This document shows, piece by piece, positions 1 through 64,000 of a DNA stretch of 64,000 nucleotides. The translations under genes and the position numbers were made by a program. The DNA comes from Planctomycetia bacterium (lineage in GTDB: Bacteria; Planctomycetota; UBA8108; UBA1146). The stretch is from contig JAAXJX010000058.1 of assembly GCA_012269595.1 (NCBI GenBank), positions 10,251 to 74,250 of the forward strand. The letters run 5' to 3'. Under the pieces are notes generated by a model. It did no database searches. It was given only the letters and a program-made list of their open reading frames with translations, and had not been told where the DNA came from. Numbering within the stretch: the stretch's first letter is position 1; each line of letters begins with the position of its first letter.

Positions 1-39
1 CCCGCAGAGAAACCTGAAGCTGAACCGGTCAAACTTTAG
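1..39 (+). CDS. Possible C-terminal tail of a plus-strand gene cut by the window start
   Basis: Read in frame 1 the first 39 bases give a short charged tail (PAEKPEAEPVKL) and a TAG stop at 37-39. The Glu/Pro/Lys-rich composition resembles a real protein C-terminus. The stop would overlap the convergent oxidase gene by three bases. Nothing about function can be said from twelve residues, and it could be chance reading frame. Confidence 0.35.
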   Translation, partial: PAEKPEAEPVKL

Positions 40-1448
40 GAGCCCTGTTCCGTCTTCATACCGTCAAAGATTTTTCCCGGGTTGAGAATCCCCCGCGGAT
101 CGAAAACCGCCTTGATCGATCTCATCAGGTCAAGGGTGACCTGGGGAAACATGATGTCCATGTAGGGTTGCTGCACCACACCGATACCGTGCTCACCGGA
201 GATGGTTCCCCCCAGTTCCCTTACTTCCGTAAACAGTTCCCTGATCGCCTGCGGGATTTCTTCCCGCCATTGATGATCAGAAAGGTCACCCCGCAAAATA
301 TTGACATGAAGATTGCCATCTCCGGCGTGTCCGTAGCAAATCGATTCGAAGCCGTACTCTCTGCCGATTCTTTTGACGTGATCCAACAACTCCGGAAGTT
401 GGTAACGGGGCACCACCGTATCTTCTTCCTTGTAGACGGAACGCGCCTTGACGGCTTCGCTGACCTTGCGTCGAAGTGACCACAGCCCTTCTTTCTGCTT
501 CGCCGATTCTGCGAAGAGAATCTCATCCGTGGGGAATGGCTCGAGAACCTCGACGATCCTCTCGCAATCTTGCATGAGCAGATCCGGATCGTGTCCGTCG
601 ACCTCGATCAACAAGTGTGCCGCATGGTCGTCAGCAATTTCCAAAGTGGTATCACCCGTGAAGTCACGTGTGGCCACCAATGCATCCCGCTCCATGAATT
701 CGAGTCCGCTGGGAGTGATCCCTGCGCGGAAAATGGCGGCCACCGCTTCACATGCTGCGCGCGCTTCCCGGAAAGGGACCAACATCAGCAAATCGTGGGT
801 GGGGTGGGGAATCAGTTTGAGAACGATTTTTGTGACCACCCCGAGGGTTCCCTCAGAACCGACCATCAAATGGGTAAGGTCATATCCGGTCGCATTCTTG
901 AGCACGTTGGCTCCAGTCCAGATGACCTCTCCCCCGGGAAGCACCACCTCCAGATTGAGGACGTAGTCACGGGTAACGCCATACTTCACCGCCTTCGGGC
1001 CACCCGAATTTTCAGCGATATTGCCACCGATGAAGCAACTGCCCTTGCTGGCCGGGTCCGGAGGATAGAAGAGGCCTTTGTCTTTGACCGCTTCCTGCAA
1101 AACCTGGGTAATCACTCCAGGTTCAACCGTGACCTGATGATTTTTTTCATCGATTCCCAGGATCCGATTCAGAAGTTCTAGGGACAACAGCACTCCACCA
1201 TGGACCGGCAGCGCTCCTCCACTCAGACCTGTCCGTGCCCCGCCAGGGGTGACCGGAATCGTGTGCTCATGGCAATAACGGAGAACCTGCGAAATCTCAT
1301 CGACTGTTGAGGGTTTGACCACGACATGAGGGGGAAAGCAGAGATCTTCCGTTTCATCGCGGCCATAGCGCTCAAGATCTTCCTGCCGAGTCGAACACCG
1401 GTCGCCGAACAGATTCGAAAAGAATGAAAGATGAGTGTCCAGCTCCAT
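36..1448 (-). CDS. glcD: FAD-linked oxidase, glycolate oxidase subunit GlcD / D-lactate dehydrogenase family
   Basis: This 470-residue protein belongs to the FAD-binding type 4 (vanillyl-alcohol oxidase fold) family, which oxidises 2-hydroxyacids such as glycolate or D-lactate. The N-terminal FAD_binding_4 domain (about residues 40-220) shows the family Gly-rich stretch GGARTGLSGG and, further on, GGNIAENSGGPKAVKYG and GSEGTLGVVT. The C-terminal FAD-oxidase domain carries YGHAGDGNLH and GGTISGEHGIG, where the His residues near the flavin lie. Length is normal for GlcD. No GlcE or GlcF partner is adjacent, so the true substrate is open and a stand-alone D-2-hydroxyacid dehydrogenase is possible. 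The gene follows the TIGR00300 gene after a 17-base gap on the same strand, so the two probably form one transcript. Confidence 0.88.
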   Translation of the reverse strand: MELDTHLSFFSNLFGDRCSTRQEDLERYGRDETEDLCFPPHVVVKPSTVDEISQVLRYCHEHTIPVTPGGARTGLSGGALPVHGGVLLSLELLNRILGIDEKNHQVTVEPGVITQVLQEAVKDKGLFYPPDPASKGSCFIGGNIAENSGGPKAVKYGVTRDYVLNLEVVLPGGEVIWTGANVLKNATGYDLTHLMVGSEGTLGVVTKIVLKLIPHPTHDLLMLVPFREARAACEAVAAIFRAGITPSGLEFMERDALVATRDFTGDTTLEIADDHAAHLLIEVDGHDPDLLMQDCERIVEVLEPFPTDEILFAESAKQKEGLWSLRRKVSEAVKARSVYKEEDTVVPRYQLPELLDHVKRIGREYGFESICYGHAGDGNLHVNILRGDLSDHQWREEIPQAIRELFTEVRELGGTISGEHGIGVVQQPYMDIMFPQVTLDLMRSIKAVFDPRGILNPGKIFDGMKTEQGS

Positions 1449-1465
1449 GAAGGGCGCTCCCGATC

Positions 1466-2644
1466 TCAGCCGACCAGCTCTTCACGCAATCGACGAACGA
1501 AAAGTCCAACGTCGGTGACGATGCCGATCGCCTGGGCGGATCCGCGATCGGCCAACTTGGTCGCAACGGCGGGATGAATATCCACGCAAACCAGAGGAAC
1601 TTCACCGGAGAGCATGTTCCCCACTCCGATACCGTGAAGCATCGTCGACAGGACGATAACCAGTCCCGCCCCCTTCAATTGTTCTGCGTATTGATCCTGA
1701 GCCTTGAAGAGGTCCATCTCCGTATCGGGTAACGGACCGTCATCACGAATGGAGCCGGCGAGGATCCATGGGACCTGTTTCTCTACAAGGGCATGCATGA
1801 GACCCCCTTGCAACTCTCCCGCATCCACTGCGGCAGCAATCGATCCGTGCGCCCGGATCCGATTGATGGCGCGCATGTGATGGGAGTGTCCGTGGGGAAT
1901 CACCCGTCCATCTTCAACAGAAACTCCGAGACTGGTTCCGAGCCATTGGGATTCGATGTCGTGAACCGCCAGAGCATTGCCACTGAGAACCGAATCGACC
2001 CATCCTTCACGCACCAGAATTTCCAACTCGCGGGATGCTCCGGTGTGTACGATCACGGGGCCCGGGACCCATACAATCTTTTGACCCCGGTCTCTGGCCT
2101 GACGGGCCAGTTCGACCACTCTTGCCGTTTGGACCTCTGCCCGTCTTTCGGAGGAAACATCGTTGGCCATGAAAGCAAAGTCATGGTCGTCATCTTCAGA
2201 CTCCGCATGGACGACTCGAACCCCGTCAAAACCGACGAGAACCGGGTCACCTTTTGAGAGATCACGCAGTTTTACACATCTGGGCTGACCATCGTCGTGG
2301 GTCAGGCAACCGTCCATGCGCTGATCCGCGACCTCTTTCCATTCGCCACTGAGCCAGACCTGCGTCCGATGATGGGTGGTGCTGTAAAAATTTTCCGGGG
2401 CGACCCCTGCAGCTGGAGCGGACTGCCAAACCGGCTCCTGGACCTGATCCTGTTCAAAGCCCAAAGCCAACAGATCGGCCACCAGAGGCGAATCAGACGC
2501 AATTCCTATGTGCAATTCACTGCCAGTGAGTCGCAAAACCTCGAATTCCCCCTTGCCGGCAAAGGCACTTTGAACCGCTTTCAGAAGGGTTCGCGGGTCT
2601 TCTCCAGGAACTGATCGAAGTATGTTGTCGAATTTGTCCGTCAT
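1466..2644 (-). CDS. TIGR00300 / LOR-SDH domain protein, ornithine cyclodeaminase-like
   Basis: The 392-residue product resembles the TIGR00300 family. This family forms the C-terminal part of the cyanobacterial arginine-catabolising enzyme AgrE/ArgZ and also occurs as the stand-alone archaeal ornithine cyclodeaminase that turns ornithine into proline and ammonia. An N-terminal LOR/SDH-type domain (about residues 15-110) is followed by a Rossmann-like region with VWVPGPVIVHTGA, the His-rich GHSHHMRAINRI, and DGPLPDTEMD. The arginine dihydrolase domain of AgrE is absent, as in archaeal forms. ATG at 2642-2644 is preceded by AAGGA. It is the first gene of a two-gene minus-strand unit with the FAD-linked oxidase, and it faces the Ser/Thr kinase gene across a 148-base divergent promoter region. 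The enzymatic assignment is by family only. Confidence 0.75.
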   Translation of the reverse strand: MTDKFDNILRSVPGEDPRTLLKAVQSAFAGKGEFEVLRLTGSELHIGIASDSPLVADLLALGFEQDQVQEPVWQSAPAAGVAPENFYSTTHHRTQVWLSGEWKEVADQRMDGCLTHDDGQPRCVKLRDLSKGDPVLVGFDGVRVVHAESEDDDHDFAFMANDVSSERRAEVQTARVVELARQARDRGQKIVWVPGPVIVHTGASRELEILVREGWVDSVLSGNALAVHDIESQWLGTSLGVSVEDGRVIPHGHSHHMRAINRIRAHGSIAAAVDAGELQGGLMHALVEKQVPWILAGSIRDDGPLPDTEMDLFKAQDQYAEQLKGAGLVIVLSTMLHGIGVGNMLSGEVPLVCVDIHPAVATKLADRGSAQAIGIVTDVGLFVRRLREELVG

Positions 2645-2686
2645 CGTGAGACTATCCTTGCGAGTCTGATCTCCCAGTCAGCGGGC

Positions 2687-2702
2687 AGGCACAAATCCAG
2701 CC
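2687..2702 (+). promoter_or_regulatory. Weak sigma54-like -24/-12 site upstream of the kinase gene
   Basis: The sequence AGGCACAAATCCAGCC has GG and GC separated by the ten bases typical of sigma54 promoters, and a good -24 half (GGCAC). The -12 half (CAGCC) is poor. It lies about 90 bases before the kinase ATG in the divergent intergenic region. The match could be chance. Confidence 0.2.
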
Positions 2703-2792
2703 CTCGAATCGGCAGGATAGCACGGCCAGCGGCGGGGTGGATGGCGTCATGGAATTGAAACCTGTCCCCGGAAGCGGAATGGAGGCGAATCG

Positions 2793-4514
2793 ATGAAATC
2801 CGACATTCTCTTCAGCCCCGCTTCCCCCGAATCGGACAGTCTTTCAGCAGATGACACCCAGCCGATGCAGACCCCCCGCTTTGACCACATCGGCCAGTTT
2901 CTGGTCGAAGAGAAGATCGGTGAAGGCGGAATGGGTGTCGTCTACCGGGCCCATGATCCCTCCTTGCAGAGAACTGTCGCCATCAAGCGGGTCCATCCAC
3001 GACTGAAGGATCACCACGACATTCGCGACAAATTCCTCGCCGAAGCCAGAGCCATCGCTGCGGTCAATCATCCGAACATCGGACAGATCCACGCCATTCA
3101 CGATGAAGATGATCTTCCCTATCTGGTGATGGAGTTTCTTCCCGGTCCCAGCTTTGAGGAAGAGTTGAATGAGCGTGGCAAGTTGCCTATTGAAGAAGTT
3201 CTCAAGGTTGCCATCTCAGCGACGCGTGCTCTGGAAGAAGCACGAAATCAGGGAATCATTCACCGCGATATCAAACCTTCCAACCTGATCGTCGATGCAC
3301 TCGGCAACATCAAGTTGGTCGACTTCGGACTTGCCGGCTCCATCGAAGAGGATGCAACCGAGGGAAATGAGGTCGTTGGTACTCCCCAGTATTGCTCCCC
3401 TGAACAGGTTCAGGGACATGGCACCGATGAACGGTCCGACATCTACAGTTTGGGTGCAACTCTCTACCATCTTCTCACCGGTGAGCCTCCCTACACCCGC
3501 GACTCAAGAATGGATCTGTTGATCGCCCATGTGAATGCTCCGGTTCCCGACATCGTTGAGGCTCTGCCCACAGTCGATCCAGAGTTTGCTGAACTGATTC
3601 AGGCGATGCTCAACAAAGCTCCTGATCAGCGACCGCAGAACCACTCGGAAGTTTTGGCCAGACTTCAGGCGATCACTCAAAGGATCGACCCTGAACAGGC
3701 CCCTCCCCGATCGACGAGACTTCTCGCCTCTGCAGTGGTAGTTCTCATACTGGCTGTCATCGGCGGGTCAGTTCTGCCGGGTAATCTTCTGACTCCCTAC
3801 CGCCAGCAGTTGGCGAAGGTGGATGCTTCCTTTGGAGACCTGCTGACAGAGAAGGGCTCCGTGGACCAGCTCACCTTTGAGTTCAATAACGTCGAAACGG
3901 AGCGTTTCTTCCGCCCCGTCCCCGCTTCCGGCAACTCCGGTGCCAGAAATCAGATCAGGCCCAATATTCGCGAAGGCCAGCTTCGTTGGGCCAATGATCC
4001 CGAGGTGGTTCGCTTCCCTTACATGTCCAGACTCGATCGCTGGGAAGTCTCCGGATTGCGCATGCTCGGGAGTCCTGATCTGGAATTACAGGTCGCTGCA
4101 GATCCGGATCAGCCAGGCAATCGCTGGCGTATTGGACTCGCCGTCGGAAAGTCCGCTGATCCAACCATCGAAGTTCTCCAACATGGATCACCGGTACCTA
4201 TCGAAATCGAACAACTGTTACGCAAGGGTTTTCTTCGGGAAGGGATCGACCATCAGTTGATCCTGGAACGCCTGGAGTCCGATGATCCCGACCGGGATCG
4301 GTTTCGATTGCAGGTACAACCCCAGAACAGTGCAGATCCTCTCCTGCAAATGACTTTCCAGATTCCAGTAACAGCCATTCCTACAGGTGCTCCGGGGTTG
4401 AGGCTCGAAGGAGATCTCACCGGTTGGAATACCAAAGTGGACCGGGTGGTCATCGAGGGAGACCTGAACAGAAAACGCATCCTTCGCGATTGGCGGCTGG
4501 CAGGCACGCCATGA
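2793..4514 (+). CDS. Membrane-anchored Ser/Thr protein kinase (PknB/Hanks type)
   Basis: A 573-residue receptor-like protein kinase. The cytoplasmic catalytic domain spans about residues 33-290 and has all the main signatures: the Gly-rich loop GEGGMGVVY, AIKRVH with the ATP-binding Lys, the catalytic loop HRDIKPSNL, the DFGLAG Mg-binding motif, and PQYCSPEQ in the activation segment. A single hydrophobic helix (about 309-330) follows, then about 240 residues that would lie outside the inner membrane and match no domain I recognise. GGAGG at 2781-2785 sits seven bases before the ATG. The stop codon overlaps the start of the FHA-domain sigma54 activator in an ATGA arrangement, so kinase and activator are co-translated. 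This makes the FHA protein a likely phospho-partner, by inference. Confidence 0.93.
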   Translation: MKSDILFSPASPESDSLSADDTQPMQTPRFDHIGQFLVEEKIGEGGMGVVYRAHDPSLQRTVAIKRVHPRLKDHHDIRDKFLAEARAIAAVNHPNIGQIHAIHDEDDLPYLVMEFLPGPSFEEELNERGKLPIEEVLKVAISATRALEEARNQGIIHRDIKPSNLIVDALGNIKLVDFGLAGSIEEDATEGNEVVGTPQYCSPEQVQGHGTDERSDIYSLGATLYHLLTGEPPYTRDSRMDLLIAHVNAPVPDIVEALPTVDPEFAELIQAMLNKAPDQRPQNHSEVLARLQAITQRIDPEQAPPRSTRLLASAVVVLILAVIGGSVLPGNLLTPYRQQLAKVDASFGDLLTEKGSVDQLTFEFNNVETERFFRPVPASGNSGARNQIRPNIREGQLRWANDPEVVRFPYMSRLDRWEVSGLRMLGSPDLELQVAADPDQPGNRWRIGLAVGKSADPTIEVLQHGSPVPIEIEQLLRKGFLREGIDHQLILERLESDDPDRDRFRLQVQPQNSADPLLQMTFQIPVTAIPTGAPGLRLEGDLTGWNTKVDRVVIEGDLNRKRILRDWRLAGTP

Positions 4515-6352
4515 AAACCCGCATTCATGTCATCGCCCCCGACAAGAACTCCCTGCGTCACGACATCTCCAATGACAAGGCGAGAACAGAAGGAATCCTG
4601 ATTGGTAGAGATGAATCGGTGGATATCACTCTGGAGGATCCTGCAGCCAGTCGTATCCATGCGCGTTTGAAATTGACGGAAGCGGGCTGGCAAATTACGG
4701 ATCTCGACTCTTCCAATGGAACTTATGTCTCTGGCGACCCTGTCCGTGAGCAACTGTTGCACCCGGGCCAGCACATCGGTATCGGGGATACTGAAATCGT
4801 TGTGGAAACCCTCGTGCATACCGTCGAAGAATCTGCGAACCAGACCCAGATCCTTGACTCAAGATCTGCTGAACCCGATTCCTTCTCCGAAAAACAGATG
4901 CGGCGAATCCTCAAAACACTGGATCAGGCCGCTCCCCTGCTTGGACAGGGTTTCTCCGACGCCAACAGTCTCGACGAAGGCCTCCGCAAACTGGTCTCCG
5001 GGCTCGAGGCAGACCGGGGTGCGATCCTGATTCAAGAGGAAGATCAATGGTTATGTCGAACCGCGTGGTCGCGGATTGGGGTACCCCTTCAGGGATTCGT
5101 TCTCAGCCAAACGATTCTCAGTGAACTGTTGCGCAGTCGCAGGGCAGTGCTTTCCAAAGACACCAGCAGTGATCCCCGCTTCGAAGACCGCCGCAGTGTG
5201 ACAGGCGATGAAATTCGCAGTGTGATCGCAGCTCCCATCTTTATTGAGAAATCCCTGCGTGGAATTCTCTATCTCGACCGGATCGATGGTGAATCTCATC
5301 CCCTGGGCGAAGCTGAACTCTGGGCGAGCGGAACTGCTGCAGCCACGATGGGTGCAGGCCTTTCCCTCAATGCCGAACTCGACGAACTGCATCAGGAAAA
5401 AGTGGATCTGGTTCAGTCTGTCCTGGATACACACCCCATCATCGGTTCCTCCCCTGCCGTCGAAGAAGTGCGAAAGTTCATTCAAAAGGTCGCACCCACA
5501 TCCGGAACAGTCCTCATCATGGGCGAGACGGGAACCGGCAAGGAGTTGGTTGCCCGAGGCCTTCACTTTCAGGGAAATCGTGCTGCAGCGCCCTTCGTCA
5601 CCATCAACTGTGCAGCCATCCCGACCCATCTGGTCGAGAGTGAACTGTTCGGTCATGAGAAGGGTGCATTCACCGGGGCTGACAGTCGCAAAATCGGCAA
5701 ATTTGAAGCCGCAGATGGAGGGACGGTCTTTCTCGATGAAATCGGAGAACTCCCTGAATCGGCACAATCAAAAATGCTTCGCCTGTTGGAAACACGGTGT
5801 CTGGAAAGAGTCGGCAGCAACACATCCATCGAAGTCGATGTTCGATTGATCGCCGCCACTCACCGGGATCTCCAGGGTGAAGTGAACAGCGGCAACTTTC
5901 GTGAAGACCTGTACTTTCGACTTGCCGTCCTCGAAGTACGTGTACCTCCTCTACGGGACCGGAGTGGAGATGTGGCGCTCCTTGCCAACCACTTCCTTGA
6001 TCAGTTTTCCGACAAACAGAGACCACGAAAAACTCTTTCAGATGAAGCGCTCTCCTTGCTGGAAGGTCATTCTTTTCCCGGAAACGTCCGCGAACTGCGC
6101 AACCTGCTCGAGAGTGCAGCGATCCTTTCAGATGGAGCTCAAATCGAGGGTGAAGACTTGCGACTGTCACCCGATAAAAGTCGAAGCACCCCATCAACCG
6201 GGACCTGGAAACCGGTTCCTCTCAAGGATCTGGAACGTGAGCACATTCTCCGGGTTCTTGAATACGCTGGTGGGAACAAGAAGAAAGCCGCGCAGATTCT
6301 GGGGATCGAAAGATCAACACTGTACTCTCGACTGAAAAACATGACGGACTGA
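4511..6352 (+). CDS. FHA-GAF-AAA+-Fis sigma54-dependent transcriptional activator
   Basis: A 613-residue bacterial enhancer-binding protein. An N-terminal FHA domain (about 1-95, with GRDESVD and SRIHARL) would bind phosphothreonine. A GAF sensor (about 150-290) and a sigma54-interaction AAA+ domain follow, with Walker A GETGTGKE near residue 338, the GAFTGA loop at 385-390 that contacts sigma54, and Walker [10 protein letters not shown] Fis-type HTH ends the protein ([20 protein letters not shown]). The start is the ATG whose ATGA overlaps the kinase stop; an upstream in-frame ATG at 4424 lies inside the kinase gene and encodes unrelated sequence. With the FHA domain in place of a receiver, the upstream Ser/Thr kinase is the obvious candidate input. 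Sigma54-like promoters lie ahead of the nearby secretion operons. Confidence 0.94.
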
Positions 6353-6372
6353 GAAGGAACCCTTCCCGTTTT
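6353..6372 (+). terminator. Small hairpin with T-run after the sigma54 activator
   Basis: GAAGG (6353-6357) pairs with CCTTC (6361-6365) around a three-base loop, and TTTT follows at 6369-6372. The stem is only five pairs, so termination here may be weak. Confidence 0.3.
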
Positions 6373-6470
6373 CCCATCGTCTGATCAAAATCTGTTATTG
6401 TCAAAGTTGAAGACCATCACCGCGTTGGACCTGCAGCGGCAGAGATTTGCAGGTCAGGAAAGGAGATCCC

Positions 6471-7247
6471 ATGAATTCTCTCGGGTATTGCCTTTCCATA
6501 CTTCTGTTGATGCCATTCCCCGATAAAGCAGGTGACATCCTCCCGCAAGGAACCCTTCCCGCCGCAAGTGTCTTGCAGGGGTGGTCTGTGATCACCGGAC
6601 TCCCTATCGCCCACGAGCACCCGGTTATCGGCAATACCCCTGTCCGCGTATTGAACCCACTTCGGATCGCTTCGGAAAACCGCCGTCTGCTGGAAACCGT
6701 GCTGAATCAATCGGGCCTGTACGTCAAACCCGTGGGAGACATTCGCCAACCCAGAGCCTATTGGGTCACCCATCAGCCACTCGCCGAACCTCCACGACCG
6801 AAACCGGTCATGAGAGTGGTTCACCTGCAACATCTGGAACCGGAGGAGGGGATTCGCATCCTCCGGGCTGAAGCGGATCGAAAAGAGAAGAACCTGGATC
6901 TTCTCGATCGCTACAGCAATTTTGTCGCCTCACCGAGAACTCGCAGCATCGTCATGACCTGCGCCTCAAATGAGCGCCTCCGGCATTACCTGAAAATTCT
7001 GGAGAGCTCTGATCAGCGCCCACCCGTCAACGATGAAGGACCTGCGCTGAAGGTCTGGAAAGCGCGGTATCTGCGGGCTGCCATTCTCGAACAGTTGCTG
7101 AGCGACCGCTGGGATGACCGGGGTGGTCAGCCGATTCGGGTGGTCGTGAATGAACCGACGAATTCATTGTTGATCCGCATTCCCCGACACCTCTGGCCCG
7201 AAGCAGAAAAATTGCTTCAGGAACTGGACCAGCGGGAAAATTTTTGA
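6471..7247 (+). CDS. Secreted secretin N-domain-like protein without a secretin barrel
   Basis: A 258-residue protein with a short N-terminal signal-like hydrophobic segment (about residues 4-18). Two modules resemble the periplasmic N0/N1-type domains of GspD secretins. One contains MRVVHLQHLEPEEGIRIL with SPRTRSIVMT, and the second contains WKARYLRAAILEQLL with VVVNEPTNSLLIRIP and a final leucine-rich helix. The hydrophobic multistrand domain that forms the outer-membrane pore is absent. AGGAG at 6461-6465 precedes the ATG. The gene lies directly upstream of gspD, so it may be an accessory periplasmic ring piece or a remnant of a duplicated secretin. The family call rests on motif resemblance only. 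Confidence 0.6.
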   Translation: MNSLGYCLSILLLMPFPDKAGDILPQGTLPAASVLQGWSVITGLPIAHEHPVIGNTPVRVLNPLRIASENRRLLETVLNQSGLYVKPVGDIRQPRAYWVTHQPLAEPPRPKPVMRVVHLQHLEPEEGIRILRAEADRKEKNLDLLDRYSNFVASPRTRSIVMTCASNERLRHYLKILESSDQRPPVNDEGPALKVWKARYLRAAILEQLLSDRWDDRGGQPIRVVVNEPTNSLLIRIPRHLWPEAEKLLQELDQRENF

Positions 7248-7663
7248 CCCCCTCCCGCCTGTGCCTGCGAACCTCGCCAACTTCTCCCGCCACTCAAATT
7301 CCGGTAATCCTCAAGGCTACGCCAGGAGCACTCCTCCCTGAGTGTTCGATTTCACAACACACTCCACCCCAGATCGGCTGAAAGTCCACTTTCGAGACGT
7401 TACCGGAATCTCCGTAACCCCTTTCCTCAAATAAAGTTGGAGAACTTCCCCAGTTGCCATGGACGGGCATTTGATTTGCTTAAAATGAAGGGGAACGGCT
7501 CAGGCTTCTCCAAGTGGGATCGTCTCTCACTGAAGAGGACAAGCCTGACGTCCCAAGTGGCGACGAACAGCCCAGGAAGAGCTGTTTTCGCCGATTCAGG
7601 AAAAAAGTCCCGAAATTACCCAAGGCCAACCCTCCCCCGGCCGATGAAGAGAGAGGAAATGCC
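7248..7663. other. Intergenic region ahead of gspD
   Basis: About 415 bases with no convincing gene. It holds a sigma54-like promoter (7465-7480) and, upstream of that, an imperfect hairpin in which GTTAC-CGG pairs with CCG-TAAC around position 7400. The gspD frame stays open upstream to a GTG at 7514, but the predicted residues there are Lys/Arg/Pro-rich and do not look like secretin sequence. Confidence 0.5.
7465..7480 (+). promoter_or_regulatory. Sigma54-like -24/-12 promoter for the gspD-J operon
   Basis: GGGCATTTGATTTGCT keeps the invariant GG and GC dinucleotides ten bases apart and has a perfect TTGCT -12 half, matching 9 of the 12 defined positions of TGGCACG-N4-TTGCW. Transcription would begin near 7491, before the gspD start at 7664. 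Confidence 0.5.
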
Positions 7664-9991
7664 ATGAACCCCATGTTGAGAGGGTGCACAGCAATGCCTC
7701 AGAAAAGTCCCGCGGTCTCCCCTGTTGAGACCCGATTGTTTCAGTTGCCGATCCGGTCACAGGAGCGCAGCCCCCTTGGTCTGCTGCTTCTGATGCTGGT
7801 CCTCCTTGTGGGGGGACCCGGTCTCGGTGGAATCGCCCTGGGCCAGGACGGCGACGACGCCGCTCCGGTCGATGAAGCAGCCGCCCCTGCCAGCGATGAA
7901 GGGGATGAAGCGGAGGTTTACCGTATGGAGGAAGGATCGTTCCCGGTCCTCAGCCTGTTGCGGTTTATCCAGCGCACCACCGGCAAGTTCGTCAACTACC
8001 CGTCTGCAGCCAATGACGTCGCCTTCGCCGAAGACACCACTGTGGATGTCATCGGAGATGTGGATCCCCTGACCTACCCGGTCATCAAGGCGATCCTCGA
8101 AACCAATGGCTATGAGCTTTGGGAGAGCGAGTTGGAAGACGGAACCACCGTCATCAACGTCCGCTCCGCTTCACCCCGTGGTGGGCAATCTGCTCCCGTG
8201 GATCCGGTCAGCCCGATCTACGTGGCGGATGATGAAGAAGCCATCAAGGCACCCGGAGAAGAACTGGCGACCCTGGTTCTGCAGCTGAAGTTCACCACCG
8301 CTCAAGTGGTGCGAACCGCCCTGCAGGAACTTCTTGGAATCGCCGGTGCCGGAAACGCCTCAGGAAGCGTCAAGATCGTCACCGTTCCAGAAAATGAAAC
8401 GATGCTGATCCGCGCCAAGATGCGTGTTCTTGAGCACATTCAGCGCGTCGTCAAATACATCGACGTAGAAGTCACCGGACCCGATCAGTCCCTGTCGATT
8501 CGTGAGCTTTACTACGCAGATGCTCAAAGCATCGTTTCCATCGTGACGGAAGCTCTCAGTGAATTCAGCCCGACCGGAACGACCGGTCGTAGGACCACCC
8601 CCACCCCTGGACAGGGTGCCAACCGTGGTCAGGCTTCAAACCGGGGCTTCTCCTCGGGCAGTCTCGCCGGAGAGTCCACCCGTCTGATCCCCGATGACCG
8701 TACCCAGAAGATCATCATCCAGTCCACCGACCCGGATGAGCTCGATCTGGTGCACCAGCTGATCGACGAACTCGATACCAAGGTTCGCAATCGCCGAAAC
8801 ACCATCTGGATTTACAAGGTCAACTACCTCAAGGCGGAAGAGCTGGCGGACAACATTCGTCCCCTGGTCGACGACAACGCCCAGGGTGGAAGAACGACCA
8901 GTCGAACCACCACCCGGAACCGTACCGGAACCGGAAACACCGGCGGAGTTCAGTCTCAGCAGCAGTTCACCAGTACCCAGATCATCCCCCACGAAGAAAC
9001 CAACTCGCTGATCATCGAGGCGGAGCCAGAGAAGTACGAAGAGATCGAAAGCATCCTCAAACAGATCGACCAGCGTCGTCGTCAGGTTTTCCTGGAGGTC
9101 GCTCTGGTTCAGGTCAAGGATTCCTCGAGCCTCAACTACACTCTCGAATTCCTTGCCGGAAATCTGGACGACCAGAATCTCGCAGGCATCCTGCTCAGTT
9201 CCTTTGGTGCGAGTACCGTCACTCCGGCCCTCGATCCCAACGGTGTCATCACCGGATTGACCCGGACCCCGGGAGTTCCCACGGGACTCGGCGGCATCAT
9301 TCAGCAGGACGGTCAGTTCCCGCTGATTATCAATGCCCTGAAATCGGATGAGGACAGCAATATCCTTGCCACGCCCTTCATCCTTGCCGACGACAACCAG
9401 GAGAACTCGATCTCTGTGACGAACGAGATCTTCTACACGACGTCCAGTACCAGCAACATCAACGTCACCACCAGTCAGCAGTCCGAATCTGCGGGTATCA
9501 CCCTGAACCTGATCCCGACGATCTCCAGCGAGGTCGTGCTTTTGGAGCTGCAGCTGGAAGTGTCCTCCTTCTCGGGAGTCTCTGATGGAACCGGGGCACT
9601 TCCCGATCGTTCCACCAACGTCGTCAACAGCAAGGTGACGATCCCCGACGGTGGAATGTTCATCATCGGTGGCCTGGCCCAGATGGCCCAGTCAGAGATT
9701 CAGAGCAAGATCCCCTTCCTCGGAGATCTGCCCTTCCTCGGTCCGTTGTTCCAGTCGAGTGGATCAAACACGGCCCGTGACAATCTGTATGTGTTCCTCA
9801 GTGCTCACATCATGGATGACGCCAACTACAACGGGCTTGGAAACTTCACGAAGGACGCCATCGAGGGAGTGCGCTCCTTTGACGACGACATTCGCCTCCA
9901 GCAGTTCACCGACCCCGACAATGCCCGCGATGCCTCCCAGCAGGACCAGATCACTGTTGAAGGAGCATCCGAGGAAGAGATGACCCCATGA
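7664..9991 (+). CDS. gspD: Type II secretion system secretin GspD
   Basis: The 775-residue protein forms the outer-membrane pore of the T2SS. A long N-region precedes the signal hydrophobic core (LLLLMLVLLVGG, about residues 42-53). The acidic mature start is followed by N0 (about 85-165) and three N1-type modules with linkers rich in Thr/Arg/Gly. The conserved secretin domain occupies about 500-720, with NILATPFILADDNQENSI, VTIPDGGMFIIGGL and IPFLGDLPFLGPLF as family landmarks. The chosen ATG has GAGAGG at 7651-7656 as its ribosome site; an in-frame GTG at 7514 is less likely. The last codons overlap gspE as ATGA. It heads the gspD-E-F-G-H-I-J operon. Confidence 0.93.
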   Translation: MNPMLRGCTAMPQKSPAVSPVETRLFQLPIRSQERSPLGLLLLMLVLLVGGPGLGGIALGQDGDDAAPVDEAAAPASDEGDEAEVYRMEEGSFPVLSLLRFIQRTTGKFVNYPSAANDVAFAEDTTVDVIGDVDPLTYPVIKAILETNGYELWESELEDGTTVINVRSASPRGGQSAPVDPVSPIYVADDEEAIKAPGEELATLVLQLKFTTAQVVRTALQELLGIAGAGNASGSVKIVTVPENETMLIRAKMRVLEHIQRVVKYIDVEVTGPDQSLSIRELYYADAQSIVSIVTEALSEFSPTGTTGRRTTPTPGQGANRGQASNRGFSSGSLAGESTRLIPDDRTQKIIIQSTDPDELDLVHQLIDELDTKVRNRRNTIWIYKVNYLKAEELADNIRPLVDDNAQGGRTTSRTTTRNRTGTGNTGGVQSQQQFTSTQIIPHEETNSLIIEAEPEKYEEIESILKQIDQRRRQVFLEVALVQVKDSSSLNYTLEFLAGNLDDQNLAGILLSSFGASTVTPALDPNGVITGLTRTPGVPTGLGGIIQQDGQFPLIINALKSDEDSNILATPFILADDNQENSISVTNEIFYTTSSTSNINVTTSQQSESAGITLNLIPTISSEVVLLELQLEVSSFSGVSDGTGALPDRSTNVVNSKVTIPDGGMFIIGGLAQMAQSEIQSKIPFLGDLPFLGPLFQSSGSNTARDNLYVFLSAHIMDDANYNGLGNFTKDAIEGVRSFDDDIRLQQFTDPDNARDASQQDQITVEGASEEEMTP

Positions 9992-11691
9992 GAAACTCGA
10001 TCTTCAACGAACTGATCGAAGGCGGCCTCCTCAACGAGAACCAGTTGATGGAGTGCCAGGAAGAGGAACGCACCACCGGCAAGCCCATCGACAAGGTCTT
10101 GCGGGAGAAGGGATACGTATCCGAAGAGGATTTCCTCAAGGCCCTCTCCAGCCAGTTGCACATCAACTTCGTGGAAGATCTGGAAGAGTTTTCGACTCCG
10201 GAAAAGTTTGTCGACTCGGTTCCGGCCCAGTTCGCACGAACCTACAACCTCGTCGCCATCGGTGAAGAGCCGGGGATTCTCATGGTCGCCACCTGTGATC
10301 CCCTCGACGTACAACCAATGGATGATCTTTCCGCCATGCTCGACATGGTGGTTGAGCCGGTGGTCTCCACCCGCGCTCAGATCACCGCACTGATCAACCG
10401 TGCTTACCAAAAGTCGAGCGCGGACGTCGATGAGCTGCTCGAGGGACTCGAAGATGACGAGTTGATCGGAATCGCCGCCGAAATCGATGAAACGGAAGAC
10501 GTTCTCGATATCGCCAACAAGGCGCCGATCATCAAACTGATGAACACGATCCTCTTCGAAGCCCAGAAAAACAGGGCTTCGGATATTCATTTGCAGCCCT
10601 TTGCTGATCGCCTTCAGGTGCGCTACCGAATCGACGGTATCCTTTACGACACCAAGGTGATTCCGAAGAAGATCCAGGAAGCTCTCGTTTCCAGGGTCAA
10701 GGTCATCGGCAAGATGGATATCGCCGAGAGACGCCTCCCCCAGGACGGACGAACCTCGGTAAAGATCGGTGACAGCGAATTGGACTTGAGGATCTCCTCG
10801 GTGCCCACCAGTTACGGTGAGCGCATCGTGTTCCGACTCCTCGACAAGAGTGCCCGTCTTTACCGCCTCGGTGAGATTGGCCTCGACGATCGCAACTTTG
10901 AACTCCTCGATGGCCTGATCAATTCCTCGCACGGTGTGCTGCTGGTGACCGGTCCCACCGGTTCGGGCAAGTCCACCACACTCTATGCGGCACTCGCCGA
11001 AATGGATTCGCAGGAACTGAACATCATCACCATCGAAGACCCCATCGAATACAACATCGATTCCATCAGTCAGATTCAGGTCTCCAATAAAAAAGGACTG
11101 ACCTTCGCGTCGGGACTGCGCTCCCTGATGCGTCAGGACCCGGACGTGATGATGGTCGGTGAGATCCGCGATATGGAAACCGCCGGCATCGCCGTGCAGG
11201 CCTCGAACACCGGTCACCTGGTGTTCTCCACCCTGCACACCAACGATTCCGCCGGTGCGGTCACCCGAATGATCGATCTTGGAGTGGAACCCTATCTGGT
11301 CTCCTCCTCCCTGATCGGTGTGGTCGCGCAACGACTCGTCCGCGTGATCTGCCCCCGCTGCAAGGAATCCTACGAACCGGAAGAGAGCCAGCTGCGCAGC
11401 CTCGGGCTCCACAAGGACGATTTGCTCGAAGGCATGCTCTACCACGGCAGAGGATGTGATTCCTGTCTGGGACGTGGCTACTACGACCGGACCGCCATTT
11501 ACGAAATTCTGACGATGAATGAGACCATTCGGGACCAGATCATCTCGCGGACCAGTGCCTCGGTGATCAAACAGACCGCTGTCGAAAGTGGTCACCTGAG
11601 AACCCTGCGCATGGATGGTGCGAGAAAAGTGGCCCAGGGAGTGACCACGGTCGACGAAGTCTTCCGTGTGACCCAAATGGACGTTTTCTAG
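9988..11691 (+). CDS. gspE: Type II secretion ATPase GspE
   Basis: A 567-residue cytoplasmic hexameric ATPase that powers pseudopilus assembly. It has an MshEN-type N-terminal domain (about 1-140), which binds GspL or c-di-GMP in relatives, then an acidic linker (DELLEGLEDDEL). The ATPase core carries Walker A GPTGSGKST near residue 322, the Asp box TIEDPIEY, Walker B MMVGEIRD and the His box STLHTND. The tetracysteine zinc site (CPRC, then CDSC) lies near the C-terminus, as in classic GspE/PilB. It starts at an ATGA overlap with gspD and is followed 22 bases later by gspF. Length is normal. Confidence 0.95.
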   Translation: MRNSIFNELIEGGLLNENQLMECQEEERTTGKPIDKVLREKGYVSEEDFLKALSSQLHINFVEDLEEFSTPEKFVDSVPAQFARTYNLVAIGEEPGILMVATCDPLDVQPMDDLSAMLDMVVEPVVSTRAQITALINRAYQKSSADVDELLEGLEDDELIGIAAEIDETEDVLDIANKAPIIKLMNTILFEAQKNRASDIHLQPFADRLQVRYRIDGILYDTKVIPKKIQEALVSRVKVIGKMDIAERRLPQDGRTSVKIGDSELDLRISSVPTSYGERIVFRLLDKSARLYRLGEIGLDDRNFELLDGLINSSHGVLLVTGPTGSGKSTTLYAALAEMDSQELNIITIEDPIEYNIDSISQIQVSNKKGLTFASGLRSLMRQDPDVMMVGEIRDMETAGIAVQASNTGHLVFSTLHTNDSAGAVTRMIDLGVEPYLVSSSLIGVVAQRLVRVICPRCKESYEPEESQLRSLGLHKDDLLEGMLYHGRGCDSCLGRGYYDRTAIYEILTMNETIRDQIISRTSASVIKQTAVESGHLRTLRMDGARKVAQGVTTVDEVFRVTQMDVF

Positions 11692-11713
11692 AGTAGAAAC
11701 TGAAGGATTTCCG

Positions 11714-12928
11714 ATGCCGATTTACTCTTACAAGGCCATCGACCAACGCGGTCGCCATTCCAAGGGCAACATCGATGCCGATACGGCTCGAGAAGCCCGT
11801 GACAAGTTGCGTCACCAGCAACTTCGCGTCACGGAGATGGAGCGGGTCGAAGCAGTCGGCAAAAAATCCACCAGCCTTCTCAACTTCCGCATCGAACGAA
11901 AAGTCGACATACGCAGTCTGGCGATCCTGACACGACAGTTCTCCACTCTGCTCGGCTCCGGAGTTCACCTCTCGGAAGCCCTGAATGTTCTCGTTGAACA
12001 GATCGAAGAGAAACGCCTGGAAGTCATCTTCAGGGATGTCCGCGAGCGCATCGTCGCCGGTGCAGGTCTCGCGGATGCCATGAGCCTTCACCCCTCTGTT
12101 TTCAGTGATCTCTACATCAATATGGTGAGAGCTGGTGAGGCGAGTGGAAACCTGGATGAGATTCTGTACAGCCTCTCTGAGTACCTGCAAAAACAGGCCA
12201 GTCTGCGTGGAAAGCTTTCTGCGGCACTGACCTACCCCGCCATCATGATGGTGGTCGGACTCGGCGTGGTCATCTTCCTGATGACTTTCGTCGTTCCAAG
12301 AATCACAGAGATGCTGGTTCAGAAAGACAATGCCCTGCCGTGGGCCACCGAAGTGCTGATCATGATCAGTGACTGGTTCAAGGCCTACTGGTTGGTCGGT
12401 CTCGGAGCTCTTCTCGGATTCCTGCTCTTCCTGGAAGGGTTGAAGAAAACCGAGAAAGGGCGATTCGCCTACGACCGCGTACTGCTGAAGGTCCCTGTTC
12501 TGGGAACCCTTCTGCAGAGATCCGCCATCTCCCGTTTCACCGTGACTCTTGCCACCCTGCTCAGGAGCGGTTTGCCCGCTCTCGACTCGCTGAACATCGT
12601 CGGCAAGGTTGTGAACAATGCGGTGATGTCAAAAACGATTGCCGAAATTGCTGAACGAATCGTCGAAGGCGCCGACATCTCCACTCCCTTGAAGAAGTCT
12701 CCCCTCTTCCCGCCGATGGTGGGCTACATGATCGCCGTGGGAGAACAGAGCGGTGAGTTGGAATCGGTGCTCAATCGAATCTCCGAAACCTATGAAGAGG
12801 AGATCGAATTGGCGATCCAAAAACTGACGGCGATGATCGAGCCGATCATCATCGTCCTGCTCGCCGTGGTGGTGTCCTTCATCATTCTGGCCGTGCTGCT
12901 GCCTCTGTTGCAGTTCAACAGTGGTTGA
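11714..12928 (+). CDS. gspF: Type II secretion inner-membrane protein GspF
   Basis: A 404-residue polytopic platform protein. It has the typical start MPIYSYKAIDQRGRHSKG and two T2SF repeats (about residues 70-195 and 270-395), each with the family pattern of a RQFSTLL or ISRFTVTLATLLRSG helix and a membrane segment. Three membrane helices are visible: around 170-190 (MMVVGLGVVIFLMTF), 220-240, and the C-terminal IIIVLLAVVVSFIILAVLLPL. GspF links the GspE ATPase to the GspL/M platform. It is in operon with gspE upstream and gspG 51 bases downstream. Confidence 0.95.
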   Translation: MPIYSYKAIDQRGRHSKGNIDADTAREARDKLRHQQLRVTEMERVEAVGKKSTSLLNFRIERKVDIRSLAILTRQFSTLLGSGVHLSEALNVLVEQIEEKRLEVIFRDVRERIVAGAGLADAMSLHPSVFSDLYINMVRAGEASGNLDEILYSLSEYLQKQASLRGKLSAALTYPAIMMVVGLGVVIFLMTFVVPRITEMLVQKDNALPWATEVLIMISDWFKAYWLVGLGALLGFLLFLEGLKKTEKGRFAYDRVLLKVPVLGTLLQRSAISRFTVTLATLLRSGLPALDSLNIVGKVVNNAVMSKTIAEIAERIVEGADISTPLKKSPLFPPMVGYMIAVGEQSGELESVLNRISETYEEEIELAIQKLTAMIEPIIIVLLAVVVSFIILAVLLPLLQFNSG

Positions 12929-12979
12929 TCAAAAAAAAGAGAGAGGGCTGATTGGCCCGGAAGTAAAACAGGAGGAAAC

Positions 12980-13414
12980 ATGAACAAGTCCATGCGAAAC
13001 CGTGTCGAAGACGGCTTCACCCTGATCGAGCTGATCGTCGTGATCGCCATCATCGGCATCCTTGCAACGTTTGTCGTTCCCAATGTGATGGGCAGAACCG
13101 ACCAGGCCAAGGTCTCCAAGGTCAAGACCGACTTCAAGACTTTGGACACCCAGTGCAAGATGTTCAAAATCGACCATGGTCGCTACCCCGACTCCATCGA
13201 GGAGCTCTTGAATCCGCCTCAGGATTTCAATGGCAACAGCAACCAATACCTCGACAGTGAGCCCCTCGACCCCTGGACCAATGAAGTTTACTTCTTTGAA
13301 ATGATCGACGGTCGCCCCGTCTTCATCAGTCTGGGAGAAGACATGACTGAAGGTGGAGAAGGCTACGCTCAAGACCTCTACTCAGACGACAGCAACAATC
13401 AGGGAAGATTCTAG
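12980..13414 (+). CDS. gspG: Type II secretion major pseudopilin GspG
   Basis: A 144-residue prepilin with a short basic leader and the processing motif GFTLIELIVVIAIIGILAT: Gly at -1, Phe at +1 and Glu at +5. The body has the GspG pattern of PNVMGRTDQAKVSKVKTDF, a Pro-Asp rich loop and DPWTNEVYFF. It polymerises into the periplasmic pseudopilus after cleavage by a prepilin peptidase, which is not encoded in this window. AGGAGG at 12970-12975 gives a strong ribosome site, fitting the major pseudopilin role. The gene is followed three bases later by gspH. Confidence 0.94.
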   Translation: MNKSMRNRVEDGFTLIELIVVIAIIGILATFVVPNVMGRTDQAKVSKVKTDFKTLDTQCKMFKIDHGRYPDSIEELLNPPQDFNGNSNQYLDSEPLDPWTNEVYFFEMIDGRPVFISLGEDMTEGGEGYAQDLYSDDSNNQGRF

Positions 13415-13417
13415 AGA

Positions 13418-13948
13418 ATGAATCCCCGGAATCGCACCTCTGGCTTCACCATCATCGAGTTGATCGTTGTGATCGCTCTGTTGGGCATCATCGCCACGGT
13501 TGTGGTTCCGAACCTGGATAACATGTCTCCCCGCTACAAGCTTCGGGCTGCAGCACGAACTGTCGGCCAGACGGTCGCATGGGCCAGAAGTCTCGGCGGA
13601 GGGATCGGTAACGAATATGTTCTCCGTTACCGTCTGGAAGAAAACACCGTCGAAATTCTGTTACCTCCACAAGAAGATGAAGATCCCAACATCGACTTCG
13701 ACCAACGGGAAAGTCTGGGACCCGAGATTCTTCCGGATGGTGTGGAGATCACCAGCATTCTGCACCCGGATGGCAGCCGTGATGAATACGGCACTGTCGA
13801 TCTGGTTCTCGATCAGTACGGTGCTTCCGGTTCACATATCGCCATCATTACCAATGAAGATGATCAGAGCATCGGTGTCTATTTTCAGGCGATCCTGGGA
13901 ACCACCGACTACATTCCCGGTAACGATGCGGAGTTCCCCCAATGGTAA
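13418..13948 (+). CDS. gspH: Minor pseudopilin, GspH-like
   Basis: A 176-residue type IV pilin-like protein with the leader and cleavage site SGFTIIELIVVIALLGIIATV near the N-terminus, followed by an amphipathic helix (YKLRAAARTVGQTVAWARSLGG) typical of GspH/FimT proteins. The globular part is acidic and not recognisable in detail. Position after gspG and before two further pseudopilin genes supports the GspH role. Its last seven bases overlap the start of the gspI-like gene, indicating translational coupling. Confidence 0.82.
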   Translation: MNPRNRTSGFTIIELIVVIALLGIIATVVVPNLDNMSPRYKLRAAARTVGQTVAWARSLGGGIGNEYVLRYRLEENTVEILLPPQEDEDPNIDFDQRESLGPEILPDGVEITSILHPDGSRDEYGTVDLVLDQYGASGSHIAIITNEDDQSIGVYFQAILGTTDYIPGNDAEFPQW

Positions 13949-14457
13949 CTTCCCCATCTGAAACCACGACTCGCAACACTGCAGGTGAACACGGCTTCAC
14001 CCTTGTCGAATTGGTGATGGCCGTCGCCATCATCAGTGGTGCTTTCCTGACGATTCTCGATTTGCGCGTCAAGGCTCTTGACGATGCCTTTCAGTACAAC
14101 AACCAGCGATTGGTCAATCGTCTGGCACGACAAAAACTGGATGAAGTCGCCTTCGGTCTTGAGGAAAACACCTCCGGAAATCTGGAAGTTCCCGGAAAAG
14201 ACAGTGTCGGCGACTGGCCCTGGTCTGTGGAAATCTTCAATGAATCGACCACAGATATCGGGCCCAAAATCCTGCGTATCTCCCTGACCCTCGAATACCC
14301 TTCCGTTTATGGAAACTCCATTTCCAGTGCGGATTCAGATTCCAGTGAAGATCTGGGATCGGTGACCTTTACGACGCGGATGATTACCCAGGAGGGTGAT
14401 GCTCTCTTCGAATATGCCGGCCAGTTGGTCGACCTGACCTCGGAGGGGAGCTTCTGA
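13942..14457 (+). CDS. gspI: Minor pseudopilin, GspI-like
   Basis: A 171-residue prepilin with cleavage motif GFTLVELVMAVAIISGAFL and a short conserved stretch RLARQKLDEVAFG, resembling the AR-x-x-A/L-x-x-K helix of GspI minor pseudopilins. It starts within the end of the GspH gene and ends in a TGATG overlap with the GspJ-like gene. Together with GspJ and GspK it would form the pseudopilus tip that initiates assembly. Confidence 0.8.
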   Translation: MVTSPSETTTRNTAGEHGFTLVELVMAVAIISGAFLTILDLRVKALDDAFQYNNQRLVNRLARQKLDEVAFGLEENTSGNLEVPGKDSVGDWPWSVEIFNESTTDIGPKILRISLTLEYPSVYGNSISSADSDSSEDLGSVTFTTRMITQEGDALFEYAGQLVDLTSEGSF

Positions 14458-15359
14458 TGCCACGCAATACTGAAGGCTTCACTCTCATCGAACTGGTCGT
14501 CGTGCTCGGCATCTTCGGGCTCGTCATGCTGGCGAGTTACTCGATTCTGGAAACCACGATCGAGGCAGACCGCCGGGTTCATGAAGCCACCCTGACCGGC
14601 AAGGTCGGCGAGGCGATCCTCAACCAGATGCGCCGTGACCTTCAAGGAACCATCTGGCGTGGGCTGGGTGAAAACATCTTCCGCGGTGAAAGCCGTGGTG
14701 AAGAGGACAACGCCGAAGACACCATCGATTTCCTGACGACCTCTCCCGTTCCGGAACCGGATGAAACCATTCCTTCCTACACCGGTGAGGTCAGCTCCGT
14801 TGGATACGCTCTCAAGGCGGGCGACGATGGAGATTTCACCCTCTTCCGCAGGGTGGCCTGGGACATGGATGTGGATCCCCTCGACACGGGAGATCGCACC
14901 GCCATTTACGACAGGGTCAAGGCTCTCGATTTCCGCTTCCTGGATGCAGAAAACAATTGGGTCGACGACTGGGACTCATCGAATCTGCTCCCCGAAGTGA
15001 ATGAATCCGACTTCCCCTTCCTCGATGAGGAAGAACGCATCGCTGCGGAAGAGGCTGAGCTTGCTGCGGACGATCCGGCCAACACAGCCGCCACAACAGC
15101 AAATGCCTCGAACGCGGCCAATATCGATCCCGCCACCGGGGAACCGATCCCGGAAGAACCTCTTCCGATTCCGATCCCCAAGGCTGTGGAGGTAGTGATC
15201 TACCTGCACTACGGCGACGAGCGTGGACGCATCCTCGATGCCTCCGGTGAGCCGTTGCTGGAAGTTTTTTCGACCGTGATTCCACTGATCGTCACCGATC
15301 AGTTGCTGCTCCCCGATCCAGAGCAACTCCTGACAGAAGGAGCTCTGGGCGGATTTTAA
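14457..15359 (+). CDS. gspJ: Minor pseudopilin, GspJ-like, with an acidic Ala-rich insertion
   Basis: A 300-residue prepilin-like protein. The processing site is GFTLIELVVVLGIFGLVML, and the following helix contains LNQMRRDLQGTIWR, as in GspJ. Residues about 185-235 form a Glu/Ala/Asn/Thr-rich low-complexity insertion (EEERIAAEEAELAADDPAN), making the protein about 100 residues longer than typical GspJ. The C-terminal segment VEVVIYLHYGDERGRIL followed by STVIPL looks like the conserved last strand. GGAGGGGAG at 14442-14450 is the ribosome site, and the start overlaps the gspI stop. It is the last gene of the gspD operon. Confidence 0.82.
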   Translation: MPRNTEGFTLIELVVVLGIFGLVMLASYSILETTIEADRRVHEATLTGKVGEAILNQMRRDLQGTIWRGLGENIFRGESRGEEDNAEDTIDFLTTSPVPEPDETIPSYTGEVSSVGYALKAGDDGDFTLFRRVAWDMDVDPLDTGDRTAIYDRVKALDFRFLDAENNWVDDWDSSNLLPEVNESDFPFLDEEERIAAEEAELAADDPANTAATTANASNAANIDPATGEPIPEEPLPIPIPKAVEVVIYLHYGDERGRILDASGEPLLEVFSTVIPLIVTDQLLLPDPEQLLTEGALGGF

Positions 15360-15371
15360 TTCAAGTTGTGA

Positions 15372-15446
15372 GGGGCCTCCGGAAGGATGGCACGAACCCG
15401 GATTGCGTGATCCCCAGGTTCGAGTCACCGGAGGCCCCGGTTTTTT
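15372..15446 (+). terminator. Structured element / probable terminator after gspJ
   Basis: GGGGCCTCCGG (15372-15382) pairs perfectly with CCGGAGGCCCC (15428-15438), and GG plus six T's follow (15441-15446). The 45-base interior can also pair: CGAACC (15393-15398) with GGTTCG (15417-15422), and GGAT (15400-15403) with ATCC (15410-15413). The long hairpin with a T-run suggests a rho-independent terminator, but its size also fits a small structured RNA. Confidence 0.65.
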
Positions 15447-15555
15447 GCCTTGACAGCCCCTCCCCCCCTGTGTCAGATCCGCACGCCCAATTCGCTCATA
15501 CTGGCCTCCTGCTTGCTCAAATCGCCAAAATACCCCTTTTTCGAGCACTCCTGAT

Positions 15556-15572
15556 TTGGCACTCCCCTTGCT
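15556..15572 (+). promoter_or_regulatory. Near-consensus sigma54 -24/-12 promoter
   Basis: TTGGCACTCCCCTTGCT matches 11 of 12 defined positions of TGGCACG-N4-TTGCW, with GG and GC exactly ten bases apart. Transcription would start near 15584, in the plus direction toward the kelch-HEAT-kelch genes. This is the strongest such site in the window. Confidence 0.72.
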
Positions 15573-15727
15573 CTGTCATCCCCGGAGGAGAGGGTTTTTC
15601 AGGCCAAAAACCGCTGAGACCGGATTTTGGACCGTTACGCACTCTCCCAAAGGGTCGACAGGCCTCTCCTGCCCCAAAAGAGACCGGTTGGCCATAGGTG
15701 GACAGTTGCTGGAAGCCGATCTAGAAT

Positions 15728-15753
15728 CCGGGCTTGTTAGGAAACCCGGTTTT
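15728..15753 (+). terminator. Weak hairpin with T-run within the leader
   Basis: CCGGG (15728-15732) pairs with CCCGG (15745-15749) around a 12-base loop, and TTTT follows. It could attenuate or end a short RNA made from the sigma54 site 150 bases upstream. Confidence 0.3.
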
Positions 15754-15761
15754 GCTCGATT

Positions 15762-15779
15762 TCCGGCACGAATGCCGGA
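15762..15779 (+). repeat. Tight hairpin in the leader RNA
   Basis: TCCGGCA (15762-15768) and TGCCGGA (15773-15779) form a perfect seven-pair stem closed by a CGAA tetraloop. No T-run follows, so it is more likely a leader structure or protein site than a terminator. Confidence 0.45.
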
Positions 15780-15982
15780 GTCCAGTTATTCTGGAACCCT
15801 GTCCCGCCCCTCACCGGTGCAACTCGTGGTGGCCCATTTCTCTCCGGGGATATCGAGAGATCTGAAGCCCACTGCCGCGTGCCGTTGTAGGATAGGTCGA
15901 CGACCTTCACCGGTCGTTACAGGTGCCCTGCTCCGGTAAACCGACTCAGGAAAGAAACAGTCTCAGGAAAGAGATGGAACGC

Positions 15983-17878
15983 ATGAGCCTTCTCAATAAC
16001 CTCTGCCAGGATCGCCTGAAATTTCAGGGATCCCATCCCCTTCTGATCCTCCTGTTGGGTGCAGCTCTTCTGCCTCTGATCGGTTGCCACGGAAGTGGCA
16101 GTGCGATCCCCAACATCAACAACGCCGCCGCTTTCCTGGATGACGACGCCGTCGTTCGTGGTCCGGGCATGGTGACCCCCCGCTATGGCCACACTGCCAC
16201 AGTTCTGGGTGACGGCACTGTCCTGATCGCAGGAGGAACGGACGAGCGTCACCTGACTTCGCTCGATACGGCAGAGATCTTTGATCAGGGAGCCGGCGTC
16301 GATTTCGGCGACCCGATTCCCGACACCATCTCCGGTGACTTCATCGATACCGACGTTGACGGCGACATCATGACCTTGAGTCAGGGTGGACGCATCTTCC
16401 ACACCGCAACTCTGCTTCCGGATGGAAACGTGTTGATCTGTGGAGGTACCGGTGACGCCCTCTTTGCCGAGGCTTACGAGATTTCCGAGATCTACGACAT
16501 CGGCAGCCGCGAGTTTGGACCGGACGCTCTCTCGATTGAGCCCGATCTGGCCACTCCCCGCTTCCGTCACTCTGCGACCCTTCTGCCCAACGGCAAGGTG
16601 CTGATTGCCGGAGGTCAGGAGTCGCGCAACGAGACCATTATCGACCCCAACTTTGCACCGGGTCAGCCCGGTTTCCAGGTGACGATCAACGTCTTCCCGT
16701 CACTGAAGTCGATGGAGATCTACGATCCGGCATCTCGCTCCTTCTCCCCCGCTCTGACGGTAGCAGGACAGGATGCCGAGTTCCTGAGCGCACGCGGCCG
16801 TGTTGGCCACTCTTCCGGTGCACTCGGTGGCCTCGACAACGAACTCGGAACCACCGACGACATCATTCTTCACGCTGGCGGATTCCAGACGCTCTCCACC
16901 ATCTTTGCACCGCAGTTCAAACTGCCGTGGCAGAACGACACCGACAACTCACAGAACTTTGAGTACTACGATGTCACCACCGGAGACAATCGTCTGGCAC
17001 CGGGAATCGTGGCAGAAGGAAGGGTCAACACTCCCTCCCTGCTCAATCTGGGAACTGTTTTCTCGTCTACCCTCGAGTTCGATCTCGATGACGATGGAGA
17101 AATCAATCCTCTCGCCGGTGACATCGTTTCTGTCCCTGGCATGACCAACCTGTTGATGATTGCCAACGGTGACAATGACGATCCGGCATGCCCGACTTCG
17201 GCAGGAGCCAACGATCTGGTCGTTGCGACCTTTACCGGTTTTGGTCCTTCTGACGGATTGACCTTCACAGTCTTCACAGGAACTCCAGGCCTGACGAATA
17301 ACATTGAGAACATTCTCGTCGACCCGATGAACTGCGCCCCATGGGGACGCAGTGAGGCGGACTGGGTCATGGTCAACACCCGTCGTACCTACAACGGTCA
17401 GACCATCACTTCCGGTGTTGGCCTCAGTGCCGGTGGTGGATTCGACTTCCCCACTCCGGGAGGTTGTGCCGAAACCATGACCGGAAACTGCAACAACGGT
17501 CTCGTCGGAGTCACCATTTACGATCCGTTCTACAACTTCCAGAACGATCCGCCCTGGGACCCGACCCCCTTCGCCAACCCGATCACCCATCCGACGGGTC
17601 TGTTTGGCACTTTCATCAATGTCGACACTACTTACGCGGATGACACCCTTGACGGTTTCGGAGCAGGCCTCGATCCCATGATCAGCCTCGCCCAGCCCAA
17701 GTGTCTTCACACTCTCAGTGTGATTCCGGGTGAAGACGGTCTGTTGAATACTGTGGACGACCGCGTGGTTTCCATCGGTGGTGGAGTCAGTTACTTCCCG
17801 AACTACGGGGATGAGCCTGCTACCATCAGCTGCGAAGTAATCCTGCTTCCAGGAACCAACGCACCGGTGAACCCCTAG
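15983..17878 (+). CDS. Kelch-repeat lipoprotein
   Basis: A 631-residue predicted lipoprotein. Its signal peptide ends in a lipobox (LIGC, then HGSG), so it would be acylated and anchored in a membrane facing outward. At least three kelch-type blades are visible early on, each with the pattern arginine-x-x-H-x-A-T followed by VLIAGG or VLICGG and an aromatic-Asp (EIYD/EIFD). The middle and C-terminal parts contain acidic segments such as GTTDDIILHAGG and NTVDDRVVSIGGG that look like further blades. AGGAAAG about ten bases upstream favours ATG 15983 over ATG 15974. It is the first gene after the sigma54 promoter. Sitting between two T2SS operons, it may be a secretion substrate or a surface partner, but that is inference. 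Confidence 0.78.
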   Translation: MSLLNNLCQDRLKFQGSHPLLILLLGAALLPLIGCHGSGSAIPNINNAAAFLDDDAVVRGPGMVTPRYGHTATVLGDGTVLIAGGTDERHLTSLDTAEIFDQGAGVDFGDPIPDTISGDFIDTDVDGDIMTLSQGGRIFHTATLLPDGNVLICGGTGDALFAEAYEISEIYDIGSREFGPDALSIEPDLATPRFRHSATLLPNGKVLIAGGQESRNETIIDPNFAPGQPGFQVTINVFPSLKSMEIYDPASRSFSPALTVAGQDAEFLSARGRVGHSSGALGGLDNELGTTDDIILHAGGFQTLSTIFAPQFKLPWQNDTDNSQNFEYYDVTTGDNRLAPGIVAEGRVNTPSLLNLGTVFSSTLEFDLDDDGEINPLAGDIVSVPGMTNLLMIANGDNDDPACPTSAGANDLVVATFTGFGPSDGLTFTVFTGTPGLTNNIENILVDPMNCAPWGRSEADWVMVNTRRTYNGQTITSGVGLSAGGGFDFPTPGGCAETMTGNCNNGLVGVTIYDPFYNFQNDPPWDPTPFANPITHPTGLFGTFINVDTTYADDTLDGFGAGLDPMISLAQPKCLHTLSVIPGEDGLLNTVDDRVVSIGGGVSYFPNYGDEPATISCEVILLPGTNAPVNP

Positions 17879-17896
17879 AAACGGCACCGGCAGTTC

Positions 17897-19039
17897 ATGA
17901 GCGAAAGCAAAGTTGCGAGTCGAAAGGGAACCCCGCTCTCAGAAGAGAGTCCTTCCCTTCCGACTCGCTTCTCTTTTTTACCTCGCCCACACAATGCTGA
18001 GATGGGCAACTCGCTGATCCAATGGATCGCCATTCTGGCACTGCTCTGCCTTGGCTGGTTCGTCTCCACTCTTTGGACCAATGTGGGTACACCTCCTGAC
18101 CCTGTGGTTTCAGAAGAGACTCCCTCGGTCCAGGCCGAGCCCAAGCTCCCTGTCACACCCTCCGGAATCGAGGAGAAGACAACTTCTTCTCTCGACACCC
18201 TTTCCCCTGAACACCGTGAGATTTCAGATTCCATCTTTGATCTGTTCCAAAAGTGTCAATGGAATGAAGCTCTCGATGCCTCCACAGCCCATCGCGTGGC
18301 CCGTGCCCGCGACGACCTCGAAGCGTTGCTGGAAGGCCTGGGCCCGGAGCATGTTCCGATGCTGCTGGGTCTCCTGAAGGAAGAACCCGATTTCATTAAT
18401 CGGCGCTTCCTGCTCAAGGCTTTGGGGAAGATCGGTTCTGAAGAAGCATTGGTGGGATTGATCGACCATTACCACTGGTCCGTGGAAATGGACAAGGAGA
18501 GCGAAGTCAAACACACCATCGACTCCCTTGCCCTTGCCAACACCGAGTTCTCACTGAAAGTTCTCCGCGAGTACTCACTGGCTGAAGATACCGTCCAACA
18601 TCGCTACCGATTCGTTGAAGCTCTGACCCGCCACGAACGGGCAGAAGACGCCGTCGACATCTACTCCCAGTTGTTGCGCGATCCTTCCCACTTCAGGGTT
18701 CGCCAGAGGGCTGCTTACGGACTCAAGACTAACGGCGGCAACAACCACTCCCAAAGCATCGAAACGGCTCTTGCGGAAGAAAAGAATGCCTACGTTCGCC
18801 AATCGTACCTGGGTGCTCTCGGAGGCATTCGCGACGTCAATTCGATACCCGTGGTCGAGAAGATCCTTCTGGAAGACGCCAATGTTTCGACCCGAATCTC
18901 TGCAGTACGGGCGTTGCTCAATATCGATGGCTCTGCTGCCATTCAGGCATTGATGCAGGCACGCGACAGGGTCGATTCCTCCCAACGGGTACAGCAAGAA
19001 ATCATCACTGCTTTGCAAAAACTGGGTTACGAAGGCTAA
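17897..19039 (+). CDS. Membrane-anchored HEAT-repeat protein
   Basis: A 380-residue protein with one N-terminal membrane helix (about residues 40-58, SLIQWIAILALLCLGWFVS) after a polar, Ser/Pro-rich N-terminus. A proline/glutamate-rich linker follows, then about 260 residues of helical repeats. The repeats contain paired helices such as FLLKALGKIGSEEALVGLID and VEKILLEDANVSTRISAVRALLNI, resembling HEAT or PBS-lyase-like repeats that act as protein scaffolds. No strong ribosome site precedes ATG 17897, which is 18 bases after the kelch gene; ATG 18002, just before the membrane helix, is an alternative start. Function is unknown. Confidence 0.7.
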   Translation: MSESKVASRKGTPLSEESPSLPTRFSFLPRPHNAEMGNSLIQWIAILALLCLGWFVSTLWTNVGTPPDPVVSEETPSVQAEPKLPVTPSGIEEKTTSSLDTLSPEHREISDSIFDLFQKCQWNEALDASTAHRVARARDDLEALLEGLGPEHVPMLLGLLKEEPDFINRRFLLKALGKIGSEEALVGLIDHYHWSVEMDKESEVKHTIDSLALANTEFSLKVLREYSLAEDTVQHRYRFVEALTRHERAEDAVDIYSQLLRDPSHFRVRQRAAYGLKTNGGNNHSQSIETALAEEKNAYVRQSYLGALGGIRDVNSIPVVEKILLEDANVSTRISAVRALLNIDGSAAIQALMQARDRVDSSQRVQQEIITALQKLGYEG

Positions 19040-19116
19040 TCCACCCTTGAAGAATCGGCTATTCAGAGGCAACATTCTGTGAAGCCATCCCCGCCCGTTT
19101 CAGGAGAGAAACCCCG

Positions 19117-21294
19117 GTGAGACCTCGTACTTCCACTTCCGGTTTCATATTGGACTCCCGAGATCCCTCGTCATTTGTGTCGCTTCTGGACAAACTCGTC
19201 ATGACGATCATGGTCATCAGCCTGATCTGCCCACTCGGCTGCCGTCCTTCAGACGCATGGCAGATCATCGATTCCCGGCTCGAAGTCAGTGAAAACCCTG
19301 ATTCAGAAAATCAGGGGATACTGACCATCACCTTTGACCGCCCCATGAGACTCCTGGAACCTTCCTCCACGGGCATCACCTTCACCCATCCGGGATTGGA
19401 CTCCGCGACCTACCGCGTGGAGTCAGGAGATCGTCCCCACGAATGGAGGGTGATCCTTCTCTCCGGATTTGACTCTTTTCTTCCACGTGGTGAAAAGCCG
19501 GATGGCAGCAGGACACAACTTGAAGTGGATCTCGATCAACTGCCTATGGCTCCCGATTTGAAAGATCAGCGAAAACGGAAGAGTGGGCTGACCGCCATCA
19601 CCCCCAGCCCCGTCAAACCCGCACTTCTGGTCGGTGCCCGGTGGATTGATTCCGACGGAAGTTCGACGGTCAATCAGGAGGATTTACTGGTTCTTGAATG
19701 GGACCGTCAGGTCGAGACAGGGATTGATCGTTATCCACCAGGTGAAGCTTTCAATGGCCCCAATGATCTCCTCCGACTGCCCGTCACCGGAGACCGCCTC
19801 GGTTCTCCCGAGATGCCCTCGCGCTGGATTGCCTCCGGGCCTTCACTCGAATCCTCACTGATCCTCGGGTCATCTCCCGTATTGACCATCGATGGCGTGG
19901 TCGATCCCTCCCGTTACAAATACGAAGGCTCGAGTTCTGGGATCATCCTCGATGCCACTACCATTCTTCCCTCGGAAAAACTGAAGAGTTCCCGCGGAGC
20001 CGGTGTTGCCTCGCCCTGGGTCATCGACATCGAAGGAGAATGTGACCCCTGGAACCCAGCCCCACTTCCACCCGGCCTGCCTGCATTGGAAGGGGCCAGC
20101 CTGACCCCGCTTTCCGGCGGCAAGTTCCTTCTCGCTGGGGGCAGAACACTGGGTCCTGCACGAAGTTCGCGGATCATGGCAGAAGCGTGGATCATCGATT
20201 CCAGAGGTCAGCACAGCGGGCCGATTGCCATGAATCATCCCCGCAAGGGACATACGGCCTCAGTGCTTCCGGGCCCCGATACCCTTTCCGGAACAGAGGA
20301 CGACATCATTGTCCTGATCGGCGGTTGGGATGGCACAAGAGTGAGAAATGATGCGGAAGCTCTGGTGACAGGTTCCACTCCACCACGATTCATCCCGTTA
20401 CAGATCAATGGAAATCTGACACCGCGCTTTGAACACAATGCACACGTAATCGGTTCAGCGGATGAAATTGTTCTGGTCGGGGGACGACTGGAGGGAGAAC
20501 TCAACGGAGTCATCGAGGTCGTCGCTCTGGACTCTCGCTCCATGGCTGAATCGGATTCTATTCCGGCCCAGGCATTTCAAGTGGGCGAACTGGCCTATCC
20601 CCGACATCAACACTCTTCGATTCTGTTTGAGGATTCGGAAGATCCCCTGCTCTTTGTCTATGGGGGCTATGGGGGATCTCTCGGAGCCCCTTATGTCAAA
20701 TTCACGGCAGAGTATTGCAGGGTGCTCTCTTCTCCAGAAGGCTTCCGACTGCGTCGAAGCACTCGCAGCCTCCGTCGCCTGAAACTGAATCCGGATTCCA
20801 CTTTGCCGGGACCGCGAAGAGGCTTGAAGATGATTTCAGGGCTGGACTCAGGGCTGGCAGACAACATGGCCCTTCTGGTCGCCGGAACCCGCAAGGAACC
20901 GACCCCCGATCCCTTTTCTCCCCATCAAACCGCCAGCTGTCGTACCGCATTTCTCTTGAATCTGAAGGACAACGGTCGCGGCTATCTGTTTCTGGAATGG
21001 ATTCCGGCAGGAAGACTGGTTCAGGAAACACTGCAACCCGGAATCGCACGGTTGCCCGGTGGCCGGATTCTGGTGGTCGGTGGACGGGATCATGGCGGAT
21101 TGCCCTCATCGGAGGCCAGTATTTTTGATCCGGTCACCGGTGAGTTGGAAAAGGTGTGCAGATCCCTTGGTCATGCCCCTTGGCAATCGACACTGGTGCA
21201 GCAAGCGAGTTCCACCTGGGGTGGAGCCTTTATCCTTGGGATCGATACCCAAAGTATGCAATCCAGAGGAATTCTCTTCGAAGCCTCCCGGTAA
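19117..21294 (+). CDS. Second kelch-repeat lipoprotein
   Basis: A 725-residue predicted lipoprotein with lipobox CPLGC after the hydrophobic core MTIMVISLI. A GTG start at 19117 has AGGAG at 19102-19106 with good spacing, giving a long N-region of about 27 residues; ATG 19201 right at the hydrophobic core is the alternative. An Ig-like beta domain (about 45-150, TITFDRPMRLLEP) precedes at least five kelch-type blades, each with a His-containing strand and VLIGG, IVLVGG, LFVYGG or ILVVGG. It is a distant relative of the first kelch gene, with a similar acidic GTEDDIIVLIGG segment. It shares the operon with the HEAT-repeat gene and converges on gspM. Confidence 0.76.
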   Translation: MRPRTSTSGFILDSRDPSSFVSLLDKLVMTIMVISLICPLGCRPSDAWQIIDSRLEVSENPDSENQGILTITFDRPMRLLEPSSTGITFTHPGLDSATYRVESGDRPHEWRVILLSGFDSFLPRGEKPDGSRTQLEVDLDQLPMAPDLKDQRKRKSGLTAITPSPVKPALLVGARWIDSDGSSTVNQEDLLVLEWDRQVETGIDRYPPGEAFNGPNDLLRLPVTGDRLGSPEMPSRWIASGPSLESSLILGSSPVLTIDGVVDPSRYKYEGSSSGIILDATTILPSEKLKSSRGAGVASPWVIDIEGECDPWNPAPLPPGLPALEGASLTPLSGGKFLLAGGRTLGPARSSRIMAEAWIIDSRGQHSGPIAMNHPRKGHTASVLPGPDTLSGTEDDIIVLIGGWDGTRVRNDAEALVTGSTPPRFIPLQINGNLTPRFEHNAHVIGSADEIVLVGGRLEGELNGVIEVVALDSRSMAESDSIPAQAFQVGELAYPRHQHSSILFEDSEDPLLFVYGGYGGSLGAPYVKFTAEYCRVLSSPEGFRLRRSTRSLRRLKLNPDSTLPGPRRGLKMISGLDSGLADNMALLVAGTRKEPTPDPFSPHQTASCRTAFLLNLKDNGRGYLFLEWIPAGRLVQETLQPGIARLPGGRILVVGGRDHGGLPSSEASIFDPVTGELEKVCRSLGHAPWQSTLVQQASSTWGGAFILGIDTQSMQSRGILFEASR

Positions 21295-21319
21295 AAAGAA
21301 GACTCGTCTGTGAATCAGA

Positions 21320-21880
21320 TCAGGGCGCGCTTTGTGAGCCTTCACCGCCGGCGTAGCTGACAATCGTCATCTGCAGATCCCAGACGTCCTGATACTCACT
21401 TCTCGGAGACTTGTTCATCATCTTCACTTTTTCAAAGCCCAGGTGCGGAGCCCGCGCCTGAATATTGGCGATGAAGGTGACGTGATCCCGAATCGGACGC
21501 TCTTCAAAGGTTGCGTTGTAGATGTGCTTCTTGATTCCATCACGCTGTCCCTTGACGTCCTTGTTGGCAGTCTTGATTTCAGGGCGTGCGGTGGAATTGC
21601 GCATCGAATCGATGATTCCAATCACAACGTCACTGATCTTGCTGGCGTTCTTCTTGCTCTCCTCGCGACGGCGATGCTCAAGCACCACTTCTTTGCTCTC
21701 GGCACTTGCCAAGAGCTCACGCATATTCTGGAGATTGACCTGCTCACGGCGGATCCCACTCTCGTAATTGGCAGCCTGGCTCTTGATCCAGAAGCCCCAA
21801 ACCCCGAAGACGGCCGAGCACAGGTAAAGAGTCAGAAGCAAAATCTGAGTCAAGTCGTTGGTGTTGCCTTTGGCACTCAT
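21320..21880 (-). CDS. gspM: GspM/PilO-like assembly-platform protein
   Basis: A 186-residue inner-membrane protein with a single N-terminal helix (ILLLTLYLCSAVFGVWGFW, about residues 13-31). A coiled-coil stretch follows (about 45-85, rich in Glu/Lys/Arg), then a small C-terminal domain. This is the GspM/PilO architecture. It starts two bases after the gspL stop, so the two are co-translated, matching the usual L-M order. Sequence identity to known GspM is not apparent by eye, and the call rests on topology and position. Confidence 0.68.
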   Translation of the reverse strand: MSAKGNTNDLTQILLLTLYLCSAVFGVWGFWIKSQAANYESGIRREQVNLQNMRELLASAESKEVVLEHRRREESKKNASKISDVVIGIIDSMRNSTARPEIKTANKDVKGQRDGIKKHIYNATFEERPIRDHVTFIANIQARAPHLGFEKVKMMNKSPRSEYQDVWDLQMTIVSYAGGEGSQSAP

Positions 21881-21882
21881 GG

Positions 21883-23622
21883 CTATCGCTCCCTTGCACC
21901 GCTGGCACTTGGCAGCAGGAAAAGGTTCAGGGTCAGTTTCTTGTTTTCCTTGTCTTCCTTGACGTCATCTTCGACGCGGAAGAACTTGCTCGAGGATTCC
22001 AGAGCACCGGCAATACTGTTGGCAGTAACAGCGTCGGGAACTCTCAGAGTTGCAGTGGACTTCTGATCCTTGCGCTTGAGTCCAATGAGATCGAATGACA
22101 GCCATTCCGGGTATACCTCGGGACGGGTACTCGCCACTCCTTTGGTCACATCTTCAATCATTTCGACGATCGGCAGGTATTCATCCAGCCTTGTTCTCTT
22201 GTTCGCTGAACTTCCGCCCTTGAGCTCGTTAATCTTGCGTTCGGCAGCGGCCACGATCGACGTGTTTGCCCCACGCAACTTCGGATCTTCCCCAAAGCGG
22301 GCGCGGTAAATCTCGGTCTGATTGTTTCGTATCGCCTGGTATTCACTCATCCGCAGTTGCTGTTCTCTATGGCTGCTCACCAGGTGGGCAATCGATGAGA
22401 GACAAAGAATCAGTCCCAGCAAAATCAATCCTGGAACCAACTTTGCAAAGCGGCGCTCGTAGCGGAACTCTTCCTTGCGAAGATCAAAGGCTGTCAGCCC
22501 CTGACCCGCAATACCGAGAGCAAGGCCTACAGCGATGGCTCCCGAATCGTTACAGCGATCTACTTTGTCGAGCCCCATGGAACTTTCGACCTTGTCGCAA
22601 ATCCTCAATTGTTGCGCAGGAACATCGAAAGCTTCAGACAAGTGATTCACCAGATCGAGATCCTTGGCCACTTTTCCTGAGACGATGATCCGGTCGATGG
22701 GATTGCGCAGAAGATAGCCGGCAAAGGTTCTCTGAATCTCCGTGATGAGACGTGCCACCATGTCGTCACTGCTCACCGGTACCTGAGAGACATCACGGAC
22801 TCCGGGGACCTGCAACTGGTCAAACTCTTCATCGGAGACGACGGCAATCGCCATCTCTTCAAAGGACGTTTCGACCATTTCCGGGGTTTCACCCTCATCG
22901 AAAAGCTGTCCGAACTCCTCCTCTGCACTTCCCGGCTCGGGAGCCTGAGCGACTTCTTCGTCAGTCTCTTCGGGAGCAGGCAAACTGGGAGAGGTGTCTA
23001 CTCTCATATGGTTGGCAGTGGAACGCAGGCGAATGATTCGGCCCTCTTCGAGAAGGGCGAAGTCCGTATGCCCGGCCTCCATGGCAACGATCAGGGATCT
23101 TCCGGCGCGCATTTCCTCATGGGCGACATGGAAAGCACTGGCCAATGCCGTGCCGTCGATCTCAACACGTGCGGGATCCACACCGGTATCCTTGAAAATC
23201 TCAAGATGCTGACCGAGAGCCCCCTTGTCGATGGCGCCGATGATCAGTTGTGCTGAATCGTCAGTTTCTGAACATTTGAGGTAATCGATGATCAGATCGT
23301 CGATGGAGACACCGGGGATATGCCCTTCGCTCTCGTAGCGAATGGTTTTTTGAATCACTTCGTCTTTGGTGAAGGGAACAGAGATGTCCCTGAGAGTCAT
23401 CAGGCGAGTGGGAATCGACGAAGCGACCTCCACCCCCTTGCGATCACCTTCTGTCAGATTCTCCTGGAGAATCGATCGCAGGGATTCGACACGTTCGGCG
23501 GCCGTATCTCCCAGAATGGTTTCTTCGATGAAATCGACCAACACTGTCTGCTTGGATGTGACATCCAGAACAGCAATGCGGACCAGGCCGCCGTCGATTT
23601 CAATACCTGCGTGCAATGCCAC
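21883..23622 (-). CDS. gspL: GspL-like protein: PilM-type actin-fold domain fused to a PilN-type membrane domain
   Basis: A 579-residue protein. The N-terminal 360 residues look like the actin-like (ASKHA) domain of PilM/GspL, with HAGIEIDGGLVRIAVLD, VPFTKDEVIQKTIRYESEGHIP, VEIDGTALASAF and IIVSGKVAKDLDLVNHL. An acidic insertion (about 205-260) interrupts the fold. One membrane helix (LVPGLILLGLILCLSSIAHLV, about 405-425) leads to a coiled coil and a small ferredoxin-like end. GspL recruits the GspE ATPase to the membrane. GTG at 23620-23622 has AGGAG seven bases upstream. It lies between gspC and gspM in the minus-strand half of the T2SS. Confidence 0.85.
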   Translation of the reverse strand: MALHAGIEIDGGLVRIAVLDVTSKQTVLVDFIEETILGDTAAERVESLRSILQENLTEGDRKGVEVASSIPTRLMTLRDISVPFTKDEVIQKTIRYESEGHIPGVSIDDLIIDYLKCSETDDSAQLIIGAIDKGALGQHLEIFKDTGVDPARVEIDGTALASAFHVAHEEMRAGRSLIVAMEAGHTDFALLEEGRIIRLRSTANHMRVDTSPSLPAPEETDEEVAQAPEPGSAEEEFGQLFDEGETPEMVETSFEEMAIAVVSDEEFDQLQVPGVRDVSQVPVSSDDMVARLITEIQRTFAGYLLRNPIDRIIVSGKVAKDLDLVNHLSEAFDVPAQQLRICDKVESSMGLDKVDRCNDSGAIAVGLALGIAGQGLTAFDLRKEEFRYERRFAKLVPGLILLGLILCLSSIAHLVSSHREQQLRMSEYQAIRNNQTEIYRARFGEDPKLRGANTSIVAAAERKINELKGGSSANKRTRLDEYLPIVEMIEDVTKGVASTRPEVYPEWLSFDLIGLKRKDQKSTATLRVPDAVTANSIAGALESSSKFFRVEDDVKEDKENKKLTLNLFLLPSASGARER

Positions 23623-23658
23623 GACAGGACTCCTCTCGCTGGAGTGACTCCGGGTTGA

Positions 23659-24801
23659 CTATTGTTGCTTCCTGTTCAGACCCTCAAGTTGTCGAATCGC
23701 CCCCGCAGGGTCCTTTTCGAGATCGATGCCCAATGTGGCCTCGAGTTGCTTGCGGCTCTGTTTCTGTTCCTTGGTCTCGGTGGAAAGACCGTTTCCACGG
23801 GTGGAAGGGCGAACCTGCTGCCCTCGACCACGCTGGTTCTGGGGGGTTCCCAGACCCGAACGATTCGCCGGTTGTGGGCGTGCCTGTGGGTTCGGTCTGC
23901 CGGAGGGGTTTTGCCCCGCCGTGGTTCCGGGCTTGGCGCTGCCGCCACTTTTCCCAGCGGAAACGTCCTGACCTTTGCCATTCTTGATGGCGCCCCTTGA
24001 ATCGGTCGGAATCCCGGTCGGTTGCTGGGCTCCACGACCAGGGATTTGATTACCGCCAAGGCCGAGTGCTTCCAACTCTTCGGGGCTGAAACCGCGAAGA
24101 ACGAGACCACCGTCCACTTCATCGATAACCGGATCGAGGACGTCCTCAGTTTGAAGGGTGTAGCTTCTGCCGTTGTGTCGGTAGGTCACCTGCTTGGGAG
24201 TGTGGGTAATGTCGACCACCTCATAGGTGTTCTCATCCACTCTGAACTGCTTGCCCTGTTCGATGTAACGCGTACGCGACTGACTTTGGGCTGGCAGCCT
24301 GCTCGGCGTCCGTGATCGACTGGAGGTGCGACCTCTACTGGAAGTCGCGCGGCTGCTCGTTCTGCTCGTGGTTCCACGCAGGCGTGAACTGGTTGCAGTT
24401 CTGCGGCCGGTGACGTTGGTCCCCACCGGATTGGCAGATTTTTCCTGAAGCGTGGCGAACTTGCGTCCTTCCTCGGAAAGGATGACACCTGTGATGCTCC
24501 AATCGCGAAGGGGGCCTCCATCGAGAACCGGAAGCTCCGGTTCTGTCTGGGCCTGAACCGGCGCCACGGGCGGAGCAGGTTTCTTTCTGTAGAGATCACG
24601 AATCACGCTGGTGTAGCGGTTGGAAACAGGCCTAGGAGCATCTGCCGGCATTGCGTAATCTTCGGGATCGGCGAGTCGAATCGTTTTTTGATCCTCCTCG
24701 ACCATGCCGAACATGTTCAAGAGAGCGTAGGTAAGCAAAGCCAGTCCGGTGAGATTGAACAGAGTCAAACCACCTCGAATCAAGCCGATATTGAATTTCA
24801 T
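23659..24801 (-). CDS. gspC: GspC-like inner-membrane protein with Arg/Ser-rich linker
   Basis: A 380-residue protein with one N-terminal membrane helix (about residues 7-30, GGLTLFNLTGLALLTYALLNMFG). A periplasmic segment (about 80-125, LRDWSITGVILSEEGRKFATLQE) resembles the homology region by which GspC contacts the secretin. A conspicuous Arg/Ser/Thr-rich stretch (about 130-175) follows. Next comes a compact domain with YEVVDITHTPKQVTYRHNGR that could be the second half of an HR- or PDZ-like unit. The last 110 residues are Gly/Pro/Gln/Asn-rich and probably disordered. ATG 24801 is chosen; GTG 24822, just after the gspK stop, is an alternative. The GspC call rests on topology and context. 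Confidence 0.62.
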   Translation of the reverse strand: MKFNIGLIRGGLTLFNLTGLALLTYALLNMFGMVEEDQKTIRLADPEDYAMPADAPRPVSNRYTSVIRDLYRKKPAPPVAPVQAQTEPELPVLDGGPLRDWSITGVILSEEGRKFATLQEKSANPVGTNVTGRRTATSSRLRGTTSRTSSRATSSRGRTSSRSRTPSRLPAQSQSRTRYIEQGKQFRVDENTYEVVDITHTPKQVTYRHNGRSYTLQTEDVLDPVIDEVDGGLVLRGFSPEELEALGLGGNQIPGRGAQQPTGIPTDSRGAIKNGKGQDVSAGKSGGSAKPGTTAGQNPSGRPNPQARPQPANRSGLGTPQNQRGRGQQVRPSTRGNGLSTETKEQKQSRKQLEATLGIDLEKDPAGAIRQLEGLNRKQQ

Positions 24802-24823
24802 CGTAGTTCCATCCCTTGCCACT

Positions 24824-26440
24824 TCATCGCTTCAATTCTCTCCACGAGAGAACGACGACATGGCGATCTCTTCTCGCACAAATCAGTTTACCCGAGAGGG
24901 TCTGATTTTCCTTTGTCCCTTTGAGGTTTGCAGTGAAATACTGACTTTTGAAGACCACATTTTTCTCCAGGTCCTCTTTCAGCAAATCGGTGATCGATGG
25001 CTCACCACCCACCTCCGAAGAGTTCCAATCCTCATTGATCTGGGAAAGCTGATTGATGTTGGTGAAATGCTCAAAATCCTGAGCGACATCCTCTTCATCT
25101 TCACCGAAGGGTATTTCCGCAGCAGCGGCTTCTTCCTCCTCGGTCAACTCGCGGTAGGTATCCCCCCGCTGGTAGATCTGCCAGGCAATCTCCTTGGCTT
25201 CCTGGAAATCTTCAAAGGAAGGAATCAGGGCGATGATCACCTCTGGCCTGGCTGTATTCAGATTGATCTTTCCAGAAGAGTTGGCAGTCAGAACATGACG
25301 CAGCCCGAGGGGAGTCACAGGACCTTCGACCATTTCATCGAGGAGTGAGTAGCCACTCTGTTCCAGAAAGTCGAGGGAGCCGATTCCCGGAAGATCATCG
25401 AGGCCAAGGCCACTGAGTCCGGAAGCCATTCCCGAATCCATGCCATCCCGTTCCCCTGACTCTTCCAGTTCAGCAGCCATCGGATCGACCGGCCCCTCAA
25501 AAAACTCAAGGCTGATCTCTTCCAACTGCAAGATTGAGTCGAGGCTGCGGATTCTGCGCGTCTTCTCATCGGAGACTCTCTGGAACACATAGCCAACGAT
25601 GGCCGCAGCTGCGTCGGTGGGATCCGGGGTGTCCTCGTAATTGAATCCGTTCTCCTGATTATAGTCGATCACTGCTTCCATGAGGCGTTGCAGCATGTAC
25701 TCCGCATCATCCACCTGCTCCTGCTCGGGGAGAACAAACTCCTCCTCGACGAAGCCACTTCCACTGGGAAAAGAATTCTCGGGATCGAGGGAAACTGACC
25801 CGGGATCAAAGCCTGAATCGGCAGGGACTCCAATGCCCCCCAGATCCGGAATGTCCCCTTCGGCCCCCGTTTCCTCTTCTTCTTCGAAGAGAACCAGTTC
25901 AAAGATGTGATTGAGATCGATACAGGATTCACCATCGATAATGTCTCCGGTGACCTGAATATCGTTCACGGTGTCCTGAATCGGATAGGCCCAGACGTCA
26001 TGACGGGTATCGACCGCATCGGTGGACTCTGATGGGCTCTCACCTTCTTCCGCAGCAGCGCCAGGACCTCCGCCACCGGGGCCCGCGTTGGCATTGGGAT
26101 TGGTATCGGGTACCTGACCCAGTGTGTCGCCGCCCTCAAGGTCGAGCTCCTCGAGCAACCCAAGATCTTCCATCAGATCCTCGGTGACCTTTTGCATCAC
26201 CAGACGGGATGAAGCCTGAAGCGCATAATTCAACTGAACGAAGCCCTGGCGATTTTGTGAAATCCGTTTTTCAACCTGGGTCACAAAAACCATCTGTGTG
26301 ATCACGACGGTCAGAACCAAAACCAGAACCAGAACGATGAACAGGGCCATTCCCGAATCCCCGGAGGAGACACGAGTGGCTCGATTCAATCGGTGGTTCT
26401 GTCCTTGCTGCTGCATTCGTTCCCACTTTTCAGGACTCAT
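24824..26440 (-). CDS. gspK: Minor pseudopilin GspK
   Basis: A 538-residue pseudopilin-like protein. The N-terminal hydrophobic helix follows a Gly (SGMALFIVLVLVLVLTVVI) and lacks the usual Glu at +5, which is a known property of GspK. The helix is followed by the typical QNRQGFVQLNYALQAS. Large acidic, Gly-rich insertions (about 105-145 and 195-240) expand the protein well beyond the roughly 330 residues of enterobacterial GspK. Near the C-terminus, SGKINLNTARPEVIIALIPSF is the helix-hairpin-helix-like segment seen in GspK/ComEA-type proteins. It is first in the minus-strand operon K-C-L-M, preceded by a sigma54-like promoter. Confidence 0.85.
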   Translation of the reverse strand: MSPEKWERMQQQGQNHRLNRATRVSSGDSGMALFIVLVLVLVLTVVITQMVFVTQVEKRISQNRQGFVQLNYALQASSRLVMQKVTEDLMEDLGLLEELDLEGGDTLGQVPDTNPNANAGPGGGGPGAAAEEGESPSESTDAVDTRHDVWAYPIQDTVNDIQVTGDIIDGESCIDLNHIFELVLFEEEEETGAEGDIPDLGGIGVPADSGFDPGSVSLDPENSFPSGSGFVEEEFVLPEQEQVDDAEYMLQRLMEAVIDYNQENGFNYEDTPDPTDAAAAIVGYVFQRVSDEKTRRIRSLDSILQLEEISLEFFEGPVDPMAAELEESGERDGMDSGMASGLSGLGLDDLPGIGSLDFLEQSGYSLLDEMVEGPVTPLGLRHVLTANSSGKINLNTARPEVIIALIPSFEDFQEAKEIAWQIYQRGDTYRELTEEEEAAAAEIPFGEDEEDVAQDFEHFTNINQLSQINEDWNSSEVGGEPSITDLLKEDLEKNVVFKSQYFTANLKGTKENQTLSGKLICARRDRHVVVLSWRELKR

Positions 26441-26490
26441 TGCGCCGATCCACTCCCTGCCTTGGGAACGGAAACCGGTATCCCATACAT

Positions 26491-26507
26491 CGGCAGATCC
26501 TGTGCCA
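26491..26507 (-). promoter_or_regulatory. Sigma54-like -24/-12 promoter for the gspK-C-L-M operon
   Basis: On the minus strand TGGCACAGGATCTGCCG has a near-perfect -24 half (TGGCAC), GG and GC ten bases apart and a fair -12 half (CTGCC). It matches 9 of 12 defined positions. It lies about 50 bases ahead of the gspK ATG, with transcription predicted to start near 26481. Confidence 0.55.
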
Positions 26508-26649
26508 TTCTACACCCTCTGATCATGGAACTTTTACCGACCCTCAAAATCATAAGCACTATATTTTATTGGACTTACGACTCAAGGTCCGAGAATGCAC
26601 AGCGATTTTTGCTGCAGAGGGCCCCGAGTGGGGTAAACCGTGTTCGAAT

Positions 26650-29600
26650 TTACGACACTTTAAGAGTGGATTCGTCCTCATCCTGAGCCTTTGGGGACAC
26701 CGTCGCAGGCTCTTTCAGGGTCAGGCTCAGGACCACAGGCAACACGATGAGAGTCAGCAGGGTCGAGGCCCCCAATCCTCCGATGATCGTTTTACCCAGA
26801 GTGGTGAAAGAAGGGCCTGCGGTTACCTCGGTGGCATAGGCCATGGGAATCAGCCCGAGAATGGTGGTCAATGCCGTGATCAGAATCGGCCGCAGGCGAT
26901 CCCCGGCTCCGGCAAGGATGGCATCCAGGCGTGACTGCCCCTCCGCCATTTTTCTCAGAACCTGATCGATGAGCACGATTCCGTTGTTGACGACGATTCC
27001 GCTCAAAAGGATGGTCCCGACCGCTGCCGGTGTATCGAGATCATCTCCCTGAAGGTAAAGGGTCCAGATCACTCCCGGGATGGCAAGGAACACTGAGACC
27101 ATCAGAACCAAAGGAGTCCTCAAGGACTCAAACAGGCACGCGAGAACCATGTAGACGAGCAGGACTGACAGATACATCCCTTCGCCAAAGGATTCCCTGT
27201 TTCGCCACCGCCCTGACCACTGCTCACCCAGATCCCAGGTGTAGCCCACAGGCCAGGTGAAAGAGTTCAACGCCTGTTCGACACGGGCCTGAATCTGCTG
27301 CTGATTCCCCGCACCCAACTCCACCGACACATTCGCGTAGGCCAGGCGATCCCAGCGCTTGCGTTCATCTGCCGCCTCGGATTGAACGAGAGATCCCAGA
27401 TCCTCGACCGGCAACTCCAGTGCATCGGTCACCGGGAAACGCATCCCTTTCAATTCGGAAACCGTATCGGTCTCCTCTTCGAGAAGACCAAGGGTGATAT
27501 CCATGTCGTTGGATCGCGTTCTCAGACTGGAGAGTCGACTGCCCGCAAATGCCATGCTGATACTGCGGGCCACCTGATCTCCGGAGACCTCAAGGCGACC
27601 GAGAAGATCTTCATCCGGTTGCAGAATCAGCTCATCGACCTGATTGCGCCCGGGTAGCTCCGCGTCGATCACGCCTTCCACATTGGAAAGGTAAGCGGCC
27701 ACTTCCGGTGCCAACTCGTCGAGCAAGGCTCCCGAGACTCCTTTGAGTCGTACATTGATGGAGCCTGCACTGGACCTTCCACCACCACCACGTCCGCCCC
27801 AGCCCCAACCATCACTGGTCTTGATGTTGAAACCGGGAATCTTCGGAAGGATCGTTGAGATCCTTGCCTTGAGATCCGCCAGATACTGTTCGGTCGCGAT
27901 TTCCTGAGGAGGATAGACGCGGGTGATGGCGGTGCCATCGGTGAACCAGGAGTAAATGTCACCCTCGCCGATGATATCCCGGCGACTCTGCAGCAACTCC
28001 TCGATCTGGTAGACCACCTTTTCCATCTCACGGTAGTCCAGACCCTCAACAGGATTGTAGCGAATGTTGGCGAAGTTGGCTTTCCAGTCCATGTCCGACA
28101 TGTTCATGCGGAAGCCGTTTTGGAAAGGAATGATGACACTGAAGGTGGCTGCCAACGCGATGGCGATGGTCAAAAACCTGAAACGGACTGCCCCACCAAG
28201 AAACTTGAGGTAGGCCCCTTTGAAGGATTCAAACCAGTTGGCTTTCTTCACTTCATGCTGGCCAAAGATGCGAGCGGAAACCATCGGCACGAGAGTCAGG
28301 GAGACGAACAAACTCGCTCCAATGGTCAGTGATATGACCATTCCCACATTTCCCAAATGTTCCGAAAACTGACTCGTGCTCGAGATCATCACCGGCAGGA
28401 ACACGACCATCGTTGTCAGGGTGGCCGCGAAGACCGGAGTCGCCACTTCCAGTGTTCCCTGAGTGGCGGCTTCCGCAGGGCTTTGCCCGGCTGTGGCACG
28501 CCTGACGATCGACTCGACCACCACCACAGCCGTGTCGACCAACATTCCAACACCCAGCATCAATGCCAGAATCGTGATGGTGTTGAGCTCCATTTCGACG
28601 AGGTAGAAGGCCGCCATCGCCGACAGAACAGAAATGGGGATCGCCATACCGACCAGAAATGTGGCCGAAATACGGCGCAGGAAAATCAACAAAACAACCA
28701 GTGCGAGTCCGCCACCGATAAATCCAGCATCCCGCAACTGACCGATGGATTTCTCGATCATTTGACCCTGGTCCTGCCACACCAGAAGTTCGATGCCAGC
28801 AAGCTGGGGGTCATCCTGGATCGTCTTCACGACCTCGCGAATGCGACGGCAGGTGTTGACGGTGTTGGCTCCCGATTGCTGGGAAATCTCCAGCGAGATA
28901 GCGGGAGAGAGGTTGAGGTGCCTTCCCCAGCGCATCTCACCCTCGACCCGATCGATGACGGCCACCTGACCGAGGCGCAGGCCACGATCGTTGATGGGCA
29001 GATCAAAAAGATCGTCATAGTCATCGACGGCGTTGATCATCCGCAGACGGCGGGTTTTGCCTTCTTTCCAGATTCTGCCGATGGTCGCATCGATATTGGA
29101 GCTGTTGATCACTGCTGCAATACTGCCCAGGGTCAGACCATGACGTTCGAGATCGCCTTTACGAAACTGGATGCGAACCTCGAGTGGCTTGATGCCATCC
29201 AGCTCCACCTGACCCACCCCATCGATTCGCTCCAGAGGCCTCTGGATACGGTTGACTAGAAGGTCGTAGTTTTCGGAAAGGTCGATCCCCTTCGAACTGA
29301 TGCGGGCCTCGATGATGGTGTCGGGTCCCCCACCCCATCCCCCATCACTGACGCGAATTCTTTCCAGGTCCTCCACAGGAAGGTCATTGATGGCGCGGGC
29401 CAGACGCTCACGAACCTCGACCTTGATGGCATCTGTATCGGTACCGTGACCAAACCTCAGGGTCACCCGACCACGACCATCACTCGATTCTGATTCGATT
29501 CCCTCGAGGCCATGCAGGGTCGCCAGCGCCTCTTCCAAAGGTCGAATGACTTCATTCTCAACCTGGGTTGGGGAGGCATTGGGATAGGGAACCCGCACGT

Positions 29601-29739
29601 TGATACGGTTTTGACTGAAATCCGGCAGGGCACTGAGGGGAAGGTGCTGAAGCGACATGACGCCGGCCAGCAACAGAAGCACATGAACGGTCAGCGTCGT
29701 GATCGGTCTGGATAGGCAGAGACGTACAAAACTCTTCAT
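26650..29739 (-). CDS. RND efflux transporter permease (second of a pair)
   Basis: A 1029-residue inner-membrane RND pump of the AcrB/HAE1 class, with 12 predicted membrane helices and two large periplasmic loops. The start MKSFVRLCLSRPITTLTVHVLLLLAG and NRINVRVPYPNASPTQVENEV are family signatures. The fourth membrane helix has GMLVDTAVVVVES with one proton-relay Asp, and the C-terminal half has VGTILLSGIVVNNGIVLIDQ. A Gly/Arg-rich loop (about 640-660) is unusual. The start overlaps the stop of the preceding RND gene by four bases, so the two permeases are co-translated and may form a heterotrimer as MdtBC does. Substrate is unknown, and no outer-membrane channel gene lies nearby. Confidence 0.92.
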   Translation of the reverse strand: MKSFVRLCLSRPITTLTVHVLLLLAGVMSLQHLPLSALPDFSQNRINVRVPYPNASPTQVENEVIRPLEEALATLHGLEGIESESSDGRGRVTLRFGHGTDTDAIKVEVRERLARAINDLPVEDLERIRVSDGGWGGGPDTIIEARISSKGIDLSENYDLLVNRIQRPLERIDGVGQVELDGIKPLEVRIQFRKGDLERHGLTLGSIAAVINSSNIDATIGRIWKEGKTRRLRMINAVDDYDDLFDLPINDRGLRLGQVAVIDRVEGEMRWGRHLNLSPAISLEISQQSGANTVNTCRRIREVVKTIQDDPQLAGIELLVWQDQGQMIEKSIGQLRDAGFIGGGLALVVLLIFLRRISATFLVGMAIPISVLSAMAAFYLVEMELNTITILALMLGVGMLVDTAVVVVESIVRRATAGQSPAEAATQGTLEVATPVFAATLTTMVVFLPVMISSTSQFSEHLGNVGMVISLTIGASLFVSLTLVPMVSARIFGQHEVKKANWFESFKGAYLKFLGGAVRFRFLTIAIALAATFSVIIPFQNGFRMNMSDMDWKANFANIRYNPVEGLDYREMEKVVYQIEELLQSRRDIIGEGDIYSWFTDGTAITRVYPPQEIATEQYLADLKARISTILPKIPGFNIKTSDGWGWGGRGGGGRSSAGSINVRLKGVSGALLDELAPEVAAYLSNVEGVIDAELPGRNQVDELILQPDEDLLGRLEVSGDQVARSISMAFAGSRLSSLRTRSNDMDITLGLLEEETDTVSELKGMRFPVTDALELPVEDLGSLVQSEAADERKRWDRLAYANVSVELGAGNQQQIQARVEQALNSFTWPVGYTWDLGEQWSGRWRNRESFGEGMYLSVLLVYMVLACLFESLRTPLVLMVSVFLAIPGVIWTLYLQGDDLDTPAAVGTILLSGIVVNNGIVLIDQVLRKMAEGQSRLDAILAGAGDRLRPILITALTTILGLIPMAYATEVTAGPSFTTLGKTIIGGLGASTLLTLIVLPVVLSLTLKEPATVSPKAQDEDESTLKVS

Positions 29740-32700
29740 GCGACTTCCGCCTCTTCAGTATCACTGACCAAAGCCCTGTATCCGCTGGGGATGACAACGA
29801 GCGTCAGCATCGTCGCCACCGCAAGGCCCCACACCACAGTGATCGCCAGCGGTTTGCGCAGCTCTGCTCCGGGACCAAATCCGAGAGCCAGTGGCAAAAG
29901 ACCGAGAATCGTTGTCGCACTGGTAATCAGAATCGGTCGCAGCCTTTCGCTGCCCGCCCGGCGCGTCGCCTCTGTGGGATTCAGACCGGTCGACTGCAAC
30001 TGCTGGATTCGGCTCACGTAAATGATGCCGTTGTTGACGACGATTCCGCAGAGAAGGATCACGCCGATCATCGACAGGACCCCCAGAGGGATTCCGGTGA
30101 TCCACATCGCCATCACAGCACCGCAGATTCCCAACGGCACGGTCAGTATGACGATGAAAGGCAACTTGAGTGATTCGAAAGTGCTCGCCAGAACCAGGTA
30201 GACTACGAAAACCGCCAACGCGAGCGCCATCGCCAGACTCTGCAGCGATTCACTCATCTCCAGGTTTTGTCCGGAGAGTTTGGCTGTGGTAGTCGGCGGC
30301 AGGAAACGCCCCTGCAAAGCGTCGCTGACATTGGCCGTAGCCGTGCCCAGATCGACGCCGTCTGTTCTGGCGGTCACTGATACCGATCTCTCTCCGCCCA
30401 CCCGACGGATTTCCACTGGGCCCAGTGCTTCCTCCAGCCTTCCGAGTGAGGCCACACGAAGAATCGCCCCACTCTCAGACTCGGTTCTGGAGACCGCATC
30501 CTGGGATGCCTCTTCAAGGGTCCTGTCCAGGGCTCCCTCGATGCGTACCCGAATATCGATGGGCTTCTCCGCATATCGATACTGGGTGGCGATCTCTCCA
30601 ATACCGCGCGAGCGCAATCCGTCCGCCACCTGACCGAGACTCAGGTTGTAGGCGGAGAGGCGATAGGGATCCATTCGCACATGGATCTCCGGCACCTGGT
30701 CCGGAACTCGGGCGATGACATCCGTGAGCCCTGCCACCAGAGACATGCGATCACCAACCGACAGAGCGGACTCCCTCAACACTTCGAGATCCTCGTCGAA
30801 AACCTCGACCTCAATCGGATCACGGAAAGTGAACAGGGAGGGACGCCCCAGAGTCACAGGGCAATCGGGAATCATGCGGAAGCGCTCTTCCAGCTTGCTG
30901 ATCAATCGGGCTTCATCTTCCCGGGAAGCCACTCCGGTCAAACCGAGAGAGAGGCGGGCGATGTGCTCGCGGCGTTCTCCCGATTGAACCTCACCCAACA
31001 CTGGGGATTCGCCGACGGTCGAGGTGAACAACTCGATGGGAAAACCCTCAGTTTTGAGATCACTGACGATGGTTTCCATGGCAGCAACCTTGCGATCGGT
31101 TTCCTCCAGCGGGGTCCCCTCTGCCAACTCCACATCGAAGTGGAACTGCCCCTGATACAGATCGGGGACCAGTTCCGTTCCCAGATCCTCTGCCTTGGGC
31201 AAAACCACAATGCAAAGGGCCAGTGCGAGGGTCGGTGCACCCCACGGCATCTTCAGCAAGGCACCCAATGTATTGCCGTAGAGTCTTTGAGCCCCGTCGA
31301 GAAGCCAGGTAAAGAGCAGTGCAAAAGGCGAGAGAATCCGGTCGATCACCTTGATCAATTTTCCGAACAGTCCCACCGAGAGACCACTGCCCTTGAGGAC
31401 CACTGTGGGAATCACGGTCGCCGCCACAAACAGGCTGGCGATCAGGGAGTAGGTCACCGTCAAAGCCTGATCACGGAAGATCTCTCCGCCGATGCCCTTG
31501 ACGAAAATCAGCGGCAAAAAGACGGCGATAGTAGTGATGGTGGAAGCGACGATACCGCCGAGAACCTGGCCCGTTCCCTTGCTGACCGCCTCCCGATCAT
31601 CCATGCCTTCTTCCCGAAGACGCTGGATCGATTCCAGCACGACGACACTGTTGTCGACGAGCATGCCGATCCCCAGCGCGAGACCTCCCAGAGAGAGCAC
31701 ATTCAGACTGATCCCGGTGAGCTCCATCAACAGGAAAGTCACCGCTACGGAAACCGGAATCGAAAGGGCGATGGTCAGGGTACTGAGCATGTTGCGAAGG
31801 AAAACGTACAGGACCAGCGCTGCCAGCAATGCCCCCATCAAGGCGGTCGACTGAACGCTCTCGATGGACTCCTCAATGAAGCGTGCCTGATCGGAGAGCA
31901 CCACCAACTGGCAGCCCTCCAACTCACGATCATCTTCCAGATCGGTGAGTCGGGTTCTCAGGGCTTTCGCCACATTGACGGCATTGGCATCTCCCTCTTT
32001 GTAGAGATCGATCTGCACTGCCGGCTTGCCATCCACCCGAACAAGAATTTCATCATCTCGTGGAACGATGGCGACAGAGCCAATGTCCTTGACCCTTACG
32101 GTTCCCGACTGACCCTGTCGGACAACCACGTTCTCGATGTCCTCCAGAGATTTGAACTCCTTGACGGTTCTCAACCGGTATGCGGTCTGTCGATCCCTGA
32201 TCTCACCCCCCGAACGGTTGACGTTCTCCTGGGAGATTCTTCGACTCACAGAGGTGACATCGAGCCCGAGCACTTCCAGTTTTTGAGGGTCGAGGTCAAC
32301 AAGAACCTCATCTTCCGCTCCTCCGGTGACCCTCGCCGCCGCCACGCCCGTCACCGTTTCCAGTCGGCGTTTGATCTTGAGTTCGGCCAGCTTGCGGAGA
32401 TCTGGAATCGATCGTGGCCCGGTCAGTGCCAGACGGGTCATCGGATCGAGGGAAGGATCAAAACGGAAGACCAGTGGAGCACGGGCGTCATCCGGGAGAT
32501 TCACCAGATCGAGTTTCTCGCGAACATCGAGACTGGCCCGTTGCATGTCGGTGTCCCAGCTGAATTCGAGAACCACCTCGGAAACTCCCGCACGGGAGGT
32601 ACTGGTGTAGCGCAACAGACCCTGACTGACCCCGACCACTTCTTCGATGGAGTTGGTCACCAGTTGCTCCACCTCCTGGGGTGAGGCATCCGGAAGTTCC

Positions 32701-32849
32701 GTCTGAACCGTAAGGGTCGGGTAGTTGATATCAGGCAACAACTCTACGGGAAGCCTCTGCACCGACAACAAACCAAAAGTCACAGCCGCGAGGGTAACCA
32801 TCGCGACTGAAACCGGTTTGCGGATGATGTTTCTCAGAAATGCTTCCAT
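29736..32849 (-). CDS. RND efflux transporter permease (first of a pair)
   Basis: A 1037-residue AcrB/HAE1-class permease. It starts MEAFLRNIIRKPVSVAMVTLA and carries PDINYPTLTVQTELPDASPQEVE, a signature of the family. Helix 4 contains LGIGMLVDNSVVVLESI with the conserved Asp, and the second half has GVILLCGIVVNNGIIYVSRI. Two periplasmic porter regions flank the helices. It is 12 bases downstream of the membrane-fusion protein gene and overlaps the second permease gene (ATGA). The unit adaptor-permease-permease would energise tripartite efflux with an outer-membrane channel encoded elsewhere. Confidence 0.93.
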   Translation of the reverse strand: MEAFLRNIIRKPVSVAMVTLAAVTFGLLSVQRLPVELLPDINYPTLTVQTELPDASPQEVEQLVTNSIEEVVGVSQGLLRYTSTSRAGVSEVVLEFSWDTDMQRASLDVREKLDLVNLPDDARAPLVFRFDPSLDPMTRLALTGPRSIPDLRKLAELKIKRRLETVTGVAAARVTGGAEDEVLVDLDPQKLEVLGLDVTSVSRRISQENVNRSGGEIRDRQTAYRLRTVKEFKSLEDIENVVVRQGQSGTVRVKDIGSVAIVPRDDEILVRVDGKPAVQIDLYKEGDANAVNVAKALRTRLTDLEDDRELEGCQLVVLSDQARFIEESIESVQSTALMGALLAALVLYVFLRNMLSTLTIALSIPVSVAVTFLLMELTGISLNVLSLGGLALGIGMLVDNSVVVLESIQRLREEGMDDREAVSKGTGQVLGGIVASTITTIAVFLPLIFVKGIGGEIFRDQALTVTYSLIASLFVAATVIPTVVLKGSGLSVGLFGKLIKVIDRILSPFALLFTWLLDGAQRLYGNTLGALLKMPWGAPTLALALCIVVLPKAEDLGTELVPDLYQGQFHFDVELAEGTPLEETDRKVAAMETIVSDLKTEGFPIELFTSTVGESPVLGEVQSGERREHIARLSLGLTGVASREDEARLISKLEERFRMIPDCPVTLGRPSLFTFRDPIEVEVFDEDLEVLRESALSVGDRMSLVAGLTDVIARVPDQVPEIHVRMDPYRLSAYNLSLGQVADGLRSRGIGEIATQYRYAEKPIDIRVRIEGALDRTLEEASQDAVSRTESESGAILRVASLGRLEEALGPVEIRRVGGERSVSVTARTDGVDLGTATANVSDALQGRFLPPTTTAKLSGQNLEMSESLQSLAMALALAVFVVYLVLASTFESLKLPFIVILTVPLGICGAVMAMWITGIPLGVLSMIGVILLCGIVVNNGIIYVSRIQQLQSTGLNPTEATRRAGSERLRPILITSATTILGLLPLALGFGPGAELRKPLAITVVWGLAVATMLTLVVIPSGYRALVSDTEEAEVA

Positions 32850-32861
32850 GTCAGAAGGTGC

Positions 32862-34103
32862 CTATTTTCCCTCAGCAGAATTGGGTTTCGGAGACTTCAT
32901 CGGTTCCGGAGACTTCTTCGCCTCCGTCTGCAACGGTTCGACCGTCAACTCGTCGACCTCTACGGGAATGCTCCGGTAGACGCTGACTTTGCTTCGATCT
33001 TTCAGTTTTTCAATTCCCTGAACGACCAGCCTGTCACCGATCTCCAGTCCCTCTTCTATGACAACGATCGAGTCATTCTCGAAGCCGGTCACCACCTCGA
33101 CCTCCTGAACGGTTTCATCATCCAGCAGTCGATAAACCATGGTTCGCCCCTGTCTCGAGGCCACCGCTTTACGCGGAACCACCACCCGGTTTTCCAGAGT
33201 GCGGGTAATCACATCGACATGAACAAAGGAACCCGGACGCAAAGTCACGGCTGCTTCGGGGAATATGGCCAGAACTTCGACCGTCAGACTCTGACGATCG
33301 ATCACCGGGCTGATTCGTTCGATGCTTCCTTCGGTCAGGATCGGACCGTCACTCTCAGATCTCAGCACACAGCGTTGTCCTTTTTCCAGATCCTGGGCTT
33401 CCCCCTCAGGAAGGAACATACGAACCCGAAGAGGCTCAAAGTCGGCGTAGGTAAACAACTCGTCTCCGACGCGTACGTACTGGCCGGGCTCGATACGACG
33501 GCGAACGACCACTCCATCAAAGAGGGCTTTCGGCATCGAATGCCCAAGATTGATCATTGCGGTTTCATGGCCGGCTTGAGCACGCTTTTTGGCAAAGCGC
33601 GCATTTTCCAGAACCTCTCCGGATGAGTTTCCGGTTTTTGCGAGGGCTTCGAGTCGGTCGTAGTTGGCGTTCGCCTGTTCCAACTCGATGTTGGCGACCT
33701 CCGCTGCGATCCGCAGTTCCCGCTGATCGATGGCACAAAGGTTTTCGCCTTCGCTGATGCGGGCACCTTCCACAGCCTTGACCTCATCCACGGTTCCCTC
33801 AACCCGCGAGAGAACGGTTACTTCACGCTCCGGCTCGAGGATGCCACTGCTGCGAACGCGCTCGCGAATCACCGCAAGAAGCGTCGAGCTGACTTCCACA
33901 GGAATCACTTCCTGTGTTCCCGAGCCGCCTCCATAACCTCCAAGGCCACCACCCATTCCGCGGCCCATGGCACCGGACCTCCAGGCAGGTTGGCCCTGAG
34001 GTTTTGCCGTCGTGTCTGCGGACGGTGAGAAAAAGTTGTTGGAGTACCAACCCACTGCGACCAAAACGAGGGCCGCGAGAACGCGGGGAAGGATGACTTT
34101 CAT
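32862..34103 (-). CDS. RND membrane-fusion (periplasmic adaptor) protein
   Basis: A 413-residue HlyD/AcrA-type adaptor. An N-terminal membrane helix (VLAALVLVAVGWYSNNFF) is followed by a Gly/Met-rich spacer (GAMGRGMGGGLGGYGGG). The paired lipoyl half-motifs that form the barrel-sandwich hybrid are present (GTVDEVKAVEGARISEGENL and FDGVVVRRRIEPGQYVRVGDEL), flanking a short helical hairpin. Beta-barrel and membrane-proximal domains follow, ending in a low-complexity tail rich in Pro/Lys/Ser. The ATG overlaps the stop of the DUF971 gene (ATGA), so the two are co-translated. It is the adaptor for the two permeases immediately downstream. Confidence 0.92.
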   Translation of the reverse strand: MKVILPRVLAALVLVAVGWYSNNFFSPSADTTAKPQGQPAWRSGAMGRGMGGGLGGYGGGSGTQEVIPVEVSSTLLAVIRERVRSSGILEPEREVTVLSRVEGTVDEVKAVEGARISEGENLCAIDQRELRIAAEVANIELEQANANYDRLEALAKTGNSSGEVLENARFAKKRAQAGHETAMINLGHSMPKALFDGVVVRRRIEPGQYVRVGDELFTYADFEPLRVRMFLPEGEAQDLEKGQRCVLRSESDGPILTEGSIERISPVIDRQSLTVEVLAIFPEAAVTLRPGSFVHVDVITRTLENRVVVPRKAVASRQGRTMVYRLLDDETVQEVEVVTGFENDSIVVIEEGLEIGDRLVVQGIEKLKDRSKVSVYRSIPVEVDELTVEPLQTEAKKSPEPMKSPKPNSAEGK

Positions 34104-34432
34104 GAAGTTGTCTCCTGACATTCAGGGCAAGGGCAGGATTTGCGCAGTCTTTCCAAAGACCAGATGCCGGTAGCGTGCCCATCTGAAAACTTCAAATTGA
34201 GGCCGTACCTTCCCGTCGGCTCCACTGCGACGCAGCGAAGACTTTCAGGAATGGAATCCGGATCAAGAAGAGGTTCCCGGGTCCACTCATCCACGCAGGA
34301 GGCGCACTCGCAGGTTTCCCTCAATCCCCGGTGGGAGTAGAGACTCTCGTGGCCATCAGACCAGACCACCAGGAGGGTGGCCGGCTCGAGCAGTTCAACG
34401 AGATCTGTTTGGTATCTGGAATCCAGATTCAC
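34100..34432 (-). CDS. DUF971 (gamma-butyrobetaine hydroxylase N-terminal-like) protein
   Basis: A 110-residue protein of the DUF971 family, recognisable from VVWSDGHESLYSHRGLRETCECASC, YGLNLKFSDGHATGIWSLERLR and a terminal Cys-rich CPCPEC. The family occurs alone in bacteria, sometimes beside the Fe-S carrier Mrp/ApbC, and as the N-terminal metal-binding part of carnitine-synthesis hydroxylases. The six cysteines could bind zinc or an Fe-S cluster. GTG at 34430-34432 has GGAGGG about seven bases upstream. It overlaps the RND adaptor gene by four bases; the reason for that pairing is unclear. Confidence 0.8.
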   Translation of the reverse strand: MNLDSRYQTDLVELLEPATLLVVWSDGHESLYSHRGLRETCECASCVDEWTREPLLDPDSIPESLRCVAVEPTGRYGLNLKFSDGHATGIWSLERLRKSCPCPECQETTS

Positions 34433-34972
34433 TCTGTTGCCCTCCAGAGTTGCCGATTCTGCCGATCAGAACCGATACAAATCATACCTCGGGATCAAGA
34501 AATCCACACTCGGACGGGAGAGGTTGATGGGAAATTTGGAGAGAAAAGGCGTGAGCCCCCTCCGGAAATGGGTCGATCCCGGAGAGGGCCGTTTGGAAGG
34601 CAAAAACGGTATTTCCCCGCGGACAGCGGCAACGGGGGAAAAAATGTAGGTCGGAGAGAGGTACGCCGCGTCAACTTCGGGGAAAAAAACTCCACGGGTT
34701 CGACCACTCCCCAACTCTCTCCGACCGCCGAACCGTCAGGAATCTACCTTGCACAATATAAAATGTAAAGTATATTTTTCCGTCCTGACCTAAGTCGTTT
34801 AATCCTTTGGGTTTGCGCATCCAGGCCCTCATCCGGGTTAAGGAAGGCCCAGCCAGACCCTATCGCCGGGAATTTTGCTCCAAAATCCCGCTTCACACTT
34901 CCCGATCCTTGTAATCCTGTGTGAGGGCGGTCACCTTTGGGCCTGCCCAACGAGCTTCGAAACGGAGAAGGC
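34433..34972. other. Divergent intergenic region between the DUF971/RND operon and hemF
   Basis: About 540 bases with no believable gene. A notable AT-rich stretch lies at about 34751-34780 and could hold a hemF promoter, and an imperfect CCCTCCGG / CCGGAGAGGG inverted repeat lies near 34557-34582. I see no recognised riboswitch. Confidence 0.4.
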
Positions 34973-35914
34973 ATGACTCCCGCCGACGAAACCTCCATCC
35001 CTGCTGCCACTTTCGAACAGTGGCTTCGCGACCTGCAATCACACATCTGCAATGCCCTGGAAAAACAGGATGGCAGTGGACGCTTTGAGGTCACCACATG
35101 GGAAAGAGAAGAGGGTGGTGGCGGCGAAAGTCGGCTGCTGAGAGACGGGACCATTTTCGAACAAGCCGGAGTCAACTTCTCCAAGGTCAGTGGTTCAGCC
35201 TTGCCCCCCACCGCCAGTGCCCAGCGACCGGAACTTGCAGGCCGTGGTTTTGAAGCGATGGGCATCTCTCTGGTCTTGCATCCGCACAACCCTCACGTCC
35301 CGACAACACACATGAATGTCCGCCTCTTCCACGCCCACAAGGAAGGTGAACCGCCGGTCTGGTGGTTTGGAGGCGGCTTTGACCTGACCCCGTATTATCC
35401 GCAAACCGAAGACGTCCGTCACTGGCACGAAACAGCGAAGGGGGCCCTCGACCCCTTCGGAACCGAGTTGTATCCCGAATACAAGGAATGGTGCGACCGC
35501 TACTTTTTCCTTCCTCACCGGGACGAAACCCGGGGAATCGGAGGAGTCTTCTTTGACGATCTCAATGAAGGCGGATTTGACCGTTGCATGGGAATCACCC
35601 AGTCGGTGGCAACGGCTTTCCTCGATGCCTACCAACCCATCGTCGATCGCCGTCATCAGAAACCTTTCGGAGAAACAGAACGGCAGTTCCAGCTCTATCG
35701 CCGTGGCCGTTATGTCGAGTTCAATCTTCTCTTCGACCGAGGAACCCTGTTTGGTATCCAGAGTGGAGGCCGGACCGAAGCGATCCTGATGTCGCTCCCC
35801 CCCCTGGTCCGTTGGCAGAGTGGTTGGTCACCGGAGGTGGCGTCCGCGGAATCCCGTCTGGCCGATTACCTGCGACCCAGAGATTGGCTTTCTGAACCCC
35901 CCGAAACCTCCTGA
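34973..35914 (+). CDS. hemF: Oxygen-dependent coproporphyrinogen III oxidase HemF
   Basis: A 313-residue enzyme that converts coproporphyrinogen III to protoporphyrinogen IX using O2 in haem synthesis. Family motifs are clear: [74 protein letters not shown], and the C-terminal [35 protein letters not shown]. Length is typical. ATG 34973 has GGAGAAG directly upstream; an in-frame GTG-type extension to 34937 lacks a ribosome site and family sequence. It implies at least microaerobic growth. The next gene is 200 bases downstream behind a palindromic region, so hemF is probably monocistronic. Confidence 0.96.
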
Positions 35915-35960
35915 TCAGCCCCAAAACGGCTCAAATTACTCCCTTGCCCCTCATTTCAGG

Positions 35961-36000
35961 AGTTGCCTATTTGGCAACTTACCCCTTGCCATTTTGGCAA
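35961..36000. promoter_or_regulatory. Tandem palindromic operator-like sites
   Basis: AGTTGCCTATTTGGCAACT (35961-35979) is a perfect seven-pair inverted repeat around five bases. A second copy of the core, TTGCC-N5-GGCAA with spacer ATTTT, lies at 35986-36000. Centres are 23 bp apart, close to two helical turns. This is typical of a pair of dimeric repressor sites. No T-run follows, arguing against a terminator. Confidence 0.6.
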
Positions 36001-36029
36001 CTCCGGGTAATCTCGTAAATGGACCTGGG

Positions 36030-36081
36030 TGAATCACAGGTTTCAAGGCAGTTCCGGTTGCTGTGGTTCTGCGGTGATTCA
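36030..36081 (+). repeat. Inverted repeat in the leader of the PSC-repeat gene
   Basis: TGAATCAC (36030-36037) and GTGATTCA (36074-36081) are perfect complements separated by 36 bases. CACAG (36035-36039) can alternatively pair with CTGTG (36061-36065). The pair lies just before the ATG at 36114 and could form a leader hairpin. Confidence 0.4.
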
Positions 36082-36113
36082 AAGTGGTCTGTTCGGAAAG
36101 AAAGCGAGTCTTC

Positions 36114-37685
36114 ATGAATCAGCAATACGACGAATACGATGAAGAGTACGACGACGAGTACGAAGCACCGGCAAACACCAGTTGGTTGAACAACACTCCC
36201 TACTGGGCTATTTCCGCTGCTTTCCACGTCATCATTCTTTCGATTCTCGGCACGATCGTCATCCTCGAAGTCAAAGAGGAGAAGGAGCAGCGCAAGACCA
36301 TCGTCAAGAAAGAGGTCAAGCCGCCCAAGTATGATCCGACCAAGAAGAGGGATATCGAGCGCAAGCCCGAGATCCTCGAAAAGCAAAAGACTGATCCGAT
36401 CAAGATGCTCAAGCCCGACAAGATCAGCCGAACCCCCAAGGGAACCAGCAAGAACAACAAGACCAACAAGAATATCAAGAACCAGCTCAACGATGCCTTC
36501 GGCATGACCGGTGCTGGTGCGGGCGCCTACGGTAACCGCTTCGGTAAAGGTTCACTCTCCAGAGAAGGCGGCAGTGAGGCTACGGAAAGTGCCGTGCTTG
36601 CGGCCCTCTATTGGCTCAAGCGCCATCAGCACCCGGACGGTCACTGGTCGTCGAATGGTTTCCTCCGCCCCGATGGGTGCGAACAGGAACAGGGAGATGG
36701 ATTCGAAGGCTATGACGTCGGTGTCACCGCCCTCGCCATGCTCGCTTTCCTGGGCTTCGGACATACCCACGAAAGTGGTGAGTTCCCCGATTTCGTCATC
36801 GTCATGCGCAAGGCGATGGACTGGATGCTCAAGCAACAGGTCAAGAATGCGGATCCGAAACTCAATGGTCTCTACGGCATGCCGCAGGAAGACACGGACG
36901 AGTGGATCTACAACCATGCCATCGCCACCATGGCGATGAGCGAACTGTTGCTCATGTCCCAGGACAAGATCAAGCTTTCCAACTCGGTCGCCCGTGCCAC
37001 CAAATGGTGCCTGAACGCCCAGAACCCCGGTTACGGCTGGAAATACGACTACCAGGCGGGTCGCAACGATACCTCGGTCACCGGGTGGATGGTGCTCGCA
37101 CTGAAGACCGCCAAGGTCTGTGCCCAGTCACGCTACATCAAGGTCAAGACCAAAGACTTCAACCCCGCCTTTGAAGGTGCACTGAAGTGGTTTGAGTCCT
37201 GCACAGCCCGCTCCGGAATCTGCGGATACGAAAACCCGGGAGACGAGGGATCGAGACTTCAGGCCTCTTACCCGGAGCCTTACCCGTACTCCAAGGATCT
37301 CTCCTGCATGACTGCGGTGGGCGTGTTGTGTCGAATCTTCTCGGGAGAGAAAACCAACACCGATGCCATCAAGGCAGGAACCAATGTGCTGATGGATGAG
37401 ATCCCCGAGTGGCGCCCGCAGGAGGGCAAGCGCAAGTCGAAGATCAATCTGTACTACTGGTACTACGCGACCTACGCCATGTTCCAGATCGGTGGCAGCA
37501 AATGGCGCGAGTGGAATGAAGCGATGATCGATGCGCTGGTGAAGAACCAGCGGGTCGGAGGTTGTGAGGACGGCTCCTGGGACCCCATCGGTGAATGGGG
37601 TATTGCCGGAGGTCGGGTCTACAACACCGCGATTGGTGCGATGACTCTTGAGGTCTATTACCGATTCGCCCGTGCTTCAAACTGA
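36114..37685 (+). CDS. TonB-like N-terminus fused to prenyltransferase/squalene-oxidase-type repeats
   Basis: A 523-residue protein. The first 22 residues are almost entirely Asp, Glu, Tyr and Gln. A membrane helix (about 31-52, PYWAISAAFHVIILSILGTIVIL) and a Lys/Pro-rich segment (KEVKPPKYDPTKKRDIERKPE) follow, as in TonB-like energy-transducing anchors. Residues about 155-520 form an alpha/alpha toroid of prenyltransferase/squalene-oxidase repeats with ALYWLKRHQHPDGHWS and LVKNQRVGGCEDGSWDP. Such fusions are characteristic of Planctomycetota, and their function is not established. The DxDD motif of class II cyclases is not evident, so catalysis is doubtful. ATG 36114 is favoured over 36084 because the acidic N-terminus begins there. 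Upstream lie tandem palindromes. Confidence 0.82.
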   Translation: MNQQYDEYDEEYDDEYEAPANTSWLNNTPYWAISAAFHVIILSILGTIVILEVKEEKEQRKTIVKKEVKPPKYDPTKKRDIERKPEILEKQKTDPIKMLKPDKISRTPKGTSKNNKTNKNIKNQLNDAFGMTGAGAGAYGNRFGKGSLSREGGSEATESAVLAALYWLKRHQHPDGHWSSNGFLRPDGCEQEQGDGFEGYDVGVTALAMLAFLGFGHTHESGEFPDFVIVMRKAMDWMLKQQVKNADPKLNGLYGMPQEDTDEWIYNHAIATMAMSELLLMSQDKIKLSNSVARATKWCLNAQNPGYGWKYDYQAGRNDTSVTGWMVLALKTAKVCAQSRYIKVKTKDFNPAFEGALKWFESCTARSGICGYENPGDEGSRLQASYPEPYPYSKDLSCMTAVGVLCRIFSGEKTNTDAIKAGTNVLMDEIPEWRPQEGKRKSKINLYYWYYATYAMFQIGGSKWREWNEAMIDALVKNQRVGGCEDGSWDPIGEWGIAGGRVYNTAIGAMTLEVYYRFARASN

Positions 37686-37697
37686 TGGATCTGTGGG

Positions 37698-37919
37698 ATG
37701 TCTGATCAGCCGACACGATTCGAGATTCAACTGAACGGTGAAGTTCACCAGGTCGAGACCGACACCACGGTTCTCGATCTGGTGAACTCTCTTCCCATCG
37801 ACCCCGTGGCGGTGGCAGTGGAGAGAAACAAGAGAATAGTCCCCCGCTCCCTTCATGCGGAAACGACACTGGAAGCCGGGGACCAGATCGAAGTGGTGAC
37901 CATCGTCGGAGGAGGCTAG
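37698..37919 (+). CDS. thiS: Sulfur carrier protein ThiS
   Basis: A 73-residue ubiquitin-like protein ending in the Gly-Gly tail (VVTIVGGG) that is adenylated and thiocarboxylated to deliver sulfur for the thiazole half of thiamine. The family elements are [35 protein letters not shown] and [16 protein letters not shown]. One extra Gly follows the usual GG. It begins 12 bases after the PSC-repeat gene and ends two bases before thiG. The other thiamine genes (thiF, thiH or thiO, thiC) are not in the window, and no TPP riboswitch is visible. Confidence 0.93.
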
Positions 37920-37921
37920 AC

Positions 37922-38722
37922 ATGGGTTCCAGCGAAACAGTAACCGGAAACACTCCCACCCCCCTCACTCTGGGTGATCGCACCTTTCGATCGCGTCTTT
38001 TCGTCGGCACCGGCAAATACAGCGATGCCGAAACGATGAATGCCGCATTGGAAGCATCCGGTTGCGAAGTCGTCACCGTGGCCATCCGTCGCGTCGACCT
38101 CAACAGTGGCGACAACCTGCTTTCACAACTGGACCGGGAGAAGTACTTCCTGCTGCCCAATACCGCCGGCTGTTTCAATGCAGAGGATGCGGTTCGCGTG
38201 TGCCAGCTTTCCCGTGAACTCGGTCTCGGAGACTGGGTCAAACTGGAAGTACTCGGCGATCGCAAAACCCTGTTGCCCGATCCGGTCGGCACCCTTGAAG
38301 CGTGTCGCGAGTTGGTCGATGACGGCTTCAAGGTGCTGGTCTACAGCAGTGATGATCCGGTTCTCGCCCTGCGTCTGCAGGATGCGGGAGCCACTTCCGT
38401 AATGCCCGCAGGCTCCCCGATTGGCAGTGGCCAGGGGATTCTCAATTCCAACAACCTCGCGATCATCCTCGAGCAACTCGAAGTTCCAGTGATCATCGAT
38501 GCGGGAGTCGGCACTGCCAGTGACGTGACCATCGCCATGGAGTTGGGTGCCGAAGGGGTGCTTCTCAATACGGGAATCGCCGGAGCAAAAGATCCGGTCG
38601 CCATGGCCCACGCCATGCGCCATGCTCTCGACGCCGGCTGGTTTGCCGCCCGGGCAGGTCGCATTCCCCGCCGTCGCTACGCCCAGGCATCCAGTCCCAC
38701 TGAGGGAGTCCTCGGCGAATGA
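37922..38722 (+). CDS. thiG: Thiazole synthase ThiG
   Basis: A 266-residue TIM-barrel enzyme that builds the thiamine thiazole from deoxyxylulose phosphate, dehydroglycine and ThiS-thiocarboxylate. Motifs include [25 protein letters not shown], the Schiff-base Lys in [38 protein letters not shown] and [31 protein letters not shown]. Length and order are standard. It is paired with thiS, and its end overlaps the CPBP protease gene by four bases. Confidence 0.96.
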
Positions 38723-39645
38723 TGCCAAAGGGAGCCCTCGATCAGGAGCGCGCGGAACCGGGAGCCCCCTGGGCCGGGTCTCAGGTGCTTCTCTTCTTCA
38801 GTCTCTTTTTCCTGATTCAAGTTCTTGCAGCCCAGATGGCACTTTCTCCGACCGATACTGTCGAGGGCGAGCCCCCTGTCCTTACTGAAGGAACCGGACT
38901 CGATTCGTCCGACCTGAACACAGCCGACCTGAACACAGCCGACCTGAACACAGCCGACCCGAATCCCACCGATTCAGTCCCCGAGGAGAACTCACCGGAA
39001 TCTGCGGCCCCTGTCCTGACCGCAGAGCAGGCACGCCCCCTTTTTCTCACTCTGGCGCTGGGCAATCTGGTCCTGATTCTTCTGATCCTGATTTATTCCA
39101 GGCTTTGGCAGAAGCACCGTCCCGAAACCCCCTCCCTGCTCCTCGGCAGGAATGGGACCATCTTCGGTTGCCTGAAATACGGGGTCCTGGCATGTCTGGC
39201 ATGGATCCCCGTTCATCTTTCGATCGCATTGTTGTGGGGTGGATTGTTGCAGGCTCTCGGTCATGAAATGGTTCCGCAGCAGGCGGTTTCCCTGTTTCTG
39301 AATGCTCTTCAAAACGACGAATCCCTGCTGAAGTTTCTGATCATGGTGAATGTGGTCGTCATGGCTCCATGGGTGGAAGAATTGCTCTTCCGTGGATTGC
39401 TCTTTCGTTGGCTCCTGGGTTACCGATCGGTGTTGGCTTCCGCCATCCTCTCCGGAGTGTTCTTTGGAGTCATCCATGATGCCCTGACCAGCATCGTGCC
39501 CATCGCCTGCCTCGGAGTCGCTCTGGCCTGGCTCTATCACCGTACCGGCAGCTTGCTGACTTCCATCGTTTTTCACACGGTTTTCAACGCCATCATGACG
39601 ATCCTGATGTTGTTTGGTTCAAAAATGATGGGGGTCGCTGAATGA
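38719..39645 (+). CDS. CPBP-family intramembrane metalloprotease
   Basis: A 308-residue membrane protein with the CAAX-protease/bacteriocin-processing (CPBP, ABI) domain in the C-terminal half: [15 protein letters not shown] holds the EExxxR motif, FFGVIHDAL the FxxxH motif, and [13 protein letters not shown] the HxxxN motif. At least five hydrophobic helices are visible. Between the first helix and the second lies a hydrophilic segment with DLNTA repeated three times and a decayed fourth copy. The start overlaps thiG (ATGA) and the end overlaps the regulator gene (ATGA), so all are coupled. Substrates of such proteases in this phylum are unknown. Confidence 0.85.
38911..38970 (+). repeat. 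15-base tandem repeat inside the CPBP protease gene
   Basis: GACCTGAACACAGCC occurs three times in perfect tandem (38911-38925, 38926-38940, 38941-38955), followed by a decayed fourth unit. It encodes DLNTA repeats. The period is a multiple of three, so copy changes would keep the frame. Confidence 0.85.
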
Positions 39646-40607
39646 ACAAGATCGGCGATGTCATCAAAAAACTGCGTGAGGAATCGGGAGTCACCGCCAA
39701 GGATCTCGCCCAGAAGATCGGTCTTTCCGCTTCCCAAATGAGTCGCCTGGAGAGTGGACAGAGGCGGATCAACAGTGAGGTACTGACTCGCATCGCCAAG
39801 GCTCTGGGAGTCGCTCCTTCACGCTTGATCGACGACTCCTCTGGGACTGATATCCGATCCCTTGCCCAATCCGCCGCAGCTCCCTTCAGGGCCTCCATCG
39901 GAAAAACGATTCGATCGGCCCGACGTCAAAAGCATTTGACCGTGGAAGATCTCGCCCGCAAAACCGGCGTTTCAAGGGCCTATGCCATTTCGGTGGAAGA
40001 GGGCCGTAGAAGTGGTCTTGAATCGGACTTCATTCGCAAGGCGTGCCGCGTCTTGGGTCTCGCTCCCCTCGATCTGATTACGCTCGCAGAAGAGAAGCTG
40101 GATTCCATCGACCTCACCCAGGACATGAAATTATCCACCACTACTGCCCCCGATGACCTTGGCAATTCAGGTATCCCACTAATTCAGGATGAGGAACATC
40201 CCTATCCCGTCAGTTTTGATTCCAGAAATTTTCCAGAAGGAATCATCGAAGATTGGCTACAAATCCCCGGTGTGGATTCTTCCACAAGTTTTGCACTGCG
40301 TGTCTCCGGGGATGCGATGACGTCCAACAGCGCACCCTCCTTTAAAAGTGGCGATATCGTCGTATTCAGTACAAATATAAATATTTCCAATGGTGATTTC
40401 GCTTTTGTGCGCCTTTCCAAACGCTTTGAATCCAGTGTGGAAAAGTCAGAAATCAGGACAGTCTTCTGTCAATACTTTTGTGATTCTTCAGAACATCTTC
40501 GCCTGCACTTCTTGCGTTCTGAGTTGCCTCCCCTCATACTCCCTGCCGACCATGTTGGGGAAGCATGGGTCATGACTCACCACCTGAGCACCTTCGGACC
40601 CATTTAG
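39642..40607 (+). CDS. Regulator with two XRE helix-turn-helix domains and an S24-like C-terminus
   Basis: A 321-residue protein. HTH 1 (about residues 8-60: IKKLREESGVTAKDLAQKIGLSASQMSRLESGQR) and HTH 2 (about 88-140: IRSARRQKHLTVEDLARKTGVSRAYAISVEEGRR) are both well-formed XRE domains. Residues about 195-310 resemble the LexA/CI peptidase S24 fold (FALRVSGDAMTSNSAPSFKSGDIVVFS). The position of the catalytic Ser in the usual SGxSM is Ala (SGDAM), so autocleavage is unlikely and the domain may act in dimerisation or ligand sensing. The last third is AT-richer than the neighbours. It overlaps the protease gene (ATGA), as in a protease-regulator pair. Confidence 0.82.
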   Translation: MNKIGDVIKKLREESGVTAKDLAQKIGLSASQMSRLESGQRRINSEVLTRIAKALGVAPSRLIDDSSGTDIRSLAQSAAAPFRASIGKTIRSARRQKHLTVEDLARKTGVSRAYAISVEEGRRSGLESDFIRKACRVLGLAPLDLITLAEEKLDSIDLTQDMKLSTTTAPDDLGNSGIPLIQDEEHPYPVSFDSRNFPEGIIEDWLQIPGVDSSTSFALRVSGDAMTSNSAPSFKSGDIVVFSTNINISNGDFAFVRLSKRFESSVEKSEIRTVFCQYFCDSSEHLRLHFLRSELPPLILPADHVGEAWVMTHHLSTFGPI

Positions 40608-40764
40608 TTTTCTTTTCAACGGTCGACGACCGGTTTGCCCGATCCGGGAATGGTGAAATCACCTATTCCATTTTTGGGCCCGGAAACTTGACTGATTCCT
40701 GCCATTTGGGGGAACAGTAGCCGGATCACGGTCGTTACATAGTCAGACACACCTCCTCACGGGT

Positions 40765-40798
40765 CGGAGGGGACTCAGTTCCCTCCGGCTCTATTTTT
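40765..40798 (+). terminator. Rho-independent terminator
   Basis: CGGAGGGGA (40765-40773) pairs with TTCCCTCCG (40779-40787) around CTCAG, nine pairs with one G-T, and a T-run follows at 40794-40798. It would end the thiS-thiG-CPBP-regulator transcript. Confidence 0.75.
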
Positions 40799-40939
40799 AT
40801 ATCCTGGCCGTTTTATGCCCTTTTCGGTGTGTCTTGCCCTGAATAGCACCTGCCCGAGGCGTATGGCTGGCACTGACTTGCGGCCAGAATCGCTCATGAA
40901 TCAAGCTTTTCGCCACTCTCTGTCTATCCGTAATCAGAC

Positions 40940-40985
40940 AAAAAAATACGGCGGAGGACCGGCACACTGTGCCATTCCTCCGCCG
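40940..40985 (-). terminator. Rho-independent terminator for the TPR lipoprotein gene
   Basis: CGGCGGAGGA (40949-40958) pairs with TCCTCCGCCG (40976-40985), with an inner GGCAC/GTGCC stem. On the minus strand seven T's follow (A-run 40940-40946 on plus), about 20 bases after the gene's stop. Confidence 0.85.
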
Positions 40986-41007
40986 AAGAAGAGAGGGCGA
41001 ATGAAGA

Positions 41008-41688
41008 TCAGCGGATATCGTGAATCCGCAGATCAGGCTGCAAAGCCTGGAGTGTCTGCAGAACTTCTTCCTGACGAGAAGAGTTCCCGACTCTCAGGTA
41101 TCTTTCAAAACTCTGGATCGCCAACTCACGACGACCCTGTTTGAGGTAGATTCCTGCAATCCAGTAGTGTGGCTCACCAAATGTTGGATCGATTTGCAGA
41201 CACAGGTCCAGATACTTGCGGGCCAGGTCGAGGCGATCCATGTCGACATACAGCTGTGCCAACTCAAAGATGGGTCCACTGAATTTCTGCTCACCGGTTG
41301 CCGCAATCAGGGCAAGGTATGATTTTTCCGCTGCGGTGTAACTGCCCAGACTCTTGTAGATCTGTGCAGCCAGGTAATCGTAACGGGGATTGTCACTATC
41401 GATCTTGCGTGCTTTTGCAAGCGCGCCAAGGGCACTTTGGTGATCTCTCTTTTCCCAGTAGTAACGAGCCAGACGCTCTTGATAGCGAGGCTCTTTGGGG
41501 AAATCCCTGGCCAGTTTCTCGTACTTCTGGATCTTCACATCGACGATGGTGGAGCGTCCATCCTCGTCATCGGTAATGATTTGCTGTGAACTGGAAACAA
41601 CCGTTTCCGTTCCGGCACAACCTGCCAAAAGCAGCAGGGCCAACAGCGACAGCAGAAGGTCGCTTCTCAGGATTCGTGATTGATTCAT
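41008..41688 (-). CDS. TPR-repeat lipoprotein
   Basis: A 226-residue predicted lipoprotein. The signal peptide (LLLSLLALLLLAGC) ends in lipobox LAGC, followed by a short linker and at least four tetratricopeptide repeats. The repeats contain ARYYWEKRDHQSALGALAKA, LAAQIYKSLGSYTAAEKSYLAL, LAQLYVDMDRLDLARKYLDL and WIAGIYLKQGRRELAIQSFERY. The layout resembles PilF/PilW or BamD-type helper lipoproteins, but at this level only TPR scaffold function is supported. ATG 41688 has GAGAGGA upstream and is preferred over the in-frame 41721. The gene is monocistronic with its own strong terminator and is divergent from the beta-lactamase-like gene. Confidence 0.82.
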   Translation of the reverse strand: MNQSRILRSDLLLSLLALLLLAGCAGTETVVSSSQQIITDDEDGRSTIVDVKIQKYEKLARDFPKEPRYQERLARYYWEKRDHQSALGALAKARKIDSDNPRYDYLAAQIYKSLGSYTAAEKSYLALIAATGEQKFSGPIFELAQLYVDMDRLDLARKYLDLCLQIDPTFGEPHYWIAGIYLKQGRRELAIQSFERYLRVGNSSRQEEVLQTLQALQPDLRIHDIR

Positions 41689-41823
41689 CGAACTGTCCTC
41701 TCTCGGAGTTTTGGTCTCCATTCACCACATCGGCACCCGGGACTGGACTCTTGAGTAAAATCAGGGAATTATTGGCATTTCCGCGAAAAACACCCTCTGA
41801 GTACCGGAAGGAAGATTTCCACC

Positions 41824-42717
41824 ATGCCCAGCAGCCTCTGCAGAGTCGCAAATGCCCTTCTTTGGGCTTTCCCTCTCTTCTTTCTCGGTTGTCAGGGAAT
41901 CCCACTGAAGTCCTCCCCCGATACTGCAGTCCTGCAGCAGAGAATTGAGGAGCGGATTGCCGGATTCGAAGGTGTGGTCGGAGTCCACTACCGACATTTG
42001 GAAAGTGGAAGTGAGATCAGCATCCGGGCGGATGAAACCTTTCCCACCGCCAGCCTGATCAAGATCCCCATTCTCTTCGCACTAATGGAGAAAATCTCGG
42101 CCGGTGAACTCGACTGGTATGGAAAACTGACCTATGAGATCTCCCGGAGATATGCCGGAGAAGATCTCCTCGCTTCTTTCCGCGATGGGGAAAAGATCAC
42201 TCTCGCCAAGCTTGTCGATTTGATGATCCGCTACAGCGACAACACCGCTTCACTCTGGTGTCAGGAACTCGCGGGTACCGGAACAGTCATCAATGATTGG
42301 CTTCAATCTCATGGATATGAAAAAACGCGGGTCAATTCCCGAACACCTGGCCGGGAAAAAGATCGGGAGGATTGGGGTTGGGGTCAGACCACCCCCAAAG
42401 AAATGACCCGCATGATGGAGAGTGTTCATCAGCGGAAGCTGTTTGGATCGCCGTGGGATGAATTGATGCTGAAGGTGATGAACAGCAGTTATTGGCGGGA
42501 CGAGATGCTTTCGGCGTTTCCACCCGATGTGACCGTTTACTCGAAGCAGGGTGCCGTCAACCAGAGTCGTTCGGAAGTGATCGTCGCCCTGTCACCGACA
42601 GGACCCTTTTCACTGTGCGTCATCACCAAAGAGCAAACGGACACTTCATGGGGTGAGGACAATGCAGGGTTTGTACTGTTGCGCGACCTCGCCAAAATCT
42701 GTCATGAGGCGCGATAA
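41824..42717 (+). CDS. Class A beta-lactamase-related serine hydrolase lipoprotein
   Basis: A 297-residue predicted lipoprotein (lipobox LGC after LWAFPLFF) with a penicilloyl-serine transferase fold. The SxxK motif is TASLIKIPI, the SDN loop is RYSDNTAS, and the family TTP motif appears as GQTTPKEM. The KTG box reads SKQGAVNQSRSE, i.e. KQG. The Glu that activates water in true class A enzymes (ExxLN) is not clear in the omega region. It may be a beta-lactamase, a D,D-peptidase-like enzyme or a non-lactamase serine hydrolase. GGAAGGAAG at about 41810-41818 precedes the ATG. Confidence 0.8.
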   Translation: MPSSLCRVANALLWAFPLFFLGCQGIPLKSSPDTAVLQQRIEERIAGFEGVVGVHYRHLESGSEISIRADETFPTASLIKIPILFALMEKISAGELDWYGKLTYEISRRYAGEDLLASFRDGEKITLAKLVDLMIRYSDNTASLWCQELAGTGTVINDWLQSHGYEKTRVNSRTPGREKDREDWGWGQTTPKEMTRMMESVHQRKLFGSPWDELMLKVMNSSYWRDEMLSAFPPDVTVYSKQGAVNQSRSEVIVALSPTGPFSLCVITKEQTDTSWGEDNAGFVLLRDLAKICHEAR

Positions 42718-42753
42718 AATGACCATGAGTTTTGAAACGGGAATCAAACCGGA

Positions 42754-43164
42754 CTACTTGTTGGTTTCACCCTTGCCCTGTTGCAACTGTTCTATTTCTT
42801 CTGCGCTGTAGACCACTCCCGTTCCTGATCCAGGACACTCCTCTACCACCTCAAGCCATTCCTCCATCGATTCCAGATTCTGTTTCCAGAAGGGGAAGGT
42901 TTTACACTGGGTAGGCCTGTTCTCATAGACCGAACAGCCGTCTTCCCAGAAGATGCACTCGTGATTCGGCTTTTCGACAAGACTTCGCCGGCGACCCACC
43001 CTGCGGACGTATTTCCACTCAAACTCTTCAGGGGTCATTTCGAGTTGCCCTGCAAGGGCATCGATTTCATTCTGATTGACCCATACATAGCCCTCTATTC
43101 GGCAACAGTGCCCACACTGGGTGCACTTGAATGGAAGTCCATCTTTCCACCAGGGTTTGGCCAT
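42754..43164 (-). CDS. YkgJ-family cysteine-cluster protein
   Basis: A 136-residue protein of the YkgJ (CxxCxxCC) family, with FKCTQCGHCCRIEGYVW at the N-terminus and HECIFWEDGCSVYENRPTQCKTFPF in the middle. The eight or so conserved Cys are thought to bind zinc or an Fe-S cluster; the biological role is not established. The length is typical. It is a single gene lying between two plus-strand genes, and its start region overlaps nothing. A Gln/Gly-rich tail ends the protein. Confidence 0.86.
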   Translation of the reverse strand: MAKPWWKDGLPFKCTQCGHCCRIEGYVWVNQNEIDALAGQLEMTPEEFEWKYVRRVGRRRSLVEKPNHECIFWEDGCSVYENRPTQCKTFPFWKQNLESMEEWLEVVEECPGSGTGVVYSAEEIEQLQQGKGETNK

Positions 43165-43274
43165 CGTTCCGCCTCTCGAAGATCAACTTACTGCCCCGAC
43201 ATGCCCGACTCCAGCGAAGCCCTTTGTCAGATCTCTGGCGAGAGTTAGCATGGCCCCAAAGGAGAAAGCTGACC

Positions 43275-43757
43275 ATGAAGATTGTGCCGAGTCCCTGTTT
43301 CAGACGGATCCCTCTGTTGTTGCTCGCCATTTCCGCAATCTTGCTTCCTGGCTGTGTCGAGAGAAGCTTGCTGATCCGTACAGAACCTGCTGGAGCCCGG
43401 GTTTTCCTCAATGGTCAAGACAAGGGAATCACACCAGCCAAAATCCCCTTCGATTTCTACGGAACCTGGGATCTTCAAATCCGGATGGAAGAGAACGAGT
43501 TGCGTGGCTCTCGCTCACTCAAGCCGATTCGGGAAAAGGTGCGCCTCGATAGACCCTGGCACCAGATGTTCCCCTTCGATCTCTTCACTGAGATTCTCTA
43601 TCCTGGAACACTGCAGGTAGAACACGTTCTTGAATACACCTTCGAGCCTCAGGATCTTGATGCCCTGCGTGACGCATTTCATGAGGCAGCAAGACAAGAA
43701 GGCGTTCAGCCTCCCCTCGAAAACAAGTCCGCCACCGGTTCCGGCGATCGCCGGTGA
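43275..43757 (+). CDS. PEGA-domain lipoprotein
   Basis: A 160-residue predicted lipoprotein: signal peptide RIPLLLLAISAILLPGC with lipobox LPGC, then a PEGA domain (LLIRTEPAGARVFLNGQDKGITPAKIPF). PEGA domains are small beta-sandwich modules found on cell-surface lipoproteins. The rest has REKVRLDRPWHQMFPFDLFTEILYPG and a short polar tail, matching the pattern of many such lipoproteins. ATG 43275 has GGAGAAAG upstream; the frame open upstream to 43131 is antisense to ykgJ and lacks a ribosome site. The GTGA overlap at the end couples it to murD. Confidence 0.8.
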   Translation: MKIVPSPCFRRIPLLLLAISAILLPGCVERSLLIRTEPAGARVFLNGQDKGITPAKIPFDFYGTWDLQIRMEENELRGSRSLKPIREKVRLDRPWHQMFPFDLFTEILYPGTLQVEHVLEYTFEPQDLDALRDAFHEAARQEGVQPPLENKSATGSGDRR

Positions 43758-45136
43758 CTTCGTCAGCGACCCAATTCGAAGAACTGGAATTCATGGGACC
43801 CGACCGGGATCCGGACCAGTTGGCTGGACTGCAAGTTCTCGTTCTCGGCCTTGGCACCCATGGTGGCGGCACAGATCTGATCGACTTTCTTCATGCAAGG
43901 GGAGCACAGGTTTCGGTCAGTGACACTGCTTCCGCTTCGGAGCTCTCCGCTTCCATCGATCTCATCGCAGGAAAAGTAAAGCGAGAGCAGATTCATACCG
44001 GCGGACATCATCCCGAGCACCTCGAAGGAATCGACTGGGTCGTCGTCAATCCGGCGATTCCACCTGCAGCGGCATTTTTACAAGAGGTGCACCTGTCCGG
44101 GGTTCGGGTCGTCACCGAGTTGGGACTCTTTTTGGCGTGGGCCCCCCATGAACATTTGGCAGCGGTCACTGGAACCAATGGAAAAAGCACCGTCTGCGCC
44201 CTTGTGAAGGAAATGCTGCTCGCCTCCGGGGTTCCGGTTGAAGTCGGAGGCAACTTTGGTGGCAGCCTGCTGAAGAAACTCGGGGCTTCCACAGAAGAGA
44301 CTCGCTGGATCGTTGAGATCTCCTCGTTTCAGGCATCTCGCCTCGGGCTTGAGATTCCCCGTCCTCCCCTCGTCGCCCTGACCTGCTTCGCTCCCGATCA
44401 CCTGGATTGGCACGGGGATGAAGCCACTTATTTTCAGGCCAAGATGAATTTGCTCCGGGGTCCACATCGAAAACCGGCCAAGGTCATCGTTGAAAAGAAC
44501 AGTCCTTTCGTGAACGCGTTGGACTCCCTGGTAACGAAACCACAGGTCGTTTCTCCGGAAGCAGCGGAACTCCTTGAGACTCTCGAGCCACACCATATCT
44601 CTCCAGCCCTCACCGGTGACACCGGTCACTCCAATCTTGAGTTGGCCACAACCCTTGCCCGGGAATTGGGTGCCAGTATCAAAGGTTGCCGGATCGCAGC
44701 AGAAAAATTCCAGGGACTGCCCCACCGTTTTGAATTCGTCCCCGGAAAAGACGACCTGATTTACATCAACGATTCAAAAGCGACCACACCCGATGCCACG
44801 ATTTCGGCACTGTCGAGACTGGACGGTCCCGTCCACTGGCTTTGCGGGGGCAAAGACAAGGGAATCGACATCGCTGCGCTGGTTTCATACTGCAAATCAG
44901 CAAACGTTTCTGTCTATCCCTATGGTGAATCCGCAGGAAAACTGGCTCACCATTTTGAGAAGGCACCGCAATTCGAGACTCTGGAACAGGCTTTCCATGA
45001 CGCCCGAAACTGCGCCCGTGCAGGAGAGACCATCCTTTGCAGCCCCGCCTATCCCTCGTATGACCAGTTCGCCTCTTTTGAAGAACGGGGTGAAGCATTC
45101 CGCAAACTGGTCGCTTCCGTGACGCCAGCCCGCTGA
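43754..45136 (+). CDS. murD: UDP-N-acetylmuramoylalanine-D-glutamate ligase MurD
   Basis: A 460-residue Mur ligase that adds D-Glu to UDP-MurNAc-L-Ala in peptidoglycan synthesis. Recognisable parts are the N-terminal Rossmann-like domain (LVLGLGTHGGGTDLIDFLHARGA), the ATP-binding P-loop GTNGKST, IVEISSFQASRL, CFAPDHLDWHGDEATYFQAKMNLL, INDSKATTPDATISAL and WLCGGKDKGIDIAAL. SSFQ and the DSKAT motif distinguish MurD from other Mur ligases. GTG at 43754 overlaps the previous stop (GTGA); ATG 43793 is an alternative. Its presence shows peptidoglycan synthesis, as in most Planctomycetota. Confidence 0.94.
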   Translation: MTSSATQFEELEFMGPDRDPDQLAGLQVLVLGLGTHGGGTDLIDFLHARGAQVSVSDTASASELSASIDLIAGKVKREQIHTGGHHPEHLEGIDWVVVNPAIPPAAAFLQEVHLSGVRVVTELGLFLAWAPHEHLAAVTGTNGKSTVCALVKEMLLASGVPVEVGGNFGGSLLKKLGASTEETRWIVEISSFQASRLGLEIPRPPLVALTCFAPDHLDWHGDEATYFQAKMNLLRGPHRKPAKVIVEKNSPFVNALDSLVTKPQVVSPEAAELLETLEPHHISPALTGDTGHSNLELATTLARELGASIKGCRIAAEKFQGLPHRFEFVPGKDDLIYINDSKATTPDATISALSRLDGPVHWLCGGKDKGIDIAALVSYCKSANVSVYPYGESAGKLAHHFEKAPQFETLEQAFHDARNCARAGETILCSPAYPSYDQFASFEERGEAFRKLVASVTPAR

Positions 45137-45241
45137 ATCAACGACATTTTTCAGGACGCATGTGAGGGCAGGGACTGGACCTGTCAGGAAATTGGGTCCA
45201 ATCTGGGTCTGTTTTTCCCGTTGAAGTTGGAGCAGATTTCC

Positions 45242-46615
45242 GTGGCCAAATCTCACACCGTCTACCTGTGCCTCGAGTGCGGTTCTACCCATGAACGCTA
45301 TATGGGCCGTTGCCCCGATTGCGGCACCTTCAACTCCCTCTCCGAGCACAAGGTCAAGGAAGACAAACCGGGTCGCAGTGCACCCCGCTTGAGTGGTGAA
45401 CAGAGTGAAGCAGTGCCCATTGGTGAAATAGAAGCACGGGAAGAGGACCGGATTCAATCCGGTCTCGGTGAAGTCGATCGGGTTCTCGGGGGAGGACTGG
45501 TCCCCGGAAGCGGCATTCTTCTCTCTGGCGAACCTGGCATCGGCAAGTCGACTCTATTACTGCAAGTCGCCCAGTCAGTGGCATCAGAACAGGGAGGAAA
45601 CCAGCGTTTCCTCTATGTCACCGGTGAGGAGTCCGCAGCTCAGGTGAGATTGAGGGCGGATCGAATCGGTGTCTCCGGAGACCAGTTGTGGCTTCTCTCG
45701 GAATGTGACCTTGAAGCGATCGAGGCTCAGGTCAAAAAAACGTCCCCCGCGGTGGTCGGCATCGACAGTATCCAGACGGTTCGCTGGGATGATCTCCCTG
45801 CTGGAGCCGGCGGAGTCGTGCAGGTTCGCGAAGTTACAGCCAGGCTGATTTCGCTGGCGCGGCAAGAGGGATTCGCCCTGCTTCTCGTGGGCCATGTCAC
45901 CAAGGATGGAACCGTTGCCGGACCCAGAACCCTCGAGCACATGGTTGATGGTGTTCTGCAATTTGAGGGTGAGAGGGGCAATGCCCTGCGAATCCTTCGA
46001 GGACTGAAGAACCGCTTTGGATCCACGGAAGAGGTGGGCATCTTCGAAATGCGGGCCGATGGTCTTCACGAAATCGACAACCCTTCAGGCCTGCTCCTTT
46101 CCGATCGCTCCACCGCCTCTCCAGGATCTGCCACTGCTGCGATTCTCGAGGGAACGCGCCCCCTGTTGATCGAGGTTCAGGCCCTCGTCAGCCCGGCGGC
46201 CCATGGATCTCCGGCAAGAAAATGTTCCGGCATCGATGCGGCAAGACTCTCGATGCTGGCTGCGGTGCTCGAAAAGCGTCTGGGTATTCCCCTTGGCGGG
46301 TGCGATATTCACGCCAACGTGGTCGGTGGCGTCAAGTTGCGGGGGACCGCAGGGGACCTCGCTCTCGCAGCAGCATTGCTCTCCTCTTTTCACGATCGCC
46401 CACTCCCCAGAGACCTCGTCTTCGCCGGCGAAGTCGGGCTTCTCGGTGAGGTGCGCCCGGTTCCCGGCACGCGCCAACGCCTTGAAGAATCTGCTCGCCT
46501 TGGATTCAACATCGCCTGCGTGGCTCCCGGCAGTCTCGAAGACTCTGGTCCCAAGGGAATGAAAGTACACGAGGTTCCCGAACTGGCCCAACTCGCTCGC
46601 AGGTTTGTCGACTGA
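45242..46615 (+). CDS. radA: DNA repair protein RadA
   Basis: A 457-residue RecA-like recombination helicase. Zinc finger CLECG (then CPDCG) is followed by the RecA-type ATPase core with Walker A GEPGIGKST, the RadA-specific KNRFGS motif (LKNRFGSTEEVGIFEM) and a Lon-protease-like C-terminal domain (KCSGIDAARLSMLAAVLEKRLG, then DIHANVVGGVKLRGTAGDLALAAALLSS). GTG 45242 with GGAG nine bases upstream fits the RadA N-terminus; a TTG at 45221 adds seven residues. It ends in a TGATG overlap with the PAP2 gene. Confidence 0.94.
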   Translation: MAKSHTVYLCLECGSTHERYMGRCPDCGTFNSLSEHKVKEDKPGRSAPRLSGEQSEAVPIGEIEAREEDRIQSGLGEVDRVLGGGLVPGSGILLSGEPGIGKSTLLLQVAQSVASEQGGNQRFLYVTGEESAAQVRLRADRIGVSGDQLWLLSECDLEAIEAQVKKTSPAVVGIDSIQTVRWDDLPAGAGGVVQVREVTARLISLARQEGFALLLVGHVTKDGTVAGPRTLEHMVDGVLQFEGERGNALRILRGLKNRFGSTEEVGIFEMRADGLHEIDNPSGLLLSDRSTASPGSATAAILEGTRPLLIEVQALVSPAAHGSPARKCSGIDAARLSMLAAVLEKRLGIPLGGCDIHANVVGGVKLRGTAGDLALAAALLSSFHDRPLPRDLVFAGEVGLLGEVRPVPGTRQRLEESARLGFNIACVAPGSLEDSGPKGMKVHEVPELAQLARRFVD

Positions 46616-47442
46616 TGCCCGCTTCACAGATCGCCCCGGATTGGGATCCCAACCAGTTCGCAGGCTTGCGCCGCTGGAGTCTGCTCCTGTTTGTTACGGG
46701 ACTGTTGTTCTTCACTGCTTCCCGGATTCCCCTGTTCAACATCGAAAACAATCCGGCGCTTCAGGCGTGGGAGTCCTTCTATTCAGAAAAAGGGCAAGCA
46801 AACCCAAAGCGTTGGCCGCTAACCGATCAACCCGGGGTGACTTTTGACCAGCAAATGATTCTGGAAGTTCGAACTGCCTATGACCCCGGTGAAGCCGCAC
46901 CAACATGGCTTCACTCTTTGCGACGCTTCGCCTCACTGACCACCCACTTGGCAGAAGGGTACGCTGTCGTGGCCCTGCTATTGCTGCTGACCATCTTCAC
47001 CCGGGTGAAGTCAACTTGGCGTGATTGGCGTGGACCGGTTCAAGGAGCCTTTCTGGGGGCGATCACAGCGGGAGTTGCAGTTCAGGGGCTCAAGATCCTG
47101 ATCGGCCGCGGCCGGCCCAATGAATTGATCTACAGGGCGTGGCCAGATTGGCAGCCGATCTCACTTGAACACAGCCATCACAGTCTTCCCTCCGGACACT
47201 CCACTGCCGCTGGTGTGATGGTGACCATGTTGTGCGTGCTCTTTCCCCGGTGGAGTGGGCTGTGGATCCTGCTGGGAATCTGGCTCTGTGCGACGAGAGT
47301 CCTGACTGCAGAGCACTGGCCCTCCGACACGATTCCGGGATTTCTCCTCGGTGCCCTGTGCAGTGCCTTCTGGATCGGCAGATTTCAACGCGGTATAGAA
47401 CGAAACCAGAGAGACACGTCCAACCAGCGCCCATTGGAATAA
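46615..47442 (+). CDS. PAP2-family membrane phosphatase
   Basis: A 275-residue membrane protein. The three PAP2 signature blocks are present: K-x6-RP in KILIGRGRPNEL, PSGH in SLPSGHSTAAGV, and the R-x5-H-x3-D block as RVLTAEHWPSD. Hydrophobic helices flank them. Family members dephosphorylate lipid phosphates such as undecaprenyl diphosphate or phosphatidate in the membrane. It is co-translated with radA (TGATG). The 3' end overlaps the convergent glycosyltransferase gene by 58 bases. Confidence 0.9.
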   Translation: MPASQIAPDWDPNQFAGLRRWSLLLFVTGLLFFTASRIPLFNIENNPALQAWESFYSEKGQANPKRWPLTDQPGVTFDQQMILEVRTAYDPGEAAPTWLHSLRRFASLTTHLAEGYAVVALLLLLTIFTRVKSTWRDWRGPVQGAFLGAITAGVAVQGLKILIGRGRPNELIYRAWPDWQPISLEHSHHSLPSGHSTAAGVMVTMLCVLFPRWSGLWILLGIWLCATRVLTAEHWPSDTIPGFLLGALCSAFWIGRFQRGIERNQRDTSNQRPLE

Positions 47443-49085
47443 TTGAAAATCCGCTTCTCCCAGCTTTTCGTTACACGGGTTTGGTTCTGGAGAAGATCGA
47501 AAACCGGATCCGGCCCATCCTTCTCAACCGCAGAGATCAGCCAGGCACTGCCTTCCTGATTCATCCATGGTTCAACCGATTCCCATGCCAACTCTGTCAG
47601 ACCTGGTTGCCCGGGGATAGCCGGTGCCTCCAGTGCGTAGAGAAGAGAAGGTTCAAAGAAGCCCACCGTCGAAACAGGGGCTTTGGAACCCTGAGAACCC
47701 GAAGCCTCAATCATCTCCTTGATCGGTCTCGCAACCTTGCATTGGGGTTCCAGCCATCCAGCACCCAAAAGAAGGAAAGCCATTCCCAGAGCCACGAGCA
47801 GCGCACTGCCACCAGGTGCTCGCAGCGATTCAAAGGTGGACTGGTGATTCCATTGGAAAATGCTCCAGATTGCTGCGAGGAAAAGCAGCTGTGCCGGTAT
47901 CGCGATCAGTATCGACGCACTGATCTGGAACACCGCAACCCCCCATGCGATGACCAACAGTAACAGCATCAATACGGTCAACGCACGCCCGACCCTGAAG
48001 GAGAGGGAATTCCATACCGAAGAACTTCTCTCTCCAAAGGATGACCACAACCATCCCCCGGCAACGGCCACCCCGGGAAATGCAGAAAGGATGTAATGGG
48101 GTAACTTGGTTGCCACCAGAGTCATCAATAGAAGAACGGGCATCGTCAATCCTGCGAGAATCACCCGGGTCTTCCGATCATCGTTACCGTCAGGAGAACG
48201 CTGGAATAACCCCGGAATCAGAAGTGCAGAGATTGGAGCAGCTCCGACCAACAGTACCGGAAGATAAAAGGGCAGGGACACAAGCCAGCCAATGATTCCC
48301 GAAGCGCCATGACTCTCCAGTGGTTCCGAGATCCTCTGTAACACATGTCGACCCAGACCAATTTGCAACAGTTCTCCGCCCGTTTGCTGATTCGCCGGAA
48401 TTCCCCAGGCCAGGAAGCAGGCCAATGCGATGACTGTCGCTCCACTCGCCTCCCACCACCAGCGCCGATCCCACCGCACACCGGTTTTTCCCATCAAAGC
48501 AATGAAAGCGGTCCCAAGCCAAAAAGCACCCAGGCCCACGGGACCCTTCGCCAGTAGCGCCCATGCCAGAGCCAGTGAAAGGATCGCAAAATGACTGCTC
48601 TTTCTTCCATTCACAAGACGGTCCACCATCACTGCCAGGGAAACCGAGACTCCTGCCATCAGAATTCCATCTGCTGTCGCAGCAGTCCCGATAAAGATGG
48701 GGATGGGCATACACATCAACAGCCAAAGAGAGCGGCAGCCGAGTCGGCTTCCGCCGAGATTTCGACCGATATGGAAAGTGGCCAGTGCCATCACCAGAGA
48801 TCCAAGGATGGATGGCATTCGCACAGCGAGATCCGTCGCACCCCACCCGCGAATCCAGGGGTTCATACACCAGTAAATCAGGGGAGGTTTGTCAGCCCGG
48901 AGTTCACCATTGAAAGTGGGAACCAGATAGTCGCCGGTTTCCAGCATCTCGACCGCAGCCCGTGCAAAGCGCGGTTCGTCCCTGTCCCAAAGAGATGTGA
49001 AGGATGCGACCGCCAGATAAAAACAAAAACTGACCAGCACCAGTCCACACAGATAACGGGTTGACCACTCTTTGGGAGTCGTCAC
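47385..49085 (-). CDS. ArnT/PMT-like membrane glycosyltransferase
   Basis: A 566-residue polytopic protein of the GT-C superfamily. The first loop has the catalytic-site WDRDEPRFARAAVEML, and KPPLIYW follows, both hallmarks of ArnT/PMT (GT39/GT83) enzymes that move sugars from polyprenyl phosphate donors to lipid or protein. About twelve hydrophobic helices follow, then a polar C-terminal domain. GTG at 49085 overlaps the M48 stop (GTGA); a TTG at 49121 is a less likely start. The stop lies within the convergent PAP2 gene. Acceptor is unknown. Confidence 0.86.
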   Translation of the reverse strand: MTTPKEWSTRYLCGLVLVSFCFYLAVASFTSLWDRDEPRFARAAVEMLETGDYLVPTFNGELRADKPPLIYWCMNPWIRGWGATDLAVRMPSILGSLVMALATFHIGRNLGGSRLGCRSLWLLMCMPIPIFIGTAATADGILMAGVSVSLAVMVDRLVNGRKSSHFAILSLALAWALLAKGPVGLGAFWLGTAFIALMGKTGVRWDRRWWWEASGATVIALACFLAWGIPANQQTGGELLQIGLGRHVLQRISEPLESHGASGIIGWLVSLPFYLPVLLVGAAPISALLIPGLFQRSPDGNDDRKTRVILAGLTMPVLLLMTLVATKLPHYILSAFPGVAVAGGWLWSSFGERSSSVWNSLSFRVGRALTVLMLLLLVIAWGVAVFQISASILIAIPAQLLFLAAIWSIFQWNHQSTFESLRAPGGSALLVALGMAFLLLGAGWLEPQCKVARPIKEMIEASGSQGSKAPVSTVGFFEPSLLYALEAPAIPGQPGLTELAWESVEPWMNQEGSAWLISAVEKDGPDPVFDLLQNQTRVTKSWEKRIFNYSNGRWLDVSLWFRSIPR

Positions 49086-50209
49086 TTCAGTTTCCCCAAC
49101 GCTTCCTGAACCAGAGTCCAATCGATTTCCGGGGGTGAAACTGATCTGGGCTGATCGGTGATCCCTTTCGACTCAACCTGATCACGAATCGTCTGGGCGC
49201 GCTCTTCAGGATGGGGATGCGTCGAAAACCATGCGGGAGGTTGCTGCCCACCCTCTTCAGCCAGTCGCCCAAAGAAACGTGACATCGCCAAAGGGTCCCA
49301 GCCTGCCGCTGTCAGCATTTGAAGACCGACCGCATCCGCTTCTCTTTCATGGTCGCGACTGTATCCATTGCTCAACAGACTCTGAGCAGCCTCGCCTCCT
49401 GCCGCAGCCACCCCTCCCAGATCTCCGACCAGTAATTGTATTGCCAATCCGGTCGTCGCAACCTGGGTGATCTGGCGAATGCCGTGTCGTTCGGTGGCAT
49501 GGGCCAACTCGTGTGCGAGAACAGCAGCGACTTCGTCGGCAGATTTCGCATTTTCCAACAGACCGCTGAAGATGGTGATCGATCCCCCTGGAAGACAGTA
49601 GGCATTGATCTGAGGGTTTTTGACCAGAGTCCAATTCGGCTTCAGACCCTCGGCAGGCAAATGTGGCAACAGTGAATCGAAGATGGCTGCGGTTGCCTCC
49701 AACAGAACCGGATCCTCTACCACTTCATAATCCTGAAGCATCAATTCATGAATCGGTTCGCCAATCGTCTGATCCACCTCGATGGGTACCCAGTCGATGA
49801 CGTTCCGCGTCACGTGGCTGAGAAAAAAGAAACCCCCTGCAAACAGAGCCACCAGAATGATCCCTGCGAACCAGTAAAGCTGTGACTCTGATTTTTTTGT
49901 CTGGTAGAGGAGGCCTGCCATCGCTGTCAGTTCTTCCGACAATTCTGATGGGGCCACATCCTGCAACCGGGCATAGACTGCAGGGTTGCGTGTTGAAAAA
50001 CCGATATTGCTCGAAGTATCCAGTACATCGAGGCACTTGCCGACCACGCTGGCTTCACAGTGCTGAAGGTCCAGTGTTACTGGTGGAAAGTCTTTCGCAG
50101 AGAGGGTCACCTCACGCCCCCGAAAACTCAGGGTAGCCGGCCCCCCCACACCGAGAGAACCGCCATGACCGGTGACATCGAACTGATTCTGATCATCAGG
50201 ATCAGACAA
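49082..50209 (-). CDS. M48-family zinc metallopeptidase with a membrane helix
   Basis: A 375-residue protein. An N-terminal beta-rich domain (about residues 15-110, containing LSFRGREVTLSAKDFPPVTLDL) is followed by a membrane helix (about 124-142, LYWFAGIILVALFAGGFFF) and a C-terminal M48 peptidase domain. The zinc site is HELAHATERHG with third ligand Glu in DHEREADAVGLQML; WFSTHPHPEERAQTIRD is the family end motif. It resembles the Oma1/HtpX/BepA quality-control peptidases. The start is a TTG (50207-50209) overlapping the fdhA stop by eight bases. Confidence 0.86.
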   Translation of the reverse strand: MSDPDDQNQFDVTGHGGSLGVGGPATLSFRGREVTLSAKDFPPVTLDLQHCEASVVGKCLDVLDTSSNIGFSTRNPAVYARLQDVAPSELSEELTAMAGLLYQTKKSESQLYWFAGIILVALFAGGFFFLSHVTRNVIDWVPIEVDQTIGEPIHELMLQDYEVVEDPVLLEATAAIFDSLLPHLPAEGLKPNWTLVKNPQINAYCLPGGSITIFSGLLENAKSADEVAAVLAHELAHATERHGIRQITQVATTGLAIQLLVGDLGGVAAAGGEAAQSLLSNGYSRDHEREADAVGLQMLTAAGWDPLAMSRFFGRLAEEGGQQPPAWFSTHPHPEERAQTIRDQVESKGITDQPRSVSPPEIDWTLVQEALGKLK

Positions 50210-52973
50210 GGCCTGGCCCTTCTGGGTCCGCTCTCAATGCCTGTTCAGCTCCCAATCCGGATGGTGCTTCCACCCGCTCGATGGAAACCGCAGCCACCTT
50301 GAACTCGGGGGTCTCGGTGCGCGGGTCCACTTCCGGATTGGTGACGAAGTTGGTCATCACCTCTTCAGGGAAAGCAAAACTCATGAACACGGTTCCCCGG
50401 GGTGAGGTGCGAGTCACCGCCACGCGGGTAATCACCTCTCCCCTTCTGGATTTGATGCGCGCCCAGTCTCCATCGACCAGTCCAAGGCGATCGGAATCGG
50501 CGGGATGAATTTCCAGCCATTCATTGGGAACCAGAATCCGGAATCCACCGGAGCGGCCGGTCATGGTGTTGCTGTGGTACGTCGGCAATCGACGGCCCGT
50601 CGTCAGATAGAAGGGATACTCTTCATCCGGATTCTCTGAAGGGGGTACGTAATCGAGCAACTGCAATTTGCCTTTGCCGTTGAGGAATTCCCCTTCGTGA
50701 AGAACGGGGGTTCCGGGGTGATCCTTGTCCGGAACAGGCCAAGAAAGATCCCCCTTCTCGATACGATCGTAAGTCAATCCAGCATAGATGGGTGAGAGAG
50801 CCGCCAACTCAGCGAAGACCTCTTCACTGCTCTGGTATTCAAAATCGACCGGGGTCTCCATGCGCTGAGCCACCTGCGAAATGATCCACCAGTCCGGCTT
50901 CGCCTCACCGGGAGGATTGGCGGCCTTGCGAATCCGCTGTACCCGACGATCAGAGTTGGTGAAGAAACCATCGACCTCGGTGAAAGCAGCAGCGGGGAAG
51001 ACCACGTCAGCCAGCTTGGCGGTGTCGGTGAGGAACATGTCCTGCACGACGAGGAAATCCAGTGACTCCAGTGCCTTGGTGGTGTGTTTGACATCCGGAT
51101 CGGTGACCAGGGTGTTCTCCCCGCAGATCCACATCGCCTTGATCCGTCCATCGACGGCATGATCGAGAGCGGCAATCTTGGTGATCCCTTTCTTGGGATC
51201 CATCGGGACGCCCCACGCCTTCTCGAATTTCTCCTGGCAGGCGGGATCTTCCACGGACTGGAAGCCGGGATAGTTATTCGGCAATGCGCCACAGTCTCCG
51301 GCACCCTGAATATTGTTCTGTCCTCGCAGCGGATTGACCCCTGCCGACTTCTTGCCGAGGTTTCCGGTGATCAGCGCCAGATTGCAAAGGCTCTGAACGT
51401 TGCTTACACCACAGATGTGCTCGGTGATTCCCAATGTGTAGTAGATGCCGGCACTCTCCGCTTTGGCGTACTCGATGGCACACTCGCGAATCAACTCAGC
51501 AGGAACGCCAGAAATCTCTTCGGCATACTCCAGGGTGAAGGGTTGAAGATGCGCCTTCAACTCCTCGAAGCCCTCAACCCTCTCTTCGATGTATTCCTTG
51601 TCCTCGAGGCCTTCATCGATGATGACCTTGGCCATGGCATTGAAGAGGGCTACGTCAGAACCGAGCTTCAAGGGGAGATGGCCATCGGCGTATTCCGTCA
51701 GCGGAATCTTCCGGGGATCCACCACGTAGAGCTTGGCTCCTTTACGTACCGCTTTTTTCACACGCACCGCGATGATGGGGTGGCACTCGGTCATATTCGT
51801 GCCCACACACAGCATCATCTTTGCGTCTTCGATCTCCGGGATCGAGTTCGACATTGCTCCGCGTCCAATGGAAGCCGCCAGACCGGCGACAGTAGGACTG
51901 TGTCAGCCACGCGAACAGTTGTCGACCTGATTCGAATTCATGACCGCCCGGGTGAACTTCTGCAGCATGTAGGAACCTTCACCAGGGGCACGTCCGCTGG
52001 CGATGGCATAGAATGCCTTCGGTCCATGATCCGCTCGCACACTCATCAATTTCTGGGCGGTGTAATCGAAAGCCTCATCCCATGAAACCGGTGTCAGCTC
52101 ACCATTCTTGCGAATCAGCGGTCTCGTCAATCGATCTCCGGAGTTGACGAAATCAAACCCGAATTGACCTTTGACGCAAAGCGCTCCTTCGTTGACGGGC
52201 CCGTCGAGAACCGGAGTCACACCGATCATTTTTCCGTCACGACTGTGGAGATTGATGGAGCAACCGGTTCCACAGTAGGGACAGACGCTGCGGGTGACTT
52301 CCACCTCGCCAGGGATCTCTCCCTGACCGACCATCTTCTTGTCTGCCAACGCACCGGTCGGGCAGGTGTAGATGCACTGGCCGCAGAGAGTGCAATCGCT
52401 GTCCATCAAGCCGCCGTCGAATGCGGTGGCGATGCCTTTGTTCCAGCCACGACCAGTCATGGTAATCGCGTGGTCCGCTTCCACCTCATCGCAGATGCGA
52501 ACACAGCGATAACAGGAGATGCAGCGATCGTAGTCGCGCAAAAGGAATGGATTTGAATCATCTTTGGAAGCATTGCTGATGGCTCCCAGGAAACGCTCGC
52601 GACCCACATCGAGCTTTTCAGCCAGATCGTGGACTTCACAGGTACCGATGTCGCGACAACGGGGGCATTCATCATCCGGATTTTCCGAGAGCACCATCTC
52701 CATCAGCGTCGACTGCATTTTGCGAATCGGATCACTGCCGGTACGGATTTCCATTCCGGACTCTGCCTTGAGAGTGCAGGAGGAAGCGGGCAAACGTCGC
52801 CCTTCAACCTCGACGACACACAAGCGGCATGAACCGTAGGGATCCAGTCGCTCGTCATAGCAGAGGGTCGGAACAAAGGCTCCCTGACGACGGGCGACCT
52901 CAAGGACGGTTTCACCCGGCTGGAAGGTCACTTCCGCACCATCGATGGTCATCCTGTTTTCGTTACTCATCAT
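50202..52973 (-). CDS. fdhA: Selenocysteine-containing formate dehydrogenase large subunit (NAD-type)
   Basis: A single 923-residue gene with an in-frame UGA (51903-51905) decoded as Sec at codon 357. Upstream of it are a 2Fe-2S domain (YGSCRLCVVEVEG), a NuoG-like Cys-His cluster (CPRCRDIGTCEVHDLAE), two 4Fe-4S ferredoxin sites (CISCYRCVRIC and CTLCGQCIYTCPTG) and the Moly-4Fe4S CPYCGTGC. The Sec lies in the active-site stretch DNCSRG-Sec-HSPTVAGLA, where FdhF-type enzymes carry Sec or Cys. After it come the bis-MGD domains, ending in NSNTMTGRSGGFRILVPNEWLEI and the C-terminal dinucleotide-binding fold. Treating the UGA as a stop would split an otherwise intact protein. It follows the diaphorase gene with an 11-base overlap and reduces NAD through it. 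Confidence 0.92.
51863..51905 (-). promoter_or_regulatory. Bacterial SECIS element just after the fdhA UGA
   Basis: Counting the UGA as bases 1-3, U17 and the apical loop GGUCU at bases 22-26 fall at the same offsets as I recall for E. coli fdhF. The apical stem is CGCC/GGCG. A lower stem GUCC (bases 8-11) with GGAC (bases 40-43) closes the element. Confidence 0.85.
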
Positions 52974-54705
52974 CGGCCCCTTCTGAGGCTTGCGTGCTGC
53001 CATTCAATTTCTGCTGGATCTGATCCGGCCAATACTTTTTCAGCATTCGGGTGATGTAGGGAGCGGCCAGACCCAATCCACAGGCACTGGTCTCACCCAA
53101 CACTTCTTCCAGATCCTCGATCTCTTCCATGATCCCCTCGCGTACCGGCTGCCCTGATCCGAGTTCATCAAGAATCTCGGTCATGCGCGTCGTACCGATC
53201 CTGCATGGGAAACACTTTCCGCAGGATTCTTCTTTCAGGAAATGCATGCTCTCTCTGGCGGCCTTGATCATGCAGCGGGTGTCGTCATGAACCACGATCC
53301 CTCCGGCACCGAGCATCGCGCCCAATCCGTCGAGAGAAGCGGGGTCCAGACGGACATCCAGATCCTCTGCTCCCACGAGACCACCACTGACACCGGCCAT
53401 CGTCACGCCCTGAATCTCGCGACCGGGAAGCGGACCTCCGGCAAACTCGACAAGGAGCTGGCGCAGGGGAGTCCCCACCGGAACCTCGTAGTTCCCTGGA
53501 CGCTGAATGTCTCCGGAAACACTGAAGATGCGCATGCCATTCTGCTCGCCGAGGCCAAGGTCACTGAACCACTGCCCTCCATGCTCCACGATGGGAGGCA
53601 CCGCACAGAATGTTTCCACGTTGTTGACGATGGTGGGTTGCTGAAAGAGACCATGAGTCGTCGGAAAAGGCGGCTTCTCTCTGGGGAAGGGATGCTTTCC
53701 TTCGAGGGAGTTGAGCAGCGAGGTCTCTTCACCACAGATGTAGGCTCCCGCTCCGCGACGAATGACGATGCGGAAGGGTCGACCACTGCCGCAGGCATCC
53801 TCACCGAGGTATCCCGCCGCTGTTGCTTCATCGATGGCGGCTTGCAAAGACTCGAGAATCTCCGGGTATTCCCAGCGCAGGTAAATGATCCCCACTTCTG
53901 CACCGGTCACCAGACCCGCACAGGTCATCCCTTCAAGCAGGGCGTGAGGCGTGTGCGCCATCAGCACTCTGTCTTTGAAGCAACCGACTTCGCTCTCGTC
54001 TGCATTGCAGATGATCCATTTCGGGCCGCGATTCTCATTGCGAACCACTTCCCACTTCACACCGGTGGGGAATCCCGCACCGCCGCGTCCGGTCAGACCA
54101 CTGGTCTTCAGTTCACTGATCAGTTTTTCAGGATCAGACGCCGCCAGCAGAGGGGATTTCCATGCCCCCTTCTCGAGGGCAACCGTCAAATCAGAGACTC
54201 CATCGCGGATATGCTGGAAGAGGCATTCCTGTTGCCCCGTCTCGGGTGGCAGGGGCATCGTCGCCTCCACCGCTTCCCCGATGGCACCGGGTTTGGCCCC
54301 ATGGAGGAACTTTTCGCCGATCAGCAACGGGACTGGAACGTCACAGCGGCCAGGGCAAGAGATCTTCTCGATCTTGCCGGAGTGCTCAATTCCCAGATCA
54401 GCACCGGCAACCTCTTCACAGAGCTGATCGAGGTCGTGGAGGCAACACGCCGAGTTTTCGCATACCCGGATATCCGGGGTCGCCTTCGGCTCCAGCTGGA
54501 AGAAGTGGTAAAAAGTAACGGTGCCGTAAAGGTCACTGATGGGAATGTCCATCCGCTGACTGACCCGCCTCAGGGCAGGCTCCGGCAGATAGCCATAATG
54601 ATCCTGAATCGTATGGAGAATCGACAGGAACGGAGCCGGCTCGTCGAGCCATTCGTCGAGAATGCGATCGGTGATCGGATCCTGAACCTCTACCTGTGAT
54701 TTCAT
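52963..54705 (-). CDS. Formate dehydrogenase diaphorase subunit (NuoE-NuoF fusion)
   Basis: A 580-residue fusion. Residues about 1-155 are a NuoE-like 2Fe-2S domain (ILHTIQDHYGYLPEPALRRVSQRM, then CENSAC and CPGRC). Residues about 185-580 are a NuoF-like flavoprotein: GLTGRGGAGFPTGVKW for FMN and NADH, CNADESEVGCFKDR, GAGAYICGEETSLLNSLEG, and the 4Fe-4S site ESCGKCFPCR. In NAD-linked formate dehydrogenases these are separate FdsG and FdsB subunits. ATG 54705 has GGAGAATC upstream. It is co-transcribed with fdhA and would pass electrons from formate to NAD+. Proton-translocating subunits are absent. Confidence 0.93.
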   Translation of the reverse strand: MKSQVEVQDPITDRILDEWLDEPAPFLSILHTIQDHYGYLPEPALRRVSQRMDIPISDLYGTVTFYHFFQLEPKATPDIRVCENSACCLHDLDQLCEEVAGADLGIEHSGKIEKISCPGRCDVPVPLLIGEKFLHGAKPGAIGEAVEATMPLPPETGQQECLFQHIRDGVSDLTVALEKGAWKSPLLAASDPEKLISELKTSGLTGRGGAGFPTGVKWEVVRNENRGPKWIICNADESEVGCFKDRVLMAHTPHALLEGMTCAGLVTGAEVGIIYLRWEYPEILESLQAAIDEATAAGYLGEDACGSGRPFRIVIRRGAGAYICGEETSLLNSLEGKHPFPREKPPFPTTHGLFQQPTIVNNVETFCAVPPIVEHGGQWFSDLGLGEQNGMRIFSVSGDIQRPGNYEVPVGTPLRQLLVEFAGGPLPGREIQGVTMAGVSGGLVGAEDLDVRLDPASLDGLGAMLGAGGIVVHDDTRCMIKAARESMHFLKEESCGKCFPCRIGTTRMTEILDELGSGQPVREGIMEEIEDLEEVLGETSACGLGLAAPYITRMLKKYWPDQIQQKLNGSTQASEGADDE

Positions 54706-54730
54706 GATTCTCCGATCGCTGTCAGGTCAT

Positions 54731-54747
54731 CCGTGGCAGATCCACGG
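54731..54747. repeat. Palindrome at the formate dehydrogenase promoter
   Basis: CCGTGG (54731-54736) and CCACGG (54742-54747) are perfect inverted repeats around CAGAT. They overlap the predicted transcription start and the edge of the -12 half, so this could be an operator or a leader hairpin. Confidence 0.5.
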
Positions 54748-54761
54748 CAAATCAGACGCCC
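54746..54761 (-). promoter_or_regulatory. Sigma54-like site ahead of the formate dehydrogenase operon
   Basis: On the minus strand GGGCGTCTGATTTGCC has GG and GC ten bases apart and a TTGC -12 half. It shares TGATTTGC with the gspD site but has a poor -24 half, matching 7 of 12 positions. It ends about 40 bases from the ATG. Confidence 0.35.
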
Positions 54762-54917
54762 ACCTCCGAAATACGGCAAATTGGACACTCCCAAGGTATC
54801 GAGATCGGGCAACTTCAACAAGGGCAGGAAGCCGACTCTGACCACCGATATCCGGGCTTTTTGAGACCTCTCGGGTCAATCTCGACAGGCTCACTTGCCC
54901 TTGAATCTGACCCGGAC

Positions 54918-54953
54918 AAAAAAATGGCCCCGCCGGTTCCCCGGCAGGGCCAT
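54918..54953 (-). terminator. Rho-independent terminator of the subtilase gene
   Basis: On the minus strand ATGGCCCTGCCGG (54953-54941) pairs with CCGGCGGGGCCAT (54936-54924) over 13 pairs with one wobble, closed by GGAA. A T-run follows (seven A's on plus, 54918-54924). Confidence 0.88.
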
Positions 54954-54976
54954 ATCCCCGATCGATTGCACCCCTG

Positions 54977-57900
54977 TTAACGAATCGAAAGTGCGTCCAC
55001 ATCCTCCGAGGCATCGATCCCCAGAGCCGTGAGATCCAGGATCAATTGGGCACTTCCGGAGGTCGCTCCTCCAAAGGTGCCGGTGAAACGGGAGACGTCT
55101 TCGTCTGCACCGCTCGACCCCGATCCGGAGTAACTGCCCACCGTAGAGAAGAGCAGCGTGCCATCAAAATCAAGACTGATGCCATCCAGATCTTCTCCAC
55201 CACTTTGGCTGAATCCGACATCACTGCCGTCGAAGAAAAGGGACCACGATCCGCCGGAGTTGGCACCGAGAGAAGTGGGAGTAAAGAGAGCCACGTTTTC
55301 ATCATGACTGTTCGGTCCCCCACCCTTGGCGGTTCCCACCGTCGAGAAGAGGAAGGTGCCATCGTCGAGCACACAGACCCCATCAATATCTTCTCCATTG
55401 GTGGTCAGGCTCACATCCGAACCATCAAAGAAGAAGCTCCATGAACCGGCGGTGTTGGAACCGGTACTCGTGGGTGTAAACAGAACCAGGTCAGAGTCAT
55501 CGACATCGACACCACTCGGTCCACCGGTGAGCCCGAACAGCGTGAAGGCATTGTTGAAGGACATCACGACACTGCCATCTGCAAGAACACTGAGAGCATT
55601 GATATCGGTGCCACCGATTCCGACGTCACTGCCGTCGATGAACATGGCCCAGGTTCCCGTTGCAGGGTCGTAGGTCACCACATCTTCGTCCCGTACCGTA
55701 CCGACACCGGGAACGAAGGTGTTGTTGACGAAACTGAGGTAGTACAGGGTCGTCGAGGGAGGCGGTGGTGGCGGCGGCGGATCGTTGACGACCACACACC
55801 CGTTACACACTGCGGTATCCGATCCACCGGGACCGGTGGCAGTCAGAGTCACCGTGTAGGTACCCGCGCTGGTGTAGGTATGCGACGGACTGGTTGCACT
55901 CGATCCGTTGCCGTCGCCAAAGTCCCAACTGTAGCTGCTGATGTCTCCACTGCTGAGATTGCTGAAGGCCACCGTCAACGGCGCATCGCCATTGTCCGGA
56001 GTCAGAGTGAAATCGGCAACCGGAGCAGGAGGTGGCGGCGGTGGCGGATCTGTCACGGTGATGCAGTTGCTGCAAATCGCAGTATCGGATCCACCGGGTC
56101 CGGTCGCTGTCAGGGTCACGGTGTAGTTGCCGGCAACGGTGTAGGTATGCGAAGGGTTGGTTGCAGTAGAACCATTTCCATCCCCGAAGTCCCAGTTGTA
56201 TCCACTGATATCCCCACTGCTGAGATTGCTGAAGTCGACCGTCAGTGGTGTTTCACCTGAGGTGGTCGAAACAGAGAAATCGGCAATCGGTGCACTCGGA
56301 GGAGGAGGGGGCGGATCACTGACGACGACGCAACCCCCGCAAACCGCAGTATCGGATCCTCCCGGACCGGTCGCAGTCAGCGTCACGGTGTAGGAGCCCG
56401 CCACTGTGTACACATGGGAAGGATTCGATGCAGTCGAAGTGTTGCCGTCTCCGAAGTCCCAACTGTATCCACTGATGTCACCGCTGCTTTCATTGGTGAA
56501 GTTCACCGACAACGGAGCATCCCCGGAGGATGGAGAAAGTGAGAAGGCAGCCACCGGTGCCGGAGGAGGAGGTGGCGGAGGAGGATCTTCGACAGTGATG
56601 CAGGAGGAGCACACCGCGGTATCCGAGCCCCCGGGTCCCGTCGCTGTCAAAGTAACCGTGTAAGTCCCCGCGCTGGTGTAGATGTGGGAAGGCTCGGTCG
56701 CGGTTGAGCCATTGCCGTCTCCAAAGTCCCAACTGTATCCGGACACATCCCCGGTGGTCAGGTTGGTGAACGCGACCGTCAGAGGGGTTTCACCCGAGGT
56801 GGGATTGGCACTGAAATCGGCGACCGGTGCCGGCGGAGGCGGAGGTGGAGGTGATCCTCCGAAGCAATTCAGAATCGCGGCAACGAGATCTGCTCGCGTC
56901 GATGCACCGTCATTCAGGCCGGCGATTTCAAAGGACGTACCAAAGGTGCGGTAACCGCCGGCATCATTGAACACTCCCACATTGTACGAAGGGCTGGGGT
57001 TCACCAGGGTCACCGTTGCCGAGCCGGTGGCTCCGAGGCGGTCCATCCAGTTGTTCTCACCGGAATAACTCCACGATTGTCCGCTCAGATCACAGCCGGT
57101 CCCTGCTGCCCCGGTCACCGTCGACAGGTCAGCACTGCCGTCGGCAAGACCACTGATTCCAAAACGGCCATGCAGGGTTGTTGCTGAATCGTAGGCCCAG
57201 GTATCCCCGCCCTCCATGTAGAGGAAGTTGCCACCGACACCATTGGTCAGGTAGGCATCCAGAGTGGAAGACTCCCCCGAAGAGAGAACGTGGTTGGAAG
57301 GGTAGATGCCGAGGTTGACCCACACGGCTTCAAAAACATCGAGGTCTGCAACATCGCCCAGAGAACTGACCACCAGGGGCTGACGACCTGCAGCTGTCAG
57401 GGCGTCTGCGAGACCCTGCCCCCCTGCCACCGTTCCGGAAGCTGCGGAAGGAGCCCAGACCAGATCGGTGGCTCCACCGATGGAAAAGATGTTGCAGCTG
57501 GCGGCCGCACTCGGATCCGATCCCTGGAAGCCCCGAATCGAATAGGAAGTCGAGCCGACGGGCGTGTTGTTGTCGGTGTAAGAAGTTGCGGAGCCGGAAA
57601 GGGTCGCCAGCAATGTGCCATTGCGGGTCACTTCGACAGAGGTGTAGCTGTCACCATTACTCCAGCTGAGAGAGGTCGAGGCACCACTGTTGTTGCAGGA
57701 CAGGTTGGTCGGTCCGGGAACCAGACTGGCCACTGCCAGCAAAAGAGCCTCACAGTTAACCCTTCCATAACCCATGTAGATGTCATAGCCGGGTGTGTCT
57801 TCTGAAGGCGGGCCGACCTGGTCATCCGCGGTTTGGCGCATCAGGGTCCGTACCTCCGCCTCGGTCAATCCCGGAGCGACAGCGAGCAGCAGGGCTCCAG

Positions 57901-59335
57901 CACCTGCTGCGTGAGGCGTGGCGGAAGAAGTTCCATTGAAACTGGTGGTGTAATCACCGGAGGCATATCCCCCGGAACCGGCGATATCGACGGTGGTGGT
58001 CAACGGACCAGGAGCCACGAAATCAAGGGTCGATCCGTAGTTGCTTCCCCACCAGGTTTCGCCGTCACAAGAGGATGGACTCTTGCGTTCGTCACAGGGA
58101 CTCGATGCTCCGACAGCGATCGCTTCAGGATATGCAGCCGGATAGGAAACCCCACCATTGTCATTGCCGGAGGCGAAGAAGTTCGGGCAACCCAATCCTC
58201 CACGACCCACGGTCGTTCCATAACTGACCGCATTCTGGATTGCGGTACTGGCCGATCCCCCACCCCAACTGTTGGAGAGAACATCCGCACCATTGTCGAC
58301 CGGCCATGTCAGGCCATCGATGATCCAGTCCGTCTGTGTCCAGTAGTTTCCGAAACCGATGCGAATCGGCATGATCTTGCTGTTCCAGGTGACACCGGTC
58401 ACACCGATACCATTGTTGCCCGAGGCGGCAACGATGCCTGCACAGCAGGTACCGTGACCATCCCCCGAGTTGGCATTTCCGGGTACACCTCCCGGTGTCG
58501 GATCTGCAGTCACGGCATCAAATCCGGCAACCATGTTGGCAATCAGATCCGGGTGATCCACATCGACACCCTCATCAATGATGGCAACGATGATGTCGGA
58601 AGAACCCGTAGAGATATCCCAGGCCGCTTCCATGTGCATGTCGGCACCCGGGGTTCCACCCGTCTGTCCGGTGTTGTTCATGTCCCACTGACTGGAATAC
58701 AGCGGGTCGTTGGGAGCCGCCATTTCAGGAAGATCATGAATGAAGTTCGGCTCTGCAGCCTCGATCTCATCTCTGAGAAGCAACTCCCTGGAAAGCTCAA
58801 AGCCTTTGAGGGGAGATCCGCTGAAAGAAACCAGATAGGTCGGATCGAGTGCGGAAAAGGACCTGATTCGCTGCAGGTCGAACTCCTTGAGGAGAGCTTT
58901 GATGTCATCTTCATCAACGGCACCGTCAAAAGTCAGGATCAACTCAGGCCGGATCACCATCTCTGCCCGGTCGTACTGTAGCAACGGAGCAGCCAAAGTG
59001 ATGTCAGGGCTTTGCGTGAGAACTTCCGTCAGTTTCATCCACGCAGCAGAGTCGATCCTTCGCGACGTTTCCACGTAGTAAAGACGGGGGTACTCCTGTT
59101 CCTTGTATGAGGTCCCGCCGATCAACGGGCCGGTACTTTTCAGGATTCCCTGAAGAATCTCATCCGCATCCTCTGTTCCCTCTGCGAGAAGAATGGCCAA
59201 TGTCCCCGGCTGACTCTGTTCGAGTGCAACCTGAACTTCACCGTAGGGATAGGACCAGGGTTTGGTGACCGATTGTGCCCAAACCAGAGAAGGCGCCCAC
59301 AACAACACAACAAAAAGAAAGATGAATCTGGACAT
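54977..59335 (-). CDS. Secreted subtilisin-like (S8) peptidase with four PKD domains
   Basis: A 1452-residue protein with a clear signal peptide (MSRFIFLFVVLLWAPSLVWA). A propeptide-like segment (about 25-205) precedes the S8 domain (about 215-540), whose triad is visible: Asp in VAIIDEGVDVDHPD (near residue 247), His in GDGHGTCCAG (near 294) and Ser in NGTSSATPHAAG (near 468). An FN3-like module (about 545-625) and a Gly-rich domain (about 632-826) follow, shared with the truncated gene at 61754. Four PKD domains (about 828-1192), joined by poly-proline linkers, lead to a C-terminal region of repeated FIDGSDVG/FFDGSDVS units. Its size and signal suggest export by the nearby T2SS. GGAGGAACG precedes the ATG. 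Confidence 0.92.
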   Translation of the reverse strand: MSRFIFLFVVLLWAPSLVWAQSVTKPWSYPYGEVQVALEQSQPGTLAILLAEGTEDADEILQGILKSTGPLIGGTSYKEQEYPRLYYVETSRRIDSAAWMKLTEVLTQSPDITLAAPLLQYDRAEMVIRPELILTFDGAVDEDDIKALLKEFDLQRIRSFSALDPTYLVSFSGSPLKGFELSRELLLRDEIEAAEPNFIHDLPEMAAPNDPLYSSQWDMNNTGQTGGTPGADMHMEAAWDISTGSSDIIVAIIDEGVDVDHPDLIANMVAGFDAVTADPTPGGVPGNANSGDGHGTCCAGIVAASGNNGIGVTGVTWNSKIMPIRIGFGNYWTQTDWIIDGLTWPVDNGADVLSNSWGGGSASTAIQNAVSYGTTVGRGGLGCPNFFASGNDNGGVSYPAAYPEAIAVGASSPCDERKSPSSCDGETWWGSNYGSTLDFVAPGPLTTTVDIAGSGGYASGDYTTSFNGTSSATPHAAGAGALLLAVAPGLTEAEVRTLMRQTADDQVGPPSEDTPGYDIYMGYGRVNCEALLLAVASLVPGPTNLSCNNSGASTSLSWSNGDSYTSVEVTRNGTLLATLSGSATSYTDNNTPVGSTSYSIRGFQGSDPSAAASCNIFSIGGATDLVWAPSAASGTVAGGQGLADALTAAGRQPLVVSSLGDVADLDVFEAVWVNLGIYPSNHVLSSGESSTLDAYLTNGVGGNFLYMEGGDTWAYDSATTLHGRFGISGLADGSADLSTVTGAAGTGCDLSGQSWSYSGENNWMDRLGATGSATVTLVNPSPSYNVGVFNDAGGYRTFGTSFEIAGLNDGASTRADLVAAILNCFGGSPPPPPPPAPVADFSANPTSGETPLTVAFTNLTTGDVSGYSWDFGDGNGSTATEPSHIYTSAGTYTVTLTATGPGGSDTAVCSSCITVEDPPPPPPPPAPVAAFSLSPSSGDAPLSVNFTNESSGDISGYSWDFGDGNTSTASNPSHVYTVAGSYTVTLTATGPGGSDTAVCGGCVVVSDPPPPPPSAPIADFSVSTTSGETPLTVDFSNLSSGDISGYNWDFGDGNGSTATNPSHTYTVAGNYTVTLTATGPGGSDTAICSNCITVTDPPPPPPPAPVADFTLTPDNGDAPLTVAFSNLSSGDISSYSWDFGDGNGSSATSPSHTYTSAGTYTVTLTATGPGGSDTAVCNGCVVVNDPPPPPPPPSTTLYYLSFVNNTFVPGVGTVRDEDVVTYDPATGTWAMFIDGSDVGIGGTDINALSVLADGSVVMSFNNAFTLFGLTGGPSGVDVDDSDLVLFTPTSTGSNTAGSWSFFFDGSDVSLTTNGEDIDGVCVLDDGTFLFSTVGTAKGGGPNSHDENVALFTPTSLGANSGGSWSLFFDGSDVGFSQSGGEDLDGISLDFDGTLLFSTVGSYSGSGSSGADEDVSRFTGTFGGATSGSAQLILDLTALGIDASEDVDALSIR
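55765..56850 (-). repeat. Four tandem PKD-encoding repeats of about 265-270 bases
   Basis: The S8 gene holds four similar units separated by runs of proline codons. Each encodes WDFGDGN and TVTLTATGPGGSDT followed by a CxxC. They are domain repeats inside a gene, not a CRISPR array. Confidence 0.85.
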
Positions 59336-59719
59336 CGTTCCTCCGAAAAGAACGAGCCATCCGCCTGCACTCCGTGCCAGAGTCGGAAGATGAACTCACT
59401 GGATTTTGTGTAACAGAGCCAAAAACTCGCAGGCGGATACGAGTGGAACTGAAATCCTGATGACGGATGGCACACCCAAATCAGGCGGACGGATTTCAGA
59501 TCCGCATTCAGTTTGGATCTTCGATTTGGTCGTGACAAGTGGCCATTTGTGAAGTCGGAAACGATAAGAAAAATAATTCACAAATCCCGGTCCGGCCGGT
59601 CCTGATTTGCGGATGACACCGATGAACCTTTCTTGTTTCTTCAAGCCGATCGTGACTGGTCATGCTCTCCAATGCCGATTACCTTTGGTCATCGTTGCAT
59701 TATGAAGCAAGGAGGATGC
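59336..59719. other. Divergent intergenic region between the subtilase and ThuA genes
   Basis: About 385 bases with no gene. ATCCGCCTGC (59359-59368) and GCAGGCGGAT (59429-59438) form a ten-base inverted repeat in the subtilase leader, and a small GCAC/GTGC hairpin lies at 59366-59376. Sigma54-like pieces here have wrong GG-GC spacing. Confidence 0.4.
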
Positions 59720-60751
59720 ATGTTTCAGCCATGGTTGGTGACTCTGTTGATCTGGATACCCGCGCTTGTCACTGCTGGAGATCCTGCTGAAACGCCCTGG
59801 ATTTCCCTGAAACCGGAAAATCACAACGGCAAGCACATCGTCTTTGTCACCGGAGATGAGGAATACCGATCCGAGGAGGGCATGCCCCAGCTGGCAAAAA
59901 TCCTCAGCAAGCACCACGGATTTCACTGCACGGTTCTTTTTTCCATCGATGCTGAAAATGGCTGCATCGATCCCGGAGTGCTCGACAACATTCCGGGATT
60001 GAAGGCTCTGGACGATGCCGATCTGCTGGTGCTCTTTACCCGTTTCAGAAACCTGCCCGACGAACAGATGAAACATATCGCTGACTTCGTCGAATCCGGG
60101 AAGCCGGTCATCGGCCTGAGAACTTCCACCCACGCCTTTGATATTCCCAATGACCGCAAGTATCACCGCTGGTCTTTCCGCAACGACCAGTGGAAGGATG
60201 GTTTCGGTCGTCAGATCATGGGAGAAACCTGGATCGCTCACCACGGAGGTCACGGCTGGCAAAGCACCAGCGGCATCATTCCAGCGGACATGAAGCAACA
60301 CCCGATCGTCCGCGGCATCAACGACGGTGAGATTTGGGACCCCTCGGACGTCTACACCGTTCGCCTGCCACTCCCCGATGGTTGCATTCCTGTCGTCATG
60401 GGGCGGGTTCTCTCAGGCATGAATCCCGAGGACGGTCCCTGTGAGCCGGAAGAACGGGATGGAAAGACCTTCGACAAAAACAATCCCATGATGCCTCTGG
60501 CCTGGGTTCGCGAACTGAAAAGCTCTTCCGGAAAAACGCAGAGGGTTTTCTCTACCACCATGGGCGCCTCCCAGGCTTTCACCCGGGAAGGCAGTCGCCG
60601 TTTGTTGGTTCAGGCTTGTTACTGGTGCCTGGGCATGGAAGAGAAGATCGACGGCAAAGGGGACGTCTCCATCGTCGGCAAGTTCAAGCCGACGTCTTTC
60701 GGCTTCAACTCACACACGAAAAACCTGCGCCCCAAAGATCTGCTCGATTAG
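59720..60751 (+). CDS. Secreted ThuA-domain protein (trehalose-utilisation-like)
   Basis: A 343-residue protein. A signal peptide (MFQPWLVTLLIWIPALVTAG) is followed by a ThuA domain, a class I glutamine-amidotransferase-like fold. Conserved parts are HIVFVTGDEEYRSEEGMPQLAKIL, DLLVLFTRFRNLPDEQMKHI, VIGLRTSTHAF and ETWIAHHGGHG. Family members are often linked to sugar catabolism, and many copies occur in Planctomycetota. Active-site residues of true amidotransferases are not evident. GGAGG at 59711-59715 precedes the ATG closely. The 3' end overlaps the convergent YugP gene by four bases. Confidence 0.9.
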   Translation: MFQPWLVTLLIWIPALVTAGDPAETPWISLKPENHNGKHIVFVTGDEEYRSEEGMPQLAKILSKHHGFHCTVLFSIDAENGCIDPGVLDNIPGLKALDDADLLVLFTRFRNLPDEQMKHIADFVESGKPVIGLRTSTHAFDIPNDRKYHRWSFRNDQWKDGFGRQIMGETWIAHHGGHGWQSTSGIIPADMKQHPIVRGINDGEIWDPSDVYTVRLPLPDGCIPVVMGRVLSGMNPEDGPCEPEERDGKTFDKNNPMMPLAWVRELKSSSGKTQRVFSTTMGASQAFTREGSRRLLVQACYWCLGMEEKIDGKGDVSIVGKFKPTSFGFNSHTKNLRPKDLLD

Positions 60752-61461
60752 TCGCGGCTACCACCGAGAAGGCCCAGCCTCCAGAGATAGTAGAGCAGGG
60801 TCAGAACCGCCTGGATCGTTGCCGCCACATAGGTCAGTGCGGCAGCGCCCAGAACGCTTTGAACCCCCCGCATCTCTTCCTGGTCCTGGATCAAACCGCT
60901 GTCAGCAAGCAATCGCTTTGCTCTGGCACTGGCATCAAATTCAACCGGCAAAGTGATCAACTGAAACAGGACCACCGCACCAAAAAGTGCAATCCCCGCA
61001 GTGATCAGTGGCCCGATGGAGAAGAATGCCCCGGCGAAGAGTAACGGAAAGGCCAGCCAGGAGCCGAGACTGGCAATAGGAACATAGGCACTGCGCAGTC
61101 CAAAAAACGGATATCGGGTCGCATGCTGAATCGCATGACCTGCTTCGTGGGCGGCAATCGCAGCAGCAGCGACACTGGATCCGTGGTAGTTGCTTTGGGA
61201 AAGTCGCACGACCCGATTGATAGGATCGTAGTGATCAGAGAGATAACCATGGGAAATCTCAATGGGGATATCTTCCGCTCCACCCATCTCACAAATTCTT
61301 CTCGCGACTTCCGCTCCGGTCATCCGCCTGTTCGTTGGAACCTCGGACCATCGTGCAAAGGCACTCTTGACCCGCATCTGGGCCCACATCGCAAACAGAA
61401 ACGCAGGCCCCACAAAGACGAAATACATCGGATCAAAATAGAAGAATGCAAACTGGGTCAC
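60748..61461 (-). CDS. YugP-type membrane zinc metallopeptidase
   Basis: A 237-residue protein of the membrane zinc-metallopeptidase family (Zn_peptidase_2, YugP-like). An N-terminal helix (YFVFVGPAFLFAMWAQ) is followed by the zinc site AAAIAAHEAGHAIQHAT (HExxH). Upstream lies DHYDPINRVVRLSQSNYHGSSV, a family signature. Two hydrophobic helices and the C-terminal helix AALTYVAATIQAVLTLLYYLW follow. Length is standard. It is a single gene; function in this organism is unknown, though membrane-protein quality control is likely by analogy with other HExxH peptidases. Confidence 0.9.
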   Translation of the reverse strand: MTQFAFFYFDPMYFVFVGPAFLFAMWAQMRVKSAFARWSEVPTNRRMTGAEVARRICEMGGAEDIPIEISHGYLSDHYDPINRVVRLSQSNYHGSSVAAAAIAAHEAGHAIQHATRYPFFGLRSAYVPIASLGSWLAFPLLFAGAFFSIGPLITAGIALFGAVVLFQLITLPVEFDASARAKRLLADSGLIQDQEEMRGVQSVLGAAALTYVAATIQAVLTLLYYLWRLGLLGGSRD

Positions 61462-61753
61462 GGGTCTTTCCTCCTGAATCAGATGGACGGTGGCTCACCC
61501 GTTGGGGTTCCCATTCGTCACATGTACAGATGAAGGTTTTTCACGGTTGGGTTCCAGAAAATTTGTGCTTCAAGTGCTCCAATCATGCCTGAAACAGCGA
61601 TGGCCACTGGGCCTCCCCCTTTGGGATCCACTGAAGAGCGTGTAAAATAAAGATATAAATATCCATATTTGTGTCTACAGGACACCCGCAGTGCTCTGAC
61701 TGCTCTCGTGGATATTCAGTGGCTCTGAATCAAAAATCTGAAAGGAGGCGACC
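61462..61753. other. Intergenic region before the last gene
   Basis: About 290 bases. An AT-rich stretch (about 61641-61660) could be a promoter for the plus-strand gene, and a three-hairpin leader-like structure lies at 61658-61716. Confidence 0.4.
61658..61716 (+). ncRNA. Possible three-way-junction leader RNA
   Basis: AATATCCA (61658-61665) pairs with TGGATATT (61709-61716). Inside, GTGTC (61671-61675) pairs with GACAC (61681-61685), and GCAGT (61688-61692) with ACTGC (61699-61703). The layout matches a compact three-way junction 38 bases before the start codon. I recognise no known riboswitch class. Confidence 0.4.
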
Positions 61754-64000
61754 ATGAATACTCATGGAATTTACGCCATCATCGTGCTGGCAATCCTGCT
61801 TCTGGGATTGGGCGGCAGCCCTCTTCACGCCCAGTTGGACCAGGACGACTTTGAAAGTTATGCCATCGGCTCCACCATCAGTGGGCAGGGCAGTTGGGAT
61901 ACCTGGGATCAGGTCCCCGGAGTCGATTCCATCGTCACCACAGCCTATAACTCTACGGTCGGCGGAGATCGATCTCTGGAGTTGGGACCCGGTGACGATA
62001 TCGTTCGCCTCTTTAATGGCCTCAATCAGGGTTTGTTCAGTTTCACATCGAACGTCTACATTCCGTCGGGACAGAACGGAAACTACTACTTCATTCTGCT
62101 CAACACCTATGAGCACAACGGTCCCAAAAACTGGTCGGTGCAAGTAGAGATGAACGACGCAACCGGACTCGTGGAAGACTTTGGCGGATCATCTGCTGTC
62201 ACCGGTTTGTCGACTCCAACAACCATCGTTTACGACCAATGGGTTGAGATCGAGGTGATCGTCGACATTACCAACAACGTCTACAGTGCCAACTACAATG
62301 GCGTTCAAATCATGCGCGACAATGTTTGGCAAAATGGTGGTGCAAGCCAGATGCGTTGCGTCGACCTCTACAATGGTGGCACCGGTACCTTTTACTATGA
62401 TGACGTTTTGGTAGATCTCGTCGGTGGCTGCAGCAGTTGCTGCCCCTTTGATACACTGAACTGTGTCTCCGATTGCCCCACCGACAGTGTCAATCTTGAC
62501 TGGAGCAGCTTCCAGACCGGCCCTTACCCTCAGGGAATCACCATCCGTCGTGATGGTGTCGATATTGCTTCACTTCCCGGAGATGCCACCACCTACCAGG
62601 ATGTGAACGTGGACGACGGTGTTCATGAATATGAAGTAGTGGGTGTTTGCAGTGCTACAACCACATGGTCGACCTCTTGCAGCATCATTCACTGCAGTGC
62701 GATCGACAACGACACCTGTGACACTGCTTTACCTGTCGATCTGGGTGTCGCCACCGCTTTCGACACAACCTTTGCATTGACTGATCCAGCGGCCCCTCCA
62801 TTCAGTTGTGCCAACGGTGGTTCCGTCGATCAGTGGTATACCTTCACCCCCACCTGTGATGGAGTTTTCAACGTCTCTCTCTGTGGATCCAGTTACGACA
62901 CCGCCATCGAAATCTTCGATGGTGGAGTCACGCCCGGAGATTGCTCCACGATGACCCTGATCGAATGCAACGATGATTTCTGTGGTTTTCAGAGTGCTCT
63001 CAATCTGACAGCATTTGTTGGAAACACCTACTACCTGCGAATCTCCGGATTCGGTGGCGACCGTGGCCCCGGTACTCTCAACATTGGGATGGCCGAGATC
63101 ACCGGACTCACTGGATTCTACGATTGCACCACCGGCTTCTCCGAACTCGCCTGGGATGGAACCGGTTTTGGCCCGACCTACGATGAGTACGAAGTACTTC
63201 GTGATGGTGTCTCCATCGCTTCCGGGCTACCCGCAGGCACGACGACCTTCACTGACACCTCTCCCGTCGTCGGTTCCCAGACCTATCAAATCATCGGCAT
63301 CAGCAATGCCTGTGGTTTGTCCACTGCCGGAACAGAATTGACACTGACCGCCCCTGACCTTTCGGCAACGGATGTCATCTTCAGGGTCGAGCTTCCTGGT
63401 GGATCCATCGACAGTGCACAGGCTCTGGCTGATGCCTTGAGTGCAACAGGACGGACTCCGGTCATCGTTGAAGGCCAACCTGAAGTTGCCAGTTGTGGTC
63501 TTCTCGACCCCGCCACTTCAGCGACGGAAAGACTCTGGTATTGCGGCGGAACTTACCCCAATGGGCAGGCGATGACTCCTGCCTCCGCTGTGGCCATATC
63601 TGAAGCCCAGGCTTTGGGAATCGGGATTTATGTCGAAGCTGGAGACGCGTGGGGATTCGATCCTGTCGACCCGGCCTTTGCTGCAATCGATGGCATCGCC
63701 GATGGCATCCTTGATGGCGATGACTCCTTCCTGACGATGAATGGACTCGACAGTGGCTTCGGTCTCGATCTGACCAGTTTCGTTGCGGTCGCCTACAATC
63801 AGGACAATGCCGCAGACAATGACTGGACTGATCAGCTGGTTTCCACAGACCTCGACCTGTTGGGACCGGAAGCCGGCCCCATCTGGGAAGAAGGAACGGG
63901 CCTTTATGGAACGGGTGTTTACTACAACACCAATGCCGGCGGAAAGGTCATTTGCCAGAGTTGGGAATTTGGTGGCTTCGGCGGTTCACAGGAGGACCTG
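61754..64000 (+). CDS. Secreted multidomain protein, cut by the window end
   Basis: The frame opens with ATG behind AAAGGAGG and stays open for 749 codons to the window edge, so the 3' end is missing. A signal peptide (MNTHGIYAIIVLAILLLGLGG) precedes a concanavalin/laminin-G-like region (about residues 28-225, LDQDDFESYAIGSTISGQGSW). A Cys-rich joint and an FN3-like domain follow. A pre-peptidase C-terminal or choice-of-anchor-like domain (about 315-450, DNDTCDTALPVDLG and VDQWYTFTPTCDGVFNVSLCGSSYDTAIEIF) leads to a second FN3-like domain. The last part (about 539-749, IDSAQALADALSATGRTPVIV) is homologous to a domain of the subtilase at 54977-59335. Probably a surface or secreted adhesin or enzyme component. 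Confidence 0.85.
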   Translation, partial: MNTHGIYAIIVLAILLLGLGGSPLHAQLDQDDFESYAIGSTISGQGSWDTWDQVPGVDSIVTTAYNSTVGGDRSLELGPGDDIVRLFNGLNQGLFSFTSNVYIPSGQNGNYYFILLNTYEHNGPKNWSVQVEMNDATGLVEDFGGSSAVTGLSTPTTIVYDQWVEIEVIVDITNNVYSANYNGVQIMRDNVWQNGGASQMRCVDLYNGGTGTFYYDDVLVDLVGGCSSCCPFDTLNCVSDCPTDSVNLDWSSFQTGPYPQGITIRRDGVDIASLPGDATTYQDVNVDDGVHEYEVVGVCSATTTWSTSCSIIHCSAIDNDTCDTALPVDLGVATAFDTTFALTDPAAPPFSCANGGSVDQWYTFTPTCDGVFNVSLCGSSYDTAIEIFDGGVTPGDCSTMTLIECNDDFCGFQSALNLTAFVGNTYYLRISGFGGDRGPGTLNIGMAEITGLTGFYDCTTGFSELAWDGTGFGPTYDEYEVLRDGVSIASGLPAGTTTFTDTSPVVGSQTYQIIGISNACGLSTAGTELTLTAPDLSATDVIFRVELPGGSIDSAQALADALSATGRTPVIVEGQPEVASCGLLDPATSATERLWYCGGTYPNGQAMTPASAVAISEAQALGIGIYVEAGDAWGFDPVDPAFAAIDGIADGILDGDDSFLTMNGLDSGFGLDLTSFVAVAYNQDNAADNDWTDQLVSTDLDLLGPEAGPIWEEGTGLYGTGVYYNTNAGGKVICQSWEFGGFGGSQEDL

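Follow-up and report, generated by a model that had tools for sequence, protein, structure and literature searches.

The tandem palindrome between hemF and the gene of a PSC-repeat protein is most likely an autoregulated operator in the promoter of the PSC operon, where it is likely bound by the XRE-S24 protein encoded by the last gene of the operon and probably serves repression. This reading was derived from sequence comparisons of the window, i.e. the whole analysed stretch of 64,000 nucleotides, which belongs to the 2.8 Mb genome of a bacterium described as uncultured and marine. The original prediction had proposed an operator at this position, with a spacing that would allow two dimers to bind cooperatively. 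The tandem site conserved before the orthologous PSC gene supports this proposal, and a candidate regulator can now be put forward. The present analysis adds that the second copy probably lies over the −35 box, that the PSC operon and not hemF is the probable target, and that the regulator is probably the protein encoded at 39642–40607.

Sequence and conservation of the tandem palindrome

Both copies are contained in the 199-bp gap that separates the hemF stop (35914) from the PSC-repeat gene, whose ATG is at 36114, in agreement with the predicted location between hemF and the PSC-repeat/thiamine genes. Copy 1, the upstream copy, is an exact TTGCC-N5-GGCAA (TTGCCTATTTGGCAA, 35963–35977). It is followed by an 8-bp spacer (35978–35985) and by copy 2 (TTGCCATTTTGGCAA, 35986–36000), for which many relatives carry GACAA; none of the three elements is assigned to a strand. 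The two exact copies were recovered as predicted, with starts exactly 23 bp apart, a distance of about 2.2 helical turns that matches the claimed two turns only approximately. The 7+5+7 palindrome AGTTGCC-TATTT-GGCAACT (35961–35979) is present in the window as well, but its outer AG/CT pairs are lost in relatives, and the conserved unit is 5+5+5. By chance, 0.07 occurrences of TTGCC-N5-GGCAA were expected in the window, and two copies were obtained in none of 100 shuffles. The whole genome contains eight exact sites, compared to two for a reversed-pattern control, and a single double site. The six exact sites outside the pair are all located within long open frames, so that the search for further copies in this genome, suggested along with the prediction, yielded only intragenic single sites.

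A homologue of the PSC gene was found in 58 of the 59 relatives searched; most of the close relatives with a name are bins of uncultured Planctomycetota, e.g. MCMED-G47, TMED53 and UBA1146. All 14 same-family upstream regions having a clear tandem site contain two TTG-N9-CAA elements separated by exactly 8 bp, a count in which many genomes are incomplete bins and members of one family are not independent. Among eight divergent same-family representatives, half-site identity was 100% in copy 1 and 92% in copy 2, next to 59–66% in the palindrome centres, 41% in the spacer, 26% over 60 bp upstream and 31% over 40 bp downstream. The spacer is variable in sequence and fixed in length, which preserves the 23-bp register. 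Conserved copies at a conserved spacing have the pattern of a classical phylogenetic footprint. The expected conservation upstream of orthologues was observed as the tandem site in same-family genomes and as related dyads in the same promoter of distant families.

In genus g5 (G010 and G012), the site reads TTGCGATTTCGGCAA and is accompanied by a degenerate copy 24 bp upstream. With up to three mismatches allowed, a search for the double site gave a single perfect instance in each same-family genome other than those of g5, which had none, and G005, which had two. Near-matches to the double site in G053 and G038 do not have the appearance of promoters of this kind. The one in G053 (L096, near 6110–6310) is a short, seemingly unrelated tandem array of TTTTGnCAAAAnTTGCATTG-like units, resembling TTTTGnCAAAA.

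Layout of the probable promoter

The left half of copy 2 forms a probable −35 box (TTGCCA, 35986–35991, plus strand), and a probable −10 box (TAATCT, 36008–36013, plus strand) follows downstream, which makes TTGCCA-16-TAATCT the promoter candidate of the window. A simple sigma-70 scan called no promoter at the tandem site; the assignment therefore rests on the comparison of relatives. In all 14 same-family regions, a TAnnnT hexamer is situated 16–17 bp from the TTGCCA of copy 2, with the variants TAATCT, TATTCT, TATTAT, TATATT, TATCCT and TACCCT. Distant families exhibit TTGACA or TTGTCA at the −35 position together with near-consensus −10 boxes. The right half of their dyad falls within the −35/−10 spacer, as in TTGACAATTTCTCAATTCCTGCCTAGAAT of G047 and TTGTCAAAATCTCAAGTTTGGTGTATAAT of G036, and a second dyad lies further upstream, at 23 bp in G047 and at 32–44 or about 50 bp in several further genomes. 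A sigma-54 promoter was rejected upon reading the sequence, which lacks the GG-N10-GC spacing.

As copy 2 overlaps the −35 box, a bound protein would compete with RNA polymerase. It is less likely, yet worth weighing, that the regulator binds and activates transcription by touching RNA polymerase beside the −35 box in a class-II-type arrangement. The weak −35 and −10 boxes of the same-family promoters (TTGCCA, TAATCT) and the position of copy 1 upstream of the −35 box would suit an activator. However, the −35 box itself lies within copy 2, a layout which fits repression best, and the site is placed between −35 and −10 in the regulator promoters of G036 and f5. Moreover, the distant PSC promoters are near consensus and would need no activator.

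The operon and its putative regulator

The site heads the operon PSC-thiS-thiG-CPBP-regulator and not hemF. The presumed target gene (36114–37685) encodes a membrane-anchored PSC protein with an S34-x3-H38 helix and a squalene-cyclase-like toroid, which matched the squalene cyclase family weakly, below the cut-off. It is followed, likewise on the plus strand, by thiS (37698–37919, PF02597), thiG (37922–38722, PF05690), the gene of a CPBP (Rce1-like) membrane protease (38719–39645, PF02517), which overlaps thiG by 4 bp, and the gene of the proposed cognate regulator (39642–40607), which overlaps the CPBP gene by 4 bp. The order hemF-PSC-thiS-thiG-CPBP-regulator is conserved across the family. 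Downstream of the regulator, at 41824–42717, a beta-lactamase-family gene (PF13354) with a lipoprotein-like start was observed.

The regulator contains two Cro/CI HTH domains, HTH_3 and HTH_31 being matched twice and far above the cut-off, and an S24-like pseudo-protease domain (PF00717, 29.9 bits, cut-off 23.3) that aligns with lambda CI. Its predicted structure had the lambda repressor as best Foldseek match (probability 1.00), and LexA was also matched. The catalytic Lys position is occupied by Cys or Arg in all aligned regulator sequences and the catalytic Ser position by Ala in most, with Ser retained in some. The Ser-Lys dyad of the self-cleaving LexA/CI repressors was accordingly not found in the aligned sequences, which renders a relief by LexA-style self-cleavage unlikely; an SOS/LexA operator was rejected on the same grounds. 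The protein thus shares with lambda CI/LexA-type repressors the Cro/CI HTH, the S24-like C-terminal domain, palindromic sites over promoter elements and probably autoregulation, but differs from them by two HTH domains per chain, by the substituted catalytic residues and by an association with a chromosomal envelope-gene operon and not with genes of a phage or of the SOS response. Neither this regulator nor PSC-repeat proteins of Planctomycetes were found described in the literature searched.

In a set of 294 planctomycete genomes, those with a full-length regulator were nearly the same as those with a close PSC orthologue. In f4/f5 (G022, G023, G024 and G027), the regulator gene still adjoins a PSC gene, in convergent orientation. 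The regulator genes of f23/f44 genomes (L147, L148–L152) are not located behind a PSC operon and adjoin envelope-precursor genes, with an lpxA-like gene in L147 and, judged by eye, murD-like sequences in L148, L149, L151 and L152.

From 13 distinct same-family sites, a matrix was derived and used to scan the 300 bp before PSC genes in other genomes, with dinucleotide shuffles for comparison; the p-values are per region and uncorrected, with 0.002 as the floor. Sites at p 0.002–0.016 were detected upstream of PSC genes in 16 other genomes (G010, G012, G024, G036, G039, G045, G047, G066, G070, G090, G140, G155, G169, G183, G196 and G208). The regulator was present in 15 of them, the exception being G155, an 86% complete bin in which sites were present and the regulator was not found. 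PSC paralogues in G036, G039, G047, G066, G140 and G155 had sites as well. In G018, G023 and G027, the regulator is present and the PSC site is weak (p 0.02–0.08); altogether, the PSC promoters of f5 and G018 have weak or no sites despite the regulator. No site was detected for the PSC homologues of G019, G020, G026 and G108, genomes without a strong regulator match, for those tested in G022, G025 and G028 (55% complete), or for several more distant homologues. The regulator of G022 adjoins another PSC copy, which is cut by the contig end.

The motif was also found in several regulator promoters (p 0.002–0.010). The promoter of the G036 regulator has TTGCTATATTGGCAA between −35 and −10, and those of G022, G023 and G027 have TTGCGTTTTTGGTAA between TTGCAA and TAAGAT, although the best-scoring match in G022 is a different one. 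Upstream of the regulator, G039 exhibits TTGCGCTTTTGGCAA at −224 and G066 TTGCCAAATTGGGTA. The f23 regulators have no site in their own upstream regions.

The linkage and co-occurrence with PSC genes, the dyads in distant PSC and regulator promoters and the targets of the gene-blind search described below all point to the regulator as the binding protein. The linkage could have another cause, and the tandem operator might belong to a different, unlinked regulator with the XRE-S24 gene as a mere passenger of the operon. The motif in G155, where no regulator was detected, and the weak PSC sites of the regulator-bearing f5 and G018 would agree with this. We consider it rather improbable, since the linkage of regulator and PSC genes outlives rearrangement, both co-occur phylum-wide and the motif is present in several regulator promoters.

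If the palindromes are bound by the protein encoded at 39642–40607, its placement on copy 2 would mask the −35 box and keep RNA polymerase away. Binding would be strengthened by copy 1, which lies 23 bp further upstream and would accommodate either another dimer or, from each subunit, the second HTH; the layout is compatible with two dimers on two palindromes as well as with a single dimer using four HTH domains. Since the regulator gene is part of the operon under its control, the level of the regulator would be self-limiting. Repression would more likely be released by a ligand or a partner protein than by self-cleavage.

An RNA hairpin, acting as hemF terminator or leader structure, is very improbable. 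The strand of this genome folds unusually well (z −6.5), but in relatives the outer-stem pairing declines from 9/9 to 5–7/9 and the flanking pairs from 4/4 to 1/4. Furthermore, the predicted absence of a T-run was confirmed, no terminator-like site exists at this position on the plus strand, and, with the probable −10 box downstream of the repeats, the transcript of the promoter itself would not contain them. Rfam gave no match above chance and nothing near the gathering score. That the tandem palindromes arose by chance, as the intragenic position of the other exact single sites might suggest, is dismissed on the sequence evidence, as every comparable same-family genome retains both copies at their spacing and the motif is also recovered in distant families.

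Possible further targets of the motif

The pattern TTGACA-N4-CKCAA, chosen after the PSC promoters had been seen, was searched without regard to genes in 12 genomes. In G047 every match was a PSC promoter, as were two of the three in G024. Ten selected matches, none of them a known PSC promoter, were examined. Four had a −10-like box (G039 C97, G039 C128, G066 C153 and G036 C403), three of these with a second dyad nearby, and all four precede genes whose products start with the N-terminal module of the PSC protein, in which a conserved linker follows an S-x3-H membrane helix (A-x3-H in G066). Three of the encoded proteins continue into vWF_A, VWA and YfbK_C domains, while the frame in G036 meets the contig end. 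The vWA/YfbK proteins combining this module with an operator are located at L249:1298–3394, L250:485–2455 and L252:722–2659. The gene of a HEAT-repeat protein in G039 C6 (L251:450–2807), preceded by a double site and a well-formed −10 box, is a possible regulon member. The remaining five of the ten matches were chance-like. As the DNA motif recovers proteins that are alike in their N-terminal module only, the search speaks for a genuine control element of this module family.

The second perfect tandem operator of G005 (L091:3384–3421) has the same promoter layout and precedes the gene of a TonB-dependent receptor (3457–5607). The receptor of G005 and its sister G002 resembles heme and siderophore receptors. 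The operator is partial in G002 and its half-sites are eroded in G001, G004 and G006; with this limitation to G005 and, as a partial site, G002, the receptor was rejected as a general target. Its operator is a hint at a link to nutrient uptake.

The PSC protein as a putative envelope transducer

The S-x3-H motif was present in the N-terminal membrane helix of 12 of 13 PSC sequences, and the His in all 13. In the model of the PSC protein, a helix at residues 30–58 was predicted with moderate confidence, followed by a low-confidence linker and the squalene-cyclase-like toroid. In TonB and TolA, the SHLS motif contacts ExbB/TolQ through its Ser and His (PMC12215075). The PSC protein resembles TonB and TolA in having these residues in an N-terminal membrane helix, but differs in its C-terminal domain, for which Pfam gave no TonB match and which is a toroid instead. 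The 26 genomes tested all contained ExbD-family genes, none of which adjoined a PSC gene. A motor-type cluster on contig C56 of the same genome as the window (L288:3103–11703), comprising two ExbD-family genes, a TolQ-like gene and genes of large envelope proteins, resembles the PVC motor clusters of PMC12204202 and has no operator. A motor operon within the regulon was rejected, as seven ExbD-bearing clusters scanned had no site except for one weak intragenic match.

In 2025, vWA/YfbK proteins of unknown function with an SHLS helix were proposed as motor-driven force transducers, and Planctomycetes are among the phyla named for them (PMC12204202). Several genes recovered with the operator encode such vWA/YfbK proteins with an S-x3-H or A-x3-H helix. 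In contrast to that study, which reported no regulator and did not mention a PSC-toroid end domain, a candidate regulator is proposed here, and the present genes are not adjacent to motor genes. A role of the PSC protein as motor-coupled envelope transducer is a lead from this analogy, not a demonstration. Phylum-wide, the products of genes under such sites are predicted to be anchored in the inner membrane and to combine an S-x3-H helix of the TonB/TolA type with an envelope domain that is either PSC or vWA. More tentatively, and as a reading which we find plausible without favouring it, these elements may compose a planctomycete system across the phylum, in which a two-HTH, non-cleavable lambda-repressor-like protein acts on tandem TTG(A/C)C-N5-G(G/T)CAA-type operators and controls motor-coupled transducers with a shared N-terminal module and interchangeable PSC or vWA ends.

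In uncultured Planctomycetota, known pairs of operator and regulator are few; the present one is predicted from sequence and recurs in several families. The motif alone points to a protein family that comprises vWA proteins like those of PMC12204202 plus a version with a PSC toroid. If the phylum-wide reading holds, proteins of the PSC type would represent force transducers of a class not described before. The regulator, together with its inducer, would offer direct access to the timing and the function of such systems.
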